DNA of 64,000 bases, taken from contig QKHT01000212.1 in the NCBI GenBank assembly GCA_003249935.1, positions 62,001 through 126,000 on the forward strand, written 5' to 3'. Each line of letters opens with the position of its first letter. The stretch's first letter is position 1. Below are positions 1-64,000 of this stretch, piece after piece. The notes under the pieces are model-generated. The model searched no databases. It saw only the letters and a program-made list of their open reading frames with translations, and was not told the origin of the DNA. Both the position numbers and the translations under genes were made by a program. Origin of the DNA: Bacteroidota bacterium (GTDB taxonomy: Bacteria; Bacteroidota; Bacteroidia; Bacteroidales; UBA5342).

Positions 1-214
1 CAATTTTGATGGTTTTTCCGTTATAATCGGTCATTTCACCACGCACGCTACCTAATAGTATTAAAACCATTTCCCTAACTTTATCTCCCTTGGCTGCAAT
101 TTGTATTTCTTTGTCAAAGTATTTAGTTTTCACCGCTTTGTTGTTGAACAAATTCTCAATTTCATCCGGGTTCAACCCAAAAAAGAGGGGTGATTGTTGT
201 AATGAGGATACCAT
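1..214 (-). CDS. Crp/Fnr-type transcriptional regulator, N-terminal part (cut by window edge)
   Basis: The minus strand reads an open frame from an ATG at 212-214 to the window edge, 71 codons without a stop. The protein begins MVSSLQQSPLFFGLNPDEI and continues into a beta-rich stretch, the usual opening of a cyclic-nucleotide-binding domain (a short helix, the 'SPLF.GL..DE...L' pattern, then beta strands). This fits the Crp/Fnr family, which binds DNA through a C-terminal HTH that lies outside the window. The effector cannot be judged from this fragment. It is transcribed divergently from the ricT-like gene at 430. Confidence 0.7.
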   Translation of the reverse strand, partial: MVSSLQQSPLFFGLNPDEIENLFNNKAVKTKYFDKEIQIAAKGDKVREMVLILLGSVRGEMTDYNGKTIKI

Positions 215-429
215 TTTTTGATTTGTATTTACTGCGAAAATAAGATGTTTTTTTGTATTTAGGCGGTCTCTAAATTCTTTTCATTCAATTTTAGTATTGA
301 ACCGATGGAAAAACAAGTGGTTCAGCCATTATAAATAGCACCGTTGCAAAACCTTTTAAGGCGCATTGTGTTAATTAAAGAAAGCGCATGGTTATGGTAT
401 GATGCGCTATTAAAATCGTAATTAACAGT

Positions 430-1563
430 ATGGTAGGAACAAGTTGTGGGAGTTGCTGTTCGACGGAAGTGATAACAGGCAACCAAAGATTAGATTACGA
501 AATATCGTTACGCTTTGCAAAACTAAAGATACATACATTTTTTGTCGGAACCACCGACGACACAATCAGCAGCGTTTTTGAGGTTCGTTTTAAAAATAAC
601 AGAAAGGAATTTTATACCAACCCCGATGAGGTAAAAGCGAAGCCTGGCGATGTGGTATTGGTTGAGTGTGAACGGGGTTACGATATTGGGATGGTGTCTC
701 TTTCGGGACAAAATGCCCTTACGCAGTACCACGAAAGGTATGGTCGGAGAGGGCCAAAACAGACGTACAAAATTCTGAGACAAGCCAAAGAAAACGACCT
801 TGATAAAATTAAAAAGGTGCGTTTTGCCGAAGAAAAAGCCATTCCGGCAAGTCGTAAAATAGCAACGTCGCTGGGTTTGGACATGAAGATAAGCGATGTG
901 GAGTATCAGGCCGATATGTCGAAAGCCATTTTTTATTATATCGCCGAAGGGCGGGTAGATTTTAGGGAGATGCTGAAGCTATTCAGAAATGAATTTGAAG
1001 TACGCATAGAAATGAAGCAAATTGGTGCACGTCAGGAAGCGGCACTTGTAGGTGGATTGGGGTCGTGTGGCCGCGAATTGTGTTGTTCGTCGTGGCGTAC
1101 GGATTTTGATTCGGTGACAATTGGTGCCGTAAAGTATCAGGATTTGCCGCAGAGTTCGCAGCGTTTGCTTGGTAAATGCGGCAAACTGAAATGTTGTTTG
1201 CTATACGAAATTGATCAGTATGCTGAGGCATGGCAGGAAATACCTAACGAATTATTGGTGCTTCATACCGAAAAAGGGGTAGCCCATAAAATGCGTCTCG
1301 ATGTGTTATCGGGTATTATTTGGTATGCATATGCTAATTCGGGCATGTCGAATCTGGTGCCCCTAACCATGAAACGGGTCAAAGAGATTATTGAAATGAA
1401 TAAACGGGGTAAGCGTCCCGAGGATTTGCTCGAACAGGTGGCTGCTCCGGAAGTAAATAGGGCCGAAAGCTTTACACATGGCGGTTTTGGTGGAAAAATA
1501 GAAATTGTAAAAAAGAAGAAGCAATTTTCGAAGCCAATTACAAAAAAAAACAAACCCAATTAA
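430..1563 (+). CDS. ricT: PSP1 domain protein, RicT-like
   Basis: A 377-residue protein with a central PSP1 domain. In Bacillus, RicT is part of the Fe-S-containing Y-complex (RicA-RicF-RicT) that helps RNase Y mature mRNAs; the partners are not in this window. Cysteines cluster at the N-terminus (GTSCGSCCS) and in two pairs in the C-terminal half (SCGRELCC and KCGKLKCC), the pattern expected for cluster ligands in this family. The C-terminus is lysine-rich and low in complexity. The ATG at 430 is the first good start. The gene is 44 bp upstream of the carboxylase operon and could share its transcript, but the functions are unrelated. Confidence 0.85.
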   Translation: MVGTSCGSCCSTEVITGNQRLDYEISLRFAKLKIHTFFVGTTDDTISSVFEVRFKNNRKEFYTNPDEVKAKPGDVVLVECERGYDIGMVSLSGQNALTQYHERYGRRGPKQTYKILRQAKENDLDKIKKVRFAEEKAIPASRKIATSLGLDMKISDVEYQADMSKAIFYYIAEGRVDFREMLKLFRNEFEVRIEMKQIGARQEAALVGGLGSCGRELCCSSWRTDFDSVTIGAVKYQDLPQSSQRLLGKCGKLKCCLLYEIDQYAEAWQEIPNELLVLHTEKGVAHKMRLDVLSGIIWYAYANSGMSNLVPLTMKRVKEIIEMNKRGKRPEDLLEQVAAPEVNRAESFTHGGFGGKIEIVKKKKQFSKPITKKNKPN

Positions 1564-1607
1564 AAAACAATTAGTTATTTTTATCGAAATTTTTAATATT
1601 AAACGCT

Positions 1608-3206
1608 TTGGAACCAATCAAATCAAATATCGTAAATACCGATGCATTGTTTGTAAACAACTACAATGCATCGAAACAGCGATCTTTGAAAATAGATTCA
1701 CTTTTAGAACAGGTGATGAACCGCTATACGGACGGTGCTGTGATAAAACATCTGGAGCGAGGTAAATTAACGGCCCGCGAAAGAATTTCAAAATTAGTTG
1801 ATGTTGGTTCCACATTTCTTGAACTTTCGGCTCTGGCCGCAAATGGTGCTTATAACCATGCATTTCCATCTGCAGGCATTATTACCGGTATTGGTGTTGT
1901 AATGAACCAATTGTGTGTAGTAGTGGCCAACGATGCAACTGTAAAGGGTGGAACCTACATTCATGAAACGATTAAAAAGCATTTAAGGGCATTGGAAATT
2001 GCGCTCGAAAACCGTATTCCCGCTGTATTTTTAGTAGATTCGGGTGGGGTTTATCTGCCAAATCATACCGAAGTATTTCCGGATCGCGACCATTTTGGCC
2101 GGATATTTTATCTGCAATCGCAATTGTCGGCAGCTTCAATCCCTCAAATTGCTGTTGTGATGGGATCGTGTACCGCCGGAGGGGCTTATGTGCCGGCTAT
2201 GAGCGACGAATGTATTATCGTTCGCAATCAGGGAACTATATTTTTAGCCGGGCCACCATTGGTTAAAGCTGCTACCGGCGAGGTGGTTACGCCCGAAGAG
2301 CTTGGTGGTGCAGAGGTTCATACCGCTATCTCGGGTGTAGCCGATCATATTGCCGATGATGACGCACACGCAATAGAAATTTGTCGCGATATTTTCGGTA
2401 CTCTGCCGGCAATGAAACTTCCGTTGGAACAACTCCCGAATGCTTACGAACAACCACTGTATGCAAGTGACGAAATTCATGGACTTATACCTGAAGATAG
2501 TAAGCAACCTGTTGATATACACGAAATTATAGCGAGAATAACTGATGGCAGCCGCTTTCATGAATTTAAAGCCAATTATGGCAAAACCTTAGTCACTGGT
2601 TTTGCGACGATAAAAGGGATTACAGTAGGAATAATCGCTAATAATGGCATTCTTTTTTCCGAATCGGCATTAAAGGGCACCCATTTTATTGAATTGTGTA
2701 ATCATCGCCATATACCGATTGTTTTTTTACAGAATATATCGGGTTTTATTGTTGGTAAAACTTCCGAACATGGCGGCATTGCCAAAGATGGTGCAAAAAT
2801 GGTTCATGCCGTTGCCACTGCCAATGTGCCAAAAATAACAATAATCATTGGCGGTTCATTTGGTGCAGGCAACTATGCCATGGCGGGTAGAGCATACAGT
2901 CCTGCATTCTTGTTTATGTGGCCCAATGCTCGTATTGGTGTTATGGGTGGAGAGCAGGCTGCCGGAGTATTAACTACACTAAAAATGCAAAACAATGTTA
3001 ATCAGTCACCCGAATCGCAGGCTAAATTAAGGCAAGAATTAATTGAACAATATAACAACGAGAGTTCGGCTTTGTATAGTACATCGCGAATTTGGGACGA
3101 TGGCATCATCCATCCGCACGAAACCCGCGATATTCTGGCACTAACTCTCACCGTAGTAAAGCAACGCAATAAAATGTTGCCAAAAAACGGCGTTTACAGA
3201 ATGTAA
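1608..3206 (+). CDS. liuB: Methylcrotonyl-CoA carboxylase, carboxyltransferase (beta) subunit
   Basis: A 532-residue carboxyltransferase that moves the carboxyl group from biotin to 3-methylcrotonyl-CoA, giving 3-methylglutaconyl-CoA in leucine breakdown. The sequence follows MCC beta rather than propionyl-CoA carboxylase: [30 protein letters not shown], a [16 protein letters not shown] segment and, near the C-terminus, [13 protein letters not shown]. The oxyanion-hole glycine stretches of both crotonase-like halves are intact. No ATG lies near the beginning; the frame starts with TTG at 1608, which gives the normal length for the family. It opens a nine-gene run and is followed 4 bp later by the hydratase gene, matching the liuB-liuC-liuD order of known leucine clusters. 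Confidence 0.9.
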
Positions 3207-3210
3207 GTCA

Positions 3211-4002
3211 ATGGAAGAAAATTTGAAATACATCGAATACCATTTTGAAAAGGATACTGGTATTATTTATATTTGGTTGAACCGGCCAAATAAAGGAAAT
3301 GCGTTTAACAGCCAAATGGCTTTAGAAATTGTGCAGGTTTTCGATTTTGTAGTAAAAATTGAAGGTGCAAAGGCCATTCTTTTGGCAGGTAGAGGCAGTA
3401 CCTTTTGCAGCGGTGCCGATTTGCTGTGGATGCGTGATGCCTGTCGGACCTCGCGCGACGAAAACGATGCACAAGCAAGACTCTTAGCCTCGGTATTCGA
3501 TGCTGTTTTTCGATGTCCTTTACCAGTTATTGCATTAGTGCATGGTAAAATAATGGGTGGGGGATTAGGTGTTCTTGCGGCATGTGATGTAGTTTTTGCT
3601 GATGTAAATGCCACGTTTTGTTTGCCGGAGGTGCGAATTGGGTTGTCTCCATCAACGATAATGCCATATTTGTTGAACCGTATGAACCTTTCGGCTGTAA
3701 GAAAATTGGCATATTTTGCTGAACCGATTGGTGCAAATTCGGCACTTGATTTAGGACTTATCGATGCATGCCATTCTTCGGAAGAGGTTGTAATTGAGGC
3801 TTTAAATTTTGTGAAGACGGTTGTAAAAGGTCAACGATTTGCTCTTGAAGAGGTAAAACGGTTAAGTTGTAGCCTCACGAAAACCGGCTCAATTACACCC
3901 AAAGCTATAAACGAGAGTGTAAAATCAATCGTCGAACTCAGGGAAAAAAGTGAAGTACTCGATCTTTTAAACCAACGCATCGCAGCTTTGTCGAAAAAAT
4001 AG
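3211..4002 (+). CDS. liuC: Enoyl-CoA hydratase family, likely methylglutaconyl-CoA hydratase
   Basis: A 263-residue crotonase-fold protein. It has the substrate-binding stretch around residues 60-75 (AGRGSTFCSGADLLWMRDA), the oxyanion-hole glycines (HGKIMGGGLGVLAACD) and the catalytic-region segment FCLPEVRIGLSPSTIMPY. Family membership is clear. The assignment to 3-methylglutaconyl-CoA hydratase, which yields HMG-CoA, rests on its place between the two carboxylase subunit genes, as in liu clusters, and on the LWM..A motif common in that subgroup. It abuts the next gene directly: the TAG stop is followed at once by the ATG of liuD. Confidence 0.82.
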   Translation: MEENLKYIEYHFEKDTGIIYIWLNRPNKGNAFNSQMALEIVQVFDFVVKIEGAKAILLAGRGSTFCSGADLLWMRDACRTSRDENDAQARLLASVFDAVFRCPLPVIALVHGKIMGGGLGVLAACDVVFADVNATFCLPEVRIGLSPSTIMPYLLNRMNLSAVRKLAYFAEPIGANSALDLGLIDACHSSEEVVIEALNFVKTVVKGQRFALEEVKRLSCSLTKTGSITPKAINESVKSIVELREKSEVLDLLNQRIAALSKK

Positions 4003-6003
4003 ATGATTCAAAGGGTAATTAAAAAAGTATTGATCGCCAACAGGGGCGAAATTGCTTCGGCCATAGTACGCGAAGCCGAAAAAATGGGTATACAAAGTGT
4101 TGTTGTTTATACCGCCGACGATTTACAGTTAAACTATTTGAATAAGGCACACAAAGCAATATTAATCGAAGGTAACAATCTCTCTGATACCTACTTGAAT
4201 ATTGATTTGCTTCTAAACATCGCGATCTCCAATCAATGCGATGCAATTCATCCCGGTTATGGATTTTTAGCCGAGAATGCAAAATTTGCAAGGGATTGTC
4301 TTGCCAGTGGATTAATTTGGATTGGTCCCTTTCCCGAGACAATAACCCTGATGGGCGACAAATATCGGGCTCGCAATTTTGTAAAAAATCTTGGCTATCC
4401 GGTACCCGAAGGTAGGGTAGGTAATGTGCAGGAATTAAGTTCTTTGCCCAATATAATTCATTTTCCAACAATGATAAAGGCATGTGCCGGCGGCGGTGGA
4501 AAAGGGATGCATATTGCACGAAATAAAGCCGATTATGAGGCGTATTTGCCATTGGCTGCAAAAGAAGCCAAAATGCTGTTTGGCGACGATACATTGTTAG
4601 TCGAAAGTTTTGTGGCTGATGCTAAACATATTGAAGTTCAGGTCTTTGGAGATATGTATGGTAACGTAGTGCATGTTGGCGATCGCGATTGTTCCGTACA
4701 ACGCCGTTATCAAAAAATAATTGAAGAAGCACCATCTGCATCCATCTCACATAAAATAAGACAACAACTGCTTTCTGCTGCTGTGGATATTGCTAAGAAA
4801 TCGGGTTATATCAATGCCGGTACCATCGAATTTATTGTTAGTAATGATGAAAAATGGTACTTTTTGGAAATGAATACCCGAATACAGGTGGAACATCCTG
4901 TAACAGAAGAGGTTTATTGCGTAAATCTCATATCCGAACAATTTAAAATTGCGATGGGTTATCCTTTAAGCATTCGTGTAGGTGATTCCATTCCTGAAAA
5001 ACATGCAGTAGAGTGTCGTATTTATGCCGAAGACTGGCAGCATGGGTTTATTCCTTCAATGGGAAATTTTGAATTGATTACTAACGGTATTGGTCGCGAT
5101 GTAAGAATTGAAACTGCATTTAATGGTAATTCTAATTTATCGTCGTCATACGATGCCCTTTTAGCCAAAGTAATTGTTTGTGGTTCAACACGTAACGAAG
5201 CCATCGATAAAATGAGTGTTGCATTAAAACAAATGATTGTTACGGGTATTGTGACCAATATTCCTTACCTTCTCACGGTTGTAAATTCGGATTATTTTAT
5301 TCGGGCAACTTTTAACACTCGGTTATGCGATGAAAAAACAATTGAGTTAGTTGGAAAAACGGTAGATTTTAAAAACCAATTCGGACTACCTGAATGTGTT
5401 GCAACCTTGCTTGTAAAGGAATTGTTAATTGCCACATTTTATGGAAAAAATAAATCATTCTGGTATGAACCGGTATTCCCTGGTCGAAAACAGTTTTTAA
5501 GGGTTGAGAATGGTGGCGGTGATGAAATAGCCTCATATCGTTTCGAAAGCAATTCGAGTGTTACTTTTTGGATGTGTAATAAAGAACATACAATTCAAAA
5601 TGTATGTGTTGAACCGGAATTAAGTGTAATGAATTTTACCTACAATAATCTAAATTATCGGATTGGGTTCAATATCGACACCGCAAACAACTTATACTAT
5701 AGATTTGGATTTCAGTATGTTATATGCAAAAATAAAATAAGAATTGTCGAAAGGCAATCTGGTACCATATCCGGTTCAATAAAAAATATAAAATCGCCAC
5801 TGCCGGGCAAAGTATTGTCTGTATTGGTAAAAATGGGAGATAAGGTCAACAAAGGTGACCTTTTATTGGTTATAGAGTCAATGAAAATAGAAAACAATGT
5901 AATGTCCCAAATGGGTGGAATAATAAAAGAGGTACTTGTCTCGGAAAAAGAGCAAATTTCCACCGGACAAACTTTAGTACAAATGGAAATCGATAATCAA
6001 TAA
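4003..6003 (+). CDS. liuD: Methylcrotonyl-CoA carboxylase, biotin carboxylase/carrier (alpha) subunit
   Basis: A 666-residue subunit with an N-terminal biotin carboxylase (KVLIANRGEIASAIVREAE; ATP-grasp glycine loop KACAGGGGKGMHIA; MNTRIQVEHPVTE, which holds the catalytic Glu/Arg region) over about residues 1-450. A linking BT-like region follows, then a biotinyl domain from about 595. The biotin-accepting lysine is Lys628 in ESMKIENN; the usual AMKM motif is changed to SMKI, which keeps the lysine. It carboxylates its own biotin with ATP and bicarbonate and passes it to the beta subunit encoded two genes upstream. Three bases separate it from the acyl-CoA dehydrogenase gene. Confidence 0.9.
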   Translation: MIQRVIKKVLIANRGEIASAIVREAEKMGIQSVVVYTADDLQLNYLNKAHKAILIEGNNLSDTYLNIDLLLNIAISNQCDAIHPGYGFLAENAKFARDCLASGLIWIGPFPETITLMGDKYRARNFVKNLGYPVPEGRVGNVQELSSLPNIIHFPTMIKACAGGGGKGMHIARNKADYEAYLPLAAKEAKMLFGDDTLLVESFVADAKHIEVQVFGDMYGNVVHVGDRDCSVQRRYQKIIEEAPSASISHKIRQQLLSAAVDIAKKSGYINAGTIEFIVSNDEKWYFLEMNTRIQVEHPVTEEVYCVNLISEQFKIAMGYPLSIRVGDSIPEKHAVECRIYAEDWQHGFIPSMGNFELITNGIGRDVRIETAFNGNSNLSSSYDALLAKVIVCGSTRNEAIDKMSVALKQMIVTGIVTNIPYLLTVVNSDYFIRATFNTRLCDEKTIELVGKTVDFKNQFGLPECVATLLVKELLIATFYGKNKSFWYEPVFPGRKQFLRVENGGGDEIASYRFESNSSVTFWMCNKEHTIQNVCVEPELSVMNFTYNNLNYRIGFNIDTANNLYYRFGFQYVICKNKIRIVERQSGTISGSIKNIKSPLPGKVLSVLVKMGDKVNKGDLLLVIESMKIENNVMSQMGGIIKEVLVSEKEQISTGQTLVQMEIDNQ

Positions 6004-6006
6004 ATT

Positions 6007-7185
6007 ATGGAAAATATAAACAAAAATCCATTATTAACGCAACAACATATTGAATGGCGAAATAAAGTACGTCGTTTTGCCGAGTCCACTATTTTACCGG
6101 TAATTTTAGAAATAGATAAAAGGGCCGAGTTTAATAAAGAGCTTACCTGCAAAATGGGAGAAATTGGTTTATTGGGCATTCAGGTTGAGAAAAAATATGG
6201 TGGGCTGGATCTCGATTCTTTGTCTTATATTATTGCAGTAGAAGAAATTGCCAGAATTGATGGTTCACAAGCTGCTACCATTGCTGCACATAATTCACTT
6301 GGTTTGCATCCCATTGCAAAGTATGGTACCGAAGCCCAAAAGGAGATGTATTTGCCCAAATTAGCCAAGGGGAATCACCTTTGGGCCTTTGGACTAACCG
6401 AACCCACCGCAGGTAGCGATGCTCGTGGTGTTAAGACTTTTGTCGAAGAAACGACGGATGGGTTCATCATTAATGGCGAGAAAATTTTTATTACTAATAG
6501 TGCCTCCGATATGTCACTTGGGGTTACAATACAAGCAATTTCCGGTTCTAAGAATGGTAAACCATCACTTTCGGCTTATTTGGTCGATTATGATACACCC
6601 GGTGTTGAGCGTGAGTTTATTAAAGGAAAATTACTTTGGCGATCGGCCGATACTGGCAAAATTAAATTCGAAAATTGTAAACTGCCATCCGACAAATTGT
6701 TGGGAGAAAAGGGCAAAGGTGCACACATTATGCTCGAAACACTCGATGGTGGCAGATTGTCGATTGCTGCTATGGGGTTGGGATTGGCGCAGGGAGCGTA
6801 TGAAATGGCCAAATCTTATGCAATGAAACGCGAACAATTTGGCAAGCAATTAGCACGATTTCAGAGTGTTGCATTTAAAATTGCAGAAATGGACATGCGT
6901 ATTGAAACGGCCCGAAATACGCTATACCATGCATGCTGGCTCAAACAAAACCTAAAACCATATGGTCGCGAGGCTGCTATTGCCAAATTGTATTGTTCGG
7001 AAGTTGCGAAAATGGTGGCAGACGAAGCAATACAAATTTTTGGTGCCGTAGGTTTTTTGGCAGAGAATCATATAGAACGTTTTTTTCGCGATCAGCGCAT
7101 TCTGCAAATTGGCGAAGGTACATCTGAGATACTCCGCATCGTTATTGCAAAACATATCGGCTTGCCTGTTTCGGCGGCCGACTAA
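6007..7185 (+). CDS. Acyl-CoA dehydrogenase (isovaleryl-CoA dehydrogenase position, but unusual catalytic residue)
   Basis: A 392-residue flavoprotein with the full acyl-CoA dehydrogenase plan: helical N-domain, FAD-contacting FGLTEPTAGSDA near residue 128, and a C-domain with REQFGKQLARFQ. Its place in the operon suggests isovaleryl-CoA to 3-methylcrotonyl-CoA. However, the catalytic base sits at the ordinary position: Glu370 in IGEGTSEILR. Characterised isovaleryl-CoA dehydrogenases have a small residue there and take the Glu from an earlier helix (LDLER); this protein has LDGGR at 246-250. So the residues look like a short-chain or short-branched acyl-CoA dehydrogenase, and substrate assignment should stay open. 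Nine bases separate it from the IPP isomerase gene. Confidence 0.85.
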   Translation: MENINKNPLLTQQHIEWRNKVRRFAESTILPVILEIDKRAEFNKELTCKMGEIGLLGIQVEKKYGGLDLDSLSYIIAVEEIARIDGSQAATIAAHNSLGLHPIAKYGTEAQKEMYLPKLAKGNHLWAFGLTEPTAGSDARGVKTFVEETTDGFIINGEKIFITNSASDMSLGVTIQAISGSKNGKPSLSAYLVDYDTPGVEREFIKGKLLWRSADTGKIKFENCKLPSDKLLGEKGKGAHIMLETLDGGRLSIAAMGLGLAQGAYEMAKSYAMKREQFGKQLARFQSVAFKIAEMDMRIETARNTLYHACWLKQNLKPYGREAAIAKLYCSEVAKMVADEAIQIFGAVGFLAENHIERFFRDQRILQIGEGTSEILRIVIAKHIGLPVSAAD

Positions 7186-7194
7186 TATAACAAT

Positions 7195-8205
7195 ATGAAA
7201 GACAGAAAACTAGACCATTTAAATCTGGCTCTAAAGTCGCAAACTTTACCTGGCAGCAGCGACAAAAGGTTTTTATATGAACCACTATGCGGACATTCGA
7301 TGGTGGAGATAAAACCGTTTGATTTGGCCGGAAAAACAATGAAGTTCCCGATTTGGATAAGTAGTATGACCGGGGGAACCGCAGAGGCAGAGCATATTAA
7401 TAATAATTTGGCACGTGTATGTGCCGAATTTGGGCTTGGAATGGGATTGGGGTCGTGCAGGATTTATATGGATAAAAAGGGGTTCGAAAAACAGTTTGAG
7501 TTAAGAAAAATTGTTGGTTACGAATTGCCTCTTTGGGCCAATTTGGGCATTGGACAAATTGAAAAAGCTTTGGCAAATAATTCAATATCTGCAATTGACG
7601 ATATGGTAGACCGTTTACAAGCCGATGGCCTGATTGTACATATCAATCCGCTTCAGGAGTTTTTTCAGGACGAAGGCGATGTTTTTACTCAATCACCATA
7701 TCAAACACTTTATAAATTTATTGAAAAATCGCGGTTAAAAGTCATGGTAAAGGAAGTTGGTCAGGGTTTTGGTCCCGAAAGTCTTAAATTGTTGATGCAG
7801 TTGCCATTGGCCGCAATTGAATTTGGTGCTTTTGGTGGAACCAATTTCTCCAAAGTTGAAATAAACCGGGGTGAATCGGTAAGAAAATCGGCTTTGGCTC
7901 CGTTAGCTATGGTGGGCAACAGTGCCTATGATATGCTGGACTACATACGGGATATAAAGAAAGAAGGGTCTGATATTCAGTGCAAAACATTTATCGCATC
8001 CGGTGGAATCCGGCATTTTTTAGATGGTTATTATTTTATAAATAGTATGCCCTATTCTACGGCATTTGGTATGGCATCTCAGTTTTTGATTCATGCAAGA
8101 GGCGAATACGAAACACTTAAACAGTTTGTGTTGAACCAGATAGAAGGTTTGAATACTGCCTCGGCCTACCTACGAATTAATCCAAAATACAATAAGCATG
8201 ATTAA
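7195..8205 (+). CDS. fni: Type 2 isopentenyl-diphosphate isomerase (FMN-dependent)
   Basis: A 336-residue TIM-barrel flavoprotein that interconverts IPP and DMAPP. Family motifs are present: ISSMTGGTAEAEHIN, GLGSCR (usual GSQR/GSMR position), HINPLQE, KEVGQGFG, the FGAFGGTNFSKVE loop and a late FIASGGIR. It is the first mevalonate-pathway gene after the leucine genes, starting 9 bp downstream of the dehydrogenase gene and overlapping the HMG-CoA reductase gene by 8 bp, so the leucine and isoprenoid halves are physically one operon. Confidence 0.92.
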   Translation: MKDRKLDHLNLALKSQTLPGSSDKRFLYEPLCGHSMVEIKPFDLAGKTMKFPIWISSMTGGTAEAEHINNNLARVCAEFGLGMGLGSCRIYMDKKGFEKQFELRKIVGYELPLWANLGIGQIEKALANNSISAIDDMVDRLQADGLIVHINPLQEFFQDEGDVFTQSPYQTLYKFIEKSRLKVMVKEVGQGFGPESLKLLMQLPLAAIEFGAFGGTNFSKVEINRGESVRKSALAPLAMVGNSAYDMLDYIRDIKKEGSDIQCKTFIASGGIRHFLDGYYFINSMPYSTAFGMASQFLIHARGEYETLKQFVLNQIEGLNTASAYLRINPKYNKHD

Positions 8206-9523
8206 CGGGTTTTCGAAATTAGGTAAAATTGAGAAAATAAATAAAATTTCGGACTTAAGGTCATTCAATCCAGAAGATTGGGATGAAGTAAAACGCTTTT
8301 GGCATCGAGAACATGCCACACAGGAACTAATCGATGGTTTTAGTGAAAATGTACTTGGTAATTTTATTTTGCCATATTCAGTTGCTCCTAACTTTCTGAT
8401 TAACAGTAAAGAATATATAATTCCAATGGTTACCGAAGAGAGTTCGGTGGTTGCTGCTGCTTCGTGGGCTGCACGGTATTGGTTCGACAAAGACGGCTTT
8501 AAGTGTACTGTTTCGGGGACAAAAAAAAATGGTCAAATTCATTTTTTATGGCCTGCAAACTTGTCAGATCCAAACAATTATACAACCGAAATCGAAGAAT
8601 GCTTAATGCAGAGCGTTACCTCAGTAGCACAAAATATGATTAACCGTGGCGGAAGTATTGGCGATTTTCGGTTCAAAAAGCTGGATACAGTTGAACCCTA
8701 TGCTTGGTGTTTGGAAATAGGTTTTGAAACTGTAGATTCTATGGGGGCAAATTTTATTAATAGCTGCCTCGAAACCATGGCCAATGCGCTTGAAATTTGG
8801 ATTAAGAAAACTTTTAATGACAAATCCAATGGTTTTTTAGTGGTGATGTGTATATTGTCGAATTATACCGATGATTGTCGTGTTCAGGCTTCGATAAGTT
8901 GTCCGGTTTCGGCATTCGATGGTTTGATTGACGGGGTTGATGGACTAACTTTTGCTAAACGGTTTGTTCATGCGGTGGATATTGCACGTGTTGATGTCTT
9001 TAGGGCTGTAACACATAATAAGGGGATTTTTAATGGTATTTCGTCGGTTATTTTGGCTACTGGTAACGATTTCAGGGCGGTAGAATCGGTAGGACATGCC
9101 TGGGCTGCGCGTTCGGGTAAATATCGGTCACTGTCAACAGCCGAAATTTCTAATGATGGTATTTTTTTATTTTCACTTGATATTCCAATGGCCATTGGCA
9201 CTATCGGCGGCTTAACCAAGTTACATCCAATGGCTGCCTTTTCGCTTAAACTTCTTGGAAATCCAAACGTTACCGAATTGATGAAGATTGTGGCGGCGAC
9301 CGGGTTGGCAAGTAACTTTGCTGCGGTTAAAGCTTTGATTGGCGGTGGAATACAAAAAGGCCATATGAAACTTCATTTATCAAATATGCTTTCTGCTCTC
9401 AATGCCACCGAATTAGAAAAAAATATGGCTTTTCGTTTCTTTGTGGACAAAACGGTATCTTACCTTGCTGTAAGAGAGTATATTGATAAAATTAGAGCTA
9501 ATTCAGAGTTGATGAATGAATAA
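8198..9523 (+). CDS. mvaA: Hydroxymethylglutaryl-CoA reductase, class II
   Basis: A 441-residue soluble HMG-CoA reductase without membrane segments. Class II hallmarks are MVTEESSVVAAAS (residues 77-89, catalytic Glu), DSMGANFINSC (180-190) and a late IGTIGGLTKLHP stretch. It reduces HMG-CoA to mevalonate in biosynthesis, or runs in reverse in mevalonate degraders; the kinases and decarboxylase next to it argue for biosynthesis. Cofactor preference (NADH or NADPH) cannot be read safely. Its substrate is exactly the product of the hydratase encoded five genes upstream. It overlaps both neighbours by 8 bp, a sign of translational coupling. Confidence 0.92.
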   Translation: MINGFSKLGKIEKINKISDLRSFNPEDWDEVKRFWHREHATQELIDGFSENVLGNFILPYSVAPNFLINSKEYIIPMVTEESSVVAAASWAARYWFDKDGFKCTVSGTKKNGQIHFLWPANLSDPNNYTTEIEECLMQSVTSVAQNMINRGGSIGDFRFKKLDTVEPYAWCLEIGFETVDSMGANFINSCLETMANALEIWIKKTFNDKSNGFLVVMCILSNYTDDCRVQASISCPVSAFDGLIDGVDGLTFAKRFVHAVDIARVDVFRAVTHNKGIFNGISSVILATGNDFRAVESVGHAWAARSGKYRSLSTAEISNDGIFLFSLDIPMAIGTIGGLTKLHPMAAFSLKLLGNPNVTELMKIVAATGLASNFAAVKALIGGGIQKGHMKLHLSNMLSALNATELEKNMAFRFFVDKTVSYLAVREYIDKIRANSELMNE

Positions 9524-10442
9524 CCGTACTTTTTATGCACCTGGAAAGTTAATGCTTTCGGGAGAGTATTTTGTTCTAAAAGGCAGTAAAGCCTTGTCTC
9601 TACCAACACTTTGGGGGCAAACGATGGTTGTGTCTCCTTCAAATAATCAGTATTTTACATGGAAAACTTTTGTTCAGGATCAATTGTGGTTTTGGGCAAC
9701 ATTCGATCGAACTTCGCTTAATGTAATCCAATCGTCGGATATTGAAAAAGCTGCATACCTTTACAAAATACTTAACAGTACAGTTGAACTTAATCCGTCG
9801 TTTGCTTCTCAACTTACAAATAATAAGGTTGTTAGTTACATTAATTATCCAATAGAGTGGGGTATTGGCAGTAGTTCAGGCTTAATTACAAACATTGCCC
9901 GTTGGGCTGGGTGCAATCCATTTCAACTTTTTTTTTCAACAAGTAATGGTTCTGGTTACGATGTGGCAACCGCTTGGCATGCCAAACCGGTTTCATATCT
10001 TTTGTCTGAACCCGCAAACCCTTTGGTAACGATCGAAACACTGAACTTTGGGTTCATGCCGAAACATGTTGTTTTTGTTTATATGAACCAAAAAATCTCA
10101 TCGGAAAAGAGCATCAATAAAATTCAGAATATATTTAATCCTTCGGAAAAGGATATTGACACCATTTCGGTACTAACAGATCAGATTATTGAATGTAATA
10201 GTTTGATTAACTTTATGAATTTATTAAAATTACATAACCAACTGGTTGCAACTGTTATGAATGAAGATGTAGTTGGGTTCTATCGTATTTTCGATGATTT
10301 TGATGGCGTAATCAAACCTTTGGGAGCTTGGGGTGGCGATTTTATAATGGCTGTTTCGCAGCAAAATACAAATGAAATGACATCTTATTTTAACAAAAAA
10401 GGCTTTTCGGTTGTTTTAAACTTTAACGAAATGCTTGCATAA
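9516..10442 (+). CDS. GYDIA-type GHMP kinase, probable phosphomevalonate kinase
   Basis: A 308-residue GHMP-fold kinase: motif 1 FYAPGKLMLSGEYFVLKG at the N-terminus, phosphate-binding loop IGSSSGLI near residue 117, and a GSGYDVATAWHAK motif near residue 146 that marks the GYDIA family found beside HMG-CoA reductase genes in Flavobacteriia. Motif 3 near the C-terminus (GAWGGDFIMA) lacks the usual second Ser/Gly-rich stretch. With a clearer mevalonate kinase two genes downstream and diphosphomevalonate decarboxylase between them, phosphomevalonate kinase is the missing step and so the best guess. That is inference from context; no canonical phosphomevalonate kinase is seen in the window. Confidence 0.75.
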   Translation: MNNRTFYAPGKLMLSGEYFVLKGSKALSLPTLWGQTMVVSPSNNQYFTWKTFVQDQLWFWATFDRTSLNVIQSSDIEKAAYLYKILNSTVELNPSFASQLTNNKVVSYINYPIEWGIGSSSGLITNIARWAGCNPFQLFFSTSNGSGYDVATAWHAKPVSYLLSEPANPLVTIETLNFGFMPKHVVFVYMNQKISSEKSINKIQNIFNPSEKDIDTISVLTDQIIECNSLINFMNLLKLHNQLVATVMNEDVVGFYRIFDDFDGVIKPLGAWGGDFIMAVSQQNTNEMTSYFNKKGFSVVLNFNEMLA

Positions 10443-10459
10443 TTTTTATATTGAACCAA

Positions 10460-11509
10460 ATGAATACTAACGATACCAAGAGTAAGCGGGTCGGATGGTC
10501 GGCACCTTCGAATATTGCTTTGGTTAAATACTGGGGCAAATTGGATGGTCAGATTCCAATAAACCCATCCCTGAGTATGACGCTGAATAATTGTTTTACA
10601 ACGACTTATGTAACCTATTGTGAGCGGGAAAATGGAAATAATTTTAGTGGATTTTTGTTTGAAGGTCAACCCTCTGAAGCTTTTGAGAAACGTATCAAAA
10701 AATATTTGATAGAAATAATAACTGAACTGCCTGTATTAGAAAAATTTACATACAAAATAGAGTCAGAAAACAGTTTTCCTCATTCATCGGGTATAGCCTC
10801 TTCTGCATCGTCAATGGCCGCATTGGCCTTGTGTTTTACGGATATTGCCCGAATCGAAAGTGGCTTGTTTGGTTCTGAAAGAGCGTTTTTTGCTAAGGCT
10901 TCCGATTTGGCCCGAATTGGTTCCGGAAGTGCTTGTCGATCGGTTTATGGTGGCATAACAGTTTGGGGTAAATGTTCTTTTTTTGGTAGTTCTGATGCCA
11001 ATGCGGTTGAATTTTTGAATTATAACGCCGATTTTAAAAATTTGTGCGATGCAATATTGGTTTTAAGCTCTGGTAAAAAGCGAAATTCGAGCAGTCGGGG
11101 ACATCAGCTTATGGCAAATCATCCTTACCGGGAAGCACGCATTACTCAGGCAAACAATAACTTAAACAATTTGATTGATGTTTTAGGCGGAACCGATTGG
11201 GATTCATTTGCAACAATTATCGAAAATGAAGCATTATCGTTGCATTCGCTTATGATGTCGTCCTCTCCCGGTTATTTCGAAATGTTACCGTCTACAATTG
11301 CTGTAATTGAAAAAATACAGAAATACCGTGAGGCCAATGATGTCAAAATGGCTTTTACACTCGATGCCGGGCCAAATATCCACCTTATTTATCCCGAAAA
11401 TGAACAGAAAATAGTCCATCAATTCATACAAAATGAATTGATACCATTTTTCGAAAATGGCAAATGGATTGATGACAGAATGGGAAATGGGCCAAAAAAA
11501 TTAATTTGA
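10460..11509 (+). CDS. mvaD: Diphosphomevalonate decarboxylase
   Basis: A GHMP-superfamily enzyme of about 349 residues that converts mevalonate diphosphate to IPP with ATP. Diagnostic stretches are all present: APSNIALVKYWGK, HSSGIASSASSMAAL (phosphate loop), ARIGSGSACRSVYGG and FTLDAGPNIHLIY, the last with the catalytic aspartate. The ATG at 10460 is taken as the start; a TTG at 10451 in the same frame would add three residues. It is followed one base later by the mevalonate kinase gene. Confidence 0.93.
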   Translation: MNTNDTKSKRVGWSAPSNIALVKYWGKLDGQIPINPSLSMTLNNCFTTTYVTYCERENGNNFSGFLFEGQPSEAFEKRIKKYLIEIITELPVLEKFTYKIESENSFPHSSGIASSASSMAALALCFTDIARIESGLFGSERAFFAKASDLARIGSGSACRSVYGGITVWGKCSFFGSSDANAVEFLNYNADFKNLCDAILVLSSGKKRNSSSRGHQLMANHPYREARITQANNNLNNLIDVLGGTDWDSFATIIENEALSLHSLMMSSSPGYFEMLPSTIAVIEKIQKYREANDVKMAFTLDAGPNIHLIYPENEQKIVHQFIQNELIPFFENGKWIDDRMGNGPKKLI

Positions 11510-11510
11510 G

Positions 11511-12428
11511 ATGTATATCGGACAGCCAATTTTAAATACAATTTTAGAATCGGGCACTGCTAAGGTGATGCTGTTTGGCGAATATAGCATTTTGTATGGT
11601 AGTGATGCGCTGGCCGTACCGCTCAACAAGTTTCGCGGTCGGCTCATTGTTCCGGCAAAATCTGAAAGAATTACCAACCATATGATCTGGTCGAATACTG
11701 AACTCCGGAATCTTCATAAATATTTGTTTCGAAGTAATTCGGCATTGATAAGTTATATTGATTTACAAAGTTTTCAGAACGATTTAAATGCCGGTTTGTG
11801 GTTTAATTCAACGGTACCCGAGAAGAGTGGCTTGGGTAGCTCTGCGGCTCTTGTAGCAGCTTTTTACAAAGCTTATGGAAAAAAAATCGCTGATATTCAC
11901 CGCCTTCAAACTGTTTTAGCTTTTATAGAATGCAATTTTCACGGCCAAAGTTCCGGTATCGATCCGATAACCGTGTATTTAAAAAAAGCGGTTTACATAA
12001 AAAATGGGACAAAATCTCATGCATTTTCATTTTTTGGCATGCCATTCAAATGTCTATTAGTTCCTGTTGAGGGTAAAGGAAATACAAGTGAATTAGTTGC
12101 TATATTTAATCGACTTATGCTTGATTCCGGCAACCTTCATTATTTTTTAAATGAATATATTCCGCTGGTTAATCATTCATTAGCAGCTATAATTGCAGGT
12201 AATTCCGAACGAATAAAAACAAATATTTCAGAATTGTGTCGTGCCTGGCCTACTGTATTTCCGCATTTGGTACCCGATTTATATCATGATTTAGGAGCAA
12301 GGTTCAAACACACATATTTTAAACTTTGTGGTTCCGGTGGTGGTGGCTATTTGTTAGCTTTTTGCTTTAATAATTCTGAAGAAATTGAGTTAGTGAATGA
12401 TTATAACGCACTTTTTGTTGATTTATAG
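11511..12428 (+). CDS. mvk: Mevalonate kinase
   Basis: A 305-residue GHMP kinase with motif 1 AKVMLFGEYSILYGSDALAV, close to the LFGEH.VVYG of mevalonate kinases, phosphate loop EKSGLGSSAALVAAF, the active-site segment GQSSGIDPITVY (catalytic Asp in SGID) and motif 3 KLCGSGGGGYLLAF. It phosphorylates mevalonate. It is the last gene of the operon; about 220 bp of AT-rich DNA separate it from the receiver gene, with no obvious strong terminator hairpin. Confidence 0.85.
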   Translation: MYIGQPILNTILESGTAKVMLFGEYSILYGSDALAVPLNKFRGRLIVPAKSERITNHMIWSNTELRNLHKYLFRSNSALISYIDLQSFQNDLNAGLWFNSTVPEKSGLGSSAALVAAFYKAYGKKIADIHRLQTVLAFIECNFHGQSSGIDPITVYLKKAVYIKNGTKSHAFSFFGMPFKCLLVPVEGKGNTSELVAIFNRLMLDSGNLHYFLNEYIPLVNHSLAAIIAGNSERIKTNISELCRAWPTVFPHLVPDLYHDLGARFKHTYFKLCGSGGGGYLLAFCFNNSEEIELVNDYNALFVDL

Positions 12429-12617
12429 TTGTAATGATTCGTTAAACTTTTATTATGCATCGATTTTGATATTAATGTATAATACTAATAAATTTTATAA
12501 ATTACTATGTATTAGCCTGTTAATTTTATTCAAAGTCGATCATCGAACATCTAACGATTTATTGAGGTGTTAAATATATTTTATTTGTTAAAAGTGTAGT
12601 ATTGAACATATATTTTG

Positions 12618-12625
12618 TATATTTG
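12618..12625 (+). promoter_or_regulatory. Possible promoter -7 box for the receiver gene
   Basis: TATATTTG matches the Bacteroidota -7 consensus TAnnTTTG, 27 bp before the ATG at 12652. A good -33 TTTG at the normal spacing is not seen, so the call is weak. Confidence 0.4.
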
Positions 12626-12651
12626 AACTAATTGAAGATTAGGGGGATACA

Positions 12652-13047
12652 ATGGAAAATAAAAATATTGAACAACTTACCATTTTAGTAGTTGAAGACG
12701 AGGAAGTTAATTATTATTTTTTAGAAGAAGTATTGCGCAGGGTGCCGAATACAATTTACATGCGGGCCTGTAATGGCGAAGAAGCACTTAAATATTTCAA
12801 TGAGGTTAAAAGTATTAATCTGGTTTTAATGGACATAAAACTACCTGATACTGATGGGTATAGCTTAACCAAAACATTCAAGAATCAGCGTCCGGAAGTC
12901 CCGATTGTTGCGCAAACTGCATTTGCAATGAGCGGCGACAGAGAAAAAGCTATGGCCAGTGGTTGTTCGGCATATTTGGCCAAACCAATTCGGGTTGGAG
13001 AAATATTCTCAATTCTGGAACAAATAAGAAACAGAGAAATTATTTAA
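12652..13047 (+). CDS. Single-domain response regulator (receiver only)
   Basis: A 131-residue CheY-like receiver with no output domain. The acidic pair is Glu15/Asp16, the phosphoacceptor is Asp61 (LVLMDIKLPDTDG), the switch residues are Thr89 (VAQTAF) and Lys111 (LAKPI). The AQTAF wording is typical of receivers in hybrid histidine kinases. No kinase gene lies near it. A paralogue with the same plan is at 59932-60297. Its last 8 bp overlap the end of the convergent cvfB gene. Role unknown; probably a phosphorelay or stress-signalling partner. Confidence 0.88.
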   Translation: MENKNIEQLTILVVEDEEVNYYFLEEVLRRVPNTIYMRACNGEEALKYFNEVKSINLVLMDIKLPDTDGYSLTKTFKNQRPEVPIVAQTAFAMSGDREKAMASGCSAYLAKPIRVGEIFSILEQIRNREII

Positions 13048-13879
13048 TACTTTCAATAATTTTTACGCCACCATCTGTAAATATTACTTTTTTAGATTTG
13101 TACAAGGCCCCTAATGCCATTTTAAAGCTTTTTTTGCTTACACCAAAAAGTTCATATATTACAGAAGGTGCTGTTTTATCATTAATACCCATAAAACCAC
13201 CGTTTTTTGCAATAATTTCTAAAATATTATCGGTAATATCCCAAACTTTGGTGTAGCCTTTCACTGTTAACGAAAGGTCAATTTTGCCATCCTCTCTAAG
13301 TTTCGAAATGTATCCGGTAATTTTATCGCCACGTTTAAGTGGTTTAAAAACAGTGTTAGAGTATATAACACCAGACCATGTATTGTTAATTATGGCTACA
13401 TATCCTAAATCAGATTTTCGCCATATAATTAAATCAACCTCTTCATTTTCAGTAAGTTCAATGGGTTCAATATCCAAGAATTTATCTATACGGGCCGAGG
13501 CAACAATTCGTTGCGATTTTTCGTCAAGAAGTACTCTTACCAAACATTTTTTTCCGACCTCTACTTCGCCAGCCTGCTCCCTGAATGGTAAAAGAATATC
13601 TTTTGGCAAACCCCAATTTAGAAATGCACCAGCCGAATTTACAGCAACTACTTCCAAATATGCAAATTCTCCTACTGTTGCAATGGGTGTTTCGGTGGTA
13701 GCAATAATCCGGTCTTCCGAATCGCGGTAAATAAATACTTCAAGCTCCTGACCAATCATATAAATCTCCGGTTCATACCTTTGCGGTAAAAGAATTTCGC
13801 CAAACTCTTCACCATCCAGATATAATCCAAAATCTACCTCTTTTACAATCTTTAATCTGTTGTATTTCCCAATTTCCAT
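13040..13879 (-). CDS. cvfB: CvfB-like S1 RNA-binding protein
   Basis: A 279-residue protein of the CvfB/YitL family: tandem S1-type domains (for example VGEFAYLEVVAVNSAGAFL, then RGDKITGYISKLREDGKID) and a C-terminal winged-helix-like segment. In Staphylococcus, CvfB binds RNA and affects virulence gene expression; in other bacteria the role is not settled. Length and domain order are normal for the family. The ATG at 13879 sits just before the AT-rich gap that also carries the promoter of the next, divergent gene. Confidence 0.85.
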   Translation of the reverse strand: MEIGKYNRLKIVKEVDFGLYLDGEEFGEILLPQRYEPEIYMIGQELEVFIYRDSEDRIIATTETPIATVGEFAYLEVVAVNSAGAFLNWGLPKDILLPFREQAGEVEVGKKCLVRVLLDEKSQRIVASARIDKFLDIEPIELTENEEVDLIIWRKSDLGYVAIINNTWSGVIYSNTVFKPLKRGDKITGYISKLREDGKIDLSLTVKGYTKVWDITDNILEIIAKNGGFMGINDKTAPSVIYELFGVSKKSFKMALGALYKSKKVIFTDGGVKIIESIK

Positions 13880-13936
13880 TGCGCTCTTTTATTTTGCGAA
13901 ATTACGTTCTTAAACTCAATTGCACAAATCTAAATA

Positions 13937-13967
13937 GTTGTGTTTCTAAGCAAAAATTGTATTTTTG
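13937..13967 (+). promoter_or_regulatory. Promoter for the secreted hydrolase gene
   Basis: gTTG at 13937-13940, 19 bp, then TATTTTTG at 13960-13967: a good Bacteroidota -33/-7 pair. Transcription would begin near 13974, which rules out any translation start at 13879 and fixes the CDS start at 13990 or 13996. Confidence 0.6.
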
Positions 13968-13995
13968 TATACAAAATGTATTTTTATCGATGATT

Positions 13996-15105
13996 ATGAA
14001 AAATATTGTTGTTAATTTATTTATTGCTATGTTGTTATCGCCTGTTTTTCTTTTTGGCGGAACCAAGGGCGAACCTAAAAAGCGAAAGACTGTAGTTTCG
14101 ATAGTTGGTGAAAAATTTTTCATCAATTCAAAACCCACATTCCAAGGGAGGGAATGGAAAGGTTATAAAATCGAAGGTTTATTGCCAAATTCTCGTATGG
14201 TACAGGGTATTTTTGATGATGAAAATCCGGAAACGGTAAAAAACTGGTTCTATCCCGATACCAAAAAATGGGATGCCGACCGCAATACACAAGAGTTTAT
14301 TGATAATATGCCGGTATGGAAAGCGTATGGTTTATTATCATTTACAATTAATCTTCAGGGCGGTAGTCCATATGGTTATTCGAACAAACAACCTTGGATC
14401 AATAGTGCCATTGACAAAAATGGTAATCTTAAACCACAATTTATGGCACGGCTCGAACGCATTCTCGACCGCGCCGACGAACTAGGCATGGTGGTAATGT
14501 TGGGCGTTTATTATTTTGGTCAGGATGAGAACATTAAAGATGAAAATGCCATAAAACTTGGGATTAAAAATACAGTGGAATGGGTCTTAAATAAACAATA
14601 TACCAACGTAATGCTCGAAGTTTGTAACGAATCGAATGATGAATTGTATGACTTTGAAATCCTGAGAATGAAGCGTGTACATGAGCTAATCTCTTTTGCA
14701 AAAAGCATAACACTTAACAACCAACGAATGCTGGTGAGTACAAGTTTTGCCGGAAAGGTTATGCCTACCGATTCGGTGATTGCTGTTGCTGATTACATTT
14801 TGCTGCATGGTAATGGTGTTGCACCTCCTTGTAAAGTTACCGAATTTGTAAATAGTGTACGTTCTGCTAAAACCTATAAACCAAAACCGATTGTGTTTAA
14901 TGAAGACGACCATTTTGAGTTCGAAAAACCATGGAATAATTTTGTGGCTGCTACTTCTGCTTATGCGTCTTGGGGATATTTCGATTTCAGAAAACCTAAT
15001 GATGATTTTAGTGTAGGCTTCCAATCTGTACCGGTTGACTGGTCTATTAATTCACCTCGTAAAAAGGGGTTCTTCAACCTGTTAAAAGAAATATCCGGCG
15101 AATAA
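13996..15105 (+). CDS. Secreted TIM-barrel glycoside hydrolase-like protein
   Basis: A protein of about 369 residues with an N-terminal signal peptide (MKNIVVNLFIAMLLSPVFLF). The body looks like a clan GH-A (GH5-type) barrel: a strand ending VMLGVYYFG, then MLEVCNESND, whose Asn-Glu is at the place of the acid/base pair, and a later IVFNEDDHFEFE, whose Glu could be the nucleophile. Substrate cannot be predicted. Start choice: the open frame runs further upstream to 13879, but the promoter box at 13960-13967 lies inside that extension, so 13996 (or ATG 13990, two residues longer) is preferred. It stands alone between cvfB and tkt. Confidence 0.72.
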   Translation: MKNIVVNLFIAMLLSPVFLFGGTKGEPKKRKTVVSIVGEKFFINSKPTFQGREWKGYKIEGLLPNSRMVQGIFDDENPETVKNWFYPDTKKWDADRNTQEFIDNMPVWKAYGLLSFTINLQGGSPYGYSNKQPWINSAIDKNGNLKPQFMARLERILDRADELGMVVMLGVYYFGQDENIKDENAIKLGIKNTVEWVLNKQYTNVMLEVCNESNDELYDFEILRMKRVHELISFAKSITLNNQRMLVSTSFAGKVMPTDSVIAVADYILLHGNGVAPPCKVTEFVNSVRSAKTYKPKPIVFNEDDHFEFEKPWNNFVAATSAYASWGYFDFRKPNDDFSVGFQSVPVDWSINSPRKKGFFNLLKEISGE

Positions 15106-15127
15106 CCGGTTCAACTATAAAAAGAAA

Positions 15128-15153
15128 AGGGTGCCGAATAAGCACCCTTTTTT
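15128..15153. terminator. Bidirectional terminator between hydrolase gene and tkt
   Basis: AGGGTGC/GCACCCT hairpin with a 7-base loop, T-run on the plus strand and an A-rich run on the other side, so it can end transcripts from both converging genes. Confidence 0.8.
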
Positions 15154-15173
15154 AGTATTCAATGTTCTGATTA

Positions 15174-17201
15174 TTAAAGCATTGCTTTTACCTGATTGTA
15201 TACGTTTTGAGCCGTATAACCAAGTTTTTCGTCGAGTACTTTGGCTGGAGCCGAAAATCCAAACGATTGTAAACCCCAAACTTTACCGTTTGAACCAACA
15301 AGACCTTCGAGGTTTACCGGTAAACCAGCAGTCAACCCAAATACTTTAATTCCGCTTGGAATTACCGATTCCTGGTATTCTTTAGATTGACTACGGAAAA
15401 GACCTTCAGAGGGTACCGAAACAATACGTACTTTTACATTTTCGGCCTTTAAAAGTACAGCACCATCAACCAGTGTTGATACTTCGGAACCACTTGCTAA
15501 AAGCACAACATCAGGTGTCCCTTCGCAATCTTCAACAATATACGCACCTTTTTCCGATTGTAACGCTTCGGTATAACGATCGGTTTTTGCGGGTAAGTCG
15601 TTGATATTTTGGCGAGATAGAATAAGTGCTGTTGGCGTTAAAGTGTTTTCCAATGCCATTTTCCATGCCACTGTTGTTTCAATAACATCGGCCGGACGCA
15701 GAACGAGAACCGAATTACGGTGACTGTGATTCTGCAATTTTTCCATTAAACGTATTTGTGCTTCCTGTTCAACCGGCTCATGTGTAGGACCATCTTCACC
15801 GACTCTGAAAGCATCGTGTGTCCAAATATAAATAACTTGTAACTCCATTAATGCAGCCATACGTACTGCTGGTTTCATATAGTCAGAGAATACGAAGAAT
15901 GTTCCGCAAGCCGGAATTACCCCGCCATGAAGTGCCATTCCATTCATAATTGCGGCCATTGTTAATTCGCAAACGCCGGCTTGTAGGAATGAACCGGAAA
16001 AATCGTCTCTTGTAATTGCTTTTGTGTTTTTGAGAAACCCGTCTGTTTTGTCGGAATTCGACAAGTCGGCCGAAGAAACAATCATGTTTTCAACTTTTTT
16101 GGCCAATTCGCCCAATACAGTTGCCGAAGCAGCACGTGTGGCCTGATTTGGTTTTTGTTGAATGGCTGAGAAGTCGAGCTCAGGTGCTGTTTTGCTGAAG
16201 AATTTGTGCAGTTTAGCTGCTAATTCCGGATTTTCAGCTTCCCAAGCTGCCTGTTCGGCCTTTTTCTTTGCTGCTGCAGCAATTAATTCTGCGCGTCGGG
16301 TAGCATAAAGTGCTTTAACATCTTCGAAAATTACAAATGGATTGCCGGCATCTCCACCAAGATTCGCAATTGATTTCTCAAATGAAGCACCGGATTCACC
16401 TAAAGGCATACCGTGTGTCGCACATTTCCGTTCGAAACTTGAACCATCTGCCGCTAAAGCACCTTTTCCCATAATTGTTTTACCGATAATAATTGTCGGC
16501 TTACCAGTTACAGATTTGGCCTTTATTATTGCACTGCGAATTGCATTTACATCATTTCCGGCAATTGTAATAACTTCCCAACCCCAAGCCTGATATTTTT
16601 TCTCTACATCTTCGCTCGAAACATCTTTTGTTTCAGTTGATAACTGAATATCATTGCTGTCATAGAACATAATGAGGTTGTCGAGCCCAAGGTGTCCGGC
16701 AATACGACCACCCCCTTGCGAAATTTCTTCCTGAATGCCGCCATCAGAAATGAAAGCATAAATGGTGTGATCCATCCATGACCCAAATTTTGCGGCAAGA
16801 AATTTTGCTGCAATCGCTGCGCCAACTGCATATACATGCCCTTGACCTAATGGACCTGAAGTGTTTTCAACCCCTCTTTTAAGGTCAACTTCGGGATGCC
16901 CGGGTGTTACCGACCCCCATTGTCTGAATTGTTTCAAATCGTCAAGTTCGAAAAAGCCGGCTAAACACAGAACACTGTAAAGCATTGGTGACATGTGGCC
17001 GGGATCGAGAAAAAAACGATCTCTATTTATCCAGTTTGGATCACTTGGGTCGTACTGCAAAAATTCTGAGTACAAAACATTTGCGAAGTCGGCTCCACCC
17101 ATTGCACCACCTGGATGCCCGGATTTTGCTTTTTCTACCATTGAGGCAGCCAAAATTCTGATATTATCAGCCGCCCGGTTCATTAAAATAGTGTTATTCA
17201 T
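15174..17201 (-). CDS. tkt: Transketolase
   Basis: A thiamine-diphosphate enzyme of the pentose phosphate pathway, about 675 residues from the chosen start MNNTILMNRAADNIR. Seen are the N-terminal KSGHPGGAMGGAD, TSGPLGQGHVYAVG, the SDGGIQEE-containing cofactor region (variant of GDGxxxEG), the pyrimidine-domain segment THDAFRVGEDGPTHEPVEQ and a C-terminal transketolase domain. The frame is open further upstream to 17285, but the start at 17201 gives the usual family length. It is transcribed towards the hydrolase gene and divergently from the cysteine desulfidase-like gene. Confidence 0.93.
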   Translation of the reverse strand: MNNTILMNRAADNIRILAASMVEKAKSGHPGGAMGGADFANVLYSEFLQYDPSDPNWINRDRFFLDPGHMSPMLYSVLCLAGFFELDDLKQFRQWGSVTPGHPEVDLKRGVENTSGPLGQGHVYAVGAAIAAKFLAAKFGSWMDHTIYAFISDGGIQEEISQGGGRIAGHLGLDNLIMFYDSNDIQLSTETKDVSSEDVEKKYQAWGWEVITIAGNDVNAIRSAIIKAKSVTGKPTIIIGKTIMGKGALAADGSSFERKCATHGMPLGESGASFEKSIANLGGDAGNPFVIFEDVKALYATRRAELIAAAAKKKAEQAAWEAENPELAAKLHKFFSKTAPELDFSAIQQKPNQATRAASATVLGELAKKVENMIVSSADLSNSDKTDGFLKNTKAITRDDFSGSFLQAGVCELTMAAIMNGMALHGGVIPACGTFFVFSDYMKPAVRMAALMELQVIYIWTHDAFRVGEDGPTHEPVEQEAQIRLMEKLQNHSHRNSVLVLRPADVIETTVAWKMALENTLTPTALILSRQNINDLPAKTDRYTEALQSEKGAYIVEDCEGTPDVVLLASGSEVSTLVDGAVLLKAENVKVRIVSVPSEGLFRSQSKEYQESVIPSGIKVFGLTAGLPVNLEGLVGSNGKVWGLQSFGFSAPAKVLDEKLGYTAQNVYNQVKAML

Positions 17202-17384
17202 TATATTGAGAATAGAATTAAATTCTGCCGTAAAATTACAAAAAGTTTTTGTTTTGTTTGGGTAGACCATATGATTTGTGTACAATTTGCGCTTGAAATT
17301 GTATGAATGACTATTGTCAAGTTAAATAATGCGATAATTTGCTTTCTTTGTGGCAGTATTTTAGTCAAAACAAGCAGATACAAT

Positions 17385-18680
17385 ATGGAACTATTTTTGA
17401 ATATTTTGCATGCCGAATTTGTACCAGCATTGGGTTGTACTGAACCCGCATCTGTTGCTTTGTGTGCAGCTAAGGCAAAAGAAGTACTTGGCGAAAAGCC
17501 CGAAAAAATTGTTGTAAAAGTATCTGCAAATGTCTTGAAAAATGGGATGGGAGTAGGAATTCCGGGAACTAAAATCGTTGGACTCGAAATTGCGGCCGCA
17601 TTAGGTGCCTTTGGTGGTAAAAGTGATCTTGGATTACAAGTATTGTCAGGTATTAATGTAGAAACTATTGTAAAAAGTGAAGCATTTGTTTTGGCTGGCA
17701 ATGTTCAAATTGAAATAGTCGATACAGATTCGAAATTGTATGTTGAAGTTGCAGCAACATCGTTAAATAATACGGCCAGAGTGGTCATAAAACACCAGCA
17801 TCAAAATATCATTCTGATTGAGCAAAATGGTTCAATGATATTCCAAAAATCGGGTTCAAACAAAAATGAACAAAGCCGATATATCTTTCCCGATATTTTT
17901 ACTGTAAAGTCAATATATCATTTTGCTACCAATGTGCCAATAGAAAAGCTGGCATTTTTAAAATTAGGAGTGGACCTAAATATGAATATCTCTACCGAGG
18001 GCATGCATGGTGCTTATGGAATTCAGTTTGGAAAGAACCTTAAAAAGAATATGGATAGAGGTGTTTTGGGTAACGATATCATAAACAAGGCTATAATGAT
18101 TACCACAGCAGCGAGCGATGCACGTATGGCAGGTAGCAATATGCCGGTAATGTCTAATTCAGGCAGTGGAAATCAAGGCATTTCGGTAAGTTTGCCTGTG
18201 GCGGTTGTGGCAAAAGAATTGGGTTCAACCGAAGAAAATATGTTGCGCGCATTAGCAATGGCTTTGCTTATTGCGGTGCATATGAAACAAAATATTGGTC
18301 CTTTATCAGCCTTGTGCGGGGTATTTCTTGCGGCTTCGGGAGCATCAGCCGGAATAACATTTTTAATGGGTGGAAAATTGAAAGAAATTGAAATGGCCAT
18401 TTCAAATATGACAGGTGGGCTAACGGGTATGATATGTGATGGGGCTAAATTTGGTTGCTCGATAAAAATAGCTTCAGGGGTTGGGGAAGCTGTGCGGGCA
18501 GCACTGCTGGCAATAGATGGTTTCTCCCTGAATGACAATAATGGAATAGTAGCTTCGGATGTCGAAAGCACCATTGCCAATATTGGTAAGTTGGCCACAG
18601 ACGGAATGGGATTTACCGATGAAGTTATTATCAGAACCATGCTCGAAACACGCCAACGGAATAATCCGTTATGTCTTTAG
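17385..18680 (+). CDS. L-cysteine desulfidase / UPF0597 family protein
   Basis: A 431-residue protein of the UPF0597 family (CyuA/YhaM type, related to the alpha subunit of iron-sulfur L-serine dehydratase). The N-terminal ALGCTEPASVALCAAKA holds the conserved cysteine; further cysteines in PLSALCG and GMICDGAKFGCSIK are the likely Fe-S ligands. Characterised members break cysteine into pyruvate, ammonia and sulfide. ATG 17385 is chosen over an upstream in-frame start at 17307 because the family begins with MELFLNILHAEFVPAL. A possible promoter (TTG, 18 bp, TAATTTGC) lies just upstream. Confidence 0.82.
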   Translation: MELFLNILHAEFVPALGCTEPASVALCAAKAKEVLGEKPEKIVVKVSANVLKNGMGVGIPGTKIVGLEIAAALGAFGGKSDLGLQVLSGINVETIVKSEAFVLAGNVQIEIVDTDSKLYVEVAATSLNNTARVVIKHQHQNIILIEQNGSMIFQKSGSNKNEQSRYIFPDIFTVKSIYHFATNVPIEKLAFLKLGVDLNMNISTEGMHGAYGIQFGKNLKKNMDRGVLGNDIINKAIMITTAASDARMAGSNMPVMSNSGSGNQGISVSLPVAVVAKELGSTEENMLRALAMALLIAVHMKQNIGPLSALCGVFLAASGASAGITFLMGGKLKEIEMAISNMTGGLTGMICDGAKFGCSIKIASGVGEAVRAALLAIDGFSLNDNNGIVASDVESTIANIGKLATDGMGFTDEVIIRTMLETRQRNNPLCL

Positions 18681-18698
18681 GCATGATGTTTTTAACTA

Positions 18699-20063
18699 TT
18701 AAGATTTGATTTCTTCGCCAATAAGTGTTGCCGAGGTCGTTTGAACAATTTTTAATATGACATAATCGCCAATTTTATGGTGGTTTCTGTCAAAAACAAC
18801 TACTTTATTTTGACTGGTTCGCCCATAAAGTTGTTCGCGTGAGCGTTTTGAAACACCTTCACACAAAACTTCGTATGTTTTACCAATTTCCGAACTATTT
18901 ATTTCGGCTCCGATCTGTTTCTGTAAATCAATAATTTGTTGCAATCGTTTCGATTTAATTTCCTCGGGCACATTATCTGCCAGATTATCTGCGGCATATG
19001 TGCCCGGCCTTTCGCTGTATTTGAACATAAAAGCATCATCGTACCTTACAGTTTTTATTATTTCAAGCGTTTGTTGATGATCCTCATCCGTTTCACCATG
19101 AAACCCACAAAAAATGTCCGTACTAATGGCACATTCCGGAATAATCGTTCTTATTGCCTCAATCCGATTCAAATACCACTCACGGGTGTATTTTCGGTTC
19201 ATCGTTTTTAGCATTTTTGAACTCCCCGACTGTATTGGTAAGTGGATGTGCTTACATATGTTTTTATATTTTGCTATAATTCTCAAAATATCGTCACCCA
19301 TGTCTTTGGGATGACTTGTCGAAAATCTGATTCGCATTTCAGGAAATTTTGTTGCTACCATTTCGAGAAGATTCTCAAATTTAATTTCTCTTCCGGAGGT
19401 TTCAGTATAACTATAAGAGTTTACGTTTTGACCCAATAATGTAACTTCTTTAAAACCTTTTGATTGTAAGTCGCTTATTTCCATAAATATACTATCTGGA
19501 ACCTGGCTGCGTTCCCGCCCTCTTGTATATGGTACAATGCAATATGTACAAAAATTGTTACAACCACGCATTATGGAAACAAATCCACTTATACGTGAAT
19601 GGCCAATACGTTTAGGCATTATATTGGCATAAGTTTCTTTAGTCGATAATACAATATTAATAGCGGGTTTACCATTTTCGGCAGAGGCCACCAATTCGGG
19701 CAATTCCATGTAGGCATCCGGACCTGAAACTAAATCAACCATCCCGGTTTTTATTAATTCCTCTTTTGTGCGTTCAGCCATACACCCCAAAATACCCACG
19801 ATAAGTTGGTTGTTTTTCTTTTTTAACGATTTAAAGTATTTTAGTCGCGAATGAATACGCTGTTCTGCATTGTCGCGTACAGAACATGTGTTTATGAATA
19901 TGGCATCGGCTTGCGTAAGCTTTTCTGTTAATATGTAACCCGCCAATTGCATTACCGAAGCCACAACTTCGCTGTCGGCAATATTCATCTGACAGCCGTA
20001 TGTTTCAATATATAGTTTTTTGTCTTCGTTGGGTTGCAAAATTTTGGCCGATGTAGTTTTCAT
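18699..20063 (-). CDS. miaB: tRNA-2-methylthio-N6-dimethylallyladenosine synthase
   Basis: A 454-residue radical SAM methylthiotransferase. The N-terminal UPF0004 domain (IETYGCQMNIADSEV; GILGCMAER) carries three cysteines for the auxiliary cluster, the radical SAM core has RGCNNFCTYCIVPYTRGRE (CxxxCxxC), and a TRAM domain closes the protein. It adds a methylthio group to i6A37 of tRNAs. The i6A is made by MiaA, encoded at 23989 on the other strand, from DMAPP supplied by the mevalonate genes near the left end. Confidence 0.95.
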   Translation of the reverse strand: MKTTSAKILQPNEDKKLYIETYGCQMNIADSEVVASVMQLAGYILTEKLTQADAIFINTCSVRDNAEQRIHSRLKYFKSLKKKNNQLIVGILGCMAERTKEELIKTGMVDLVSGPDAYMELPELVASAENGKPAINIVLSTKETYANIMPKRIGHSRISGFVSIMRGCNNFCTYCIVPYTRGRERSQVPDSIFMEISDLQSKGFKEVTLLGQNVNSYSYTETSGREIKFENLLEMVATKFPEMRIRFSTSHPKDMGDDILRIIAKYKNICKHIHLPIQSGSSKMLKTMNRKYTREWYLNRIEAIRTIIPECAISTDIFCGFHGETDEDHQQTLEIIKTVRYDDAFMFKYSERPGTYAADNLADNVPEEIKSKRLQQIIDLQKQIGAEINSSEIGKTYEVLCEGVSKRSREQLYGRTSQNKVVVFDRNHHKIGDYVILKIVQTTSATLIGEEIKS

Positions 20064-20468
20064 CTTTTATTTAAAAATTGATTTTCGTTGCAAAAGTACC
20101 AATCATAATTGCCTTTTCAAAATCGTTTTCTCGCTGGTTTTTTGTGTTGAACCGTAGTCGGATAACAGTTATTATGGACTTTAAATGTTAATATATGTAT
20201 AGTTAGTGTATAGAACAAATCTAAATAAGAAAAGTTGGTTCGAATTATTAGATTTCATATTGTTTAAAATAATATAGCAGATATTGTTTGTAAAAAAATG
20301 ATTTGTGTCTATGTTGTTGATAATGTGTGTTATATGAATGTTGATTACTTGTTGATAACAAGTGAGTCATAATAATAGCTTTTTAAAATAATGATTGTAA
20401 TTTAGCACTTGCTGATATGGAAGGAGAGAGGTCAGCTAATATTCTTTAACAGAAACACTTTGTATTGG
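20064..20468. other. 405-bp intergenic region between miaB and nrdJ
   Basis: AT-rich DNA between divergent genes. It holds a 17-bp dyad (ACTTGTT-GAT-AACAAGT, 20347-20363) and several GTTGAT repeats before nrdJ, about 100 bp upstream of the start. A cobalamin riboswitch was looked for because NrdJ uses B12, but no B12-box-like conserved core was recognised. Some open frame exists from TTG 20409, in frame with nrdJ. Confidence 0.5.
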
Positions 20469-23039
20469 ATGGAAACAGAAAATTTGTCAGTAAGTAGTGG
20501 CATTCCGGTAAACGAGCAGAAAGTTTACACATTTGATGAAGCCTTAGAAGCATCGAAACTTTACTTTAAAGGAGACGAACTTGCGGCTCGGGTTTGGGTA
20601 AGTAAGTACGCCCTTAAGGATTCGGATGGTAACATTTTTGAAAAAGATCCTGATGATATGCATAAGCGTATTGCTGGTGAAATTTCAAGAATCGAAGCTA
20701 AGTACCCAAATTCATTATCCACCGATGAAGTTCTGGAGCTTATTCGTGATTTCAAATACATTGTTCCACAGGGAAGTCCAATGACTGGTATTGGAAATAA
20801 TTATCAGATTGCATCTCTCTCCAACTGCTTTGTTATTGGTAACGAAGATGATGCCGATTCATATGGTGGTATCATGAAAATCGATCAGGAGCAAGTACAA
20901 CTTATGAAACGCCGTGGGGGAGTAGGACACGATTTATCTCACATCCGTCCCAAAGGTTCACCGGTAAAAAATTCAGCACTAACCTCTACCGGATTGGTTC
21001 CATTTATGGAACGATTTTCCAATTCGACCCGAGAAGTAGCTCAGGATGGTCGCCGCGGTGCTTTAATGCTAAGTGTTTCTATAAAACATCCTGATGCAGA
21101 AGATTTTATCGATGCAAAAATGACAGAAGGTAAGGTGACAGGTGCCAACGTATCGGTTAAAATTCACGACGATTTTATGCAGGCACTTGCTGAAGGAACA
21201 TCCTATCATCAACAATTTCCGGTAGTTTCAAAACAACCTCAATACGAAAAACTCGTAGACCCCAAAAAAATATGGAACAAAATTATTCACAATGCATGGA
21301 AATCGGCCGAACCCGGTATCTTGTTTTGGGATACAATAATAAACGAGTCAATTCCGGATTGTTACGCCGACCTCGGGTTCAGAACAGTGTCCACAAATCC
21401 ATGTGGCGAAATTCCATTATGTCCGTACGATAGCTGTCGATTATTAGCGATTAATTTGTATTCTTATGTTAATGAGCCATTTACTAAGAATGCCACATTC
21501 GATTTTGATAAATTCAAAAAACATGTGGCCATATCGATGCGAATGATGGATGACATTATCGATTTAGAATCGGAAAAAATAGATGCAATTATTAAAAAAA
21601 TTGAAGCCGATCCTGAATCCAATGAAGTAAAAAGAGTAGAAATCAATCTGTGGAAAAATATACAGGAAAAAACGCTTAAAGGTCGTAGAACCGGCGTGGG
21701 TATTACTGCCGAAGGTGATATGCTTGCCGCTTTAGGATTGCAATATGGCACTAAAAATGCTACCGATTTTTCTGTTAAAATTCATCAGGAAATTGCGGTA
21801 GAGGCATACCGTGCATCAGTAGTAATGGCTAAAGAACGTGGGGCATTTCCAATTTATAGTTATGAACGCGAAAAAAATAATCCATTTATTCAGCGGATTA
21901 ACTCAGTGGATCCCACAGTTTTGTCGGAAATGAAAAAATACGGGCGTAGAAATATTGCTTGTTTAACAATTGCCCCAACAGGCACAACATCATTAATGAC
22001 ACAAACGACCTCTGGCATTGAACCTGTGTTCAGACCAGTTTATAAAAGACGTAGAAAGGTTAATCCTAACGACGCTGATGTTACTATTGACTTCACAGAT
22101 GAAGTTGGCGATTCGTGGCAGGAGTTTATCGTTTTCCATCATAAATTTGTGGATTGGATGCATATTAATGGGTACGATACCAATCGTAAATACTCTCAGG
22201 ATGAATTAAATGAGATGGTTGAAAAATCGCCATACTATAAAGCTACGGCAAATGATGTGGATTGGATCGAAAAAATTCATATGCAAGGTCGAATTCAAAA
22301 ATGGGTAGACCATTCAATTAGTGTAACAATTAATGTTCCCGAAACTGCAACAGAAGAACTGGTCGCTCAACTTTATATGGAAGCTTGGAAAAGCGGATGT
22401 AAAGGTGTAACCGTTTATCGCGAAGGATCCCGTTCCGGCGTATTACTATCTACCGATGGAAAAAACGGAAATACCAATATTCCGGAAGCGGTAACAGAAG
22501 AAAGACCAAAAGAACTTAATGCTCACGTTGTTAGATTTCAGAATAATAAAGAACGTTGGATTGCTTTTGTCGGTGTTCTGAATGAAAAACCATATGAAAT
22601 ATTTACCGGTCTAAATGACGATGAGGAAGGAATTATAATTCCAAAATCGGTTAATAGTGGTGTCATTATTAAAAATGTGGACGAAAATGGTAATAAAAGA
22701 TATGACTTTCAGTATGTTGACAGAAGAGGGTATAAAATCACAATTGAAGGGTTATCGTATAAATTTAACCCTGAATTCTGGAATTATGCCAAACTAATTT
22801 CGAGCGTTTTAAGGTACGGTATGCCAATTGATTTGGCTGTGAAATTGGTCGCAGGACTTGATCTGGATACACAATCGATTAATACTTGGAAAAACGGCGT
22901 GGAAAGAGCATTGAAAAGATACATTCCAAATGGCACCAAAGCCGATGGTCATAAATGCCAGACATGCGGAAGCGACGAAATAGTTTATCAGGAAGGTTGT
23001 TTAACATGTCAGAATTGTGGTAATTCTAAGTGTGGATAA
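20469..23039 (+). CDS. nrdJ: Adenosylcobalamin-dependent (class II) ribonucleoside-diphosphate reductase
   Basis: A large reductase (856 residues from ATG 20469) making deoxyribonucleotides with a B12-derived radical, so needing no oxygen and no NrdB subunit. Seen: SLSNCFVIGN (first active-site Cys), NPCGEIPLCPYDSCRLL (radical-site Cys, NPCxE), PTGTTSLMTQTTSGIEP, then a TSCPD-type C-terminal region and a final zinc-ribbon-like CQTCGSDEI...CLTCQNCGNSKCG with redox-active cysteines. An in-frame TTG at 20409 would add 20 residues not typical of the family. No nrdA/nrdB or nrdD lies in the window. Confidence 0.9.
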   Translation: METENLSVSSGIPVNEQKVYTFDEALEASKLYFKGDELAARVWVSKYALKDSDGNIFEKDPDDMHKRIAGEISRIEAKYPNSLSTDEVLELIRDFKYIVPQGSPMTGIGNNYQIASLSNCFVIGNEDDADSYGGIMKIDQEQVQLMKRRGGVGHDLSHIRPKGSPVKNSALTSTGLVPFMERFSNSTREVAQDGRRGALMLSVSIKHPDAEDFIDAKMTEGKVTGANVSVKIHDDFMQALAEGTSYHQQFPVVSKQPQYEKLVDPKKIWNKIIHNAWKSAEPGILFWDTIINESIPDCYADLGFRTVSTNPCGEIPLCPYDSCRLLAINLYSYVNEPFTKNATFDFDKFKKHVAISMRMMDDIIDLESEKIDAIIKKIEADPESNEVKRVEINLWKNIQEKTLKGRRTGVGITAEGDMLAALGLQYGTKNATDFSVKIHQEIAVEAYRASVVMAKERGAFPIYSYEREKNNPFIQRINSVDPTVLSEMKKYGRRNIACLTIAPTGTTSLMTQTTSGIEPVFRPVYKRRRKVNPNDADVTIDFTDEVGDSWQEFIVFHHKFVDWMHINGYDTNRKYSQDELNEMVEKSPYYKATANDVDWIEKIHMQGRIQKWVDHSISVTINVPETATEELVAQLYMEAWKSGCKGVTVYREGSRSGVLLSTDGKNGNTNIPEAVTEERPKELNAHVVRFQNNKERWIAFVGVLNEKPYEIFTGLNDDEEGIIIPKSVNSGVIIKNVDENGNKRYDFQYVDRRGYKITIEGLSYKFNPEFWNYAKLISSVLRYGMPIDLAVKLVAGLDLDTQSINTWKNGVERALKRYIPNGTKADGHKCQTCGSDEIVYQEGCLTCQNCGNSKCG

Positions 23040-23063
23040 TTTTTATTCTTTCATCAAAAAAAA

Positions 23064-23086
23064 GGCGGTTTTAGACCGCCTTTTTT
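23064..23086 (+). terminator. Terminator of nrdJ
   Basis: GGCGGT/ACCGCC hairpin followed by TTTTTT, 25 bp past the stop codon. The A-run in front would also let it work on the other strand. Confidence 0.85.
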
Positions 23087-23424
23087 AGTAGAATACTATA
23101 TGATTTTTTGTGTGTTTTTTGAAAAATGAATGAATATTCGACAGAAATTTACTTGAATAGATAGATATTTGGTATTTAGTTTGTTGCTTAATTGTAAACA
23201 AAATATGTTTTTTGAGTGAATTTTTACCCTCAAATTGTGATTTTTTAAATATAATAATTTGTTCAATTTATTAATAATCAGTTGTGTAAACCGATTTTGG
23301 AATATCCAAATGTTAGAGTAAAATAAAATAAAATTTTTCTTGGTTTTGCCCTTTTCATATCACAAAAAATTTCTAACTTTATTTTGTAGGATAAACATTG
23401 AGAAAAATACAAGAAAAGGAAATT
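23087..23424. other. Non-coding gap before the pRiA4b ORF-3-like gene
   Basis: About 340 bp of very AT-rich DNA with no plausible gene. Near its end TAACTTTATTTTG (23380s) resembles a -7 box; a near-identical TAACTTTATTTC lies before the sigma factor gene at 26480s. Nothing else was recognised. Confidence 0.4.
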
Positions 23425-23985
23425 ATGATTTATCATTTTTTAATTCTCTCTGATGAAAACGATGATTTTGTAAGAGAGATTCTGATTGACTCTGAAGCGA
23501 CTTTTTATGATCTCCACGAGGCAATTATGGATTCGGTGAATTTTGACAAAAGCCAGTTGGCTTCTTTTTTCGTGTCGGATGAGGAATGGGAAAAGGGGCA
23601 GGAAATTACGTTAATGCCAATGGATGATTCGACTGATGAGGCATTGATTATGGAAGATGTAAGGCTAAACGAAATTGTAGGTAAAAAGAAAGATCGGCTT
23701 TACTATCAGTTTGACTTTTTAAATGACCGAGGTTTCTTTATCGAGTTGTTACAGTTGGATGAAACTAAGCAACTTGCAAAAGCGAAAATTGCAAGAGCAG
23801 CCGGCGATCCTCCTTCGCAAGAAGATTTCGATGATTTTGACTTGGACGAAATGGATGATTTTGTTGACGACGACGACATTAAAAAATTCTCTGATGATGA
23901 CGATGATTTTAATTTCGATGACGATGACGATGTGATTGGTGGCGGTCGCTATTCGGATGATGATGATGATGGACGATACTATTAA
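23425..23985 (+). CDS. Plasmid pRiA4b ORF-3-like protein with polyaspartate tail
   Basis: A 186-residue acidic protein. Residues 1 to about 130 match the pRiA4b ORF-3-like fold (opening MIYHFLILSDENDDFVREI, then TFYDLHEAIMDSVNFD and a DFLNDRGFFIELLQL strand). The last 50 residues are almost only Asp, Phe and Gly in runs such as DDDDDFNFDDDDD. The family is sometimes named after transposon passengers, but no mobile element is present here and the gene is a normal chromosomal one in this phylum. Function unknown. ATG 23425 follows an AAGGAA ribosome-binding-like stretch; a TTG at 23398 is less likely. The stop codon touches the miaA start. Confidence 0.7.
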   Translation: MIYHFLILSDENDDFVREILIDSEATFYDLHEAIMDSVNFDKSQLASFFVSDEEWEKGQEITLMPMDDSTDEALIMEDVRLNEIVGKKKDRLYYQFDFLNDRGFFIELLQLDETKQLAKAKIARAAGDPPSQEDFDDFDLDEMDDFVDDDDIKKFSDDDDDFNFDDDDDVIGGGRYSDDDDDGRYY

Positions 23986-23988
23986 TTG

Positions 23989-24882
23989 GTGCAGAAAAAA
24001 CTAATTGTTATTACTGGCCCAACAGCTTCAGGTAAAAGTGATTTAGCTGTGGAGGTGGCAGTAAGATTAAATGCTGAAATCATTTCGGCCGATTCGCGCC
24101 AGATGTACAAAGGTCTAAAAATCGGTACTGCGGCACCTGGTGAAGACTTACTTTCACGGGTGCCGCATCATTTTATTGCATTTCTTAATGTTGACCAATA
24201 TTACAATGTAAAGACATACGAGGATAATGCAATTAAAAAAATTAACCAATTACTTGAAATTAATGATTTTGTAGTACTTACTGGCGGCTCAATGCTGTAT
24301 GTCAATGCCATTCTCAATGGAATTGATGAAATACCGGATATTGACCCAGAAATTCGTAAAATGCTCACTAACCAGTTCGAAAAACATGGGCTTGATAATA
24401 TGAAAATACAGTTGCAATTGCTTGACCCTTTAATCTACGGTAGGATTGATGTTCGGAATCCTGCAAGAGTAATACATGCACTCGAAGTTTGTTTAAGTTC
24501 AGGTCTACCTTATTCTTCTTTTTTAAACCACAAGACGGCAATACGCCCATTTAAAATAATTCATTTTAATATTGAATTGCCCCGGCCCTTGTTATTTTCA
24601 CGAATAAATACTCGGGTGGATAAAATGATACAGGCAGGCTTGCTCGATGAAGTTAAATTCTATTGGGAACAAAGAGATTTAAATGCGTTAAATGGAGTAG
24701 GCTACAAGGAGTTATTTTTGTATTTATCAGGTGTTTACGATTTTGAGCAAGCAGTTGATAAAATTAAAGTTAACACCCGACGATATGCAAAAAAACAAAT
24801 GACATGGTTCAACAAATACCAAACAATTCCAGTTGATGAAAGCACTTCCTTAGATTATATAATTGATAAATGTTTTGGTTGA
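23989..24882 (+). CDS. miaA: tRNA dimethylallyltransferase
   Basis: A protein of about 297 residues that moves the dimethylallyl group of DMAPP to A37 of tRNAs reading UNN codons. The P-loop is ITGPTASGKSDLA, followed by SADSRQMYKGLKIGTAAP (substrate site), TGGSMLYVNAI and the C-terminal GVGYKELFLYL...YAKKQMTWF segment. There is no ATG at the start: the frame offers TTG 23986 and GTG 23989 right after the stop of the upstream gene, implying translational coupling. GTG is preferred as the commoner alternative. Confidence 0.93.
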   Translation: MQKKLIVITGPTASGKSDLAVEVAVRLNAEIISADSRQMYKGLKIGTAAPGEDLLSRVPHHFIAFLNVDQYYNVKTYEDNAIKKINQLLEINDFVVLTGGSMLYVNAILNGIDEIPDIDPEIRKMLTNQFEKHGLDNMKIQLQLLDPLIYGRIDVRNPARVIHALEVCLSSGLPYSSFLNHKTAIRPFKIIHFNIELPRPLLFSRINTRVDKMIQAGLLDEVKFYWEQRDLNALNGVGYKELFLYLSGVYDFEQAVDKIKVNTRRYAKKQMTWFNKYQTIPVDESTSLDYIIDKCFG

Positions 24883-24884
24883 AC

Positions 24885-26276
24885 CTAAACTTCGATAACA
24901 TACATTTGTGCTGCTTCTTGTCTGGTAACTCTTATTTTTGTTCCTTTAGCTATCAAATTTGCTTCACTTATTGCATCATATATTTCATTATTTACCAAGA
25001 TCTTGCCAGATGGTCTTAGTGATGTATATGCAATGCCCTCTTTTCCCAATAAGTCTTCAATATTTTGAGTTACACCAATATATCCATCTTGAACTTTCAT
25101 TTCAACATTTAAGCCTATTTTTGAGAATATACCTCGTCCCCAAAATCTGGAAGTAAAATAAATTCCACCTAACACTGATAGAAAAAAAGATAAAAACACA
25201 GTAAGAATGGCACTTAGAAGTTTTGTATTGGGTACCGCCGAAAAATCGAACCAATTATTGTTTATCATACTCAGTATCAAACCTCCGGAAGCAAAAATTA
25301 TTCCCAAAATACCTGCAACACCAAAACCGGGTATTACCAAAACTTCCAGTCCAATTAAGATCATACCAATGAAGAACAAAATAATTTCCCAGTTTTGGGC
25401 TAATCCATCAATATAGAATGGTGAAAAATAGAGCACAGCAGCAACGAGCGATGCGATAATCGGAAAACCAATACCTGGTGTTTGTAATTCAAAATAGATG
25501 CCTCCCAGAATGATTAGAATCAGAACTCCGCTAACTACCGGATTCATTAAAAAACCTTTAATGTTATCAAAGAACGTCGGTTGATATTTCACTAATTCGT
25601 AATCAACAATCTTCAATTTTCCAACCACTTCATCAATACTATTGCATAAACCTTCGCAATATCCGTATTTAATGGCTTCCTGGGCTGTAAATGTTAATAT
25701 CTTCCCGGTGTCAATAATTCCTGGTATATAAACTGACTCATCGACCATTGCTTCCGCAATTTTTGGATCGCGTACCCATTTAAGAATCGTATCTTGTTTA
25801 ATTATGAGTGTATCTTTTCCATGAGCTTCTGCTGTCGATCGAATTGTGGCTCGCATATAGCTCTGGTATTTATCAGGCATTTTTTGGCCCGATTCATTTA
25901 CAACAGTTGCTGCTCCAATATTTGCGCCAGGGCGCATATAAATACTATCACAGGCAATGGATATCAAGGCTCCTGCTGAAGCAGCATTATTATCAATAAA
26001 AACGTGCGTAGGAATTTTTGAGTTTAGAATTTTAGTTCTTATCGAATCTGCAAATAGAACCAACCCTCCATATGTATTCATATGAATAATAATTGCGCTT
26101 GCGCCAATCGATTCCGCTTCTTGGTAACCGTGTTGAACCTTTATCCATGAAGTACTGCCTATCTCTTGTTTAATATCAATTACAAATACTTTTGTTTTTC
26201 CAAATGAACAAAATGATTGAATTAAAAGAAGAAGCCCAAAAATCAGTTTGAATGGCATACGGTATTTTCGATTCAT
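24885..26276 (-). CDS. NfeD-family membrane-bound serine protease (long form)
   Basis: A 463-residue protein with a signal-like N-terminus, a ClpP-class protease domain (residues about 28-220), four or five hydrophobic membrane segments (about 235-375) and a C-terminal OB-fold NfeD domain. The predicted Ser-Lys dyad is Ser100 (NNAASAGAL) and Lys136 (MPDKYQSYMRA), as in the archaeal 1510-N protease that cuts stomatin. A stomatin/flotillin partner gene often sits nearby but is not in this window. It ends 2 bp from the convergent miaA stop. Confidence 0.88.
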   Translation of the reverse strand: MNRKYRMPFKLIFGLLLLIQSFCSFGKTKVFVIDIKQEIGSTSWIKVQHGYQEAESIGASAIIIHMNTYGGLVLFADSIRTKILNSKIPTHVFIDNNAASAGALISIACDSIYMRPGANIGAATVVNESGQKMPDKYQSYMRATIRSTAEAHGKDTLIIKQDTILKWVRDPKIAEAMVDESVYIPGIIDTGKILTFTAQEAIKYGYCEGLCNSIDEVVGKLKIVDYELVKYQPTFFDNIKGFLMNPVVSGVLILIILGGIYFELQTPGIGFPIIASLVAAVLYFSPFYIDGLAQNWEIILFFIGMILIGLEVLVIPGFGVAGILGIIFASGGLILSMINNNWFDFSAVPNTKLLSAILTVFLSFFLSVLGGIYFTSRFWGRGIFSKIGLNVEMKVQDGYIGVTQNIEDLLGKEGIAYTSLRPSGKILVNNEIYDAISEANLIAKGTKIRVTRQEAAQMYVIEV

Positions 26277-26516
26277 TTCAACTTATATTTAATCGCTAAA
26301 TTTAAAAATAATAATGGGTTTCTCAACAAAAAAATATTCTATTGTAATTTAGACAATATAAAAATAACGACGTATAAGTGCTTTAAAATTAATATAATGA
26401 CGTTGTTATAATTTAGAATTAGTCTACATTGATATAAAACAACAATGAATATTGGTTAGTGTATCTCAAAAACAATTTGTAACTTTATTTCAGGAAACCC
26501 AAAAAAGAGTAGACAC

Positions 26517-27020
26517 ATGACACCATTGCAATTTCAAGATGAAGTGCTCGGCATGCAAGATAAGCTTTATACTTTTGCCTTGAGCCTTACAGCAAACACA
26601 GAGGATGCTGAAGATTTGCTTCAGGAAACTACTTTAAAAGCACTGCGCAATAAAGAAAAGTTCGTAGACAATGTCAATTTTAAAGGTTGGATGTTTACAA
26701 TTATGCGAAATATTTTTATTAATAATTATCGTAAAATCGTTAACAGTCAAACACTTGTAGATAAAACAGAAGATTTATATCATCTTAATTTACCTCAGGA
26801 TTCTGGATTTAATACACCGGATGGTGCATATTCGATTAATGAGATTAATAAAGTTATAAACAGTTTTCCGGATGAGTATAAAAAACCCTTTACGATGCAT
26901 GTTGCTGGTTATAAGTACAAGGAAATAGCTGACGATATGGAACTTCCAATTGGAACAGTTAAAAGCCGTATCTTTTTTGCACGAAAAAGATTGATGGATC
27001 AGTTAAAGGATTATAGATAA
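26517..27020 (+). CDS. ECF-type RNA polymerase sigma factor
   Basis: A 167-residue sigma factor with region 2 (FALSLTANTEDAEDLLQETTLKAL, shown in part: LTANTEDAEDLLQET) and region 4 (YKEIADDMELPIGTVKSRI) separated by a short linker. No anti-sigma factor gene lies beside it, as for several stand-alone Bacteroidota sigma factors of this length. The ATG at 26517 follows a possible -7-like TAACTTTA with TTAG about 20 bp upstream. A clear terminator follows, so it is a single-gene unit. Confidence 0.88.
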   Translation: MTPLQFQDEVLGMQDKLYTFALSLTANTEDAEDLLQETTLKALRNKEKFVDNVNFKGWMFTIMRNIFINNYRKIVNSQTLVDKTEDLYHLNLPQDSGFNTPDGAYSINEINKVINSFPDEYKKPFTMHVAGYKYKEIADDMELPIGTVKSRIFFARKRLMDQLKDYR

Positions 27021-27040
27021 ATAGTCTGAAAAATAAGGGT

Positions 27041-27070
27041 AAGCCGATGAATTATTTCATCGGCTTTTCT
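27041..27070 (+). terminator. Terminator of the sigma factor gene
   Basis: Stem AAGCCGATGAA / TTCATCGGCTT with a very short loop, then TTCTATTTTT. Its distal end overlaps the -7 box of the next gene. Confidence 0.85.
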
Positions 27071-27077
27071 ATTTTTG
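27070..27077 (+). promoter_or_regulatory. Promoter -7 box of the methionine sulfoxide reductase gene
   Basis: TATTTTTG is a perfect TAnnTTTG and directly abuts the terminator stem of the sigma gene. The -33 position falls in the stem and is weak. Transcription would start near 27084, pointing to ATG 27095 as the translation start. Confidence 0.5.
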
Positions 27078-27094
27078 TAAAAATGAAGATTTGT

Positions 27095-27559
27095 ATGGAT
27101 CGTAATAAAAAAGAAGGGCGTTATTCTCGTGTTTTTGAGCAATTGGAGCAATTAGTAGTACCGGTTAAGAATCCAATGAGCAGAATGGCTACAATTGTAG
27201 CAGTGCTCCATCATAAGTTCGATTATTTTTTCTGGACAGGTTTTTATTTGCTCGAAAATTCACATGATTTGGTTGTTGGTCCTTATCAGGGAACAGTGGC
27301 TTGCATGCGTTTAAAACAACATACCGGTGTATGTTGGGCTGGAATAGATTCTCATAAACCAGTTATTGTTGGTGATGTTGAGAGGTTTCCAGGGCATATT
27401 GCATGCAGCTCATTATCGAAGAGTGAAATTGTAATTCCGGTTTTCAATAATAATGAAATTTCTGGCGTTTTGGATGTGGATAGCAAAGCCCTAAATTCGT
27501 TTGATGTGATAGATGAAAAGTGGCTGACCAAAATTTGTAATCTAATTTATTTAACATAA
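27095..27559 (+). CDS. msrC: Free methionine-(R)-sulfoxide reductase (GAF domain)
   Basis: A 154-residue GAF-domain enzyme that reduces free Met-R-sulfoxide using thioredoxin. The three functional cysteines are Cys70 (GTVACMRL), Cys80 (GVCWAG) and Cys104 (HIACSS); their spacing of 10 and 24 equals that of the E. coli enzyme (84/94/118). In-frame ATGs exist at 27047 and 27083, but 27047 lies inside the terminator of the preceding gene and upstream of the -7 box, so 27095 is chosen. Confidence 0.88.
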   Translation: MDRNKKEGRYSRVFEQLEQLVVPVKNPMSRMATIVAVLHHKFDYFFWTGFYLLENSHDLVVGPYQGTVACMRLKQHTGVCWAGIDSHKPVIVGDVERFPGHIACSSLSKSEIVIPVFNNNEISGVLDVDSKALNSFDVIDEKWLTKICNLIYLT

Positions 27560-27675
27560 TTAGTAGCTAATAATTATGTTGTACATCTCTATTTCATCAG
27601 TAGGAGGTAATTCATAAAAATAAAATTTTGGACCTTTTCTCCCAAGATTACTATTTTTTTTTAAGGTAAAACATA

Positions 27676-27710
27676 GGGGTACTTGAATTTTCAAGTACCC
27701 CTTTTCTTTT
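27676..27710 (+). terminator. Terminator downstream of msrC
   Basis: Perfect 11-bp stem GGGGTACTTGA / TCAAGTACCCC with a 4-base loop and TTTTCTTTT tail, about 115 bp after the stop codon. Confidence 0.85.
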
Positions 27711-27739
27711 AGAATGCGATATACAAAATATTCGAATGT

Positions 27740-27751
27740 TTACATATGTAA
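27740..27751. repeat. Operator-like dyad 1, TTACATATGTAA
   Basis: Exact palindrome of the TTACAnnTGTAA motif, followed at once by a further half site TTACATATT. Confidence 0.65.
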
Positions 27752-27783
27752 TTACATATTTTTTGTTTTAGTGTTACTTATGT

Positions 27784-27795
27784 TTACATGTGTAA
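27784..27795. repeat. Operator-like dyad 2, TTACATGTGTAA
   Basis: Exact motif match, followed by half site TATGTAAA. Confidence 0.65.
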
Positions 27796-27868
27796 TATGT
27801 AAAATGGGGTATAGCGATGTAAAGTGAGATAAGGACATAAATGGGGTAGGGGGTATAATATTTGAATA

Positions 27869-27880
27869 TTACAATTGTAA
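27869..27880. repeat. Operator-like dyad 3, TTACAATTGTAA
   Basis: Exact palindrome, same sequence as the dyad at 28559-28570. Confidence 0.65.
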
Positions 27881-28516
27881 CTCGGTGTTTGCCCAAAGAT
27901 GTAAATGCAATTATTCAGTATTGTAAACATCATTATCGGCAAAAAATTACAGAGCTAAATATCTAATGACCAGTATGTTAATCGTAATTATATTAAGTAA
28001 TAATGTATGTATGTAATGACTTTTTGCTTGCTATGGTATCAATTTACTGACAATGTTTGTATTTTTAGTTTGTTAAAATATTGTATTCCAGTTTAATATA
28101 TTGGTTATTTAAACCTAAACTACAATATGTTTATAACTACGTTTGATATTTTGCTACGGTTATATTAAATGTTAGTTTTAAAAATGATGCAGGCTTATTT
28201 TAATCGTAAATTTTCGCATTTTAACCTAAGCTTAGAGTATTATATACATTTTGTCGACTTGTAAACAAGCCAAGCTTTGTACGAATTGAATATTTAATGT
28301 AATAAGGTATTATATAATGAATTAAAAACACGAATGGATATAAAATAATTAAAAATACATTTATTCGCAATATATTTTTAATATCTGACCGGCTTATATT
28401 ACAATATTGTGCTTATAGAGCCAAATAAACAATGTAATTGTCCTTGGATCTCAGATTTGATGGTTTCATAATTTTGTTAAAAATACCAATATGGCATGTC
28501 TATTGCGTTCAATACT

Positions 28517-28641
28517 TTACAAGTGTAATTTGATGTGAGATTACAAATGTATGATAATTTACAATTGTAAATGTTACGTATGTGATTTTAATTTGGTTAG
28601 TATTGTAAAATAAGTTACATTTGCGAATATTACATTTGTTA
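28517..28641. promoter_or_regulatory. Cluster of six TTACAnnTGTAA-type sites before the HTH regulator gene
   Basis: Sites at 28517 (TTACAAGTGTAA, exact), 28541 (TTACAAATGTAT), 28559 (TTACAATTGTAA, inside a 14-bp palindrome), 28574 (TTACGTATGTGA), 28615 (TTACATTTGCGA) and 28630 (TTACATTTGTTA). The last two overlap TAnnTTTG promoter boxes. The layout suggests repeated binding of a dimeric regulator, most simply the product of the next gene acting on its own promoter. Confidence 0.65.
28592..28623 (+). promoter_or_regulatory. Promoter of the HTH regulator gene, overlapped by operator-like sites
   Basis: TTTG at 28592-28595, 20 bp, TACATTTG at 28616-28623: a textbook Bacteroidota promoter. The -7 box is itself part of dyad 28615-28626, and a second TACATTTG lies at 28631-28638. 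Confidence 0.6.
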
Positions 28642-28699
28642 TTTTATTCAACCCAAAATGCAAATGATATTTTAGTATCTACTCGTTATTTTTTGAAAT

Positions 28700-29251
28700 A
28701 TGAAAAGCAGAATAGCCGCAATTATTGAAAAGGAAGGTTTAACAGCATCTCAATTTGCTGATATCCTTGGCGTTCAACGTTCAAGTGTTTCACACATTCT
28801 TAATGGTCGTAATAATCCAAGTGTAGATTTTATTTCCAAACTTTTAGAAGCATTTCCTCTTTTAAATGCTCAATGGTTGATAACTGGTACTGGTTCAATG
28901 CATCTTGATCGTTCTGCATTAAACGAAATTCCATCACCCGTTGTAAATAAACGCGAGCCAAACTTACTTTCATTATTTGATACACCTAAAGATAGCGAGA
29001 AAATTGAAAGAGCGAGTGTGATCCAACCAACCAATACATCAAAGGCTGTTGTTGAACCTATAATGGCCGGAGAGCAAGCAATGACAGAAGATTCTGAAGA
29101 ACCAGATCGCGCCTCACAAGGTACTTCTGAACAAGAAAATATGCCCGGTATTAAGTATAAGTTCAATGATAACCCTCGTCCGGTTCATAGAAAGATTATG
29201 CGAATAATTGTGTTTTATGATGACCATAGTTTCGAGGAGTTAACGCCTTAA
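28700..29251 (+). CDS. XRE-type HTH transcriptional regulator
   Basis: A 183-residue protein. Residues 1-60 form a lambda-repressor-like HTH (LTASQFADILGVQRSSVSHI, then LNGRNNPSVDFISKLLEAFP). The middle is long, acidic and probably disordered. The end has a short conserved-looking strand, RIIVFYDDHSFEELTP. No peptidase or ligand domain is seen, so it is not a LexA/CI-type repressor. It is preceded by 1.1 kb of non-coding DNA rich in TTACAnnTGTAA dyads, suggesting autoregulation. Target genes unknown. Confidence 0.85.
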   Translation: MKSRIAAIIEKEGLTASQFADILGVQRSSVSHILNGRNNPSVDFISKLLEAFPLLNAQWLITGTGSMHLDRSALNEIPSPVVNKREPNLLSLFDTPKDSEKIERASVIQPTNTSKAVVEPIMAGEQAMTEDSEEPDRASQGTSEQENMPGIKYKFNDNPRPVHRKIMRIIVFYDDHSFEELTP

Positions 29252-29275
29252 AGATGTTATATTTCGCTTTACTGA

Positions 29276-29306
29276 TTTAATTAGCCAATGTTTTTTTGTA
29301 ATTTTG
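29276..29306 (+). promoter_or_regulatory. Promoter of pyrK-pyrD
   Basis: TTTA at 29276-29279, 19 bp, TAATTTTG at 29299-29306 followed by C, a perfect -7 box; the start codon is 18 bp further. Confidence 0.55.
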
Positions 29307-29323
29307 CGCCCAAAATGCATTAA

Positions 29324-30115
29324 ATGGCAAAAAAATTAGTACTTGATTTTAAGGTGAGCGAAAACAGACGCTTAAATTCTGAATATGTGGTTTTAACGGT
29401 AAAAACTGATGAGGAAATTCCGTCGATTACTGCAGGTCAGTTTGCTGAAATAAAAGTTGATGGAAATGCAGATGTCTTTTTACGGCGTCCATTTTCGATT
29501 CAAGATGTCGATTATAATAACAATTCTTTAAAATTTCTGATACAGTCCGTAGGAAAAGGTACCGAAACTTTGTGCAACTTAAGTGTTGGTTCAACTTTAA
29601 ATATTCTTTTTCCTTTAGGTAACCGTGGTTTTTCCATTGCTCCTAAAGAATCAAGGGTACTATTAATTGGTGGTGGTTGTGGTATCGCTCCCTTAATGTT
29701 GTTAGGCAAGCAACTTTTAGCTGCTGGTGTTAAACCCGAATTTTTACTTGGGGCCAGAGATATTTCAGCATTGACACAAACGGAAGAATATGAAGCAATT
29801 GGTAAGACTTATTACACAACAGTAGATGGTTCAAAAGGAACAAAGGGATTTGTAATTCATCACCCGGTTTTATGGGATGAATCGAACCAATTTGATATGA
29901 TTTATACATGCGGACCTGATGCTATGATGAAAGCAGTAGCCAAATATGCCGCCAAAAGAAATATTGAATGCGAAGCTTCTCTAGAAAATACGATGGCCTG
30001 TGGCTTTGGCGTTTGTTTATGCTGTGTGACTGAATCAGTAAAAGGCCATGTGTGTGTGTGTACTGAAGGGCCGGTATTTAATATAAAAGACTTAAAATGG
30101 CAGATCTCAGAATAA
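29324..30115 (+). CDS. pyrK: Dihydroorotate dehydrogenase B, electron transfer subunit
   Basis: A 263-residue ferredoxin-reductase-like protein carrying FAD and a [2Fe-2S] cluster. It links PyrD to NAD+. FAD-binding is seen at [15 protein letters not shown]-binding at [13 protein letters not shown], and the cluster ligands are Cys226, Cys231, Cys234 and Cys246, the C-x4-C-x2-C-x11-C pattern of PyrK. It overlaps pyrD by 19 bp. Confidence 0.93.
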
Positions 30116-31008
30116 AAATTAAAAATCTGGAGTTTAAAAATCCGGTTATGACCGCCTCGGGGACATATGGGTTTGGAGAAGAGTTTGAAGATTACTATAA
30201 TCCGGGTATTTTGGGTGGAATATTCGTTAAAGGAACCACTTTAGAGCCTCGTCAGGGAAATAAATATCCGAGAATGGCCGAAACGCCGTCGGGCATGTTG
30301 AATGCCGTAGGGTTGCAGAATAAAGGAGTGGATTTTATACTAGAAAATACTTATCCAAGAATTAAAAAGTATGATACCAATATCTTTATTAATGTTTCGG
30401 GCTCAAAAGTAGAGGATTATGTAATTGTAACTGAAAAAATAAATGAAATTAAGTCAATACCGGGCATTGAGTTGAATATAAGCTGCCCTAATGTAAAGGA
30501 AGGAGGAATGGCATTTGGTACTTCCTGTCCATCGGCTGCCGCAGTAGTAAAAGCGGTGAGAAAAGTTTATGATGGGATGTTGATTGTTAAACTTTCGCCT
30601 AATGTGACTGATATTACCGAAATCGCACGTGTTTGTGAAGCCGAAGGAGCCGACGGCATTTCATTAATAAATACATTGCTTGGCATGGCAATAAATGCAC
30701 AAAAACGAAAACCCATATTATCGACTGTAACGGGCGGACTCTCCGGTCCTGCTGTAAAGCCGGTGGCTTTGCGTATGGTGTGGCAAGTATACAATGCCGT
30801 AAAAATACCTATTATTGGCATGGGTGGAATTATGAATGCCACAGATGCCATAGAATTTATTCTGGCAGGTGCGACAGGTGTTCAGGTTGGAACCGCCAAT
30901 TTTATTGATCCAATGGTGTGTCCTAAAATAATCGAGGGCATCAACAATTATCTCGAACGTCATGGTTTTAAATCGGTCACTGAAATAATTGGCGCATTAG
31001 AATATTAA
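30097..31008 (+). CDS. pyrD: Dihydroorotate dehydrogenase B, catalytic subunit
   Basis: A 303-residue class 1B enzyme of UMP synthesis. FMN barrel motifs: [17 protein letters not shown] at the N-terminus, [13 protein letters not shown], the active-site loop [12 protein letters not shown] (Cys as base, class 1), and the phosphate-binding [14 protein letters not shown] and GVQVGTANF. Pairing with PyrK confirms the NAD-linked type. Translationally coupled to pyrK. Confidence 0.95.
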
Positions 31009-31021
31009 AAGCATAAAAAAA

Positions 31022-31046
31022 GGGAGGCTCGAAAGCTTCCCTTTTT
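31022..31046. terminator. Bidirectional terminator between pyrD and the AsmA gene
   Basis: GGGAGGCT / AGCTTCCC stem (one G-T pair) with a 4-base loop, A-run before and T-run after; serves both converging genes. Confidence 0.8.
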
Positions 31047-31064
31047 AATTTTATTTTCAGTTGT

Positions 31065-33512
31065 TTATTTCCCAAATAAACCTTTTAATAGTTTTTCCTT
31101 TGCTGCTTTTCCTATTTCTTTGGCTGCTTGCGATGCATCGATTCCAACCTCAGGTTTCTTGATATTGCCTTTAATTGTAATTGCAATTGGAACCGGAGTG
31201 CTTCCGCCTGTAATATTAGAGATGAACCCCGAAACATCTTTGCCAAGTTCCGACGATTCAACTTGTGTTTTTAACACATAATTCATTTGATTTTCAAGTG
31301 TATGATAGCCCGAAAAATTAACGAATCGGTCGCCGATTTTAAAATCAAAAGGTTCAATACTAAATTTTCCATCTTCTATTTTAAATTTTACGTTTAGAGG
31401 TCCTGTAGCCAAATCATCACTATTAGAGCTCTTTTTCAGGTACTTAACAAATTTTGAAATTGTGGCATCTGATTGAACCGTTAATCCGGTTGAAGTAATT
31501 GTACCGTTGCTAAGTATGGAGTTTAGTTTCGGGTTTGAATATCGATCCATTTTTCCATAATAATTAAGTTGAGTTGATAAACGACCACTGGCCTTCCTAG
31601 TAATTGGAATAATCTTTTGGATAGAAGGAAATGCGACAACCGTTTTCACTAAATCAATGTTTTGAACCATCAAATCTAATTTTGTAAAAATATTGTTTGA
31701 ATCTTTAGTATTGTATAAACCTGAAACGGCAATCGAACCATCCAACAGGTTCATACTTAATTGTTTTAATACAACCTCATTTTTGGTAACGCCAATATTA
31801 CCAATTATGTTCGAAATGGTAAGGCTGTCGTCGATGAGTTTATTTATTTTGGATGAGAAGTTAATATTCAGATTCTGAGGAATTAAAACTGCGGCAGAAT
31901 CGGTTGTTGTATTTTCCTCTGTGGTAGTCGGTTGCGGCATCAAATCAGCGATATTCATTTGATCAGAAACATGATTGAGTTGCCCCTTTAATACACCTTT
32001 ATTAAGTGCAAAAAGTATGTAATTTTCCAGAAATCCATTCAACAGAAAATCTGAAGTACCGATTTCTATTTTCGTATCGCTTAGTTTAATTTTTGCCGGA
32101 TCGAATGTCATGTCACCTTTGGGTATGTGAATTCCTTTGGGATACAAGTTGTTAGTAAACATGAAATTTTTAAGTGTCAATTGGCCTGACGCATAAAAAT
32201 CCTGATATTTGGCTTGTTCTAATGCCGAAATTCTTCCCTTCATAGCCAATTCGGCCTGAATCAATCCGTTAATGTCCATCGAATCAAGGTGTATGGCATT
32301 TTTTAAAGTAGCAAAATCGATTTTAGTCTTAAGGTTGCCATATATGAACATGTCTGTTATAATATCCGAAAAGTGCCATGAAGAATTGATTGGATTACTC
32401 GCAATTGAAGCACTGATGTTATTTACATCTATTTTCAACGCATTAATATTACTATCATTAGGTAGCGTTATTCGTGTGTCAATTTCGATATTGTTTACCG
32501 ATTCGGGTAAGTCGCTATACTTTAAGTATCCCTTTTCAAGTTTCATTGTGAAGTCAATCCCGGGTAAATGGTTTTCATCTTTGTATGAACCGTTTATCTT
32601 AGCGTTCAAAGTAAGGGTTCCTTTTGCATCCACCTTGTCGAGCATATATTCCTTCGAAAGTTTTGCGGGAAACATCGTTAATAGAGCCTTCATGTCAGAT
32701 GCTGGTGATGAAATCTCCCAATTAAAATCCATCGATTGATCATTAAGTTTAAGGTTACCCAAAAGGTTAAATATGAATCCGTTAACCGACAATGAATTAT
32801 CCTTAAATGTATAGAGCGATTTTTCGAAATCGCATTCGATTATGCCTTTAAATCCAGCACCAAGATTTTCGAGATAGGATGTACTATCCATTCTTAGAAA
32901 GTTTGATGGAAAATTTGAAGCGATTTCGAGATTCGTTGTTTTTGCCGAAAAATCGCCTTTAAGGTCAACAGAAATATGATGTGTCGAAAAATAGATCTTT
33001 GAAGAGTCATCGAAATAATTCATCGTTCCGTTGCTTATTTTAAACTGGTTTAGGGTAATTTTAAAATCCGAAGCAGTATTTTGTTCAGCAACAGGTTTTT
33101 CATCGGTACTTTCCGGTACAATCAAATAATTTACCCTTCCTAAAGAATCCGTAAGAATATTGATTAATGGATTTTCAATTTCGATGCGAGGAATTTCAAT
33201 TTGACCAGAAAAGATAACTTTTGAGAGAACCATAGAAAGACTCGCTTTTGATGCAAATATCAGTGTATCACCTTCAAAAGGGTACTTCCCTGTAACAACA
33301 AAATTTTTTAGGTCGAAACTTAGGTTGGGAAAATTTCGAAATAATGAAATCGACGTTTGACCATATGCCACATGGGCATTTACCTGTTCATTTAAAGTTT
33401 CCTTTACCACCTTTTCTATTTTTCCTTTAAAAATAAAGGGCAATAATGCAACAATCAATAATAGGCTGGCAATGCCAAAGGCCACATACTTAACTACTTT
33501 ATTTACTTTCAT
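31065..33512 (-). CDS. AsmA family protein
   Basis: An 815-residue protein anchored by one N-terminal membrane helix (VAFGIASLLLIVALLPFIF) with a long periplasmic beta-rich body. The AsmA-type N-domain is followed by a repeating beta-strand region and a C-terminal AsmA-like segment (NSILSNGTITSTGLTVQSD, then KFKIEDGKFSIEPFDFKIG). Such proteins belong to the bridge-like lipid transport group thought to move phospholipids to the outer membrane; the exact role of this paralogue is not known. Its own transcription unit. Confidence 0.87.
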   Translation of the reverse strand: MKVNKVVKYVAFGIASLLLIVALLPFIFKGKIEKVVKETLNEQVNAHVAYGQTSISLFRNFPNLSFDLKNFVVTGKYPFEGDTLIFASKASLSMVLSKVIFSGQIEIPRIEIENPLINILTDSLGRVNYLIVPESTDEKPVAEQNTASDFKITLNQFKISNGTMNYFDDSSKIYFSTHHISVDLKGDFSAKTTNLEIASNFPSNFLRMDSTSYLENLGAGFKGIIECDFEKSLYTFKDNSLSVNGFIFNLLGNLKLNDQSMDFNWEISSPASDMKALLTMFPAKLSKEYMLDKVDAKGTLTLNAKINGSYKDENHLPGIDFTMKLEKGYLKYSDLPESVNNIEIDTRITLPNDSNINALKIDVNNISASIASNPINSSWHFSDIITDMFIYGNLKTKIDFATLKNAIHLDSMDINGLIQAELAMKGRISALEQAKYQDFYASGQLTLKNFMFTNNLYPKGIHIPKGDMTFDPAKIKLSDTKIEIGTSDFLLNGFLENYILFALNKGVLKGQLNHVSDQMNIADLMPQPTTTEENTTTDSAAVLIPQNLNINFSSKINKLIDDSLTISNIIGNIGVTKNEVVLKQLSMNLLDGSIAVSGLYNTKDSNNIFTKLDLMVQNIDLVKTVVAFPSIQKIIPITRKASGRLSTQLNYYGKMDRYSNPKLNSILSNGTITSTGLTVQSDATISKFVKYLKKSSNSDDLATGPLNVKFKIEDGKFSIEPFDFKIGDRFVNFSGYHTLENQMNYVLKTQVESSELGKDVSGFISNITGGSTPVPIAITIKGNIKKPEVGIDASQAAKEIGKAAKEKLLKGLFGK

Positions 33513-33661
33513 AACACATTAAGAATATTCGTGATTTAAGCCGAAAGTTACAAATTATTATTTTGCATTCAAACATAAAATAAAATTGATTTGGAACTCA
33601 CTATGAATGAATTTATTGTGATAAATTGTGTCTGAAATATCAAATAAAACGTTGTTTAGTA

Positions 33662-33691
33662 TTGTATGAAAAGGAAAATGGTGTATCTTTG
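33662..33691 (+). promoter_or_regulatory. Promoter of the tRNA-Arg pair
   Basis: TTG at 33662-33664, 19 bp, TATCTTTG at 33684-33691. Transcription would start about 12 bp before the first tRNA. Confidence 0.7.
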
Positions 33692-33708
33692 CACTCGCAA
33701 AAGCAGAA

Positions 33709-33782
33709 GGACTCGTAGCTTAATTGGATAGAGCTTCTGACTACGGATCAGAGGGTTGGGGGTTCGACTCCCTCCGAGTTCA
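33709..33782 (+). tRNA. tRNA-Arg (anticodon ACG), copy 1
   Basis: A 74-base cloverleaf: acceptor GGACTCG / CGAGTTC with discriminator A, D-arm AGCTTAATTGGATAGAGC, anticodon stem TCTGA / TCAGA around loop CTACGGA (anticodon ACG, read as ICG for CGN codons), T-arm with GGTTCGACTCC. No CCA is encoded. Confidence 0.95.
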
Positions 33783-33825
33783 CAAAATCACTTTTTTGTG
33801 ACGAAAATTTTAGCTTTTGCAAACC

Positions 33826-33899
33826 GGACTCGTAGCTTAATTGGATAGAGCTTCTGACTACGGATCAGAGGGTTGGGGGTTCGACTCCCTCCGAGTTCA
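33826..33899 (+). tRNA. tRNA-Arg (anticodon ACG), copy 2
   Basis: Identical to copy 1 over all 74 bases, 43 bp downstream and without its own recognisable promoter, so probably processed from one transcript. The spacer is AT-rich and contains a small CACTTTTTTGTG-like dyad. Confidence 0.95.
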
Positions 33900-33900
33900 C

Positions 33901-33931
33901 AAAAAAAGCCGCTTTTTAAGCGGCTTTTTTT
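33901..33931. terminator. Terminator after the tRNA pair, shared with the trx-trxB fusion gene
   Basis: GCCGCTT / AAGCGGC stem flanked by an A7 run and a T7 run, so it is able to end transcripts from both sides. Confidence 0.85.
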
Positions 33932-33950
33932 GTGAATAATAGTCTTATAA

Positions 33951-35222
33951 TCAATTATCTAACTCTCTTGTTATGGAAATTGCTGCAATAGTCCCATCGG
34001 CAATAGCCGTAGTAATTTGTCGATATTTTTTACTTGTTACGTCACCCACGGCATACACATCTTTGATGCTGGTTCTTTTATCTTCATCGGTTATAATATA
34101 GCCCCATTGGTCGAGTTCCAAATTATTTTTGAATAGATCGATATTGGGCTTCAATCCAATAAACACAAAAACACCATCGCCCGAAAGTTTAAAAGTATCT
34201 TTTGTTTTTAAGTTTTGAACTTCGACAATCATTCTGTTTCCGTCTTTAATGAAAGCACGAGGTTCATGTTCAAAAAGAAACGAAAATTTTGGATTCGATA
34301 ATATTTTCTCCTGAGCTTGCTTATTGGCCTGGAACTTGTCAAATTGATGAATCATAAACACTTTTGATGCAAATTTTGATATGAAATCGGCTTCTTCAAC
34401 AGCCGAATTTCCTCCTCCAATTACAATTACCTCCTTGTCTGCAAAGTACTTCGCATCGCAAGTTGCACAGTATGAAATGCCCTGACCTTTAAATTCAAGT
34501 TCGCCCGGAATGCCAATTCTGTTAGGCGAAGTTCCTGTGGCAATAATTATTTTTTTTGCTTTTATTGTTTCAAATTCGTCGATAGTAATTTCTTTGGTTT
34601 CAAGATTGACCTTAGTAACATCTACTGCCACTTTATAGGTGGTTCCACATTTTTTAGTTTGCTCCGACATATTATGCGACAACAAATAGCCTGGCTGCGG
34701 TTCAATAAACCCCGGATAATTAGACACCTGATGCGTTGTTGAAACATTTCCGCCGGGCAAATTTATATCAATTAATGTGGCATCAATTTTCGCTTGACAT
34801 AGATATAAACCCGCTGTTAATCCGCCCGGTCCGGCACCTAATATCGCCACATCGGTTTCAGTTACAATGGGTTCAATTCCTGAAAGTAAAGAATTTAACC
34901 GATCTTTTCCCAATATCAGTTTCAAAGTTCTTATTATTTCAGACCTTTTAATTCCGCCGGATAAACGTTGGGCTATTTCTTCGCCATTTTTATAAAATAA
35001 TAATGTTGGTGATGATTTTACATTGAGTTTTTCAGCCAAATCACGATTGCCTTGCCGGTAAATCTTTACTATATGTACCTCATTGCCAACAAGTTTTTCA
35101 ATGCTTTCGAGTTTTGGAGCCAATGCTTCGCAAGGCGGACATTCAGTTGAAAAAAAATCAACAATTACGATTTCATTGCTGCGTAATTCGTTATCAAACT
35201 CATTTGTATTTATTTCCTTCAT
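33951..35222 (-). CDS. Thioredoxin-thioredoxin reductase fusion protein
   Basis: A 423-residue two-part protein. Residues 1-105 are a thioredoxin with active site Cys28-Pro-Pro-Cys31 (STECPPCEAL; CPPC instead of the common CGPC). Residues 122-423 are a low-molecular-weight thioredoxin reductase: FAD motif ILGAGPGGLTAG, redox pair Cys252/Cys255 (YCATCDAKYF), NADPH motif VIGGGNSAVEEADF and a C-terminal AVGDVTSKKYRQ. The thioredoxin comes first, the reverse of the reductase-first fusion of Mycobacterium leprae. It is the last gene of the ArsM-peptide-radical SAM cassette, 6 bp after the maturase gene, and probably supplies dithiol reduction to that system. Confidence 0.93.
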   Translation of the reverse strand: MKEINTNEFDNELRSNEIVIVDFFSTECPPCEALAPKLESIEKLVGNEVHIVKIYRQGNRDLAEKLNVKSSPTLLFYKNGEEIAQRLSGGIKRSEIIRTLKLILGKDRLNSLLSGIEPIVTETDVAILGAGPGGLTAGLYLCQAKIDATLIDINLPGGNVSTTHQVSNYPGFIEPQPGYLLSHNMSEQTKKCGTTYKVAVDVTKVNLETKEITIDEFETIKAKKIIIATGTSPNRIGIPGELEFKGQGISYCATCDAKYFADKEVIVIGGGNSAVEEADFISKFASKVFMIHQFDKFQANKQAQEKILSNPKFSFLFEHEPRAFIKDGNRMIVEVQNLKTKDTFKLSGDGVFVFIGLKPNIDLFKNNLELDQWGYIITDEDKRTSIKDVYAVGDVTSKKYRQITTAIADGTIAAISITRELDN

Positions 35223-35228
35223 AATGTG

Positions 35229-36533
35229 TTATATTGATTCGTTAAAATAGTGAGATACACCAAGGCTTAGTAGTTCAGGAATCGGACGACAGTCTGGCTG
35301 GTGAATGTTCCCGTTATAATTTTTTGCCATTGATGCACATCCGCCGCCACACAATAAACTGTAATTACATGATTTACATTTACTTATAGATAAAATATCC
35401 CGAGATTTCCAATCTTCAATTGCCGTAATATTATGTGTGACTTCAGGATAGAAAGTACCCAATTCTTCACCTTCTTTTCCTACCGTTGCTGTGCACGAAT
35501 AAATATTACCTTTAAAATCAAAGGCCCATTCGGTTTTTGTGCCTGTGCATGCATCAAAAAGTGGGGTAGGCACTTCACCATTTTCATACAAAAATCGCGA
35601 AATGGAAAATGCTGGCTGATGAAATTCCGAAATTTCGGGATGTTGTTGCAAAAGTTCGAAAATATCCGAATACAATTCAAGTCGCGAATAAAGTTTTCCT
35701 CTATCTGTTTGGCAATCATGTAGTTCGTAGTTCCTGCCAAGTTGTGTTTTAAAACTCTTCGATTTTGTCCATCCTTTTTCTATTGCATATTTTGCTAAAT
35801 CGGGTAGATTACCGATATTTTCTTTGTCGATAACCATTCGAAGATTTACCGGAATCTTATTCTCAATCAGCAGGTCTATGCCTTCAACTATTTTATCGAA
35901 TGTAGATTGTCCACCCTTTAAAAATCGTCGTGTATCATGAAATTGTTTCGTACCATCTAAGGTCACTTGTATTTCTCGGATGTTCGGTGAAATTAAAATG
36001 TCAATATATGAGGAAATATTATATCCGTTTGTAACAATTGCGATGTCGAGGGTTCGTTTTTGAGCCTCGCCAATAATATTTGATATTAATTCTTTTTGTT
36101 TGGTTGAACCTAAAAGGGGTTCGCCCCCGAAAATGGTAATATATTTTTTACGAAGGCTAAATTTGGTATCGATATAATTAAAAAATGCCTGTATTATACC
36201 TTCGCTTAATTCCTCTTTTGCTGGTTCATAACTTGATTGATAACAATATGAACAAGCAAAGTTGCAGTTGTAGTTTGTAACAAAAAATATTTGGACTTCA
36301 TCTGATTCACGATCGTCGATAAATTTCAGATAGGCTTTTGTAAAGGCTTTTTTTTCGTCCGATTCGTTAACAATATACCCTTTTTCAACAAGCTCGGGAG
36401 AACTTCCGCCTTCGGTAAACAATCGATAGTCTTTGGCATCCAGAATATCGGCACTGCCATATAACGGGTTTACTATAAAATACTTATCCGAATTCGAAAT
36501 TTTGGTAACAACATTGTATGATGACTGTTTCAT
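35229..36533 (-). CDS. Radical SAM/SPASM protein, probable peptide maturase
   Basis: A 434-residue enzyme. The radical SAM cluster motif is Cys90-x3-Cys94-x2-Cys97 (NCNFACSYCYQ), followed by GGEPLL and a TIM-barrel core. The C-terminal SPASM domain has the full seven-cysteine set: Cys329, Cys347 (GNIYSC), then Cys386, Cys389, Cys395, Cys399 and Cys415, binding two auxiliary clusters. The first 80 residues resemble the peptide-recognition region of RiPP maturases. Directly upstream lies a 31-residue cysteine-containing peptide gene, the likely substrate. It does not look like ArsS, the arsenosugar radical SAM enzyme, which lacks a SPASM domain. The modification cannot be predicted from sequence. 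Confidence 0.85.
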   Translation of the reverse strand: MKQSSYNVVTKISNSDKYFIVNPLYGSADILDAKDYRLFTEGGSSPELVEKGYIVNESDEKKAFTKAYLKFIDDRESDEVQIFFVTNYNCNFACSYCYQSSYEPAKEELSEGIIQAFFNYIDTKFSLRKKYITIFGGEPLLGSTKQKELISNIIGEAQKRTLDIAIVTNGYNISSYIDILISPNIREIQVTLDGTKQFHDTRRFLKGGQSTFDKIVEGIDLLIENKIPVNLRMVIDKENIGNLPDLAKYAIEKGWTKSKSFKTQLGRNYELHDCQTDRGKLYSRLELYSDIFELLQQHPEISEFHQPAFSISRFLYENGEVPTPLFDACTGTKTEWAFDFKGNIYSCTATVGKEGEELGTFYPEVTHNITAIEDWKSRDILSISKCKSCNYSLLCGGGCASMAKNYNGNIHQPDCRPIPELLSLGVSHYFNESI

Positions 36534-36579
36534 CTTATCTTTAATATTTCTTTTTGTGTTTGAGAGCTGTTAATTGCAT

Positions 36580-36627
36580 AAAAAAAGGCCGGATGCCTTT
36601 TTTTACGACTTAGTCGTGGCATCCGGC
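36580..36627 (-). terminator. Partial terminator/attenuator between the small peptide and the radical SAM gene
   Basis: On the minus strand, GCCGGATGCC pairs with GGCATCCGGC, enclosing a smaller ACGAC/GTCGT hairpin and an A-run, and is followed by T7. The left arm overlaps the last codons and stop of the peptide gene. It would let the peptide and methyltransferase be made in excess over the maturase, as is common for RiPP precursors. Confidence 0.8.
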
Positions 36628-36705
36628 GATAATTTTCGACTGTTTGGCACAGCATTGTGCTTCTTTCTTTTCATTCTTAGTCGATTTTCTAACTAAACTT
36701 TTCAT
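36610..36705 (-). CDS. 31-residue three-cysteine peptide, putative RiPP precursor
   Basis: A short frame from ATG (36703-36705) to TAA (36610-36612). The first half is basic and helical-looking (MKSLVRKSTKNEKKEA), the second holds the cysteines: Cys18, Cys19 and Cys29 in QCCAKQSKIIAGCHD. It sits 26 bp after the ArsM-like gene and about 76 bp before the radical SAM/SPASM gene, on the same strand, with a terminator hairpin right behind it. Size, leader-like N-terminus, cysteine-rich C-terminus and position fit a precursor peptide. Alternatives: a metal- or arsenic-binding peptide that stays unmodified, or a leader peptide in attenuation. No family recognised. Confidence 0.65.
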   Translation of the reverse strand: MKSLVRKSTKNEKKEAQCCAKQSKIIAGCHD

Positions 36706-36731
36706 ATATATAAAATTAAAAAGTGTCGTCG

Positions 36732-37379
36732 CTACATGCAGCATGTATATTCGTCCTTAGTGCCAGTAATAGTCCAACTGGCCACCTGAATGCTGCCTTT
36801 ATCGTAGGGGGTACTTTCTTCAAGAATTTCGAGATCTCTGAATCCGGCAATCTTAATTACATTCAAATATTCACTTCTTGTGATCGAGCCTCCCCAGCAT
36901 TCCGAAACGGCTACAGGATCGTTACTGTATTCTTCTGGCACTGGATGAATTGAATATATGTCGCTAATGGTAAATCTACCACCATTTTTGAGTATTCTGT
37001 ATATTTCTTGCCAAACCTTTTGCTTATCTTCAACATGGTTTAATACGCAATTGGAAATAATAAGGTCTATTGAATTGTCTTTCAATGGTATATTTAGCAA
37101 ATTGCTTTTTATAAAATCAACATTCTCGATTCCAAGCTTTTCGGCAGTTGATTTTGCCGAATTTATCATTTCTTCCGTTATATCAATGCCATATACAAAG
37201 CCTTTATTACCTACCTTTTCGGCCAATCGTAAAACATCGGTGCCTCTTCCGCTACCTAAGTCTACACAAATATCACCCATCTTTGGCTCACTTTTATCCA
37301 CTGCACCACCACATGAGAGACAACAATTAGTTTTAGCTAATTTTGTATATCTTATTTGAATCTCGTTTATGTTATTCAT
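36732..37379 (-). CDS. ArsM-like SAM-dependent methyltransferase
   Basis: A 215-residue class I methyltransferase with SAM motif CVDLGSGRGTDVLRLAE. It matches arsenite methyltransferases in its cysteines: Cys111 in ISNCVLNHVEDK and Cys161 in SECWGGSI, the two conserved As-binding positions, plus an N-terminal Cys19-Cys20 (TNCCLSCGG) and a C-terminal Cys213-Cys214-Met end. ArsM enzymes methylate As(III) with thioredoxin as reductant. It could instead act on the peptide encoded downstream. An in-frame ATG at 37409 exists, but the promoter -7 box lies inside that extension, so ATG 37379 is chosen. Confidence 0.82.
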   Translation of the reverse strand: MNNINEIQIRYTKLAKTNCCLSCGGAVDKSEPKMGDICVDLGSGRGTDVLRLAEKVGNKGFVYGIDITEEMINSAKSTAEKLGIENVDFIKSNLLNIPLKDNSIDLIISNCVLNHVEDKQKVWQEIYRILKNGGRFTISDIYSIHPVPEEYSNDPVAVSECWGGSITRSEYLNVIKIAGFRDLEILEESTPYDKGSIQVASWTITGTKDEYTCCM

Positions 37380-37396
37380 TTCACCAATATTTGCTG

Positions 37397-37430
37397 CAAA
37401 TATAAACATATATATTTTAGTATATATGTT
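37397..37430 (-). promoter_or_regulatory. Promoter and inverted-repeat operator of the ArsM-peptide-radical SAM operon
   Basis: On the minus strand TATATTTG (37404-37397) is a perfect -7 box. Immediately upstream lies a perfect 10-bp inverted repeat AACATATATA - 6 bp - TATATATGTT (37405-37430) that covers the -33 region. Its AT-rich form and place are like operators of ArsR/SmtB-type repressors. No such repressor gene is in the window. Confidence 0.6.
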
Positions 37431-37483
37431 AATGATGTAAAATTAATTATATCATTTGTATAATTGCAAGTATAGTAAAAATG

Positions 37484-38656
37484 TTAGCCAGAAACAATTT
37501 TACGAGTAAGAATATTATAAACTGCTTTAAAAAAATATTTTAGATCTGTTTTAAAGGGTGCTTTTTGTTTTTCTTTTAGATAAATACGTTCGGCTTCAAT
37601 ATTTCCTAATTCATCACTCATTAAGAGTGCAACGTAGGGGGGAATACAGCCCGGTTTAAATTTTTTTCTTAATTCTACCACATCTTCAGGAAATTCAATC
37701 AATCTTGCATAACTGATTGGTCTCACGCCAACCAAATTCAGGTCTCCTTTTAAAAGATTGATAAATTGGGGAAGTTCGTCAAGGAAAAATTGACGGAAAA
37801 TATAACCCCAAGAAGCTATTCTGAAATCGTCTTTAATTTTTCCGTTTCCTTTATCTGAATATCCATTTCTTTTTATCAGAAATGTTTGCAAATATTCCGA
37901 GTAAGGATGCATCGTTCTGAATTTGTAGATAAAAATCGTTTTTCCGTTTTTACCCATGCATTTCTTTTTATAAATGAGCCCGTAATTGGGTTTATGATCC
38001 ATTCGTGGTTTTGAGACTTTATGTCCAACATACCAGGTTAACCCATTAATCTCTTTAAAATCTATCATTTCAAATCCTGCCCGAACTAATCTACCCATTG
38101 CTTCGGTGTTTGAAATAGCCCTTCGTTTTCCTCGGGTTACAAATTCCTGAACTGAATTGAGTTTTCTTATTTTTGGAATAATGCGTTTTGAAATGAAATC
38201 TAATGGGCCGATTACATAGAACAAAATTCCCATTTTTCCAACTAAGCGTGTACGTCTTAAACTATAGCTTTCAACACAACCAATATAAATTCCATTTGTG
38301 CTAAGTTTTTCATTTACAATTTCTAACGATTTATTTATGTGCTTTTGATTATTAATCCTTTCGATGTTTATAATACCAGAGAGGTTATTTTGAATAATAC
38401 TTTTAACATGAAATGGTTCTTCAATTGCCAAAAAACGATAATCAAGCGTTAGTTCAGGAATAAAGCTGCTGATATATTCAAAAGCATCCTCTCCGATTTT
38501 TTCGACAATAGCCGGCTTTAATATTTTATAATAATTTGTTTCCGAAAGTATTCCCTCGTAAATATCACGCGAATCGCGTGACGTGTTCTTAGCTTCCACA
38601 CTCAATTTTAATATATTGTTAGACCCAAACCCTCTTGTTAAACTTCGATAATACAT
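37484..38656 (-). CDS. Bacterial sugar transferase domain protein
   Basis: A 390-residue protein whose C-terminal 170 residues match the initiating sugar-phosphate transferase family (WcaJ/polyprenyl glycosylphosphotransferase): IFIYKFRTMH, DEKPQF-like FFLDELPQFINLLKGDLNLVG (seen as LDELPQFINLLKGDLNL) and VGVRPI. The N-terminal part is unlike the usual multi-membrane region and shows at most one hydrophobic segment (GILFYVIGPLDFI), so it may be a short or divergent member. ATG 38656 is chosen over an upstream TTG. No polysaccharide cluster surrounds it. Confidence 0.75.
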   Translation of the reverse strand: MYYRSLTRGFGSNNILKLSVEAKNTSRDSRDIYEGILSETNYYKILKPAIVEKIGEDAFEYISSFIPELTLDYRFLAIEEPFHVKSIIQNNLSGIINIERINNQKHINKSLEIVNEKLSTNGIYIGCVESYSLRRTRLVGKMGILFYVIGPLDFISKRIIPKIRKLNSVQEFVTRGKRRAISNTEAMGRLVRAGFEMIDFKEINGLTWYVGHKVSKPRMDHKPNYGLIYKKKCMGKNGKTIFIYKFRTMHPYSEYLQTFLIKRNGYSDKGNGKIKDDFRIASWGYIFRQFFLDELPQFINLLKGDLNLVGVRPISYARLIEFPEDVVELRKKFKPGCIPPYVALLMSDELGNIEAERIYLKEKQKAPFKTDLKYFFKAVYNILTRKIVSG

Positions 38657-38745
38657 GTTTAACGAGACAAATTTGAACAAAAAAAATCATAACGACAAAT
38701 AAAATATTTAACAATCGGTGTGAGAACATTAATTCTAACAATTGG

Positions 38746-39453
38746 TCAGGGTTTCATGATTATGAAAACAGCCGGAACTTTTTCTATTTCAATATTTTGT
38801 AATTTCCATTGTTTAATTGTTTTACTTTTAATCAATTGGCTTTCCGACATTAAATTTATTGCTACACATAACAAAGTGTCGGCCAAACATGTGTTTACGA
38901 ATGAGTGAAACAGGTGATTATTTCGATAAGGCGTTTCTATAAATATTTGCGACTGATTTTCTTGATATGCCCTTTTTTCATATTTTTTAATTGCACTAAT
39001 TCTTGCATTTGGTTCAACAGGTAAATATCCATTAAACGCAAAATTTTGTCCGTTCATTCCGGAAGCCATTAAAGCAAGTATTACCGATGAAGGTCCAACT
39101 AATGGCACAACATTTATATTATGCTTATGTGCCAAATTAACCAATGCTGCCCCCGGATCGGCGATTCCGGGGCAACCGGCTTCCGAAATAATGCCACAGT
39201 CAGTACCGTTAAGTATTGGTTTTAACAATTCAAATACTTCGAAGGGTTTAGTATGTTCATTTAAAACACCAAATTGCAGGTCATCAATTACAATATTTTT
39301 ATCCACAAGTTTTAAAAATCTTCTGGCACTTCTAAGATCTTCTACAACAAAGTACTTGGTATTTCTAATTACTTGTTTATTGTATTCAGGAAGTTCATTT
39401 GTTGTTATGGCTGAACCTATCAGGGAAGGTATTAAATATAATATTCCGGTCAT
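38746..39453 (-). CDS. Tetrapyrrole methylase family SAM-dependent methyltransferase (RsmI-like)
   Basis: A 235-residue class III methyltransferase: LYLIPSLIG start, VEDLRSARRFL, GIISEAGCPGIADPGAALV, PLVGPSSVILALMASGMNGQ and FIETPYRNN. These follow RsmI, which 2'-O-methylates C1402 of 16S rRNA, but the protein is shorter and lacks the C-terminal HTH. This smaller form is a common second paralogue in Bacteroidota; its target is not certain. It is divergent from the RsmF-like gene. Confidence 0.85.
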   Translation of the reverse strand: MTGILYLIPSLIGSAITTNELPEYNKQVIRNTKYFVVEDLRSARRFLKLVDKNIVIDDLQFGVLNEHTKPFEVFELLKPILNGTDCGIISEAGCPGIADPGAALVNLAHKHNINVVPLVGPSSVILALMASGMNGQNFAFNGYLPVEPNARISAIKKYEKRAYQENQSQIFIETPYRNNHLFHSFVNTCLADTLLCVAINLMSESQLIKSKTIKQWKLQNIEIEKVPAVFIIMKP

Positions 39454-39472
39454 ATAATTCGAAAATAAAAAT

Positions 39473-39480
39473 TATTTTTG
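39473..39480 (+). promoter_or_regulatory. -7 box before the RsmF-like gene
   Basis: TATTTTTG, perfect match to TAnnTTTG, 20 bp before the ATG at 39501; the -33 element is unclear. Confidence 0.45.
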
Positions 39481-39500
39481 GTGCACGAAGATATTAAATT

Positions 39501-40880
39501 ATGCATAAATATCCGTTAGAATTTTTAAAACGAATTGATGGTTTGCCGGAGATAACTACTGATGAAATGGTTTATGGCCTTGTAAAACCTATCCGTACTT
39601 CAGTTCACGTCAATCGTAAAAAGTGGGGTAATGCTCATATTAGTCCTGGTCATTTGGATGTTCCTTGGTGCAAAAATGGTTTTTATTTAACCGAACGTCC
39701 GGAGTTTGTATTCGATCCGCTTTTTCATGCCGGAGCATACTATGTTCAAGAAGCTTCATCCATGATTATAAATCATATAATCAATAAAATAGATATTAAA
39801 AATAATTTGGTTTGGTTGGATTTATGTGCTGCCCCGGGCGGAAAATCGGCAATTCTTTCATCTAACTTGCCCGACAATACGATTTTAGTTTCTAACGAAG
39901 TTGTCGGTAAAAGGGTACCGATTTTATTTGAAAATCTTCAGAAATGGGGTTCAGAAAATAAGGTTATAATAAACAATACATCCGCCCAAATTGCAGCAAG
40001 TGGAATAATATTCGATTTGATTCTGGCTGATATGCCATGTAGTGGCGAAGGTATGTTTCGAAAGGATAATAATGCAATAACCCATTGGTCAGAAGATAAC
40101 GTATTAATGTGCGCAAAACGTCAACGGCAAATAGCGCAGGATATATGGCCTTCTCTAAAAGAAAATGGATTTTTTATATACAGCACATGCACATTTAATA
40201 TCGAAGAAAATGAGCAAAATGTGCATTGGATTATGAAAAATTTAGGTGCGGAATGTATTCATATTTCAACAGATGACAGTTGGGGGGTGGTTCATTCAAA
40301 ATTATTTGAAACAGATAGTTTACGTTTTTATCCTTCAAAACTTGAAGGAGAAGGATTATTTGTTGCGGTTTTGCGTAAGACAAATACTGAATTAAGCTCG
40401 AGTCCCAAGATAAAATTTAAAAAAGAAACAGTGATCAAGCCTGAAAAGATAGATTCACTTATTAATAATGCAAATGTTTTTAAGCCAATCGAATTTAAAA
40501 ATCAAATTGTTATTTATCGCTCGGAGTTTGATGAATTAGTTTTTAAATTGAAACAGTTAAATATGATAGGGTTGGGACTTCCTGTTTTTTCGAAACAAAA
40601 GAATTTGCTTTTACCGAATGAGTTTCTTGTTTTTCATCAGGCATTTAATAAAAATGGCTTACCTTCTGTGGAGTTAGAATGGGATAAAGCACTTAGCTAT
40701 TTGTCTTTAAATACTGTTGAAACAGTCGCTTCGGGTAATGAATTTGTATATGTATCATTCAATAATATACCATTAGGGCTTGCAAAACGTGTTGCAAACC
40801 GGCTCAACAATCATTTTCCGAAAAACTGGAAGATAAGAACATTAAATAGACCCGAAAAACCAATTTGGCACACCATTTAA
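39501..40880 (+). CDS. RsmF-like rRNA cytosine-C5 methyltransferase
   Basis: A 459-residue NOL1/NOP2/Sun-family enzyme. SAM site LDLCAAPGGKSAIL, catalytic motif ADMPCSGEGMFRKD with one cysteine, second cysteine in FIYSTCTFNIEENE. The C-terminal region (FNNIPLGLAKRVANRLNNHFP) matches the RsmF-type RNA-binding tail. It probably methylates a cytosine in 16S rRNA. Confidence 0.88.
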   Translation: MHKYPLEFLKRIDGLPEITTDEMVYGLVKPIRTSVHVNRKKWGNAHISPGHLDVPWCKNGFYLTERPEFVFDPLFHAGAYYVQEASSMIINHIINKIDIKNNLVWLDLCAAPGGKSAILSSNLPDNTILVSNEVVGKRVPILFENLQKWGSENKVIINNTSAQIAASGIIFDLILADMPCSGEGMFRKDNNAITHWSEDNVLMCAKRQRQIAQDIWPSLKENGFFIYSTCTFNIEENEQNVHWIMKNLGAECIHISTDDSWGVVHSKLFETDSLRFYPSKLEGEGLFVAVLRKTNTELSSSPKIKFKKETVIKPEKIDSLINNANVFKPIEFKNQIVIYRSEFDELVFKLKQLNMIGLGLPVFSKQKNLLLPNEFLVFHQAFNKNGLPSVELEWDKALSYLSLNTVETVASGNEFVYVSFNNIPLGLAKRVANRLNNHFPKNWKIRTLNRPEKPIWHTI

Positions 40881-40885
40881 TCTTA

Positions 40886-40916
40886 TTGGAGTATTGTTTA
40901 TAAATTTATATCTTCG
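40886..40916 (+). promoter_or_regulatory. Promoter of ileS
   Basis: TTG at 40886-40888, 20 bp, TATCTTCG at 40909-40916 followed by C, one base off the consensus. The start codon is 36 bp further. Confidence 0.5.
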
Positions 40917-40951
40917 CACGAAATTTTTTTAAGTACATTAAATAAGAGAAA

Positions 40952-43900
40952 ATGAGTAAACGTTTTGCAGAATATAAGGAGCTAAATCTTCCATCAATCA
41001 ATTTGGAAATACTCAAAAAGTGGGAAATTGAGCATACTTTCGAAAAAAGCATTACGGAAAGAGAAGGCCATAAACCGTTTGTATTTTACGAAGGCCCACC
41101 ATCTGCGAACGGGATGCCAGGCATACATCATGCTATATCAAGAACCATAAAAGATATTTTTTGCAGATATAAATCACAACAAGGGTTTCAGGTTGAACGC
41201 AAAGCAGGCTGGGATACACATGGTTTGCCTGTTGAACTGGGTGTAGAAAAAATGCTTGGTATTACAAAGGAAGCTATTGGAAAATCGGTTTCTGTTGAAG
41301 AATATAATGCCACATGCAGGCGTGAGGTAATGAAATATACCGATGCCTGGGAAGAACTTACTCACAAAATGGGTTATTGGGTCGATATGAAAAAACCATA
41401 CATTACGTATGAAACAAAATATATCGAAACGCTTTGGTGGCTTATTAAGGAATTGTATAACAAAGGGTTACTTTATAAGGGTTATACTATTCAACCATAT
41501 TCACCAGCTGCCGGCACCGGGTTAAGTACGCATGAATTAAATCAACCGGGATGCTACCGCGATGTGAAGGATACCACTTGTGTGGCACAATTTGAGGTAG
41601 ATAAAAATGCAAAATCGGCATGGCTATTCGAAAAATCGGAAGGAAATTTATATATATTGGCCTGGACAACAACCCCTTGGACACTGCCTTCAAATACAGC
41701 ATTGGCCGTTGGTGCACAAATAGAGTATTGTCTCGTAAAAACGCTTAATCCATATTCCGGAAATAAAATATCGGTAGTTATAGCAAAGGAGAGAATTGGC
41801 AGTTATTTTAACAGTGATGTGGAAAATATGCCTTTTGATTCATACAAATCCGGCGATAAAAAGATACCTTATGTTGTTGTTGATACTTTTTGGGGAAATA
41901 GGTTGGAATCTGTTGTTTACAAGCAACTTATACCATGGGTAAAGCCAATGGGTGATGCTTTCAGGGTTATTTGCGGCGATTTTGTTACTACCGAAGATGG
42001 TACAGGTGTAGTGCATATTGCACCTACTTTTGGTGCTGACGATGATCGGGTTGCAAAAAAATCGGGCATAAGTCCATTGATTTTGATTGATGCCGATGGA
42101 AAAAGACAACCAATGGTAGACCGAACCGGTAAATTTTATAGAATCGAAGATTTGGATACCACCTTTGTTGGTAACCATGTCGACACTAATCTATACTCCG
42201 AGTATGCAGGACGATATGTCAAAAATGCATATGATGCTTCCAAAACCGAATCTGATACGACTCTGGATGTAGATTTATGTGTAATGCTAAAAAAAGAGGA
42301 TAAAGCATTTAAAATAGAAAAACATATTCACAATTATCCCCATTGCTGGCGAACAGATAAGCCTGTTTTATATTATCCGCTCGATTCGTGGTTCATTAAA
42401 ACCACAGCAATGCGCGACAGGATGATTGAATTAAATAAAACCATTAATTGGAAACCGGAGTCTACCGGCACAGGTCGTTTTGGCAAATGGCTAGAAAATT
42501 TGATGGATTGGAATCTTTCCAGATCACGCTTTTGGGGCACGCCTTTACCTATCTGGCGTACCGAAGATGGATCAGAGATAAAGTGTATTGGTTCAGTATC
42601 TGAATTATTTCATGAAATTGAAAAATCAAAAGCAGCAGGACTGACTCTCGAGAATCCTTTTGATGGATTTATATTAGATGATCTGTCGGATACGAATTAT
42701 AATACCATTGATCTTCATCGAAACATTGTCGATAAACTCGTTTTGCTATCGGATTCTGGAAAACCAATGTATCGCGAAAATGATTTGATTGATGTTTGGT
42801 TCGATTCGGGTGCAATGCCTTATGCGCAATTGCACTATCCGTTCGAGAACAAAGAGATTTTCGATCAGCGCTTTCCTGCAGATTTTATTGCCGAAGGTGT
42901 GGATCAAACCCGTGGATGGTTTTTTACATTACATGCTTTGGCAACGATGTTGTTCGATTCTGTAGCTTTTAAAAACATTATATCCAATGGTTTGGTTCTC
43001 GACAAAGCTGGTAATAAAATGTCGAAACGACTTGGTAATGCAGTGGACCCGTTTGAGGTATTTGATAAGAGTGGGGCTGATCCATTACGTTGGTATCTTA
43101 TTACAAATGCTCAACCATGGGATAATATTAAGTTTGATCCGGAAGGGTTGGAAGAAGTAAAACGTAAGTTTTTTGGAACGTTATATAATACCTATTCATT
43201 CTTTGCGCTTTACGCCAATGTAGATGGGTTTAATTATAGTGATGAAGAAGTTCCGATGGCCGAACGCCAGGAAATAGACCGTTGGGTTATTTCATTGCTT
43301 AACTCTCTGGTAAAAGATGTAACCTGGTGTTACGAAAATTATGAACCAACTCGTGCTGCTCGGGCAATTCAGGATTTTGTTGGCGATAACCTAAGTAATT
43401 GGTATGTTAGGTTGAACCGCAAACGTTTTTGGGGCGGTTCATACAATAAAGATAAAATAGCAGCATATCAAACGCTTTACACATGTTTGTCTACAGTTGC
43501 ACAATTAATGGCCCCTGTGGCACCATTCTTTAGTGATAAACTGTTTTGTGACTTGAATAATACAACAGGAAAGAGTGATGCCTCATCGGTTCATTTGGAA
43601 TTGTTTCCGGTTTGTAATGAGATACTTATAGACTCGGAGCTCGAGAATCGGATGACAATTGCGCAAACAATGTCATCAATGATTTTGGCATTACGACGCA
43701 AAGTCAACATCAGGGTTCGCCAGCCATTGTCGCGTATCATGGTTCCATTGGTCGACCCAATGTTTAAAGAACGATTTGAAAAGGTTCAAGACTTGGTTTT
43801 AAATGAAGTGAATGTTAAAAGTGTTGAGTTTTTGACCGATACTTCAGGAATTCTTGTAAAAAAAATAAAACCAAATTTTAAGACATTAGGTCCGAAATTT

Positions 43901-44386
43901 GGTAAATACATGAAACAAATTTCAGCAGCCGTTGCAAAGCTAAATCAACAGGATATTGCCTTAATAGAAAAAAACAGTGGCGGTAAACTGGATTTAGGTG
44001 AGGTTGTAATCGACTTCGATATTAATGATGTAGAGATTATTTCAGAGGATATCCCGGGTTGGTTAGTTGCGAATGAAGGTAAATACACAGTAGCACTTGA
44101 TATTGTAATTACTGATGAATTGAAATTAGAAGGAATTGCGAGAGAATTTGTAAATCGTATCCAGAACCTAAGAAAAGATGCCGGGTTTGATGTTACTGAT
44201 AAAATAGTTTTGTATATTAGTACGCATCAATTTACGCAAAAGGCATTAGAAGTTTTTGGATCTTATATTCAAACACAAACGCTTGCAACGAAATTGATTA
44301 ATTGTGATTTTGGTAAAATGACCAATTTTACTGAGGTTGAAATTGAAGAGGGTGTAGTTGTTGGAATTAGACTTGAAAAGTGTTAG
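40952..44386 (+). CDS. ileS: Isoleucyl-tRNA synthetase
   Basis: An 1144-residue class I synthetase of the long, eukaryote-like type. The HIGH-region is GPPSANGMPGIHH, the editing domain has WTTTPWTLPSNTALAVG, the KMSKS motif is NKMSKRLGNAVDP, and FIAEGVDQTRGWFFTL is typical of IleS. The C-terminal anticodon domain lacks the zinc finger of short bacterial forms. This type is often linked to lower mupirocin sensitivity. It is followed 37 bp later by the DksA-like gene, a pairing common in Bacteroidota. Confidence 0.96.
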   Translation: MSKRFAEYKELNLPSINLEILKKWEIEHTFEKSITEREGHKPFVFYEGPPSANGMPGIHHAISRTIKDIFCRYKSQQGFQVERKAGWDTHGLPVELGVEKMLGITKEAIGKSVSVEEYNATCRREVMKYTDAWEELTHKMGYWVDMKKPYITYETKYIETLWWLIKELYNKGLLYKGYTIQPYSPAAGTGLSTHELNQPGCYRDVKDTTCVAQFEVDKNAKSAWLFEKSEGNLYILAWTTTPWTLPSNTALAVGAQIEYCLVKTLNPYSGNKISVVIAKERIGSYFNSDVENMPFDSYKSGDKKIPYVVVDTFWGNRLESVVYKQLIPWVKPMGDAFRVICGDFVTTEDGTGVVHIAPTFGADDDRVAKKSGISPLILIDADGKRQPMVDRTGKFYRIEDLDTTFVGNHVDTNLYSEYAGRYVKNAYDASKTESDTTLDVDLCVMLKKEDKAFKIEKHIHNYPHCWRTDKPVLYYPLDSWFIKTTAMRDRMIELNKTINWKPESTGTGRFGKWLENLMDWNLSRSRFWGTPLPIWRTEDGSEIKCIGSVSELFHEIEKSKAAGLTLENPFDGFILDDLSDTNYNTIDLHRNIVDKLVLLSDSGKPMYRENDLIDVWFDSGAMPYAQLHYPFENKEIFDQRFPADFIAEGVDQTRGWFFTLHALATMLFDSVAFKNIISNGLVLDKAGNKMSKRLGNAVDPFEVFDKSGADPLRWYLITNAQPWDNIKFDPEGLEEVKRKFFGTLYNTYSFFALYANVDGFNYSDEEVPMAERQEIDRWVISLLNSLVKDVTWCYENYEPTRAARAIQDFVGDNLSNWYVRLNRKRFWGGSYNKDKIAAYQTLYTCLSTVAQLMAPVAPFFSDKLFCDLNNTTGKSDASSVHLELFPVCNEILIDSELENRMTIAQTMSSMILALRRKVNIRVRQPLSRIMVPLVDPMFKERFEKVQDLVLNEVNVKSVEFLTDTSGILVKKIKPNFKTLGPKFGKYMKQISAAVAKLNQQDIALIEKNSGGKLDLGEVVIDFDINDVEIISEDIPGWLVANEGKYTVALDIVITDELKLEGIAREFVNRIQNLRKDAGFDVTDKIVLYISTHQFTQKALEVFGSYIQTQTLATKLINCDFGKMTNFTEVEIEEGVVVGIRLEKC

Positions 44387-44423
44387 CTGATTGTAATTTA
44401 ATAATTTTGAAAAGAAATTGAGT

Positions 44424-44798
44424 ATGGCAGAGAAAACCAGGTATTCGGATGCCGAGCTTGAAGAATTTAAAGCATTGATTCTTGATAAGCTTGAAAAGGC
44501 CAAACGTGATTATGAATTACTAAAGGCCAATATTACACATAGTGATGATAATGACACTATGGATACATCACCTACATTTAAGGTGTTGGAAGAGGGAGCT
44601 GCAGTTCTTTCAAAGGAAGAATCGGGTCGGTTAGCCCAACGTCAGATGAAATTCATTCAACATCTTGATGCAGCACTTATTCGTTGCGAAAATAAAACGT
44701 ATGGCATTTGTCGTGAAACCGGAAAGTTAATTCCCAAAGAGCGTTTAAAAGCTGTTCCGCATGCAACATTAAGTATTGAGGCAAAAGAAAATCGTTAA
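44424..44798 (+). CDS. DksA/TraR-like protein with degenerate zinc finger
   Basis: A 124-residue protein with the coiled-coil N-half of DksA-like regulators (LEEFKALILDKLEKAKRDYE, then a DTSPTFKVLEEGA hinge) and the C-terminal finger region YGICRETGKLIPKERLKAVP. Of the four zinc cysteines only the first remains (GIC); the others are replaced by Thr, Ser and Ala (TGK...LSIEAKE). This cysteine-poor form is known in Bacteroidota. It probably still docks in the RNA polymerase secondary channel, but zinc binding is unlikely. ATG 44424 is chosen over TTG 44418. Confidence 0.82.
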   Translation: MAEKTRYSDAELEEFKALILDKLEKAKRDYELLKANITHSDDNDTMDTSPTFKVLEEGAAVLSKEESGRLAQRQMKFIQHLDAALIRCENKTYGICRETGKLIPKERLKAVPHATLSIEAKENR

Positions 44799-44807
44799 TT
44801 TTAAAAA

Positions 44808-44832
44808 GGGGGCCTATGGCCCTCATTTTTTA
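44808..44832 (+). terminator. Hairpin between the DksA-like gene and lspA
   Basis: GGGGGCC / GGCCCTC stem (one G-T pair), 3-base loop, then ATTTTTTATTT. Likely terminator, though lspA begins only 21 bp later and could be read through. Confidence 0.7.
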
Positions 44833-44852
44833 TTTAATAAAACAACAACGCA

Positions 44853-45476
44853 GTGAAACTTACGAAAACTCAGTTATCAGTTTCAATAATATTTTTGGTA
44901 TTATTGATAGATCAGTTTGTGAAAATATTTATAAAAACACATTACATGTTAGGTGAAGAGACCAAAGTAGCACCTTGGTTTATAATTCACTTTACAGAAA
45001 ATAATGGAATGGCTTTTGGCCTTGAGTTTGCCGGAAAAGCAGGAAAGTATTTCTTAACAATATTCCGAATTGTGGCTGTAATACTTATTTCTCTTTACAT
45101 TAAAAAATTAATTAATAGGGGAAATACTTCTACAAGTGTAATCGTTTGTCTGTCATTAATTTTTGCCGGAGCAGTTGGCAATATTATTGATAGTGTTTTC
45201 TATGGTGTCATTTTTAACGACAGTTATTTTCAAGTAGCCTCTTTCTTTCCGGCCGATGGTGGGTATTCATCAATTTTTCAGGGGAAAGTTGTTGATATGC
45301 TTTATTTTCCAATTCTAAAAGGTAATTATCCTTCATGGGTTCCATTATGGGGCGGTGAAGATTTTATCTTTTTTCGTCCTGTATTTAATGTTGCTGATGC
45401 ATCTATCACTTTGGGTATTATATTGTTACTCATTTTTAATCGCCACCAATTGTCGAAAGAAATTAATGAAGAATAA
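44853..45476 (+). CDS. lspA: Lipoprotein signal peptidase (signal peptidase II)
   Basis: A 207-residue inner-membrane aspartic protease that removes signal peptides from prolipoproteins. Four membrane segments; the catalytic Asp residues are in AGAVGNIIDSVFYG and FNVADASITLG, and ENNGMAFGLEFAG is the conserved first periplasmic stretch. The start is GTG at 44853; the frame has no better ATG. A longer periplasmic insert before the last helix is usual in this phylum. The stop codon directly touches the start of the lipoprotein gene. Confidence 0.93.
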   Translation: MKLTKTQLSVSIIFLVLLIDQFVKIFIKTHYMLGEETKVAPWFIIHFTENNGMAFGLEFAGKAGKYFLTIFRIVAVILISLYIKKLINRGNTSTSVIVCLSLIFAGAVGNIIDSVFYGVIFNDSYFQVASFFPADGGYSSIFQGKVVDMLYFPILKGNYPSWVPLWGGEDFIFFRPVFNVADASITLGIILLLIFNRHQLSKEINEE

Positions 45477-46271
45477 ATGTACTGCAAGCGATTTTTAATT
45501 TCATTATTTTTAATTGTATTATTAGGCTCCTGCAAAAGAAATCATGTTGTTATTGCCGAAGATAAACTGGTAGATGTAATGGCAGATTTACACTATGCTC
45601 AGAGCGTACGGACTATTTCGGGCCGAGTCAGGGAGGATTTTTCCGATAGGGATGTTGATAATTTAGTTTATCAAAAGTACGGCGTATCTAAGTTACAAGT
45701 TGATAGTAGTTTGAAGTTTTATGCCACTGATACGCATCGATTTGAAAAAATTTATGATAGGGTGCTCGAAAAACTATTAAAGCTCGAAACCGAAATAAAA
45801 GCCGGTAGCTTTTTACGTTCAGAAATAAAACTTGATTCATTAGCCCATTACTTTTCTTTTGATTCTGTGTATAAAAATCAGATTATTAAAGAGTTATGGG
45901 ATAAGAATCGAAAAATGATCTTTCCTGATGATAACGAAAAGGGCACGGGTATTTATCGTGTAAATTTACTGCCAACAGTTGGTCCGGAGTTACTGTTAAA
46001 ATATTCTGTTTTAATAAATGAAAAAGAGAAATCGGATTCGATATTTTCGTCAATGATAATAGAATATGTAGATGGTTCAAAAGATTCAACCGGAATTTAT
46101 TTAAAAAATTCACTGAATGCGTCTACGTATCAATTGATGCTAAAAGTTGATAAAAATAAGATTCCTGCAATATTACGAGGTGAGTTTGCCGGCAGAAAAG
46201 TTTATCGGGAAAAGTATTACATAACAATCGATAGTATTCGCCTATACCAAATGAATTCTATGTCTTTATAG
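45477..46271 (+). CDS. DUF4296 lipoprotein
   Basis: A 264-residue protein with a lipoprotein signal (FLISLFLIVLLGSC; Cys19 is the lipidation site in LGSC) followed by a DUF4296 domain (AEDKLVDVMADLHYAQSV, then YGVSKLQVDSSLKFYATD). The C-terminal 130 residues form a beta-rich part. Function unknown. Start ATG abuts the lspA stop, so the two are translationally coupled and its own processing depends on that neighbour. Confidence 0.85.
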   Translation: MYCKRFLISLFLIVLLGSCKRNHVVIAEDKLVDVMADLHYAQSVRTISGRVREDFSDRDVDNLVYQKYGVSKLQVDSSLKFYATDTHRFEKIYDRVLEKLLKLETEIKAGSFLRSEIKLDSLAHYFSFDSVYKNQIIKELWDKNRKMIFPDDNEKGTGIYRVNLLPTVGPELLLKYSVLINEKEKSDSIFSSMIIEYVDGSKDSTGIYLKNSLNASTYQLMLKVDKNKIPAILRGEFAGRKVYREKYYITIDSIRLYQMNSMSL

Positions 46272-46279
46272 TTGTTTCA

Positions 46280-46753
46280 ATGAAATATTTGCTCCAAAAA
46301 TGCTTTTATTGCGAGTCGTTTTACAATTTAATGATTCTAACGACCTCCGACAATGGAGAATTTGTGAGTTTTGAGCCATTTAATAATCAATCAGAACCTG
46401 GAAATACGCTATATGTTGACGGAATTACGATGATTTTGCCAACAGTTGAACATGACAACAACATACAGTCTTTTTATAGCAATAGTAAACCGGTAAATAT
46501 TTCTGATGTGAGCATTAATACGCTTTACTATATTTTCAAGGGTAATCGTAATCAATTAATCGTTGATATGACTCAATTAATGGAATATGATAAAAGTATT
46601 ACTTTCACCGAACTATGCAGGATATTTTGTGTACCTAAGCATGGTGCAATATTAAAAAAAGGACAATTGGGCGAATTTGTTCAAATACAAGGTTTTGACT
46701 TCAAAACATTGAAGTTGAATCCATTAACAAAATTTAGAGCGAAGATGTTATAG
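46280..46753 (+). CDS. Hypothetical protein
   Basis: A 157-residue protein (140 from the internal ATG giving MILTTSDNGEFVSFEPFN) with no recognised family. It is mixed alpha/beta, without signal peptide or membrane segment; features such as YVDGITMILPTVEHDN and KKGQLGEFVQIQGFDF give no functional hint. It follows the lipoprotein gene by 8 bp and ends at a terminator, so it is the last gene of the lspA unit. Confidence 0.6.
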   Translation: MKYLLQKCFYCESFYNLMILTTSDNGEFVSFEPFNNQSEPGNTLYVDGITMILPTVEHDNNIQSFYSNSKPVNISDVSINTLYYIFKGNRNQLIVDMTQLMEYDKSITFTELCRIFCVPKHGAILKKGQLGEFVQIQGFDFKTLKLNPLTKFRAKML

Positions 46754-46781
46754 AAAAGAGGTTTTTTTTTAAACCTCTTTT
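46754..46781. terminator. Bidirectional terminator between the hypothetical gene and rocD
   Basis: AAAAGAGGTTT / AAACCTCTTTT stem around a T-rich loop; symmetrical, serves both converging genes. Confidence 0.75.
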
Positions 46782-46797
46782 CTTAGCTATTTCAGTG

Positions 46798-48006
46798 TTA
46801 TTCTAAAACGCTCGAAATAATGTTTAATGCTGAATCCATTTCATCTTTGTTGATGATTAAAGGTGGTGCAAATCTAATGATATGCTCATGTGTTGGTTTG
46901 GCCAACAATCCATGCTCCTTCAACCTCAAACAAATTTGCCAGGCGTTAATATCGCCTTGAGGTTCAACCACAATGGCATTTAAAAGACCTTTGCCTCTTA
47001 CCAGATTTATAAATTCAGATTTAATATTTGAAATTGCATCTCTGAATTGCATTCCACGAATTTCTGCATTTTCGGCCATATTTTCATCTACCAACACAGA
47101 TAGAGCCTCTATTGCAACTTTACATGCCAATGGATTACCGCCAAAGGTTGAACCGTGCTCTCCGGGTAAAATGGTAAGCATAATGTCGTTATTGGCCAAT
47201 ACACCCGAAACAGGAAGCACACCGCCTGAAAGTGCTTTGCCCAAAATGAGGATGTCGGGATGAACATTTTCATGGTCGCATGCAAGCATTTTGCCCGTTC
47301 GACCTAATCCGGTCTGAACTTCATCGGCAATAAACAATACATTATGATTTTTGCATAAATCAAAGGCTTTATGCAAATAACCCTCGTCTGGTACAAATAC
47401 ACCAGCTTCACCTTGTATTGGTTCAACCAAAAAACCTGCAATATTTGGGTTTGTGAGGAGTAATTCTTCGAGCTGAGCAATATTGTTATAATCAATTTTA
47501 ATAAATCCGGGAGTAAATGGTCCGAAACCACCATATGAATCGGGATCGGATGACATTGAAACAATAGAAATGGTTCGACCATGAAAATTATTGTTACAAA
47601 CAACTATTGTTGCACTGTTTTCGGTAATCCCCTTAACCTTATATGCCCATTTTCTGCAAAGTTTGATGGCCGTTTCTACGGCTTCGGCCCCTGTGTTCAT
47701 TGGCAAAATTTTATCATAGCCAAACATTTTTGTTACTAATTCTTCGAATTCGCCCAAAACATTGTTGTAAAAGGCCCGTGAAGTAAGTGTTAATTTCTGT
47801 GCCTGATTAACTAAACCGGCAATAATCCGTGGATGGCAGTGACCCTGATTTACAGCAGAATAAGCAGAAAGAAAGTCAAAATATTTTTTACCTTCTACAT
47901 CCTTTAGATATATACCATTCCCTTCACATAATACAACTGGCAAAGGGTGATAATTGTGAGCTCCAAAACAATTTTCGCGTTCGATATAAAAGCTTGATGG
48001 TTTCAT
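46798..48006 (-). CDS. rocD: Ornithine aminotransferase
   Basis: A 402-residue class III PLP aminotransferase that converts ornithine and 2-oxoglutarate to glutamate semialdehyde and glutamate. Family features are [69 protein letters not shown] and the PLP lysine in [12 protein letters not shown]. The start HNYHPLP pattern separates it from acetylornithine aminotransferase. Confidence 0.93.
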
Positions 48007-48140
48007 AATATTTTTTATCCGAATTTTGCAAAATAATTTGAATTGGAGTATGAATAACGTCAGTTTACAATGAATTTGGACATATATTTTTTAATAATAT
48101 AGTCTCACAATATTTTTTGCGAAATAAAATGTTGTAGGAG

Positions 48141-48171
48141 TTTGATTTTCAATGAAATATTAATACCTTTG
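48141..48171 (+). promoter_or_regulatory. Promoter of rpsA
   Basis: TTTG at 48141-48144, 19 bp, TACCTTTG at 48164-48171 followed by C: an exact Bacteroidota consensus pair. The leader to the start codon is about 55 bases. Confidence 0.75.
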
Positions 48172-48231
48172 CGCGGAATTTTTAGAACAAGATAATGTCT
48201 AACTTATTAGTATTTAATTAATTAAAAAATT

Positions 48232-50058
48232 ATGTCAGAAATTGAAAACAATGAAGCTTTAGAATCTAAAGCTGTAATTACTGTTCAAGGTGTTGCCGAT
48301 TTTGATTGGGATGCATTTGAACAAGGTAACATTTATGGTGATACAACCAAAGACTCATTACAAAAAATGTACGAGGAGTCACTTTCAACGATTGTTGAAA
48401 AAGATGTTGTTGAAGGTACTGTAATTTCGATGAACAAACGCGAAGTGGTTGTTAACATCGGTTATAAATCGGATGGCGTTGTAAGTCTCAATGAATTCCG
48501 ATACAATCCTGAATTGGCTATTGGCGATAAGGTTGAAGTTTATGTTGAAAGCCAGGAAGATAAAAAAGGTCAGTTGATTCTTTCTCACAAAAAGGCACGT
48601 GCAATGCGTTCTTGGGATAGGGTTAATTCTGCTCTTGAAAATGACGAAATTATTAAAGGTTTTATCAAATGCCGTACAAAAGGTGGTATGATTGTCGATG
48701 TGTTTGGCATCGAAGCATTCCTCCCTGGTTCGCAAATTGATGTTAAACCAATTCGCGATTACGATATTTTCGTTGGTAAAACAATGGAATTCAAAGTGGT
48801 TAAAATCAACCAGGAATATCGTAACGTTGTTGTATCGCACAAAGCACTTATTGAAGCAGAACTCGAACAACAGAAAAAAGATATTATTGCGAAACTTGAA
48901 AAGGGTCAGGTTCTCGAAGGTATTGTTAAAAACATCACTTCATATGGTGTATTTATAGACCTTGGTGGCGTAGATGGTTTGATCCACATTACCGACCTTT
49001 CTTGGGGGCGCGTAAATCATCCGGAAGAAATTGTAGAATTAGACAGCAAAATCAATGTTGTAATTCTTGATTTCGATGATGAGAAAAAACGTATTGCCTT
49101 AGGTTTAAAACAACTTACCCCACATCCATGGGATGCACTTAGCGCTACTCTAAATGTAGGCGATAAAGTAAAAGGTAAAGTAGTTGTTCTTGCTGATTAT
49201 GGTGCATTTGTTGAAATTGCTCCCGGCGTAGAGGGCTTAATTCATGTATCTGAAATGTCTTGGTCGCAACACTTGCGTAGTGCTCAGGATTTCCTTAAAG
49301 TTGGCGACGAAGTTGAAGCTGTAATTCTCACACTTGACCGCGATGAACGTAAAATGTCGCTTGGTATTAAACAGCTTAAGAATGATCCATGGCAAAGCAT
49401 CGAAGAAAAGTATAGTCTCAATAGCAAGCACAAAGCAATTGTACGCAATTTTACAAACTTTGGTGTATTTGTTGAAATTGAAGAAGGTGTTGATGGGTTG
49501 ATTCATATTTCAGATCTTTCTTGGACTAAAAAAGTAAAACATCCTGCCGAATTTACTCAAATTGGTGCTGAAATTGATGTTTTAGTTTTGGAAATCGACA
49601 AAGATAACCGTCGTTTGAGCTTAGGACACAAACAATTAGAAGAGAATCCATGGGATGTATTCGAAAACATCTTCAGCGAAGGTTCTGTACACGAAGGTAC
49701 GATTATCGAATTGTTTGATAAAGGTGCTGTAGTTTCGTTACCATATGGCGTTGAAGGTTTTGCAACACCAAAACATCTTGTAAAAGAAGATAATAGCACT
49801 GCAAAATTAGACGAAAAACTTGAGTTTAAGGTAATTGAGTTCAATAAAGAATCAAAAAGAATTATTGTTTCTCATAGCCGCGTATTTGAAGATGAGCGTA
49901 GAGCCGAAGATTCTGCAAAGAAAAAGGCAGCGGCCAAGGCATCTCCAAAGAAAGCAGTTAAAAAAGTTTCTGATAATGTAGAAAAAACCACATTAGGAGA
50001 TATTTCTGGTCTTGCAGCGTTAAAAGATCAAATGGAAGCTAACGAAAAAGAAGATTAA
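48232..50058 (+). CDS. rpsA: 30S ribosomal protein S1
   Basis: A 608-residue protein with six S1 domains, for example KGFIKCRTKGGMIVDVFGIE, EGIVKNITSYGVFIDLGGVD and HKAIVRNFTNFGVFVEIEEG, and a lysine- and alanine-rich tail (KKKAAAKASPKKAVKK). It recruits mRNA to the 30S subunit; in Bacteroidota, where Shine-Dalgarno sequences are weak or absent, S1 is thought to matter even more. A terminator follows. Confidence 0.95.
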   Translation: MSEIENNEALESKAVITVQGVADFDWDAFEQGNIYGDTTKDSLQKMYEESLSTIVEKDVVEGTVISMNKREVVVNIGYKSDGVVSLNEFRYNPELAIGDKVEVYVESQEDKKGQLILSHKKARAMRSWDRVNSALENDEIIKGFIKCRTKGGMIVDVFGIEAFLPGSQIDVKPIRDYDIFVGKTMEFKVVKINQEYRNVVVSHKALIEAELEQQKKDIIAKLEKGQVLEGIVKNITSYGVFIDLGGVDGLIHITDLSWGRVNHPEEIVELDSKINVVILDFDDEKKRIALGLKQLTPHPWDALSATLNVGDKVKGKVVVLADYGAFVEIAPGVEGLIHVSEMSWSQHLRSAQDFLKVGDEVEAVILTLDRDERKMSLGIKQLKNDPWQSIEEKYSLNSKHKAIVRNFTNFGVFVEIEEGVDGLIHISDLSWTKKVKHPAEFTQIGAEIDVLVLEIDKDNRRLSLGHKQLEENPWDVFENIFSEGSVHEGTIIELFDKGAVVSLPYGVEGFATPKHLVKEDNSTAKLDEKLEFKVIEFNKESKRIIVSHSRVFEDERRAEDSAKKKAAAKASPKKAVKKVSDNVEKTTLGDISGLAALKDQMEANEKED

Positions 50059-50080
50059 TTACAACATAATTAATTGAATA

Positions 50081-50109
50081 AAAGCCACTCATTACTGAGT
50101 GGCTTTTTT
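50081..50109 (+). terminator. Terminator of rpsA
   Basis: AAAGCCACTC / GAGTGGCTTT stem with a 6-base loop and T-run. Confidence 0.88.
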
Positions 50110-50293
50110 ATTTAGAACCTACTGAAATCAATAAGCAATTTGTATTGCTGCAATAGTTTGTTAGACTTTCGATATGATTTAAAATGCTTATATATAGTGA
50201 TTTATAAAATTAGAATTGTTAGATAATGTTGTTAAAAACAGCACATAATATTAATTTACCAAACTATTATCAATGGAGACTATAAATTTTTAA

Positions 50294-50968
50294 CTAAATG
50301 TTTAGAAAAGTAAGTAAAGAATCCATTCGTTCTTGAATTACCTGATCGAGCATACTTTCATTCATATACCAAACCCGCACGTTATAATTGTATCGCTCAA
50401 AGCTTTTTATTATTGAAGTAAGGTCTTCCTGATTTATTTTAGTGGTAATTTGTACGAATGGAGAATTGGGAAGTCGTCGGACATAAAAGCTTAGAATTCG
50501 TGCTCCATTTTCTTCAATAATCCGTGCTACATCAACAAGAGAATAATTTTTTTCGATACATTCAAGCACCATTATTCCTCCGGGGCCATTTGTAATAAAA
50601 AGTTCTGCAATTTTTTTTACCAAAATCCTTAACATAATTAATCCGGTATATTCCAAATCTTCGTTTACAACAGGAATCGTAGTTAAATCGTACTTTGCCG
50701 CATGTTCAACAACCTCAAAAATATGCTGATTTGGAAAAACGTATGGTTTGTAAAGTTTAAGTGTATGATTACCAATTGGTTGTTTTGGGTCTTTTAATTC
50801 ATAAATGTCTGTATCAGACAATAATCCCAAAAACAAAATGTTATTAACAATGGGCAAATGAGATACACGGTATAACTCCATAATTGCCAATGCATCTTCA
50901 CCTGTATCAGATGTCTTGAGTGTTGGTGTATTTTTTGAAATTAATTCAGCAGCTTGCATATTACCCAT
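50294..50968 (-). CDS. CBS domain protein
   Basis: A 224-residue protein with two CBS motifs (ALAIMELYRVSHLPIVNN near the start, then HAAKYDLTTIPVVNEDLEYTG, shown in part: LTTIPVVNEDLEYTG) and a C-terminal ACT-like beta/alpha part (ARILSFYVRRLPNSPFVQIT). CBS pairs bind adenine nucleotides. In many relatives this gene lies next to nadK and pdxJ; here it is divergent from pdxJ and nadK is not seen. ATG 50959 is an alternative start three residues later. Confidence 0.82.
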   Translation of the reverse strand: MGNMQAAELISKNTPTLKTSDTGEDALAIMELYRVSHLPIVNNILFLGLLSDTDIYELKDPKQPIGNHTLKLYKPYVFPNQHIFEVVEHAAKYDLTTIPVVNEDLEYTGLIMLRILVKKIAELFITNGPGGIMVLECIEKNYSLVDVARIIEENGARILSFYVRRLPNSPFVQITTKINQEDLTSIIKSFERYNYNVRVWYMNESMLDQVIQERMDSLLTFLNI

Positions 50969-51081
50969 ATTTCATACGAAATTAGGAAAAAAAATGATGA
51001 TAAAAACTTATGCCCGCTTTAAATTTACTACGACTGTTGGTTTTTCTTCAAATCGTAGGCATGTATTGAATAAAAAGGTGC

Positions 51082-51089
51082 TATTTTTG
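51082..51089 (+). promoter_or_regulatory. -7 box before pdxJ
   Basis: TATTTTTG followed by C, 25 bp before the start codon; the -33 element is not clear. Confidence 0.45.
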
Positions 51090-51113
51090 CATGGGGTGAA
51101 TTAAATATAAATA

Positions 51114-51827
51114 ATGACCAAATTAAGTGTAAATATAAATAAAATTGCCACATTGCGTAACTCTCGTGGATGTGATGTTCCCAATGTTGTAAAAGTTGCA
51201 ATGGACTGTGAGCGTTTTGGTGCAGAAGGTATTACAGTACATCCAAGGCCAGATGAGCGACACATTAAATTTTCGGATGTAGAAGATTTAAGACGGGTTG
51301 TAACAACTGAGTTTAATATAGAAGGGTATCCTTCCACCCACTTTGTACAATTAGTGAGCAAAAACCGTCCGGAGCAAGTTACATTAGTGCCGGATGGTCC
51401 TGATGCAATAACATCTCATGAAGGATGGGATACAAAAAGACATTTGGATTTTTTGAAAGATATTGTTGATGAATTTAAAGCACAAGGAATCCGGACATCT
51501 ATATTTGTGGATGCAAATCTCGAAATGATTGAATTTGCTGCTAAAACAGGCACCGATCGTATAGAACTTTATACTGAACCGTATGCAACAAATTATTTAG
51601 TCAACAAGGAATTTGCAATTCGGCCGTTTATTGAAGCGGCTCAGTTGGCAAAGAAATTAGGGCTTGGCGTAAATGCCGGGCACGATTTAAGTTTGGTAAA
51701 TTTGGGATACTTAAAAAAATGTATTCCTTTTATGAAAGAGGTATCTATTGGCCACGCACTTATAAGTGATGCACTTTATTATGGTTTGGAAAACACCATA
51801 CAACAATACAGGGCATTAATCAGTTAA
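51114..51827 (+). CDS. pdxJ: Pyridoxine 5'-phosphate synthase
   Basis: A 237-residue TIM-barrel enzyme joining deoxyxylulose 5-phosphate and amino-acetone phosphate to pyridoxine phosphate. Motifs: [42 protein letters not shown] and [11 protein letters not shown]. Deoxyxylulose phosphate here would serve vitamin B6, since the window carries the mevalonate route for isoprenoids. It is 7 bp upstream of the hydrolase gene. Confidence 0.95.
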
Positions 51828-51834
51828 CTGAGAA

Positions 51835-52629
51835 ATGAAATTATATTTCAGAGAGGTCGGCTCCGGTTTGCCATTACTAATTTTACATGGATTGTATGGA
51901 ATGTCGGATAATTGGATGAATATTGCCAGAATATTAAGTCAAAAATACCGCGTAATAGTTCCGGATTTACGAAATCATGGCCGTTCACCATTTACCGAAG
52001 AGCACACATATGATTCAATGGTTTCTGATATTCATAATCTGGTTGCCGGATTAAGTATCGATAAGTTTATTCTAATCGGGCATTCAATGGGGGGTAAAGT
52101 GGCAATGAAATATGCTTTAAGTTATAGTGGTAGCATCGAACGTCTGATTATTGTAGATATTGCACCAAAAAACTATGGCTTACAAGCCAATATGGGTGAA
52201 CCGACTACTAACCATCGGTTCATTATGGATGCTTTAGCCGGATTAAAAATAGAAACATGTTCTTCCCGCAAGGAGATAGATTCACTATTGTCGGAGCATA
52301 TTTCAATACCGTCTTTAAGGGATTTTTTGCTCAAGAATATTCGACGCAATAGTAAGGGCGCATTCTATTGGAGCATTAATCTCGGGGTATTGTCTAAAGC
52401 ACTCGATGAGCTACTTGATGGATTTTCTGGTGAAACCCGTAATTCAACTGTATTAACAATGTTTATAAAAGGCGAAAACTCTAATTATATACTTGCTGAT
52501 GATGCTTTTTATATTCGTAAGTTCTTTACTCAAAGTATTTTGGTTAATATAAAAAATGCAGGACATTGGGTTCATGCCGAGCAGCCTGAATTATTTTACA
52601 ACACGATAGAGTTTTTTCTTGATAAATAA
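51835..52629 (+). CDS. Alpha/beta hydrolase (YbfF-like esterase)
   Basis: A 264-residue alpha/beta hydrolase: oxyanion region ILHGLYGMSDNWM, DLRNHGRSP, nucleophile elbow LIGHSMGGKVAM (catalytic Ser) and C-terminal NAGHWVHAEQP (catalytic His). The short-chain acyl thioesterase/esterase YbfF is the nearest recognisable type. No signal peptide. The substrate is unknown; linked to pdxJ only by closeness. Confidence 0.82.
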   Translation: MKLYFREVGSGLPLLILHGLYGMSDNWMNIARILSQKYRVIVPDLRNHGRSPFTEEHTYDSMVSDIHNLVAGLSIDKFILIGHSMGGKVAMKYALSYSGSIERLIIVDIAPKNYGLQANMGEPTTNHRFIMDALAGLKIETCSSRKEIDSLLSEHISIPSLRDFLLKNIRRNSKGAFYWSINLGVLSKALDELLDGFSGETRNSTVLTMFIKGENSNYILADDAFYIRKFFTQSILVNIKNAGHWVHAEQPELFYNTIEFFLDK

Positions 52630-52717
52630 ATATTGTTAAATACATTTATATCTGAAGGAAATACTGAACAAATGCACGTTTTTTGTTAATTTAGAAATCG
52701 AATTATAAAAAATAATT

Positions 52718-53359
52718 ATGCAAGCAACAGTAACAACACAGGGTTTAAGCTTTTTCGATTTGGCAGTTAAAGGCGGATGGATAATGATTCCGATTTTAAT
52801 GCTGTTTATTGTAGCAATTTACATTTCGATCGAACGGTTTCTTGCCATCAAAAAAGCATCTTATGAAGATCCGGGTTTTATGAACCGAATTAAAGATTAT
52901 ATTCTTGATGCAAAAATAGATTCGGCAGTCAATTTGTGTAAGAGTACTGACACACCAGTATCGCGAATGATTCAGAAGGGCATTTCGCGTTTGGGCCGTC
53001 CATTGAACGATGTAAATGTTGCAATCGAAAATGTTGGAAATTTAGAGGTTTCAAAACTTGAAAAGGGGTTAAACTTTTTAGCTACAATTTCCGGCGGTGC
53101 ACCGATGCTGGGTTTTTTAGGTACTGTACTAGGAATGATTCAGGCATTTTACGATATGGCAAGTGCCGGTAATAATATCAATGTGTCTTTGTTATCGTCT
53201 GGAATTTATACAGCAATGGTAACAACAGTTGCAGGGTTAATTGTTGGTATTGCAGCTTATTTTGCATACAATTATTTAGTTGAAAGAGTTGAAAAAGTTG
53301 TACATCAAATGGAATCGCATACCATTGAATTTCTCGATTTACTGAATGAATCAGCATAA
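52718..53359 (+). CDS. exbB: MotA/TolQ/ExbB proton channel protein
   Basis: A 213-residue inner-membrane protein with three membrane helices (GWIMIPILMLFIVAIYISIE early, then GGAPMLGFLGTVLGMIQAF and YTAMVTTVAGLIVGIAAYF). It forms the proton-driven stator that powers TonB. It begins a three-gene set with exbD and tonB, spaced 3 bp and 0 bp. Confidence 0.92.
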   Translation: MQATVTTQGLSFFDLAVKGGWIMIPILMLFIVAIYISIERFLAIKKASYEDPGFMNRIKDYILDAKIDSAVNLCKSTDTPVSRMIQKGISRLGRPLNDVNVAIENVGNLEVSKLEKGLNFLATISGGAPMLGFLGTVLGMIQAFYDMASAGNNINVSLLSSGIYTAMVTTVAGLIVGIAAYFAYNYLVERVEKVVHQMESHTIEFLDLLNESA

Positions 53360-53362
53360 AAT

Positions 53363-53755
53363 ATGGCACTTAAAAAACGAAATAAAATTAGCACAAGTTT
53401 TAGTATGTCGTCAATGACTGACATCGTGTTTTTGTTGCTTGTATTTTTTATGGTTACATCTACCTTGGTTCATCCAAATGCATTAAAGCTTCTTTTGCCC
53501 CAAAGTGATACACAAACGTCGGCAAAGCCACTTACCACTGTTAGTATAACTTCGGATTTAAAGTATTACATTGAAAATGATCAGGTTGCATTCGATGATA
53601 TCGAACCACGCCTGATAGCAAAACTTAATGGAAATCCTGAAATATATGTTTCTTTGCATGTTGACGAAGAAGTTGCGACTCGTGAAGTGGTTAAAATTAT
53701 GAATATTTGCAAAAAACACAATTATAAACTGATTCTTGCAACAAGGGCTCAATAA
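53363..53755 (+). CDS. exbD: ExbD/TolR biopolymer transport protein
   Basis: A 130-residue protein with one N-terminal membrane helix (MTDIVFLLLVFFMVTSTL) carrying the conserved proton-path Asp in SSMTDIVF, and a periplasmic domain. Partner of ExbB; its stop touches the tonB start. Confidence 0.9.
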   Translation: MALKKRNKISTSFSMSSMTDIVFLLLVFFMVTSTLVHPNALKLLLPQSDTQTSAKPLTTVSITSDLKYYIENDQVAFDDIEPRLIAKLNGNPEIYVSLHVDEEVATREVVKIMNICKKHNYKLILATRAQ

Positions 53756-54643
53756 ATGAGGACATTTTTAAAAGATATTGATTTAAAGGCTTTAGTTGGA
53801 ACCATTGTTATGGTTTTGCTCTTGTTCTTCTTGCTTTTTTATCTTCATTTTAAAATCAGGGCTATTGAACCGGAGGAAGGTATCACCATTAATTTTGGAT
53901 TATCGGATAATGGGATGGGGGAGATTGAAACATCTTCTTCCGTACTTAGTCAGGAAACAACAATTACTCCGCAACAAACATCTGTTTCTGCACCAATTGA
54001 AGCGTTAAACAATACCGAATCTGTAAATACTCAGAATTTCGAAGAGGCTGCAGCAATAAAAAGTCAGCAAAAACCAAAAATTGATAAACCGAAAGATTTA
54101 AAAGCAGAACAGGACCGAAAGCTTGCTGCCGAAAAAGTCATTGCCGAAAAGAAAAAAAGAATAGAAGAGCAAAAAATATTAGAAGAACAAAAACAACGTG
54201 ATGCCAAAGCGGCTGAAATAAGAAATTTAGCCCAAAATGCATTTGGTGGAGGTGCAGGAAGTTCTAATTCTGCGTCGGATGGCAATAATGGCAAAGCAGG
54301 CAATCAAGGTTCTGCTAATGGCGATCCTGCTTCAATGAACCGGATAGGCGGAGGTCATGGAGTCAGTGGTGGCTCATTCAGTCTTGATGGTCGTGCTTTA
54401 ATTGGAAGCCTTCCACAGGCTGCATACAGCGTTCAGGAGGAAGGCAATGTTGTTGTTGAAATTAGGGTTGACAGGAATGGTAATGTAGTTTCGGCAACAG
54501 CACGATTGCAGGGCTCTACAACAAGCAATACTACACTTTGGAAAGCAGCTGTAGAAGCCGCTAAAAAAGCTAAATTCAATGTGTCACAGAGTGCCACAGC
54601 AGTACAGGTTGGAACAATAACATATCATTTCAGATTAAATTAG
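53756..54643 (+). CDS. tonB: TonB-like energy transducer
   Basis: A 295-residue protein: N-terminal membrane helix (GTIVMVLLLFFLLFYLHF), a long lysine/glutamate/alanine-rich linker, likely coiled-coil (about 105-155), a Gly/Asn/Ser-rich stretch (GGGAGSSNSASDGNNG), and a C-terminal TonB domain (VVVEIRVDRNGNVVSATA). It carries energy from ExbBD to outer-membrane receptors. Proline repeats usual in proteobacterial TonB are replaced by the charged linker. Confidence 0.88.
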   Translation: MRTFLKDIDLKALVGTIVMVLLLFFLLFYLHFKIRAIEPEEGITINFGLSDNGMGEIETSSSVLSQETTITPQQTSVSAPIEALNNTESVNTQNFEEAAAIKSQQKPKIDKPKDLKAEQDRKLAAEKVIAEKKKRIEEQKILEEQKQRDAKAAEIRNLAQNAFGGGAGSSNSASDGNNGKAGNQGSANGDPASMNRIGGGHGVSGGSFSLDGRALIGSLPQAAYSVQEEGNVVVEIRVDRNGNVVSATARLQGSTTSNTTLWKAAVEAAKKAKFNVSQSATAVQVGTITYHFRLN

Positions 54644-54967
54644 TTCCTTAGCTTGTATTTCAATCTGGAGATTGTTTGCAAAACATGCGGGACTAATCTT
54701 AATTTATTAATCCGGTTATAATTAGTTGTTTGGAAGTGTTTTCTTTTATGTACTTTAGACCATCTATGTGATAAGATTTTTAACGCTTTAATTTTACCAT
54801 TTTTCCCGTTATTGATAGATTGGTTCATACATATGCCAGAATAAAACGAAATTTGGTTTATCTAAATGTCAAATATTAGGCCATTTAATGCGATATATTT
54901 GTCTTTATGATTGTATTTTGGTTCAAAATAAATATTTTTGTCAAAATTAGAATTAATATTTTTCAAT
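54644..54967. other. 324-bp gap between tonB and asnA
   Basis: AT-rich and without a plausible gene or hairpin terminator. The only feature seen is the asnA promoter at its right end. Confidence 0.5.
54911..54940 (+). promoter_or_regulatory. Promoter of asnA
   Basis: TTG at 54911-54913, 19 bp, TATTTTTG at 54933-54940. It places the transcript start after 54938, so the CDS begins at ATG 54968. Confidence 0.6.
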
Positions 54968-56005
54968 ATGAGTTATTTGATCAAACCGTCGGAATATAAG
55001 CCGCTTCTCGATGTACGCCAAACGGAAAAGGCGATAAAACAAGTAAAAGATTTTTTTGAGTTAAATCTTTCATCAGAATTAGGATTGAGAAGGGTTACTG
55101 CACCACTTTTCGTAAAAAGAGGTACAGGAATTAATGATGACCTAAATGGAATTGAAAGGCCGGTAGCTTTTCCTATGAAAGATTTAAATGAAGAAGTTGC
55201 AGAAGTTGTACATTCATTAGCTAAATGGAAAAGACTGATGCTTGCTCAGTTAGGTATTGAAGCTGGATATGGACTTTATACTGATATGAATGCAATACGT
55301 CCGGATGAAGATTTAGGAAATTTGCATTCGTTGTATGTTGATCAATGGGACTGGGAAAGAGTTATTACTGACGAACAGCGAACGATTGATTTTCTTAAAT
55401 ACACAGTTCGTAAAATTTATGCGGCTATTAAGCGCACCGAAATGTATGTTTATGAACTATATCCTGAAATTTTGCCTTCATTGCCTGAAGAGATTACGTT
55501 TATGCATACAGAGCAAATGCTTGCCGAGCATCCTGAGATGACATCTAAAGAGCGAGAAGACTTTTATTCTGAAAAGTACGGAGCTATTTTTGTAATTGGA
55601 ATTGGTGGTAGATTAGCAAATGGAGAAAAACATGATGGCCGTGCGCCCGACTACGATGATTGGTCTACTGAGTCCGGAAATGGTACTAAGGGATTAAATG
55701 GGGATATCGTGGTTTGGAATGCCCTTTTAAATCGATCTTATGAACTTTCATCCATGGGTATTCGTGTAAGTCCCGAATCATTAGCCACACAATTGGAAAT
55801 TGAAAAATGCACTGAACGTAAAGAACTTATGTTTCACAGTTTGCTTTTAAATGGAAAATTACCATTATCAATCGGTGGTGGTATCGGACAAAGTCGTTTA
55901 TGCATGTTCTTTTTGAAGAAAGCACATATTGGTGAAATTCAATCAAGTATTTGGCCGGAAAGAATGATTTCAGATTGTAAAGCAGCAAATATTCCATTGC
56001 TTTGA
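54968..56005 (+). CDS. asnA: Aspartate-ammonia ligase
   Basis: A 345-residue class II synthetase-like enzyme that makes asparagine from aspartate, ammonia and ATP. Seen: APLFVKRGTGINDDLNGIE, AVRPDE-like YTDMNAIRPDEDL, YVDQWDWERV and the C-terminal LPLSIGGGIGQSRLCMFFL. Length is normal for AsnA. A terminator follows. Confidence 0.95.
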   Translation: MSYLIKPSEYKPLLDVRQTEKAIKQVKDFFELNLSSELGLRRVTAPLFVKRGTGINDDLNGIERPVAFPMKDLNEEVAEVVHSLAKWKRLMLAQLGIEAGYGLYTDMNAIRPDEDLGNLHSLYVDQWDWERVITDEQRTIDFLKYTVRKIYAAIKRTEMYVYELYPEILPSLPEEITFMHTEQMLAEHPEMTSKEREDFYSEKYGAIFVIGIGGRLANGEKHDGRAPDYDDWSTESGNGTKGLNGDIVVWNALLNRSYELSSMGIRVSPESLATQLEIEKCTERKELMFHSLLLNGKLPLSIGGGIGQSRLCMFFLKKAHIGEIQSSIWPERMISDCKAANIPLL

Positions 56006-56028
56006 ATCGTAATCAAATAATAATCGCT

Positions 56029-56070
56029 AAGCCACATTTGCAAATAGATTGTAAATGTGGCTTATTTTTT
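56029..56070 (+). terminator. Terminator of asnA
   Basis: AAGCCACATTT / AAATGTGGCTT stem with a 13-base loop and ATTTTTT tail. Confidence 0.8.
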
Positions 56071-56127
56071 GGTGTAAAAGGTAAAAATGAGGTAATCAAT
56101 TTATATCTTTATCGACAAAATTGAAAT

Positions 56128-56694
56128 ATGTACATACATCCGACGGCAATAATAGATGATGGTGCTGTAATCGGTGCCGACACAAAGATTTGGCATTATA
56201 GTCATGTTATGAAAGACACAATCATCGGAAATGGTTGTATATTGGGGCAAAATGTATTTGTCGCCTCAGGTGTTACATTAGGTAATGGTGTTAAAGTCCA
56301 GAATAACGTATCATTATATAAAGGCGTTATTTGTGAAGACGAAGTTTTTCTTGGACCGTCAATGGTGTTTACAAACGTATTGAATCCACGTGCTTTTATT
56401 GAGCGAAAGTGTGAATTCCAAACAACTTTGGTTAAAAGAGGTACCTCAATTGGTGCCAATGCTACGATTGTATGTGGTACAACGTTGGGCGAATATTCGT
56501 TTGTGGGTGCCGGATCAGTCGTTATTAAAGATGTGAAATCATATGAAATTGTTGCCGGAAATCCTGCAAAACATATAGGTTGGGTTTGCAAATGTGGTTT
56601 AAAACTTATAGACCATGAACAGTATCTGTTTTGTAATTGCGGACTAAAATATAGCTTGAATATGGATAATAATACCGTAGAGGTAATGGAATAA
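56128..56694 (+). CDS. Left-handed beta-helix acyltransferase (WbpD/WlbB-like)
   Basis: A 188-residue hexapeptide-repeat protein (IHPTAIIDDGAVIGADTKIW, then NGCILGQNVFVASGVTLGNG and IGANATIVCGTTLGEYSFVG). The pattern follows N-acetyltransferases that act on UDP-3-amino-glucuronates in polysaccharide synthesis. The last 40 residues have two CxCG pairs (WVCKCGLKL and FCNCGLKYS) that may bind zinc. No sugar cluster surrounds it, so the substrate is uncertain. Confidence 0.82.
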   Translation: MYIHPTAIIDDGAVIGADTKIWHYSHVMKDTIIGNGCILGQNVFVASGVTLGNGVKVQNNVSLYKGVICEDEVFLGPSMVFTNVLNPRAFIERKCEFQTTLVKRGTSIGANATIVCGTTLGEYSFVGAGSVVIKDVKSYEIVAGNPAKHIGWVCKCGLKLIDHEQYLFCNCGLKYSLNMDNNTVEVME

Positions 56695-56707
56695 CTGATT
56701 CAACGAT

Positions 56708-57745
56708 ATGTTTAAAGTAAGTAAAATACTTGTTTATATAACAATACTATTCACAATTTCAGGGTGCTTTTCATTACGAGAAATTAGTGTTGACACTATT
56801 ATTCCAGCTACAATAACGATACCACCGGAAATTAAGACGCTTGCTATTATCAATAATACCCCAGTCTTGGCTAATAAACAAAATTGTAGTTTTACAGTAA
56901 AGGTTGTTGATTTAATCAATAATCAAGAAGTTTACAATGAACGAGATACATTAAAATGCGACAGTTTGTCGTTGGCATGTGTTCGAAATGTATATAATGT
57001 TATTTCCGGTTCTAATTTTTTCAATAATGTTAATCTTGTGAATAATGGTATCAATTATTATTTGAAGAAAAATCTTACAGACAATGATTATAACCAAATA
57101 TTATCCAAAAATAATGCTGATGCGTCTCTTATATTAGATGAATTTACATCTGAAAACTCTTTAATTGGGTACAAATCGTTTGATTATTACAATGGACTGG
57201 AAATAAGAACAATAGTCAATGCGAAGTGGGTGTATTTTGATATAAGTGCAGGTCATTCGCTCAAATTTTTTAATATTTGTGATACATTGTTTTGGGATAT
57301 TGAATCAGATGCACTGAGTCCGTCTTACCGACAGAATATTTCAATTGAGTCGGCATGGAAATCGGGTGAAACTACGGCGATGAAAATTGTACCATCCTGG
57401 CATACCGAAAAAAGATTTTTAATATCAGGCAATTCGACATATCAATTTGTACTTTCTAAATATAACCAAGGTCAGATTGAAGATGCCATTCGTATATCTG
57501 AGGCTTTGTTTAGTCAAAAAGGAAAAAATAATAAAATAATATGTGCTTACAATCTTGCAGTACTTAATGAAATAAAAGGGGACATTACAATGGCCAATAA
57601 ATGGATGGAAATTTCAGAATCATATCTATTCAAAACAAACAAAAATAATTTTTTGAAAACTGTGGTTGAAGAGTACAAAAAAACTTTAACAACGCGAAAA
57701 AACGAATTGAAAAGAGTTCAAAAGCAATATTCCGGAAATGAATAA
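56708..57745 (+). CDS. DUF6340-type lipoprotein
   Basis: A 345-residue lipoprotein: signal KILVYITILFTISGC with Cys20 as the lipidation site, then a body starting with IPATITIPPEIKTLAIINNT, the opening of the DUF6340 family. The C-terminal third has TPR-like helices (YNLAVLNEIKGDITMANKWM). Function unknown. It lies 13 bp after the acyltransferase gene and just before the ribosomal protein promoter. Confidence 0.78.
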   Translation: MFKVSKILVYITILFTISGCFSLREISVDTIIPATITIPPEIKTLAIINNTPVLANKQNCSFTVKVVDLINNQEVYNERDTLKCDSLSLACVRNVYNVISGSNFFNNVNLVNNGINYYLKKNLTDNDYNQILSKNNADASLILDEFTSENSLIGYKSFDYYNGLEIRTIVNAKWVYFDISAGHSLKFFNICDTLFWDIESDALSPSYRQNISIESAWKSGETTAMKIVPSWHTEKRFLISGNSTYQFVLSKYNQGQIEDAIRISEALFSQKGKNNKIICAYNLAVLNEIKGDITMANKWMEISESYLFKTNKNNFLKTVVEEYKKTLTTRKNELKRVQKQYSGNE

Positions 57746-57757
57746 TTGTTGTACATA

Positions 57758-57787
57758 TTTCGGTTTATAAAAAAATAACTATCTTTG
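57758..57787 (+). promoter_or_regulatory. Promoter of the rpsF-rpsR-rplI operon
   Basis: TTTC at 57758-57761, 18 bp, TATCTTTG at 57780-57787 followed by C, the form also seen at the tRNA-Arg genes. An AGGAG-like ribosome site precedes the ATG at 57818. Confidence 0.65.
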
Positions 57788-57817
57788 CACCTCAAATTTT
57801 ATAATTAATAGGAGAAA

Positions 57818-58165
57818 ATGAAGAATCACTACGAAACCGTTTTCATTGTAACTCCCGTTTTGTCTGATGTTCAGATGAAGGAAACGGTAGAAAAATTCAA
57901 GAAACTCCTTGTAGACAATGGTGCAGAAATTGTTAACGAGGAAAATTGGGGTTTGAAGAAACTTGCTTATCCGATTCAAAAAAAATCGACAGGTTTTTAT
58001 CAACTTATAGAATTTATGGCAGAGCCTGAAGTCATTTTAAATTTAGACCTGAATTATCGCAGGGATGAAAAAGTTATCAGGTTTATTACTATCAAATTGG
58101 ATAAGTATGCTGCTGAGTATGCTGCAAAAAGAAGGTCTAACAAAACAGTTGAAAAGGAGAGCTAA
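57818..58165 (+). CDS. rpsF: 30S ribosomal protein S6
   Basis: A 115-residue S6: [20 protein letters not shown], then [19 protein letters not shown], ending in a charged tail. Binds 16S rRNA together with S18, which is encoded 3 bp later. AGGAG-type ribosome site upstream. Confidence 0.96.
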
Positions 58166-58168
58166 ATT

Positions 58169-58438
58169 ATGGCACAGAACAATTCAGAAATCAGATATTT
58201 AACTCCACCATCAGTTGATATCAAAAGAAAAAAGTATTGTCGTTTCAAAAAAAGCGGAATAAAATACGTCGACTATAAAGATCCTGAATTCCTTAAAAAG
58301 TTTTTGAACGAACAAGGAAAAATTCTTCCCCGTCGCATAACTGGTACTTCATTGAAGTTCCAAAAGAGAGTGACTTCGGCAGTAAAACGTGCAAGACATC
58401 TTGCATTACTACCATTTGTAACTGATTTGATGAAATAA
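58169..58438 (+). CDS. rpsR: 30S ribosomal protein S18
   Basis: An 89-residue S18 with [36 protein letters not shown] and [14 protein letters not shown]. The normal partner of S6. Confidence 0.97.
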
Positions 58439-58457
58439 TAACGAGGGAGGATTTATA

Positions 58458-58901
58458 ATGGAAATTATTCTTAAAGAAGATATTGTAGGCTTGGGCTACA
58501 AAGATGATATTGTAAAAGTACGTGCCGGTTTTGGTAGAAACTATTTAATCCCTCAGGGTAAAGCAATAATTGCGAACGAGTCGTCAAAAAAAGTTTTAGC
58601 AGAAAACTTGAAACAACGGGCACACAAACTCGAAAAAATCAAGAATGATGCAAAAGAACTTGCTGAGAAAGTAAAAGAAATAAAAGTTGTAATTGGAGCT
58701 AAAACTAGTTCAACTGGTAAAATCTTTGGTTCAGTAAGTAATATTCAAATTGCTGATATATTAAAAGGCGAAGGAATTGAAATAGATCGTCGCTTGATTT
58801 CTATTAAAGAGCAAATTAAAGTTGTGGGTTCTTACACTGCTTTAGTTAAACTTCATAAAGAAGTAACCGCTGAATTGAAATTTGAAGTCGTATCTGAATA
58901 A
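58458..58901 (+). CDS. rplI: 50S ribosomal protein L9
   Basis: A 147-residue L9 with the N-terminal signature ILKEDIVGLGYKDDIVKVRA and GFGRNYLIPQGKA, a long connecting helix and the C-terminal domain (GKIFGSVSNIQIADIL). Preceded by GAGGGAGGA, a strong ribosome site. Last gene of the operon. Confidence 0.97.
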   Translation: MEIILKEDIVGLGYKDDIVKVRAGFGRNYLIPQGKAIIANESSKKVLAENLKQRAHKLEKIKNDAKELAEKVKEIKVVIGAKTSSTGKIFGSVSNIQIADILKGEGIEIDRRLISIKEQIKVVGSYTALVKLHKEVTAELKFEVVSE

Positions 58902-58921
58902 GATCGCTTTTAAACAAATAA

Positions 58922-58952
58922 AAAATCCATCGGCATGCCGATGGATTTTTTA
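58922..58952 (+). terminator. Terminator of the rpsF-rpsR-rplI operon
   Basis: AAATCCATCGGCATGCCGATGGATTTTTT: a near-perfect palindrome stem with a T-run, 20 bp after the rplI stop. Confidence 0.88.
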
Positions 58953-58969
58953 TTTAAACCATTCTAATT

Positions 58970-59905
58970 ATGTTTTTGGAACAAATAGAGAAGGGAGAAA
59001 ACAGTATATGGAATCATATATTGGCATTTGCAATCATTTTTATTGCATTTATTCTGGCTAATGGTGCTGCTGGCATATTAATTTCTTCAATGGCACTCAA
59101 GAATGGTGTTACAGATGTCGGAATCATCCAATCTATGAATTTTAGGGCTATGGGAATTGAGCCGAATGTAGGGTATCTAATTATTATTAGTTCGTTTGTT
59201 TTACCATTTTTCAGCTTTGTTTTAGTTGCAAAGTCGTATCGTCGCTCGTTCTTATCATTTATTACGTCCCGATCATCTTTTTCATTTAGACTTTTCCTGC
59301 TTGGAATTGTTATTTGGCTTACTATAAATCTGTTATCATCTGTGCTTGATTACTTTAGCCATTCTCAAGATTATCAAATAACTTTTAATTCCTCTACATT
59401 CGTGGGATTAATCCTTATTTCAATTATTTTTATACCACTTCAAACCGGTTTTGAAGAAATATTCTTTCGTGGATATCTTATGCAACTGTTCTCAAAACTC
59501 TTTTGCTATAAGTGGATTGCATTGGTTGTTAGTAGTTTGTGTTTTGCATTAATGCACTCAATGAATCCTGAAGTTCATAAATTTGGATTTTGGGTAATGA
59601 TGCCTTCCTATTTCCTTCTGGGTTTATTTTTAGGACTTTTAGCATTATATAGTGGTGGGTTGGAAATTGGATGGGGAGTTCACTTCTTAAATAATTTCTT
59701 TGCAGCTGTTTTTGTTAACTATTCAAATTCTGCGTTGCAAATAGATTCATTGTTCACGATTACAGTATTCGATCCCAAGAATTCGTGGATTGGAATTTTT
59801 ATTAGTGCTTTGTTATTTTTATTTGTTATGGTAAAGATAGCAAAATGGAATCTTTTTGATAAAAAACAATTTGGTAAACTTGGTGTTATAACAAAAGTAG
59901 CGTAA
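58970..59905 (+). CDS. CPBP intramembrane metalloprotease
   Basis: A 311-residue membrane protein with about eight hydrophobic segments and the CPBP (Abi/CAAX-protease-like) motifs: Glu162-Glu163 and Arg167 in FEEIFFRGYL, His196 in FALMHSMNP and a third motif HFLNNFFAAVF. In bacteria the family is linked to self-immunity against peptides and to protein processing; the substrate here is unknown. It lies 27 bp before the receiver gene. Confidence 0.88.
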   Translation: MFLEQIEKGENSIWNHILAFAIIFIAFILANGAAGILISSMALKNGVTDVGIIQSMNFRAMGIEPNVGYLIIISSFVLPFFSFVLVAKSYRRSFLSFITSRSSFSFRLFLLGIVIWLTINLLSSVLDYFSHSQDYQITFNSSTFVGLILISIIFIPLQTGFEEIFFRGYLMQLFSKLFCYKWIALVVSSLCFALMHSMNPEVHKFGFWVMMPSYFLLGLFLGLLALYSGGLEIGWGVHFLNNFFAAVFVNYSNSALQIDSLFTITVFDPKNSWIGIFISALLFLFVMVKIAKWNLFDKKQFGKLGVITKVA

Positions 59906-59931
59906 TTTAATTAAATTAAAATTTCATGTAA

Positions 59932-60297
59932 ATGATTACTATTCTAGTTGCAGAGGATGAATATTTAAATTTTTTATTCCTGAATGAAATCCTAAAAAAG
60001 CAGGGGTTTGCCGTAATTTATGCTAAAAATGGTTTAGAAGCTGTGGAAATATTTAGCCATAGAGCAGATGAAGTACAATTAATACTTATGGACCTGAAAA
60101 TGCCACAAATGAACGGAATAGAAGCGATAAAACATATAAGAGGTATAAATAAAGAGATTCCAATCATTGTTCAAACAGCATTTACACTCAACGAAGACAA
60201 AGTTGCTGCAATTGATGCCGGGTGTACAGATTTTATTGAGAAGCCAATAAACCGGAAGCATTTGTTAGAATTAATCTATGATCTTTTAGAGAATTAA
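59932..60297 (+). CDS. Single-domain response regulator (receiver only)
   Basis: A 121-residue CheY-like receiver: acidic Glu8/Asp9, phosphoacceptor Asp54 (LILMDLKMPQMNG), Thr82 (VQTAFT) and Lys104 (FIEKPI). No output domain and no adjacent kinase. It resembles the receiver at 12652 in plan and in the QTAF and MD(I/L)K(L/M)P motifs. It overlaps the convergent isochorismate synthase gene end by 4 bp. Confidence 0.88.
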   Translation: MITILVAEDEYLNFLFLNEILKKQGFAVIYAKNGLEAVEIFSHRADEVQLILMDLKMPQMNGIEAIKHIRGINKEIPIIVQTAFTLNEDKVAAIDAGCTDFIEKPINRKHLLELIYDLLEN

Positions 60298-61316
60298 ATG
60301 TATCGTTTTATTGCATTAACTTTAATTTCTGTTTCCAAATATTCTTCGTCGGGGTTAGAATCTTTGGTATATCCACCCCCTGCAAATATTTCATAACCTG
60401 TTTCTGTCACTTTCATGCAACGGATATTTACAAATAATCCAAATTCCTGAGTGCTAAAAATCGGCCCCAAAAAACCACCATATAATTCCCGGTCATAACC
60501 TTCGTGTTTTAGTATGAATTGAATAGCTTCTTGCTGAGGATAGCCACTTAATGCAGGTGTAGGATGCAATTCAACGGCAACATTCAGGGCCGATTCAATT
60601 GCTGTATTAAAATAGAAGTCGGTGGCAATATGGGCGAGTGAACCTGTAAGTGACGTAAACGGGCCACTTTTTACATAGTTGTTAATTTCATGTTTTTTCA
60701 GAATTTCTTCAATGAAATATTCGACTAACTGTTGCTCTTCTCTCTCTTTTTCATTCCATAAAATTGAACTATCTGTCGAATTTCCAATCTTTCGGGTTGC
60801 AGCAAGTGCAATCGATGATGCAAATCCATTTTTGAAGGTCAATAATTTTTCGGGTGTAGCCCCACACCAGATGCCTTTTCCGGGAATATTCATTAAATAA
60901 ACAAACGATTCGAAATAGTTTATGCACAATTTTGAGAATAAACATTGAAGTTCTTTCACACTTATATTTCCAAAATCTTGTTTACGAGAAAGAACTACCT
61001 TTTTAAGTTTATCTTCATGAATAAAGGTAAGCGCATTTTTGGCGGTATCAAAATAATGCTTTTTTCCTGGATATTTTGTATTTAATGAAATATTGCATTT
61101 TGTGTGTTTAAGGTTTAAAATTGAAACTAATTCTTCAGGAGTACCACTCTTTAAAGAAATCATTTTATAAAAACTAATGCCCGATTTCTTTGAATCAAAT
61201 TCAGACGTGATAAATCCGGGATAAATTTTCCCGGAAACACTAAAAGGAATTGCTTCCTCACAAACCATTAAATTGGCTTTATTCTGGCCTGGAAAACGAA
61301 ATAATACCTGTATCAT
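60294..61316 (-). CDS. menF: Isochorismate synthase (chorismate-binding enzyme)
   Basis: A 340-residue enzyme with the chorismate-binding C-terminal domain: ASSIALAATRKIGNS, ELHPTPALSGYPQQEA, DRELYGGFLGPIF and GYTKDSNPDEEYLETE-type metal-binding end (NPDEEYLETEIKVNAI). Leads chorismate to isochorismate, here most likely for menaquinone. The N-terminal part is short compared with E. coli MenF. It overlaps the threonine aldolase gene by 4 bp; other men genes are not in view. Confidence 0.85.
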   Translation of the reverse strand: MIQVLFRFPGQNKANLMVCEEAIPFSVSGKIYPGFITSEFDSKKSGISFYKMISLKSGTPEELVSILNLKHTKCNISLNTKYPGKKHYFDTAKNALTFIHEDKLKKVVLSRKQDFGNISVKELQCLFSKLCINYFESFVYLMNIPGKGIWCGATPEKLLTFKNGFASSIALAATRKIGNSTDSSILWNEKEREEQQLVEYFIEEILKKHEINNYVKSGPFTSLTGSLAHIATDFYFNTAIESALNVAVELHPTPALSGYPQQEAIQFILKHEGYDRELYGGFLGPIFSTQEFGLFVNIRCMKVTETGYEIFAGGGYTKDSNPDEEYLETEIKVNAIKRYI

Positions 61317-62341
61317 AAAATTTGCATGAGAACCTTTAAATGGTGTGTAAATCGGACAATATCTTCATCAGTGGTATCAAAAGAAGTCATAAACCTAACT
61401 TCGTTGGTTGTTTCATTCCAAATATAAAAGAAGAATTCTGCTTGCAATGGTTTAATTATATGATGGGGTAAAATTGCAAATATGGCATTTGCCTGAACCT
61501 TTTGTGTAATAATTATTTTTTCTATGTTGGATATAGATTCATTCAATTTTTGTGCCATTAAATTGGCTTTTTTTGCATTATTTAACCACAAATCGTTTCT
61601 AAAGTAGGCAATATATTGTGAACCAATAAATCGCATTTTAGAATATAATTGAGTTTCCTGCTTCCTGAAATATTTTGTGTTTTCACTTAAATTTTTGTTT
61701 AGAAATACCACTGCTTCACCAAACATCATCCCATTTTTAGTTCCACCAAAACTTACAATATCAACTTTAGAATCAGTTAGCATTTCTTTAATAGTAGTTT
61801 GATTTGAAACCACCGCATTAGCTATTCTCGCTCCATCGATGTGTAATAGCATTTTATTTTCGTGGGCAAATGTTGCAAGAATATGAATTTCAGTATTCGA
61901 ATACACAGTCCCCATTTCAGTGGTTTGACTAATAGAAATAAGTTTGGGCTGACTATGGTGTTCAAAACCAAAACCATGCACAAAAGGTTTAATCAAGTCT
62001 GGCGTTAGTTTTCCGTCAGATGTTGGAATCGCAATAATTTTACTTCCAGTTATCTTTTCCGGGGCTCCACATTCATCTACATTAATATGAGCTGTTTCTG
62101 CACACAAAACGGAATGAAACGATTGACAAACACTCTGAATCGACAATACGTTAGCTCCGGTACCATTAAAAACAAAATAAACATCAACATCCGTTCCAAA
62201 CAAATGTCTGAAATGGCAAATTGCTTCTGCCGTATACATATCTTCGCCATATCCAATCGTATGCTGTATATTTGCACCTTCAATCGCCTCCAGTATTTCG
62301 GGACTTACCCCTGAATTATTGTCACTTGCAAATCCTTTCAT
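61313..62341 (-). CDS. Threonine aldolase / beta-eliminating lyase family PLP enzyme
   Basis: A 342-residue fold-type I PLP enzyme: FASDNNSGVSPEILEAI start, GYGEDMYT, FVFNGTGANVLSI, HIDGARIANAVV and the PLP lysine in SFGGTKNGMMFGEAVVF. This matches low-specificity threonine aldolases that split threonine to glycine and acetaldehyde. Middle gene of an operon with 4-bp overlaps on both sides (rhomboid upstream, isochorismate synthase downstream). Confidence 0.87.
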   Translation of the reverse strand: MKGFASDNNSGVSPEILEAIEGANIQHTIGYGEDMYTAEAICHFRHLFGTDVDVYFVFNGTGANVLSIQSVCQSFHSVLCAETAHINVDECGAPEKITGSKIIAIPTSDGKLTPDLIKPFVHGFGFEHHSQPKLISISQTTEMGTVYSNTEIHILATFAHENKMLLHIDGARIANAVVSNQTTIKEMLTDSKVDIVSFGGTKNGMMFGEAVVFLNKNLSENTKYFRKQETQLYSKMRFIGSQYIAYFRNDLWLNNAKKANLMAQKLNESISNIEKIIITQKVQANAIFAILPHHIIKPLQAEFFFYIWNETTNEVRFMTSFDTTDEDIVRFTHHLKVLMQIL

Positions 62342-63051
62342 TTTTTAGTATCATCATTAAATTCATTTTCTTCATCGAAATCAAACGCTTCTTCTTCAAA
62401 TTCATCTTCATTTGGCCATGTTTTGGGTTGAACCGTGGGACCAAGGTTTCTGAAATAAAGTGCGGATATCGAGCCACCAATAGCCCCGAATAAATGCCCC
62501 TCCCACGAAATCGGGTCATTGATCTCTATTGGAAACATATGCCAAATCATTCCCCCGTAAAGAAAAACCACTAAAAGCGAGATGGCAATCATTCTGATAT
62601 TTCTACGGATAAAACCCGAAACAAATACAAATGAGGCTAAGCCATATACTAAACCACTGGCACCAATATGCCATGCCGGCCTTCCGGCAATCCATAACAT
62701 CGTATTTCCAAAAACGATTACAAAAATAACTACCTTCCACGATATATCGTTATAAAAATAGTGTGTTAATCCCCACAAAACGATAATTGCTACTGAATTT
62801 GAATATAAATGACCAAAATTTGCATGGATGAAAGTCATTGTAAAAATACCATAGAGCGTGGAAGTATCTCTTGGCCATACGCCTAGATAGGCATTCTCAA
62901 AACCAAAAATGGTTACAATTAACTGAAGTATTGATAGTAGAAAAACAAAACAAAATGGAAAAAATACACTATAAAACAAGTGTTTTCGTTCTAATTGTTC
63001 ATTAAACCTATCATTCTTTATGTCTGTTTCAAGATTCATCAAAATTATCAA
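62338..63051 (-). CDS. Rhomboid family intramembrane serine protease
   Basis: A 237-residue membrane protein with six to seven helices. The catalytic dyad is Ser132 (HIGASGLVYG) and His186 (WEGHLFGAIGG); HANFGHLYSNS near residue 76 is the conserved first-loop/helix 2 motif. The C-terminus is an acidic tail (NEDEFEEEAFDFDEENEF). ATG 63039 (MNLETD) is an alternative start four residues later. First gene of the operon and divergent from pheT. Confidence 0.88.
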   Translation of the reverse strand: MIILMNLETDIKNDRFNEQLERKHLFYSVFFPFCFVFLLSILQLIVTIFGFENAYLGVWPRDTSTLYGIFTMTFIHANFGHLYSNSVAIIVLWGLTHYFYNDISWKVVIFVIVFGNTMLWIAGRPAWHIGASGLVYGLASFVFVSGFIRRNIRMIAISLLVVFLYGGMIWHMFPIEINDPISWEGHLFGAIGGSISALYFRNLGPTVQPKTWPNEDEFEEEAFDFDEENEFNDDTKK

Positions 63052-63148
63052 ATTTCATTTGGTAAGTATAACAACAAAAGTAGTAAGTAAGATGGATTCA
63101 AGCACTAATTTTATTATTTTTGTGCTTCGTTCAAAAAAGATAATTCAA

Positions 63149-64000
63149 ATGAATATTTCGTACAATTGGTTACAAGAATATATTAATATTGATATGCCTG
63201 CCGAAGAAATTGGTAAAGTATTAACTTCAATTGGTTTGGAAGTAGGCTCAATCGGGAAGTATGAAAAAATTAAAGGTGGTTTAAAAGGGATGGTTGTTGG
63301 CAAAGTCTTAACTTGTCACAAACACCCGAATGCAGACAAACTAAGTGTAACTACCGTGGATATTGGTACCGGTGACCCCTTAAAGATTGTTTGTGGAGCT
63401 CCTAATGTTGCTGCTGGCCAAAAGGTTATTATTGCAACCGTTGGAACAGTATTAAATAGTGGAAACGAAAGTTTTACAATAAAACGATCAAAAATTCGAG
63501 GTGAAGAATCGGAAGGGATGATTTGTGCATCAGACGAAATTGGGGTAGGGGATGATCACAGTGGAATTATCGTACTGCCTCAAGACGTAACGATTGGAAC
63601 CACGGCTGCATCTTACTTTGGAATTGAAACCGATAACATTCTTGAAGTTGATATTACGCCTAATCGTATCGATAGTGCTTGTCACATAGGAATTGCACGC
63701 GATTTAGCTGCATCACTAAAAACAACCTGGAATTTACCAGATATATCCGGGTTCACTGCTAATAACAGCAATAATAAAATAAAAGTTAGCGTTCTGAATA
63801 CAGAAGCATGTATCAGGTACTCTGGGGTTTGCATATCTAATGTTAAAGTTCAGGAATCACCGGATTGGCTTAAACACAAATTATTAGCTATTGGGCTGAA
63901 CCCGATTAACAATATAGTGGATATTACCAATTTTGTACTTCACGAATGTAATCAGCCACTTCATGCTTTCGATGCAGCGAAAATAACCGGGAATACAGTA
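63149..64000 (+). CDS. pheT: Phenylalanyl-tRNA synthetase beta subunit, N-terminal part (cut by window edge)
   Basis: 284 codons are open from ATG 63149 to the window end. The start MNISYNWLQEYINIDMPAEE, the EMAP-like tRNA-binding domain (VVGKVLTCHKHPNADKLSV, VCGAPNVAAGQKV, SEGMICASDEIGVG) and the B3/4 start (LEVDITPNRIDSACHIGIAR) are those of PheT. The rest of the gene lies beyond the window. Confidence 0.95.
   Translation, partial: MNISYNWLQEYINIDMPAEEIGKVLTSIGLEVGSIGKYEKIKGGLKGMVVGKVLTCHKHPNADKLSVTTVDIGTGDPLKIVCGAPNVAAGQKVIIATVGTVLNSGNESFTIKRSKIRGEESEGMICASDEIGVGDDHSGIIVLPQDVTIGTTAASYFGIETDNILEVDITPNRIDSACHIGIARDLAASLKTTWNLPDISGFTANNSNNKIKVSVLNTEACIRYSGVCISNVKVQESPDWLKHKLLAIGLNPINNIVDITNFVLHECNQPLHAFDAAKITGNTV

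Follow-up and report, generated by a model that had tools for sequence, protein, structure and literature searches.

A conserved four-gene module of Bacteroidota that looks like an undescribed system for a small thiol-bearing peptide

Introduction

Within a 64,000-nucleotide stretch of a Bacteroidota genome (the window), the minus strand carries, between 33951 and 37409, the genes for an ArsM-like methyltransferase, a peptide of 31 residues, a radical SAM enzyme of the SPASM type, and a thioredoxin–thioredoxin reductase (Trx-TrxR) fusion. An earlier note on this DNA had claimed these four same-strand genes, all of which are present, and the locus raises two questions: do they act as one unit, and what could such a set make? 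Many Bacteroidota carry the module, no curated family matched its peptide, and the four-gene set is not described in the open papers that we searched, consistent with the note's remark that it did not recognize a described system. The module gives the impression of an undescribed system through which cells produce a small peptide bearing thiols and recycle it internally.

Co-occurrence of the four genes

We evaluated co-occurrence in 247 genomes from the same order, and separately examined 80 further loci; related loci number roughly 360. The maturase was detected in 30 genomes, all of which, and no others, also have the ArsM-like gene. A full-length Trx-TrxR fusion occurs in 29 of these and in no other genome, and the peptide motif in the same 30 and one other, i.e., about one in eight of the genomes sampled carry the module. 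This almost all-or-none pattern is far beyond chance, with association statistics that are inflated by phylogenetic relatedness, and leads us to reject a random grouping of the four genes, which the earlier note had singled out as a reading to check. The fusion is kept even where it lies on a separate contig (G032, G146, and G241), and the three enzymes diverge in parallel (Mantel rho 0.62–0.65, against a null maximum of 0.13). Overall, our results show that all four components are conserved and have been passed on together as a single functional unit; one named strain that carries them is Carboxylicivirga linearis FB218. The single promoter previously placed ahead of the four genes found no support, as matches in a promoter scan were no more numerous than in shuffled DNA. 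A plasmid-borne system was likewise rejected, since only two distant maturases were found on plasmids.

Precursor peptide and maturase

The precursor-like peptide (36610–36705, minus strand; MKSLVRKSTKNEKKEAQCCAKQSKIIAGCHD) consists of a Lys-rich leader, MKSLVRKSTKNEKKEAQ, and a conserved C-terminal core, CCAKQSKIIAGCHD. The motif CCAKxSxxxxGCHD stands at the peptide end in all 80 further loci, and the small precursor gene is conserved beside its modifying enzyme in these loci as well as in 30/30 maturase-positive genomes, so that the peptide frame passed the check on its conservation next to homologous maturases. Conserved core residues include the three cysteines plus His and Asp, and an open-ended search found the non-Cys residues A, K, S, G, H, and D to be equally conserved. 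This conservation, the synonymous variation among 98 distinct core-coding sequences, and the absence of any match to the reversed motif in the 247 genomes rule out a chance short open reading frame (ORF). Such invariance resembles that of a cofactor precursor, unlike the variability of antimicrobials. The ORF is kept even where it lies 0.7–2.5 kb from the maturase (L070, L079, L083, and L110), and one 99% complete genome (G037) encodes an intact peptide and none of the three enzymes; the peptide may therefore function unmodified in that genome. A strong terminator-like hairpin with a T-run in the peptide–maturase interval (36580–36627, minus strand; −24.5 kcal/mol, z = −5.97) overlaps the peptide stop codon, which suggests that expression of the peptide may exceed that of the maturase. 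A crude search placed comparable hairpins downstream of the peptide at 48 of 106 loci.

The 434-residue maturase (35229–36533, minus strand) displays the radical SAM motif CxxxCxYC (C90/C94/C97) and matches the SPASM pattern CX9-15GX4C...CX2CX5CX3C...C through C329-X12-G342-X4-C347, C386-X2-C389-X5-C395-X3-C399, and C415, none of which varies among 29 aligned homologues. The canonical seven cysteines named earlier are thus confirmed, and an eighth invariant cysteine, C274, has to be added. Residues 8–75 (36309–36512, minus strand) adopt a PqqD-like β-β-β-α-α-α topology in an AlphaFold2 model (block pLDDT mostly 84–95), and from this topology the N-terminus is predicted to be RRE-like. The closest solved structure is the thioether maturase CteB (5why/5wgg; Foldseek E-value 7.6e-17 for 5why), with 16–18% identity to CteB/PapB-type thioether maturases. 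The ranthipeptide/sactipeptide maturases CteB (SCIFF) and PapB share the layout of an RRE-like (predicted in the present case), a radical SAM, and a SPASM domain with the enzyme described here, but differ in the partner peptide and in the ArsM-like and Trx-TrxR partners, and a thioether product is suggested here by structural resemblance only. All profile matches fell far below the curated cut-offs where these were compared: the closest named family was CefB (NF038107; 171.6 bits, cut-off 600), followed by the TIGR04463 RiPP maturase (139.5 bits, cut-off 525), with lower scores for PapB (116.6 bits) and the mycofactocin maturase (65.9 bits, cut-off 265). By family name, CefB and TIGR04463 are also SPASM enzymes for Cys-rich peptides; however, CefB is a Cys-every-fifth RiPP maturase, whereas the present peptide follows a CCx9C pattern and shows no Cys repeat of five residues. 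For more distant maturases of the same phylum (L036–L040, about 30% identity), tblastn of the short flanking regions turned up no match to ArsM, TrxR, or the peptide, and these maturases hence represent other systems. Taken together, the conserved peptide, the predicted RRE-like domain, and the proximity to CteB make the RiPP-like reading proposed earlier well supported, with the chemistry itself predicted.

ArsM-like enzyme, reductase fusion, and gene neighborhood

The ArsM-like SAM-dependent methyltransferase (36732–37409, minus strand) comprises 225 residues as the longest ORF, although its true start is probably an internal ATG at 37379 (MNNINEIQIRY...), where its homologues begin. The solved structures most closely related to it are those of arsenite methyltransferases (8xt7, 5evj, 4kw7, and 4fr0), and it scored 193.5 bits against ArsM NF008823, under the curated cut-off of 263. 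C33, C48, C121, and C171 are cysteines in 73/73 homologues, and C33, C121, and C171 align with the metalloid ligands of solved arsenic methyltransferases, as they do with those of ArsM (NF008823/PRK11873; CmArsM 4fr0, 4kw7). Unlike ArsM, the enzyme has a shortened N-terminus, an N-terminal CCLSCGGA motif, and obligate peptide and maturase partners. Among recurrent families within 8 kb of the 80 loci, neither arsR, acr3/arsB, nor arsC was recognized by inspection and selected Pfam scans. Acr3 is modestly enriched elsewhere in the genome (24/30 maturase-positive genomes versus 103/217 others), and lies on other contigs in module-positive genomes. An arsenic operon was accordingly rejected, and the arsenic link suggested by the earlier note is only half borne out: the three metalloid-binding cysteines are invariant, yet no recurrent neighbor was recognized as an ars gene.

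The fusion (33951–35222, minus strand) joins a thioredoxin (residues 1–105, CPPC) to a low-molecular-weight NADPH thioredoxin reductase (residues 122–421, CATC). The reductase part scored 311.5 bits against TIGR01292 over residues 124–420 (cut-off 343.45), its CATC motif is kept in 67/67 sequences, and by these sequence features it is predicted to work like TrxR. While thioredoxin reductases and AhpF-type fusions share this ordinary CATC-containing core and a Trx-fold domain at the N-terminus, here a single CPPC/CAPC thioredoxin precedes the reductase, and this subfamily was detected only in the module-positive genomes of the 247 sampled.

Recurrent neighbors across the 80 loci were thioredoxins, rhodaneses, SQR-like enzymes, DUF302, and DUF1847, and point to sulfur or thiol redox. 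An SQR-like FAD enzyme was found at 17 of the 80 loci, a CoA-disulfide-reductase/rhodanese at 15, a rhodanese at 14, and DUF302 at 12, along with extra thioredoxins. DUF1847, for which a literature search returned no paper, is associated with the module at the genome level (19/31 versus 13/216). No transporter-, peptidase-, export-, or immunity-like family was recognized among recurrent neighbors by inspection of the clusters.

Proposed function and alternatives

We tentatively favor, at somewhat less than even probability, an intracellular RiPP-type cofactor, i.e., a retained thiol peptide that helps to methylate or handle a soft element and is recycled by Trx-TrxR. Judged by sequence and structure, the SPASM maturase would bind the leader through its predicted RRE and modify the core, most likely by forming a Cys thioether as in its nearest characterized relatives. 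The product would stay in the cell, where at least one or two free thiols together with His and Asp could serve as a soft-element ligand, and the ArsM-like enzyme would act on the peptide-carried adduct of As(III), Sb, Se, or sulfane sulfur. Glutathione can fill such an adduct-carrier role elsewhere. Finally, the dedicated NADPH-driven fusion would reduce the disulfides formed at each turnover. Mycofactocin and PQQ, both peptide-derived redox cofactors, likewise combine a tiny precursor with a near-invariant C-terminus, a SPASM enzyme, dedicated redox partners, and no obvious exporter, but the core here is Cys-based and holds no aromatic residue. In favor of this cofactor we count the co-occurrence across genomes, the fusion retained off-locus, the Mantel correlations, the core with its synonymous changes, the RRE-like domain and CteB match, the invariant ArsM ligands, the DUF1847 association, the thiol and sulfur redox neighbors, and the lack of a recognized transporter- or peptidase-like recurrent neighbor. 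Against it stand the orphan peptide of G037 and the lack of a recognized recurrent ars neighbor; moreover, each thioether formed would use up thiol groups on which a carrier depends.

The neighborhood also accommodates a sulfur relay, possible if doubtful, in which the peptide carries sulfane sulfur as a persulfide between rhodanese, TusA, and SQR-type enzymes, Trx-TrxR is the sulfide-releasing reductase, and the ArsM-like enzyme methylates thiols or sulfide. The SQR-like, CoA-disulfide-reductase/rhodanese, rhodanese, DUF302, and thioredoxin neighbors suit it, as do the TusA, DsrE2, Hdr-like, and FlpD genes around the orphan peptide of G037, a set also found nearby at a second locus (L086). 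However, these sulfur-type neighbors differ by clade and do not occur around the four genes of the window, the DUF1847 island of this genome lies on another contig, and the ArsM metalloid ligands are fully kept. The latter also weigh against a second tailoring step in which the ArsM-like enzyme methylates the peptide, a quite improbable scheme although methyltransferases are common RiPP tailoring enzymes and this one obligately co-occurs with the peptide; Trx-TrxR better suits an ArsM-like redox cycle. It is unlikely that the mature peptide is a soft-metal buffer or metallophore binding Cu(I), As(III), Hg(II), or similar, with the two partners assisting detoxification: the three Cys plus His and Asp, the relatedness to ArsM, and the Acr3 enrichment would fit, but metal-efflux or metal-sensor genes were not recognized as recurrent neighbors of the 80 loci, and a buffer has no obvious need for an obligate methyltransferase.

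SPASM-associated peptides are in general often secreted, yet a secreted RiPP, bacteriocin, or signal is very unlikely given a core nearly invariant across many bacterial families and no recurring export, protease, or immunity-like family recognized nearby. The hairpin with its T-run could also mark the ORF as a Cys-codon attenuation leader that yields no product and whose terminator controls the maturase gene; this is largely refuted by the displaced and orphan copies, while the equal conservation of non-Cys residues also speaks against it, making it extremely improbable. Returning to the favored cofactor, a more specific version, which we consider doubtful, has a three-cysteine RiPP standing in for glutathione in Bacteroidota: it would be the ligand that carries a soft element during ArsM-type methylation or transfer, would be served by a dedicated NADPH reductase, and would define a previously unknown class of thiol cofactors derived from peptides. 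If the product is indeed a thiol-peptide cofactor, the module would join radical SAM peptide chemistry to metalloid or sulfur metabolism.

Conservation of the four-gene unit

The four-gene unit is real. Within the window, the four same-strand genes proposed in the earlier note were confirmed on the minus strand at 33951-37409, and encode an ArsM-like methyltransferase, a 31-residue peptide, a radical SAM/SPASM enzyme (hereafter the maturase), and a thioredoxin–thioredoxin reductase fusion, with intergenic gaps of 26, 76, and 6 bases. The ArsM-like gene probably starts at 37379 instead of 37409, because its homologues start at that methionine. The single promoter that had been assigned to the set was not demonstrated in the window. 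A strong hairpin with a T-run overlaps the peptide stop codon; in a crude search, 48 of 106 loci had a similar hairpin following the peptide. Immediately past the end of the fusion gene lie two tandem tRNA-Arg (ACG) genes (33709-33783 and 33826-33900), and NCBIfam profiles identified a sugar-phosphate-transferase-like gene and rRNA methyltransferase genes outside the set; none of these flanking genes had an evident link to it.

We evaluated co-occurrence across 247 genomes from the same order as the window genome. The maturase was present in 30 of these, and the ArsM-like protein was detected in exactly the same 30 genomes. The fusion was found in 29 of the 30 and, at the threshold applied, in no others: genome G100 carries it only as a divergent or broken copy, and in three genomes (G032, G146, and G241) it is located on a separate contig. 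The peptide pattern was detected in all 30 maturase-positive genomes and in one additional genome, G037, and the reversed pattern, used as a control, was detected in 0 of the 247. The three enzymes also showed parallel divergence (Mantel rho 0.62–0.65).

A broader search of genome contigs yielded 360 relatives, the best 80 of which were kept for analysis and were almost all from Bacteroidota. The earlier note had proposed checking whether the peptide is conserved next to homologous maturases, and it is: the peptide was found in all 80 of these best 80 loci, with an ATG start codon in 79 and GTG in the remaining one (L112). An ArsM-like gene was located upstream in 76 of the 80, and in the other four (L076, L092, L093, and L108) the contig starts 0.2–2.7 kb from the maturase. 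Similarly, a downstream match to the fusion was detected in 79 loci, and in the last one (L102) the contig ends too early. Three of the 80, all close relatives of the module, come from bins labelled Spirochaetales (L071), Neomarinimicrobiota (L103), and Spirochaetaceae (L112), which may reflect horizontal transfer or misbinning.

Features of the peptide and its associated enzymes

An open-ended search whose only fixed positions were CC, a C further on, and an H close to the end of the reading frame returned 79 peptides, all of which displayed the motif CCAKxSxxxxGCHD. This motif was then the pattern for the codon-variation search, in which invariant residues are partly so by construction; there, the core was encoded by 98 distinct DNA sequences with synonymous changes. 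A single genome (G241) carried a T in place of the S. The peptide has a Lys-rich leader, typically opening with MKSL or MKSV, and matched no family in NCBIfam or Pfam.

For the maturase, the canonical radical SAM and SPASM cysteines, along with C274, were all invariant. Its AlphaFold2 model (pLDDT 86.6) includes a PqqD-like N-terminus, and its best match among solved structures was the thioether maturase CteB. The maturase scored under every NCBIfam cut-off shown. The best solved relatives of the ArsM-like enzyme were arsenite methyltransferases, with which its three metalloid ligands align. These three cysteines, the established As(III) ligands in CmArsM, were invariant in 73 homologues. The enzyme's score was under the ArsM family cut-off. 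In one locus (L106, from genome G090), the ArsM-like protein has SLSCGNT at its N-terminus, without the Cys pair of CCLSCGG, and the other parts of the module are present. A literature search covering mainly open-access journal papers returned no description of the four-gene set. The nearest published context found is a 2026 review, whose list of proteins, most of them tied to metal(loid) resistance, includes ArsM-type selenoproteins that carry UxxG motifs (PMC13188914).

Genomic context and possible function

The gene content of the unit suggests a RiPP-type peptide that would be retained inside the cell as a thiol carrier for a soft element, and that would be served by the ArsM-like enzyme and a dedicated reductase. 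To our knowledge, glutathione is generally absent from Bacteroidota. A sulfur relay, in which the peptide would instead carry sulfane sulfur (persulfide) between rhodanese-, TusA-, or SQR-type enzymes, agrees with the neighbour genes almost as well as the favoured thiol carrier for a soft element does. Neighbour clustering, selected Pfam scans, and tblastn counts across the 80 loci identified an SQR-like enzyme in 17, a CoA-disulfide-reductase/rhodanese in 15, a rhodanese in 14, and DUF302 in 12, along with extra thioredoxins. No ars gene or exporter was recognised among the larger neighbour clusters of these 80 loci, based on inspection rather than a full profile scan.

Genome G037 has kept the peptide without the maturase, the ArsM-like gene, or the fusion. 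This orphan peptide is intact (MKTLIKKKEIAPKAKVAQCCAKISKTVAGCHD; L129:7999-8094, on contig G037:C3), is adjoined by a different class I methyltransferase, and is surrounded by TusA, DsrE2, Hdr-like, and FlpD genes.

The function-unknown family DUF1847, of which the same search of mainly open-access journal papers found no mention, was detected in 39 of the 80 loci, frequently between the maturase and the fusion (e.g., L041:3719-4267). Genome-wide, it was encoded by 19 of 31 peptide-positive genomes vs 13 of 216 others, counts that are not corrected for relatedness. DUF1847 was often unlinked to the module, in islands with NifX-like and DUF134-like genes, the latter assigned by reading of the sequence. 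In the window's own genome, one such unlinked copy has small NifX-like genes on one side and a gene for a DUF134-like regulator on the other (L132:6036-7626, on contig G000:C82), and this island recurs in other module-positive genomes.
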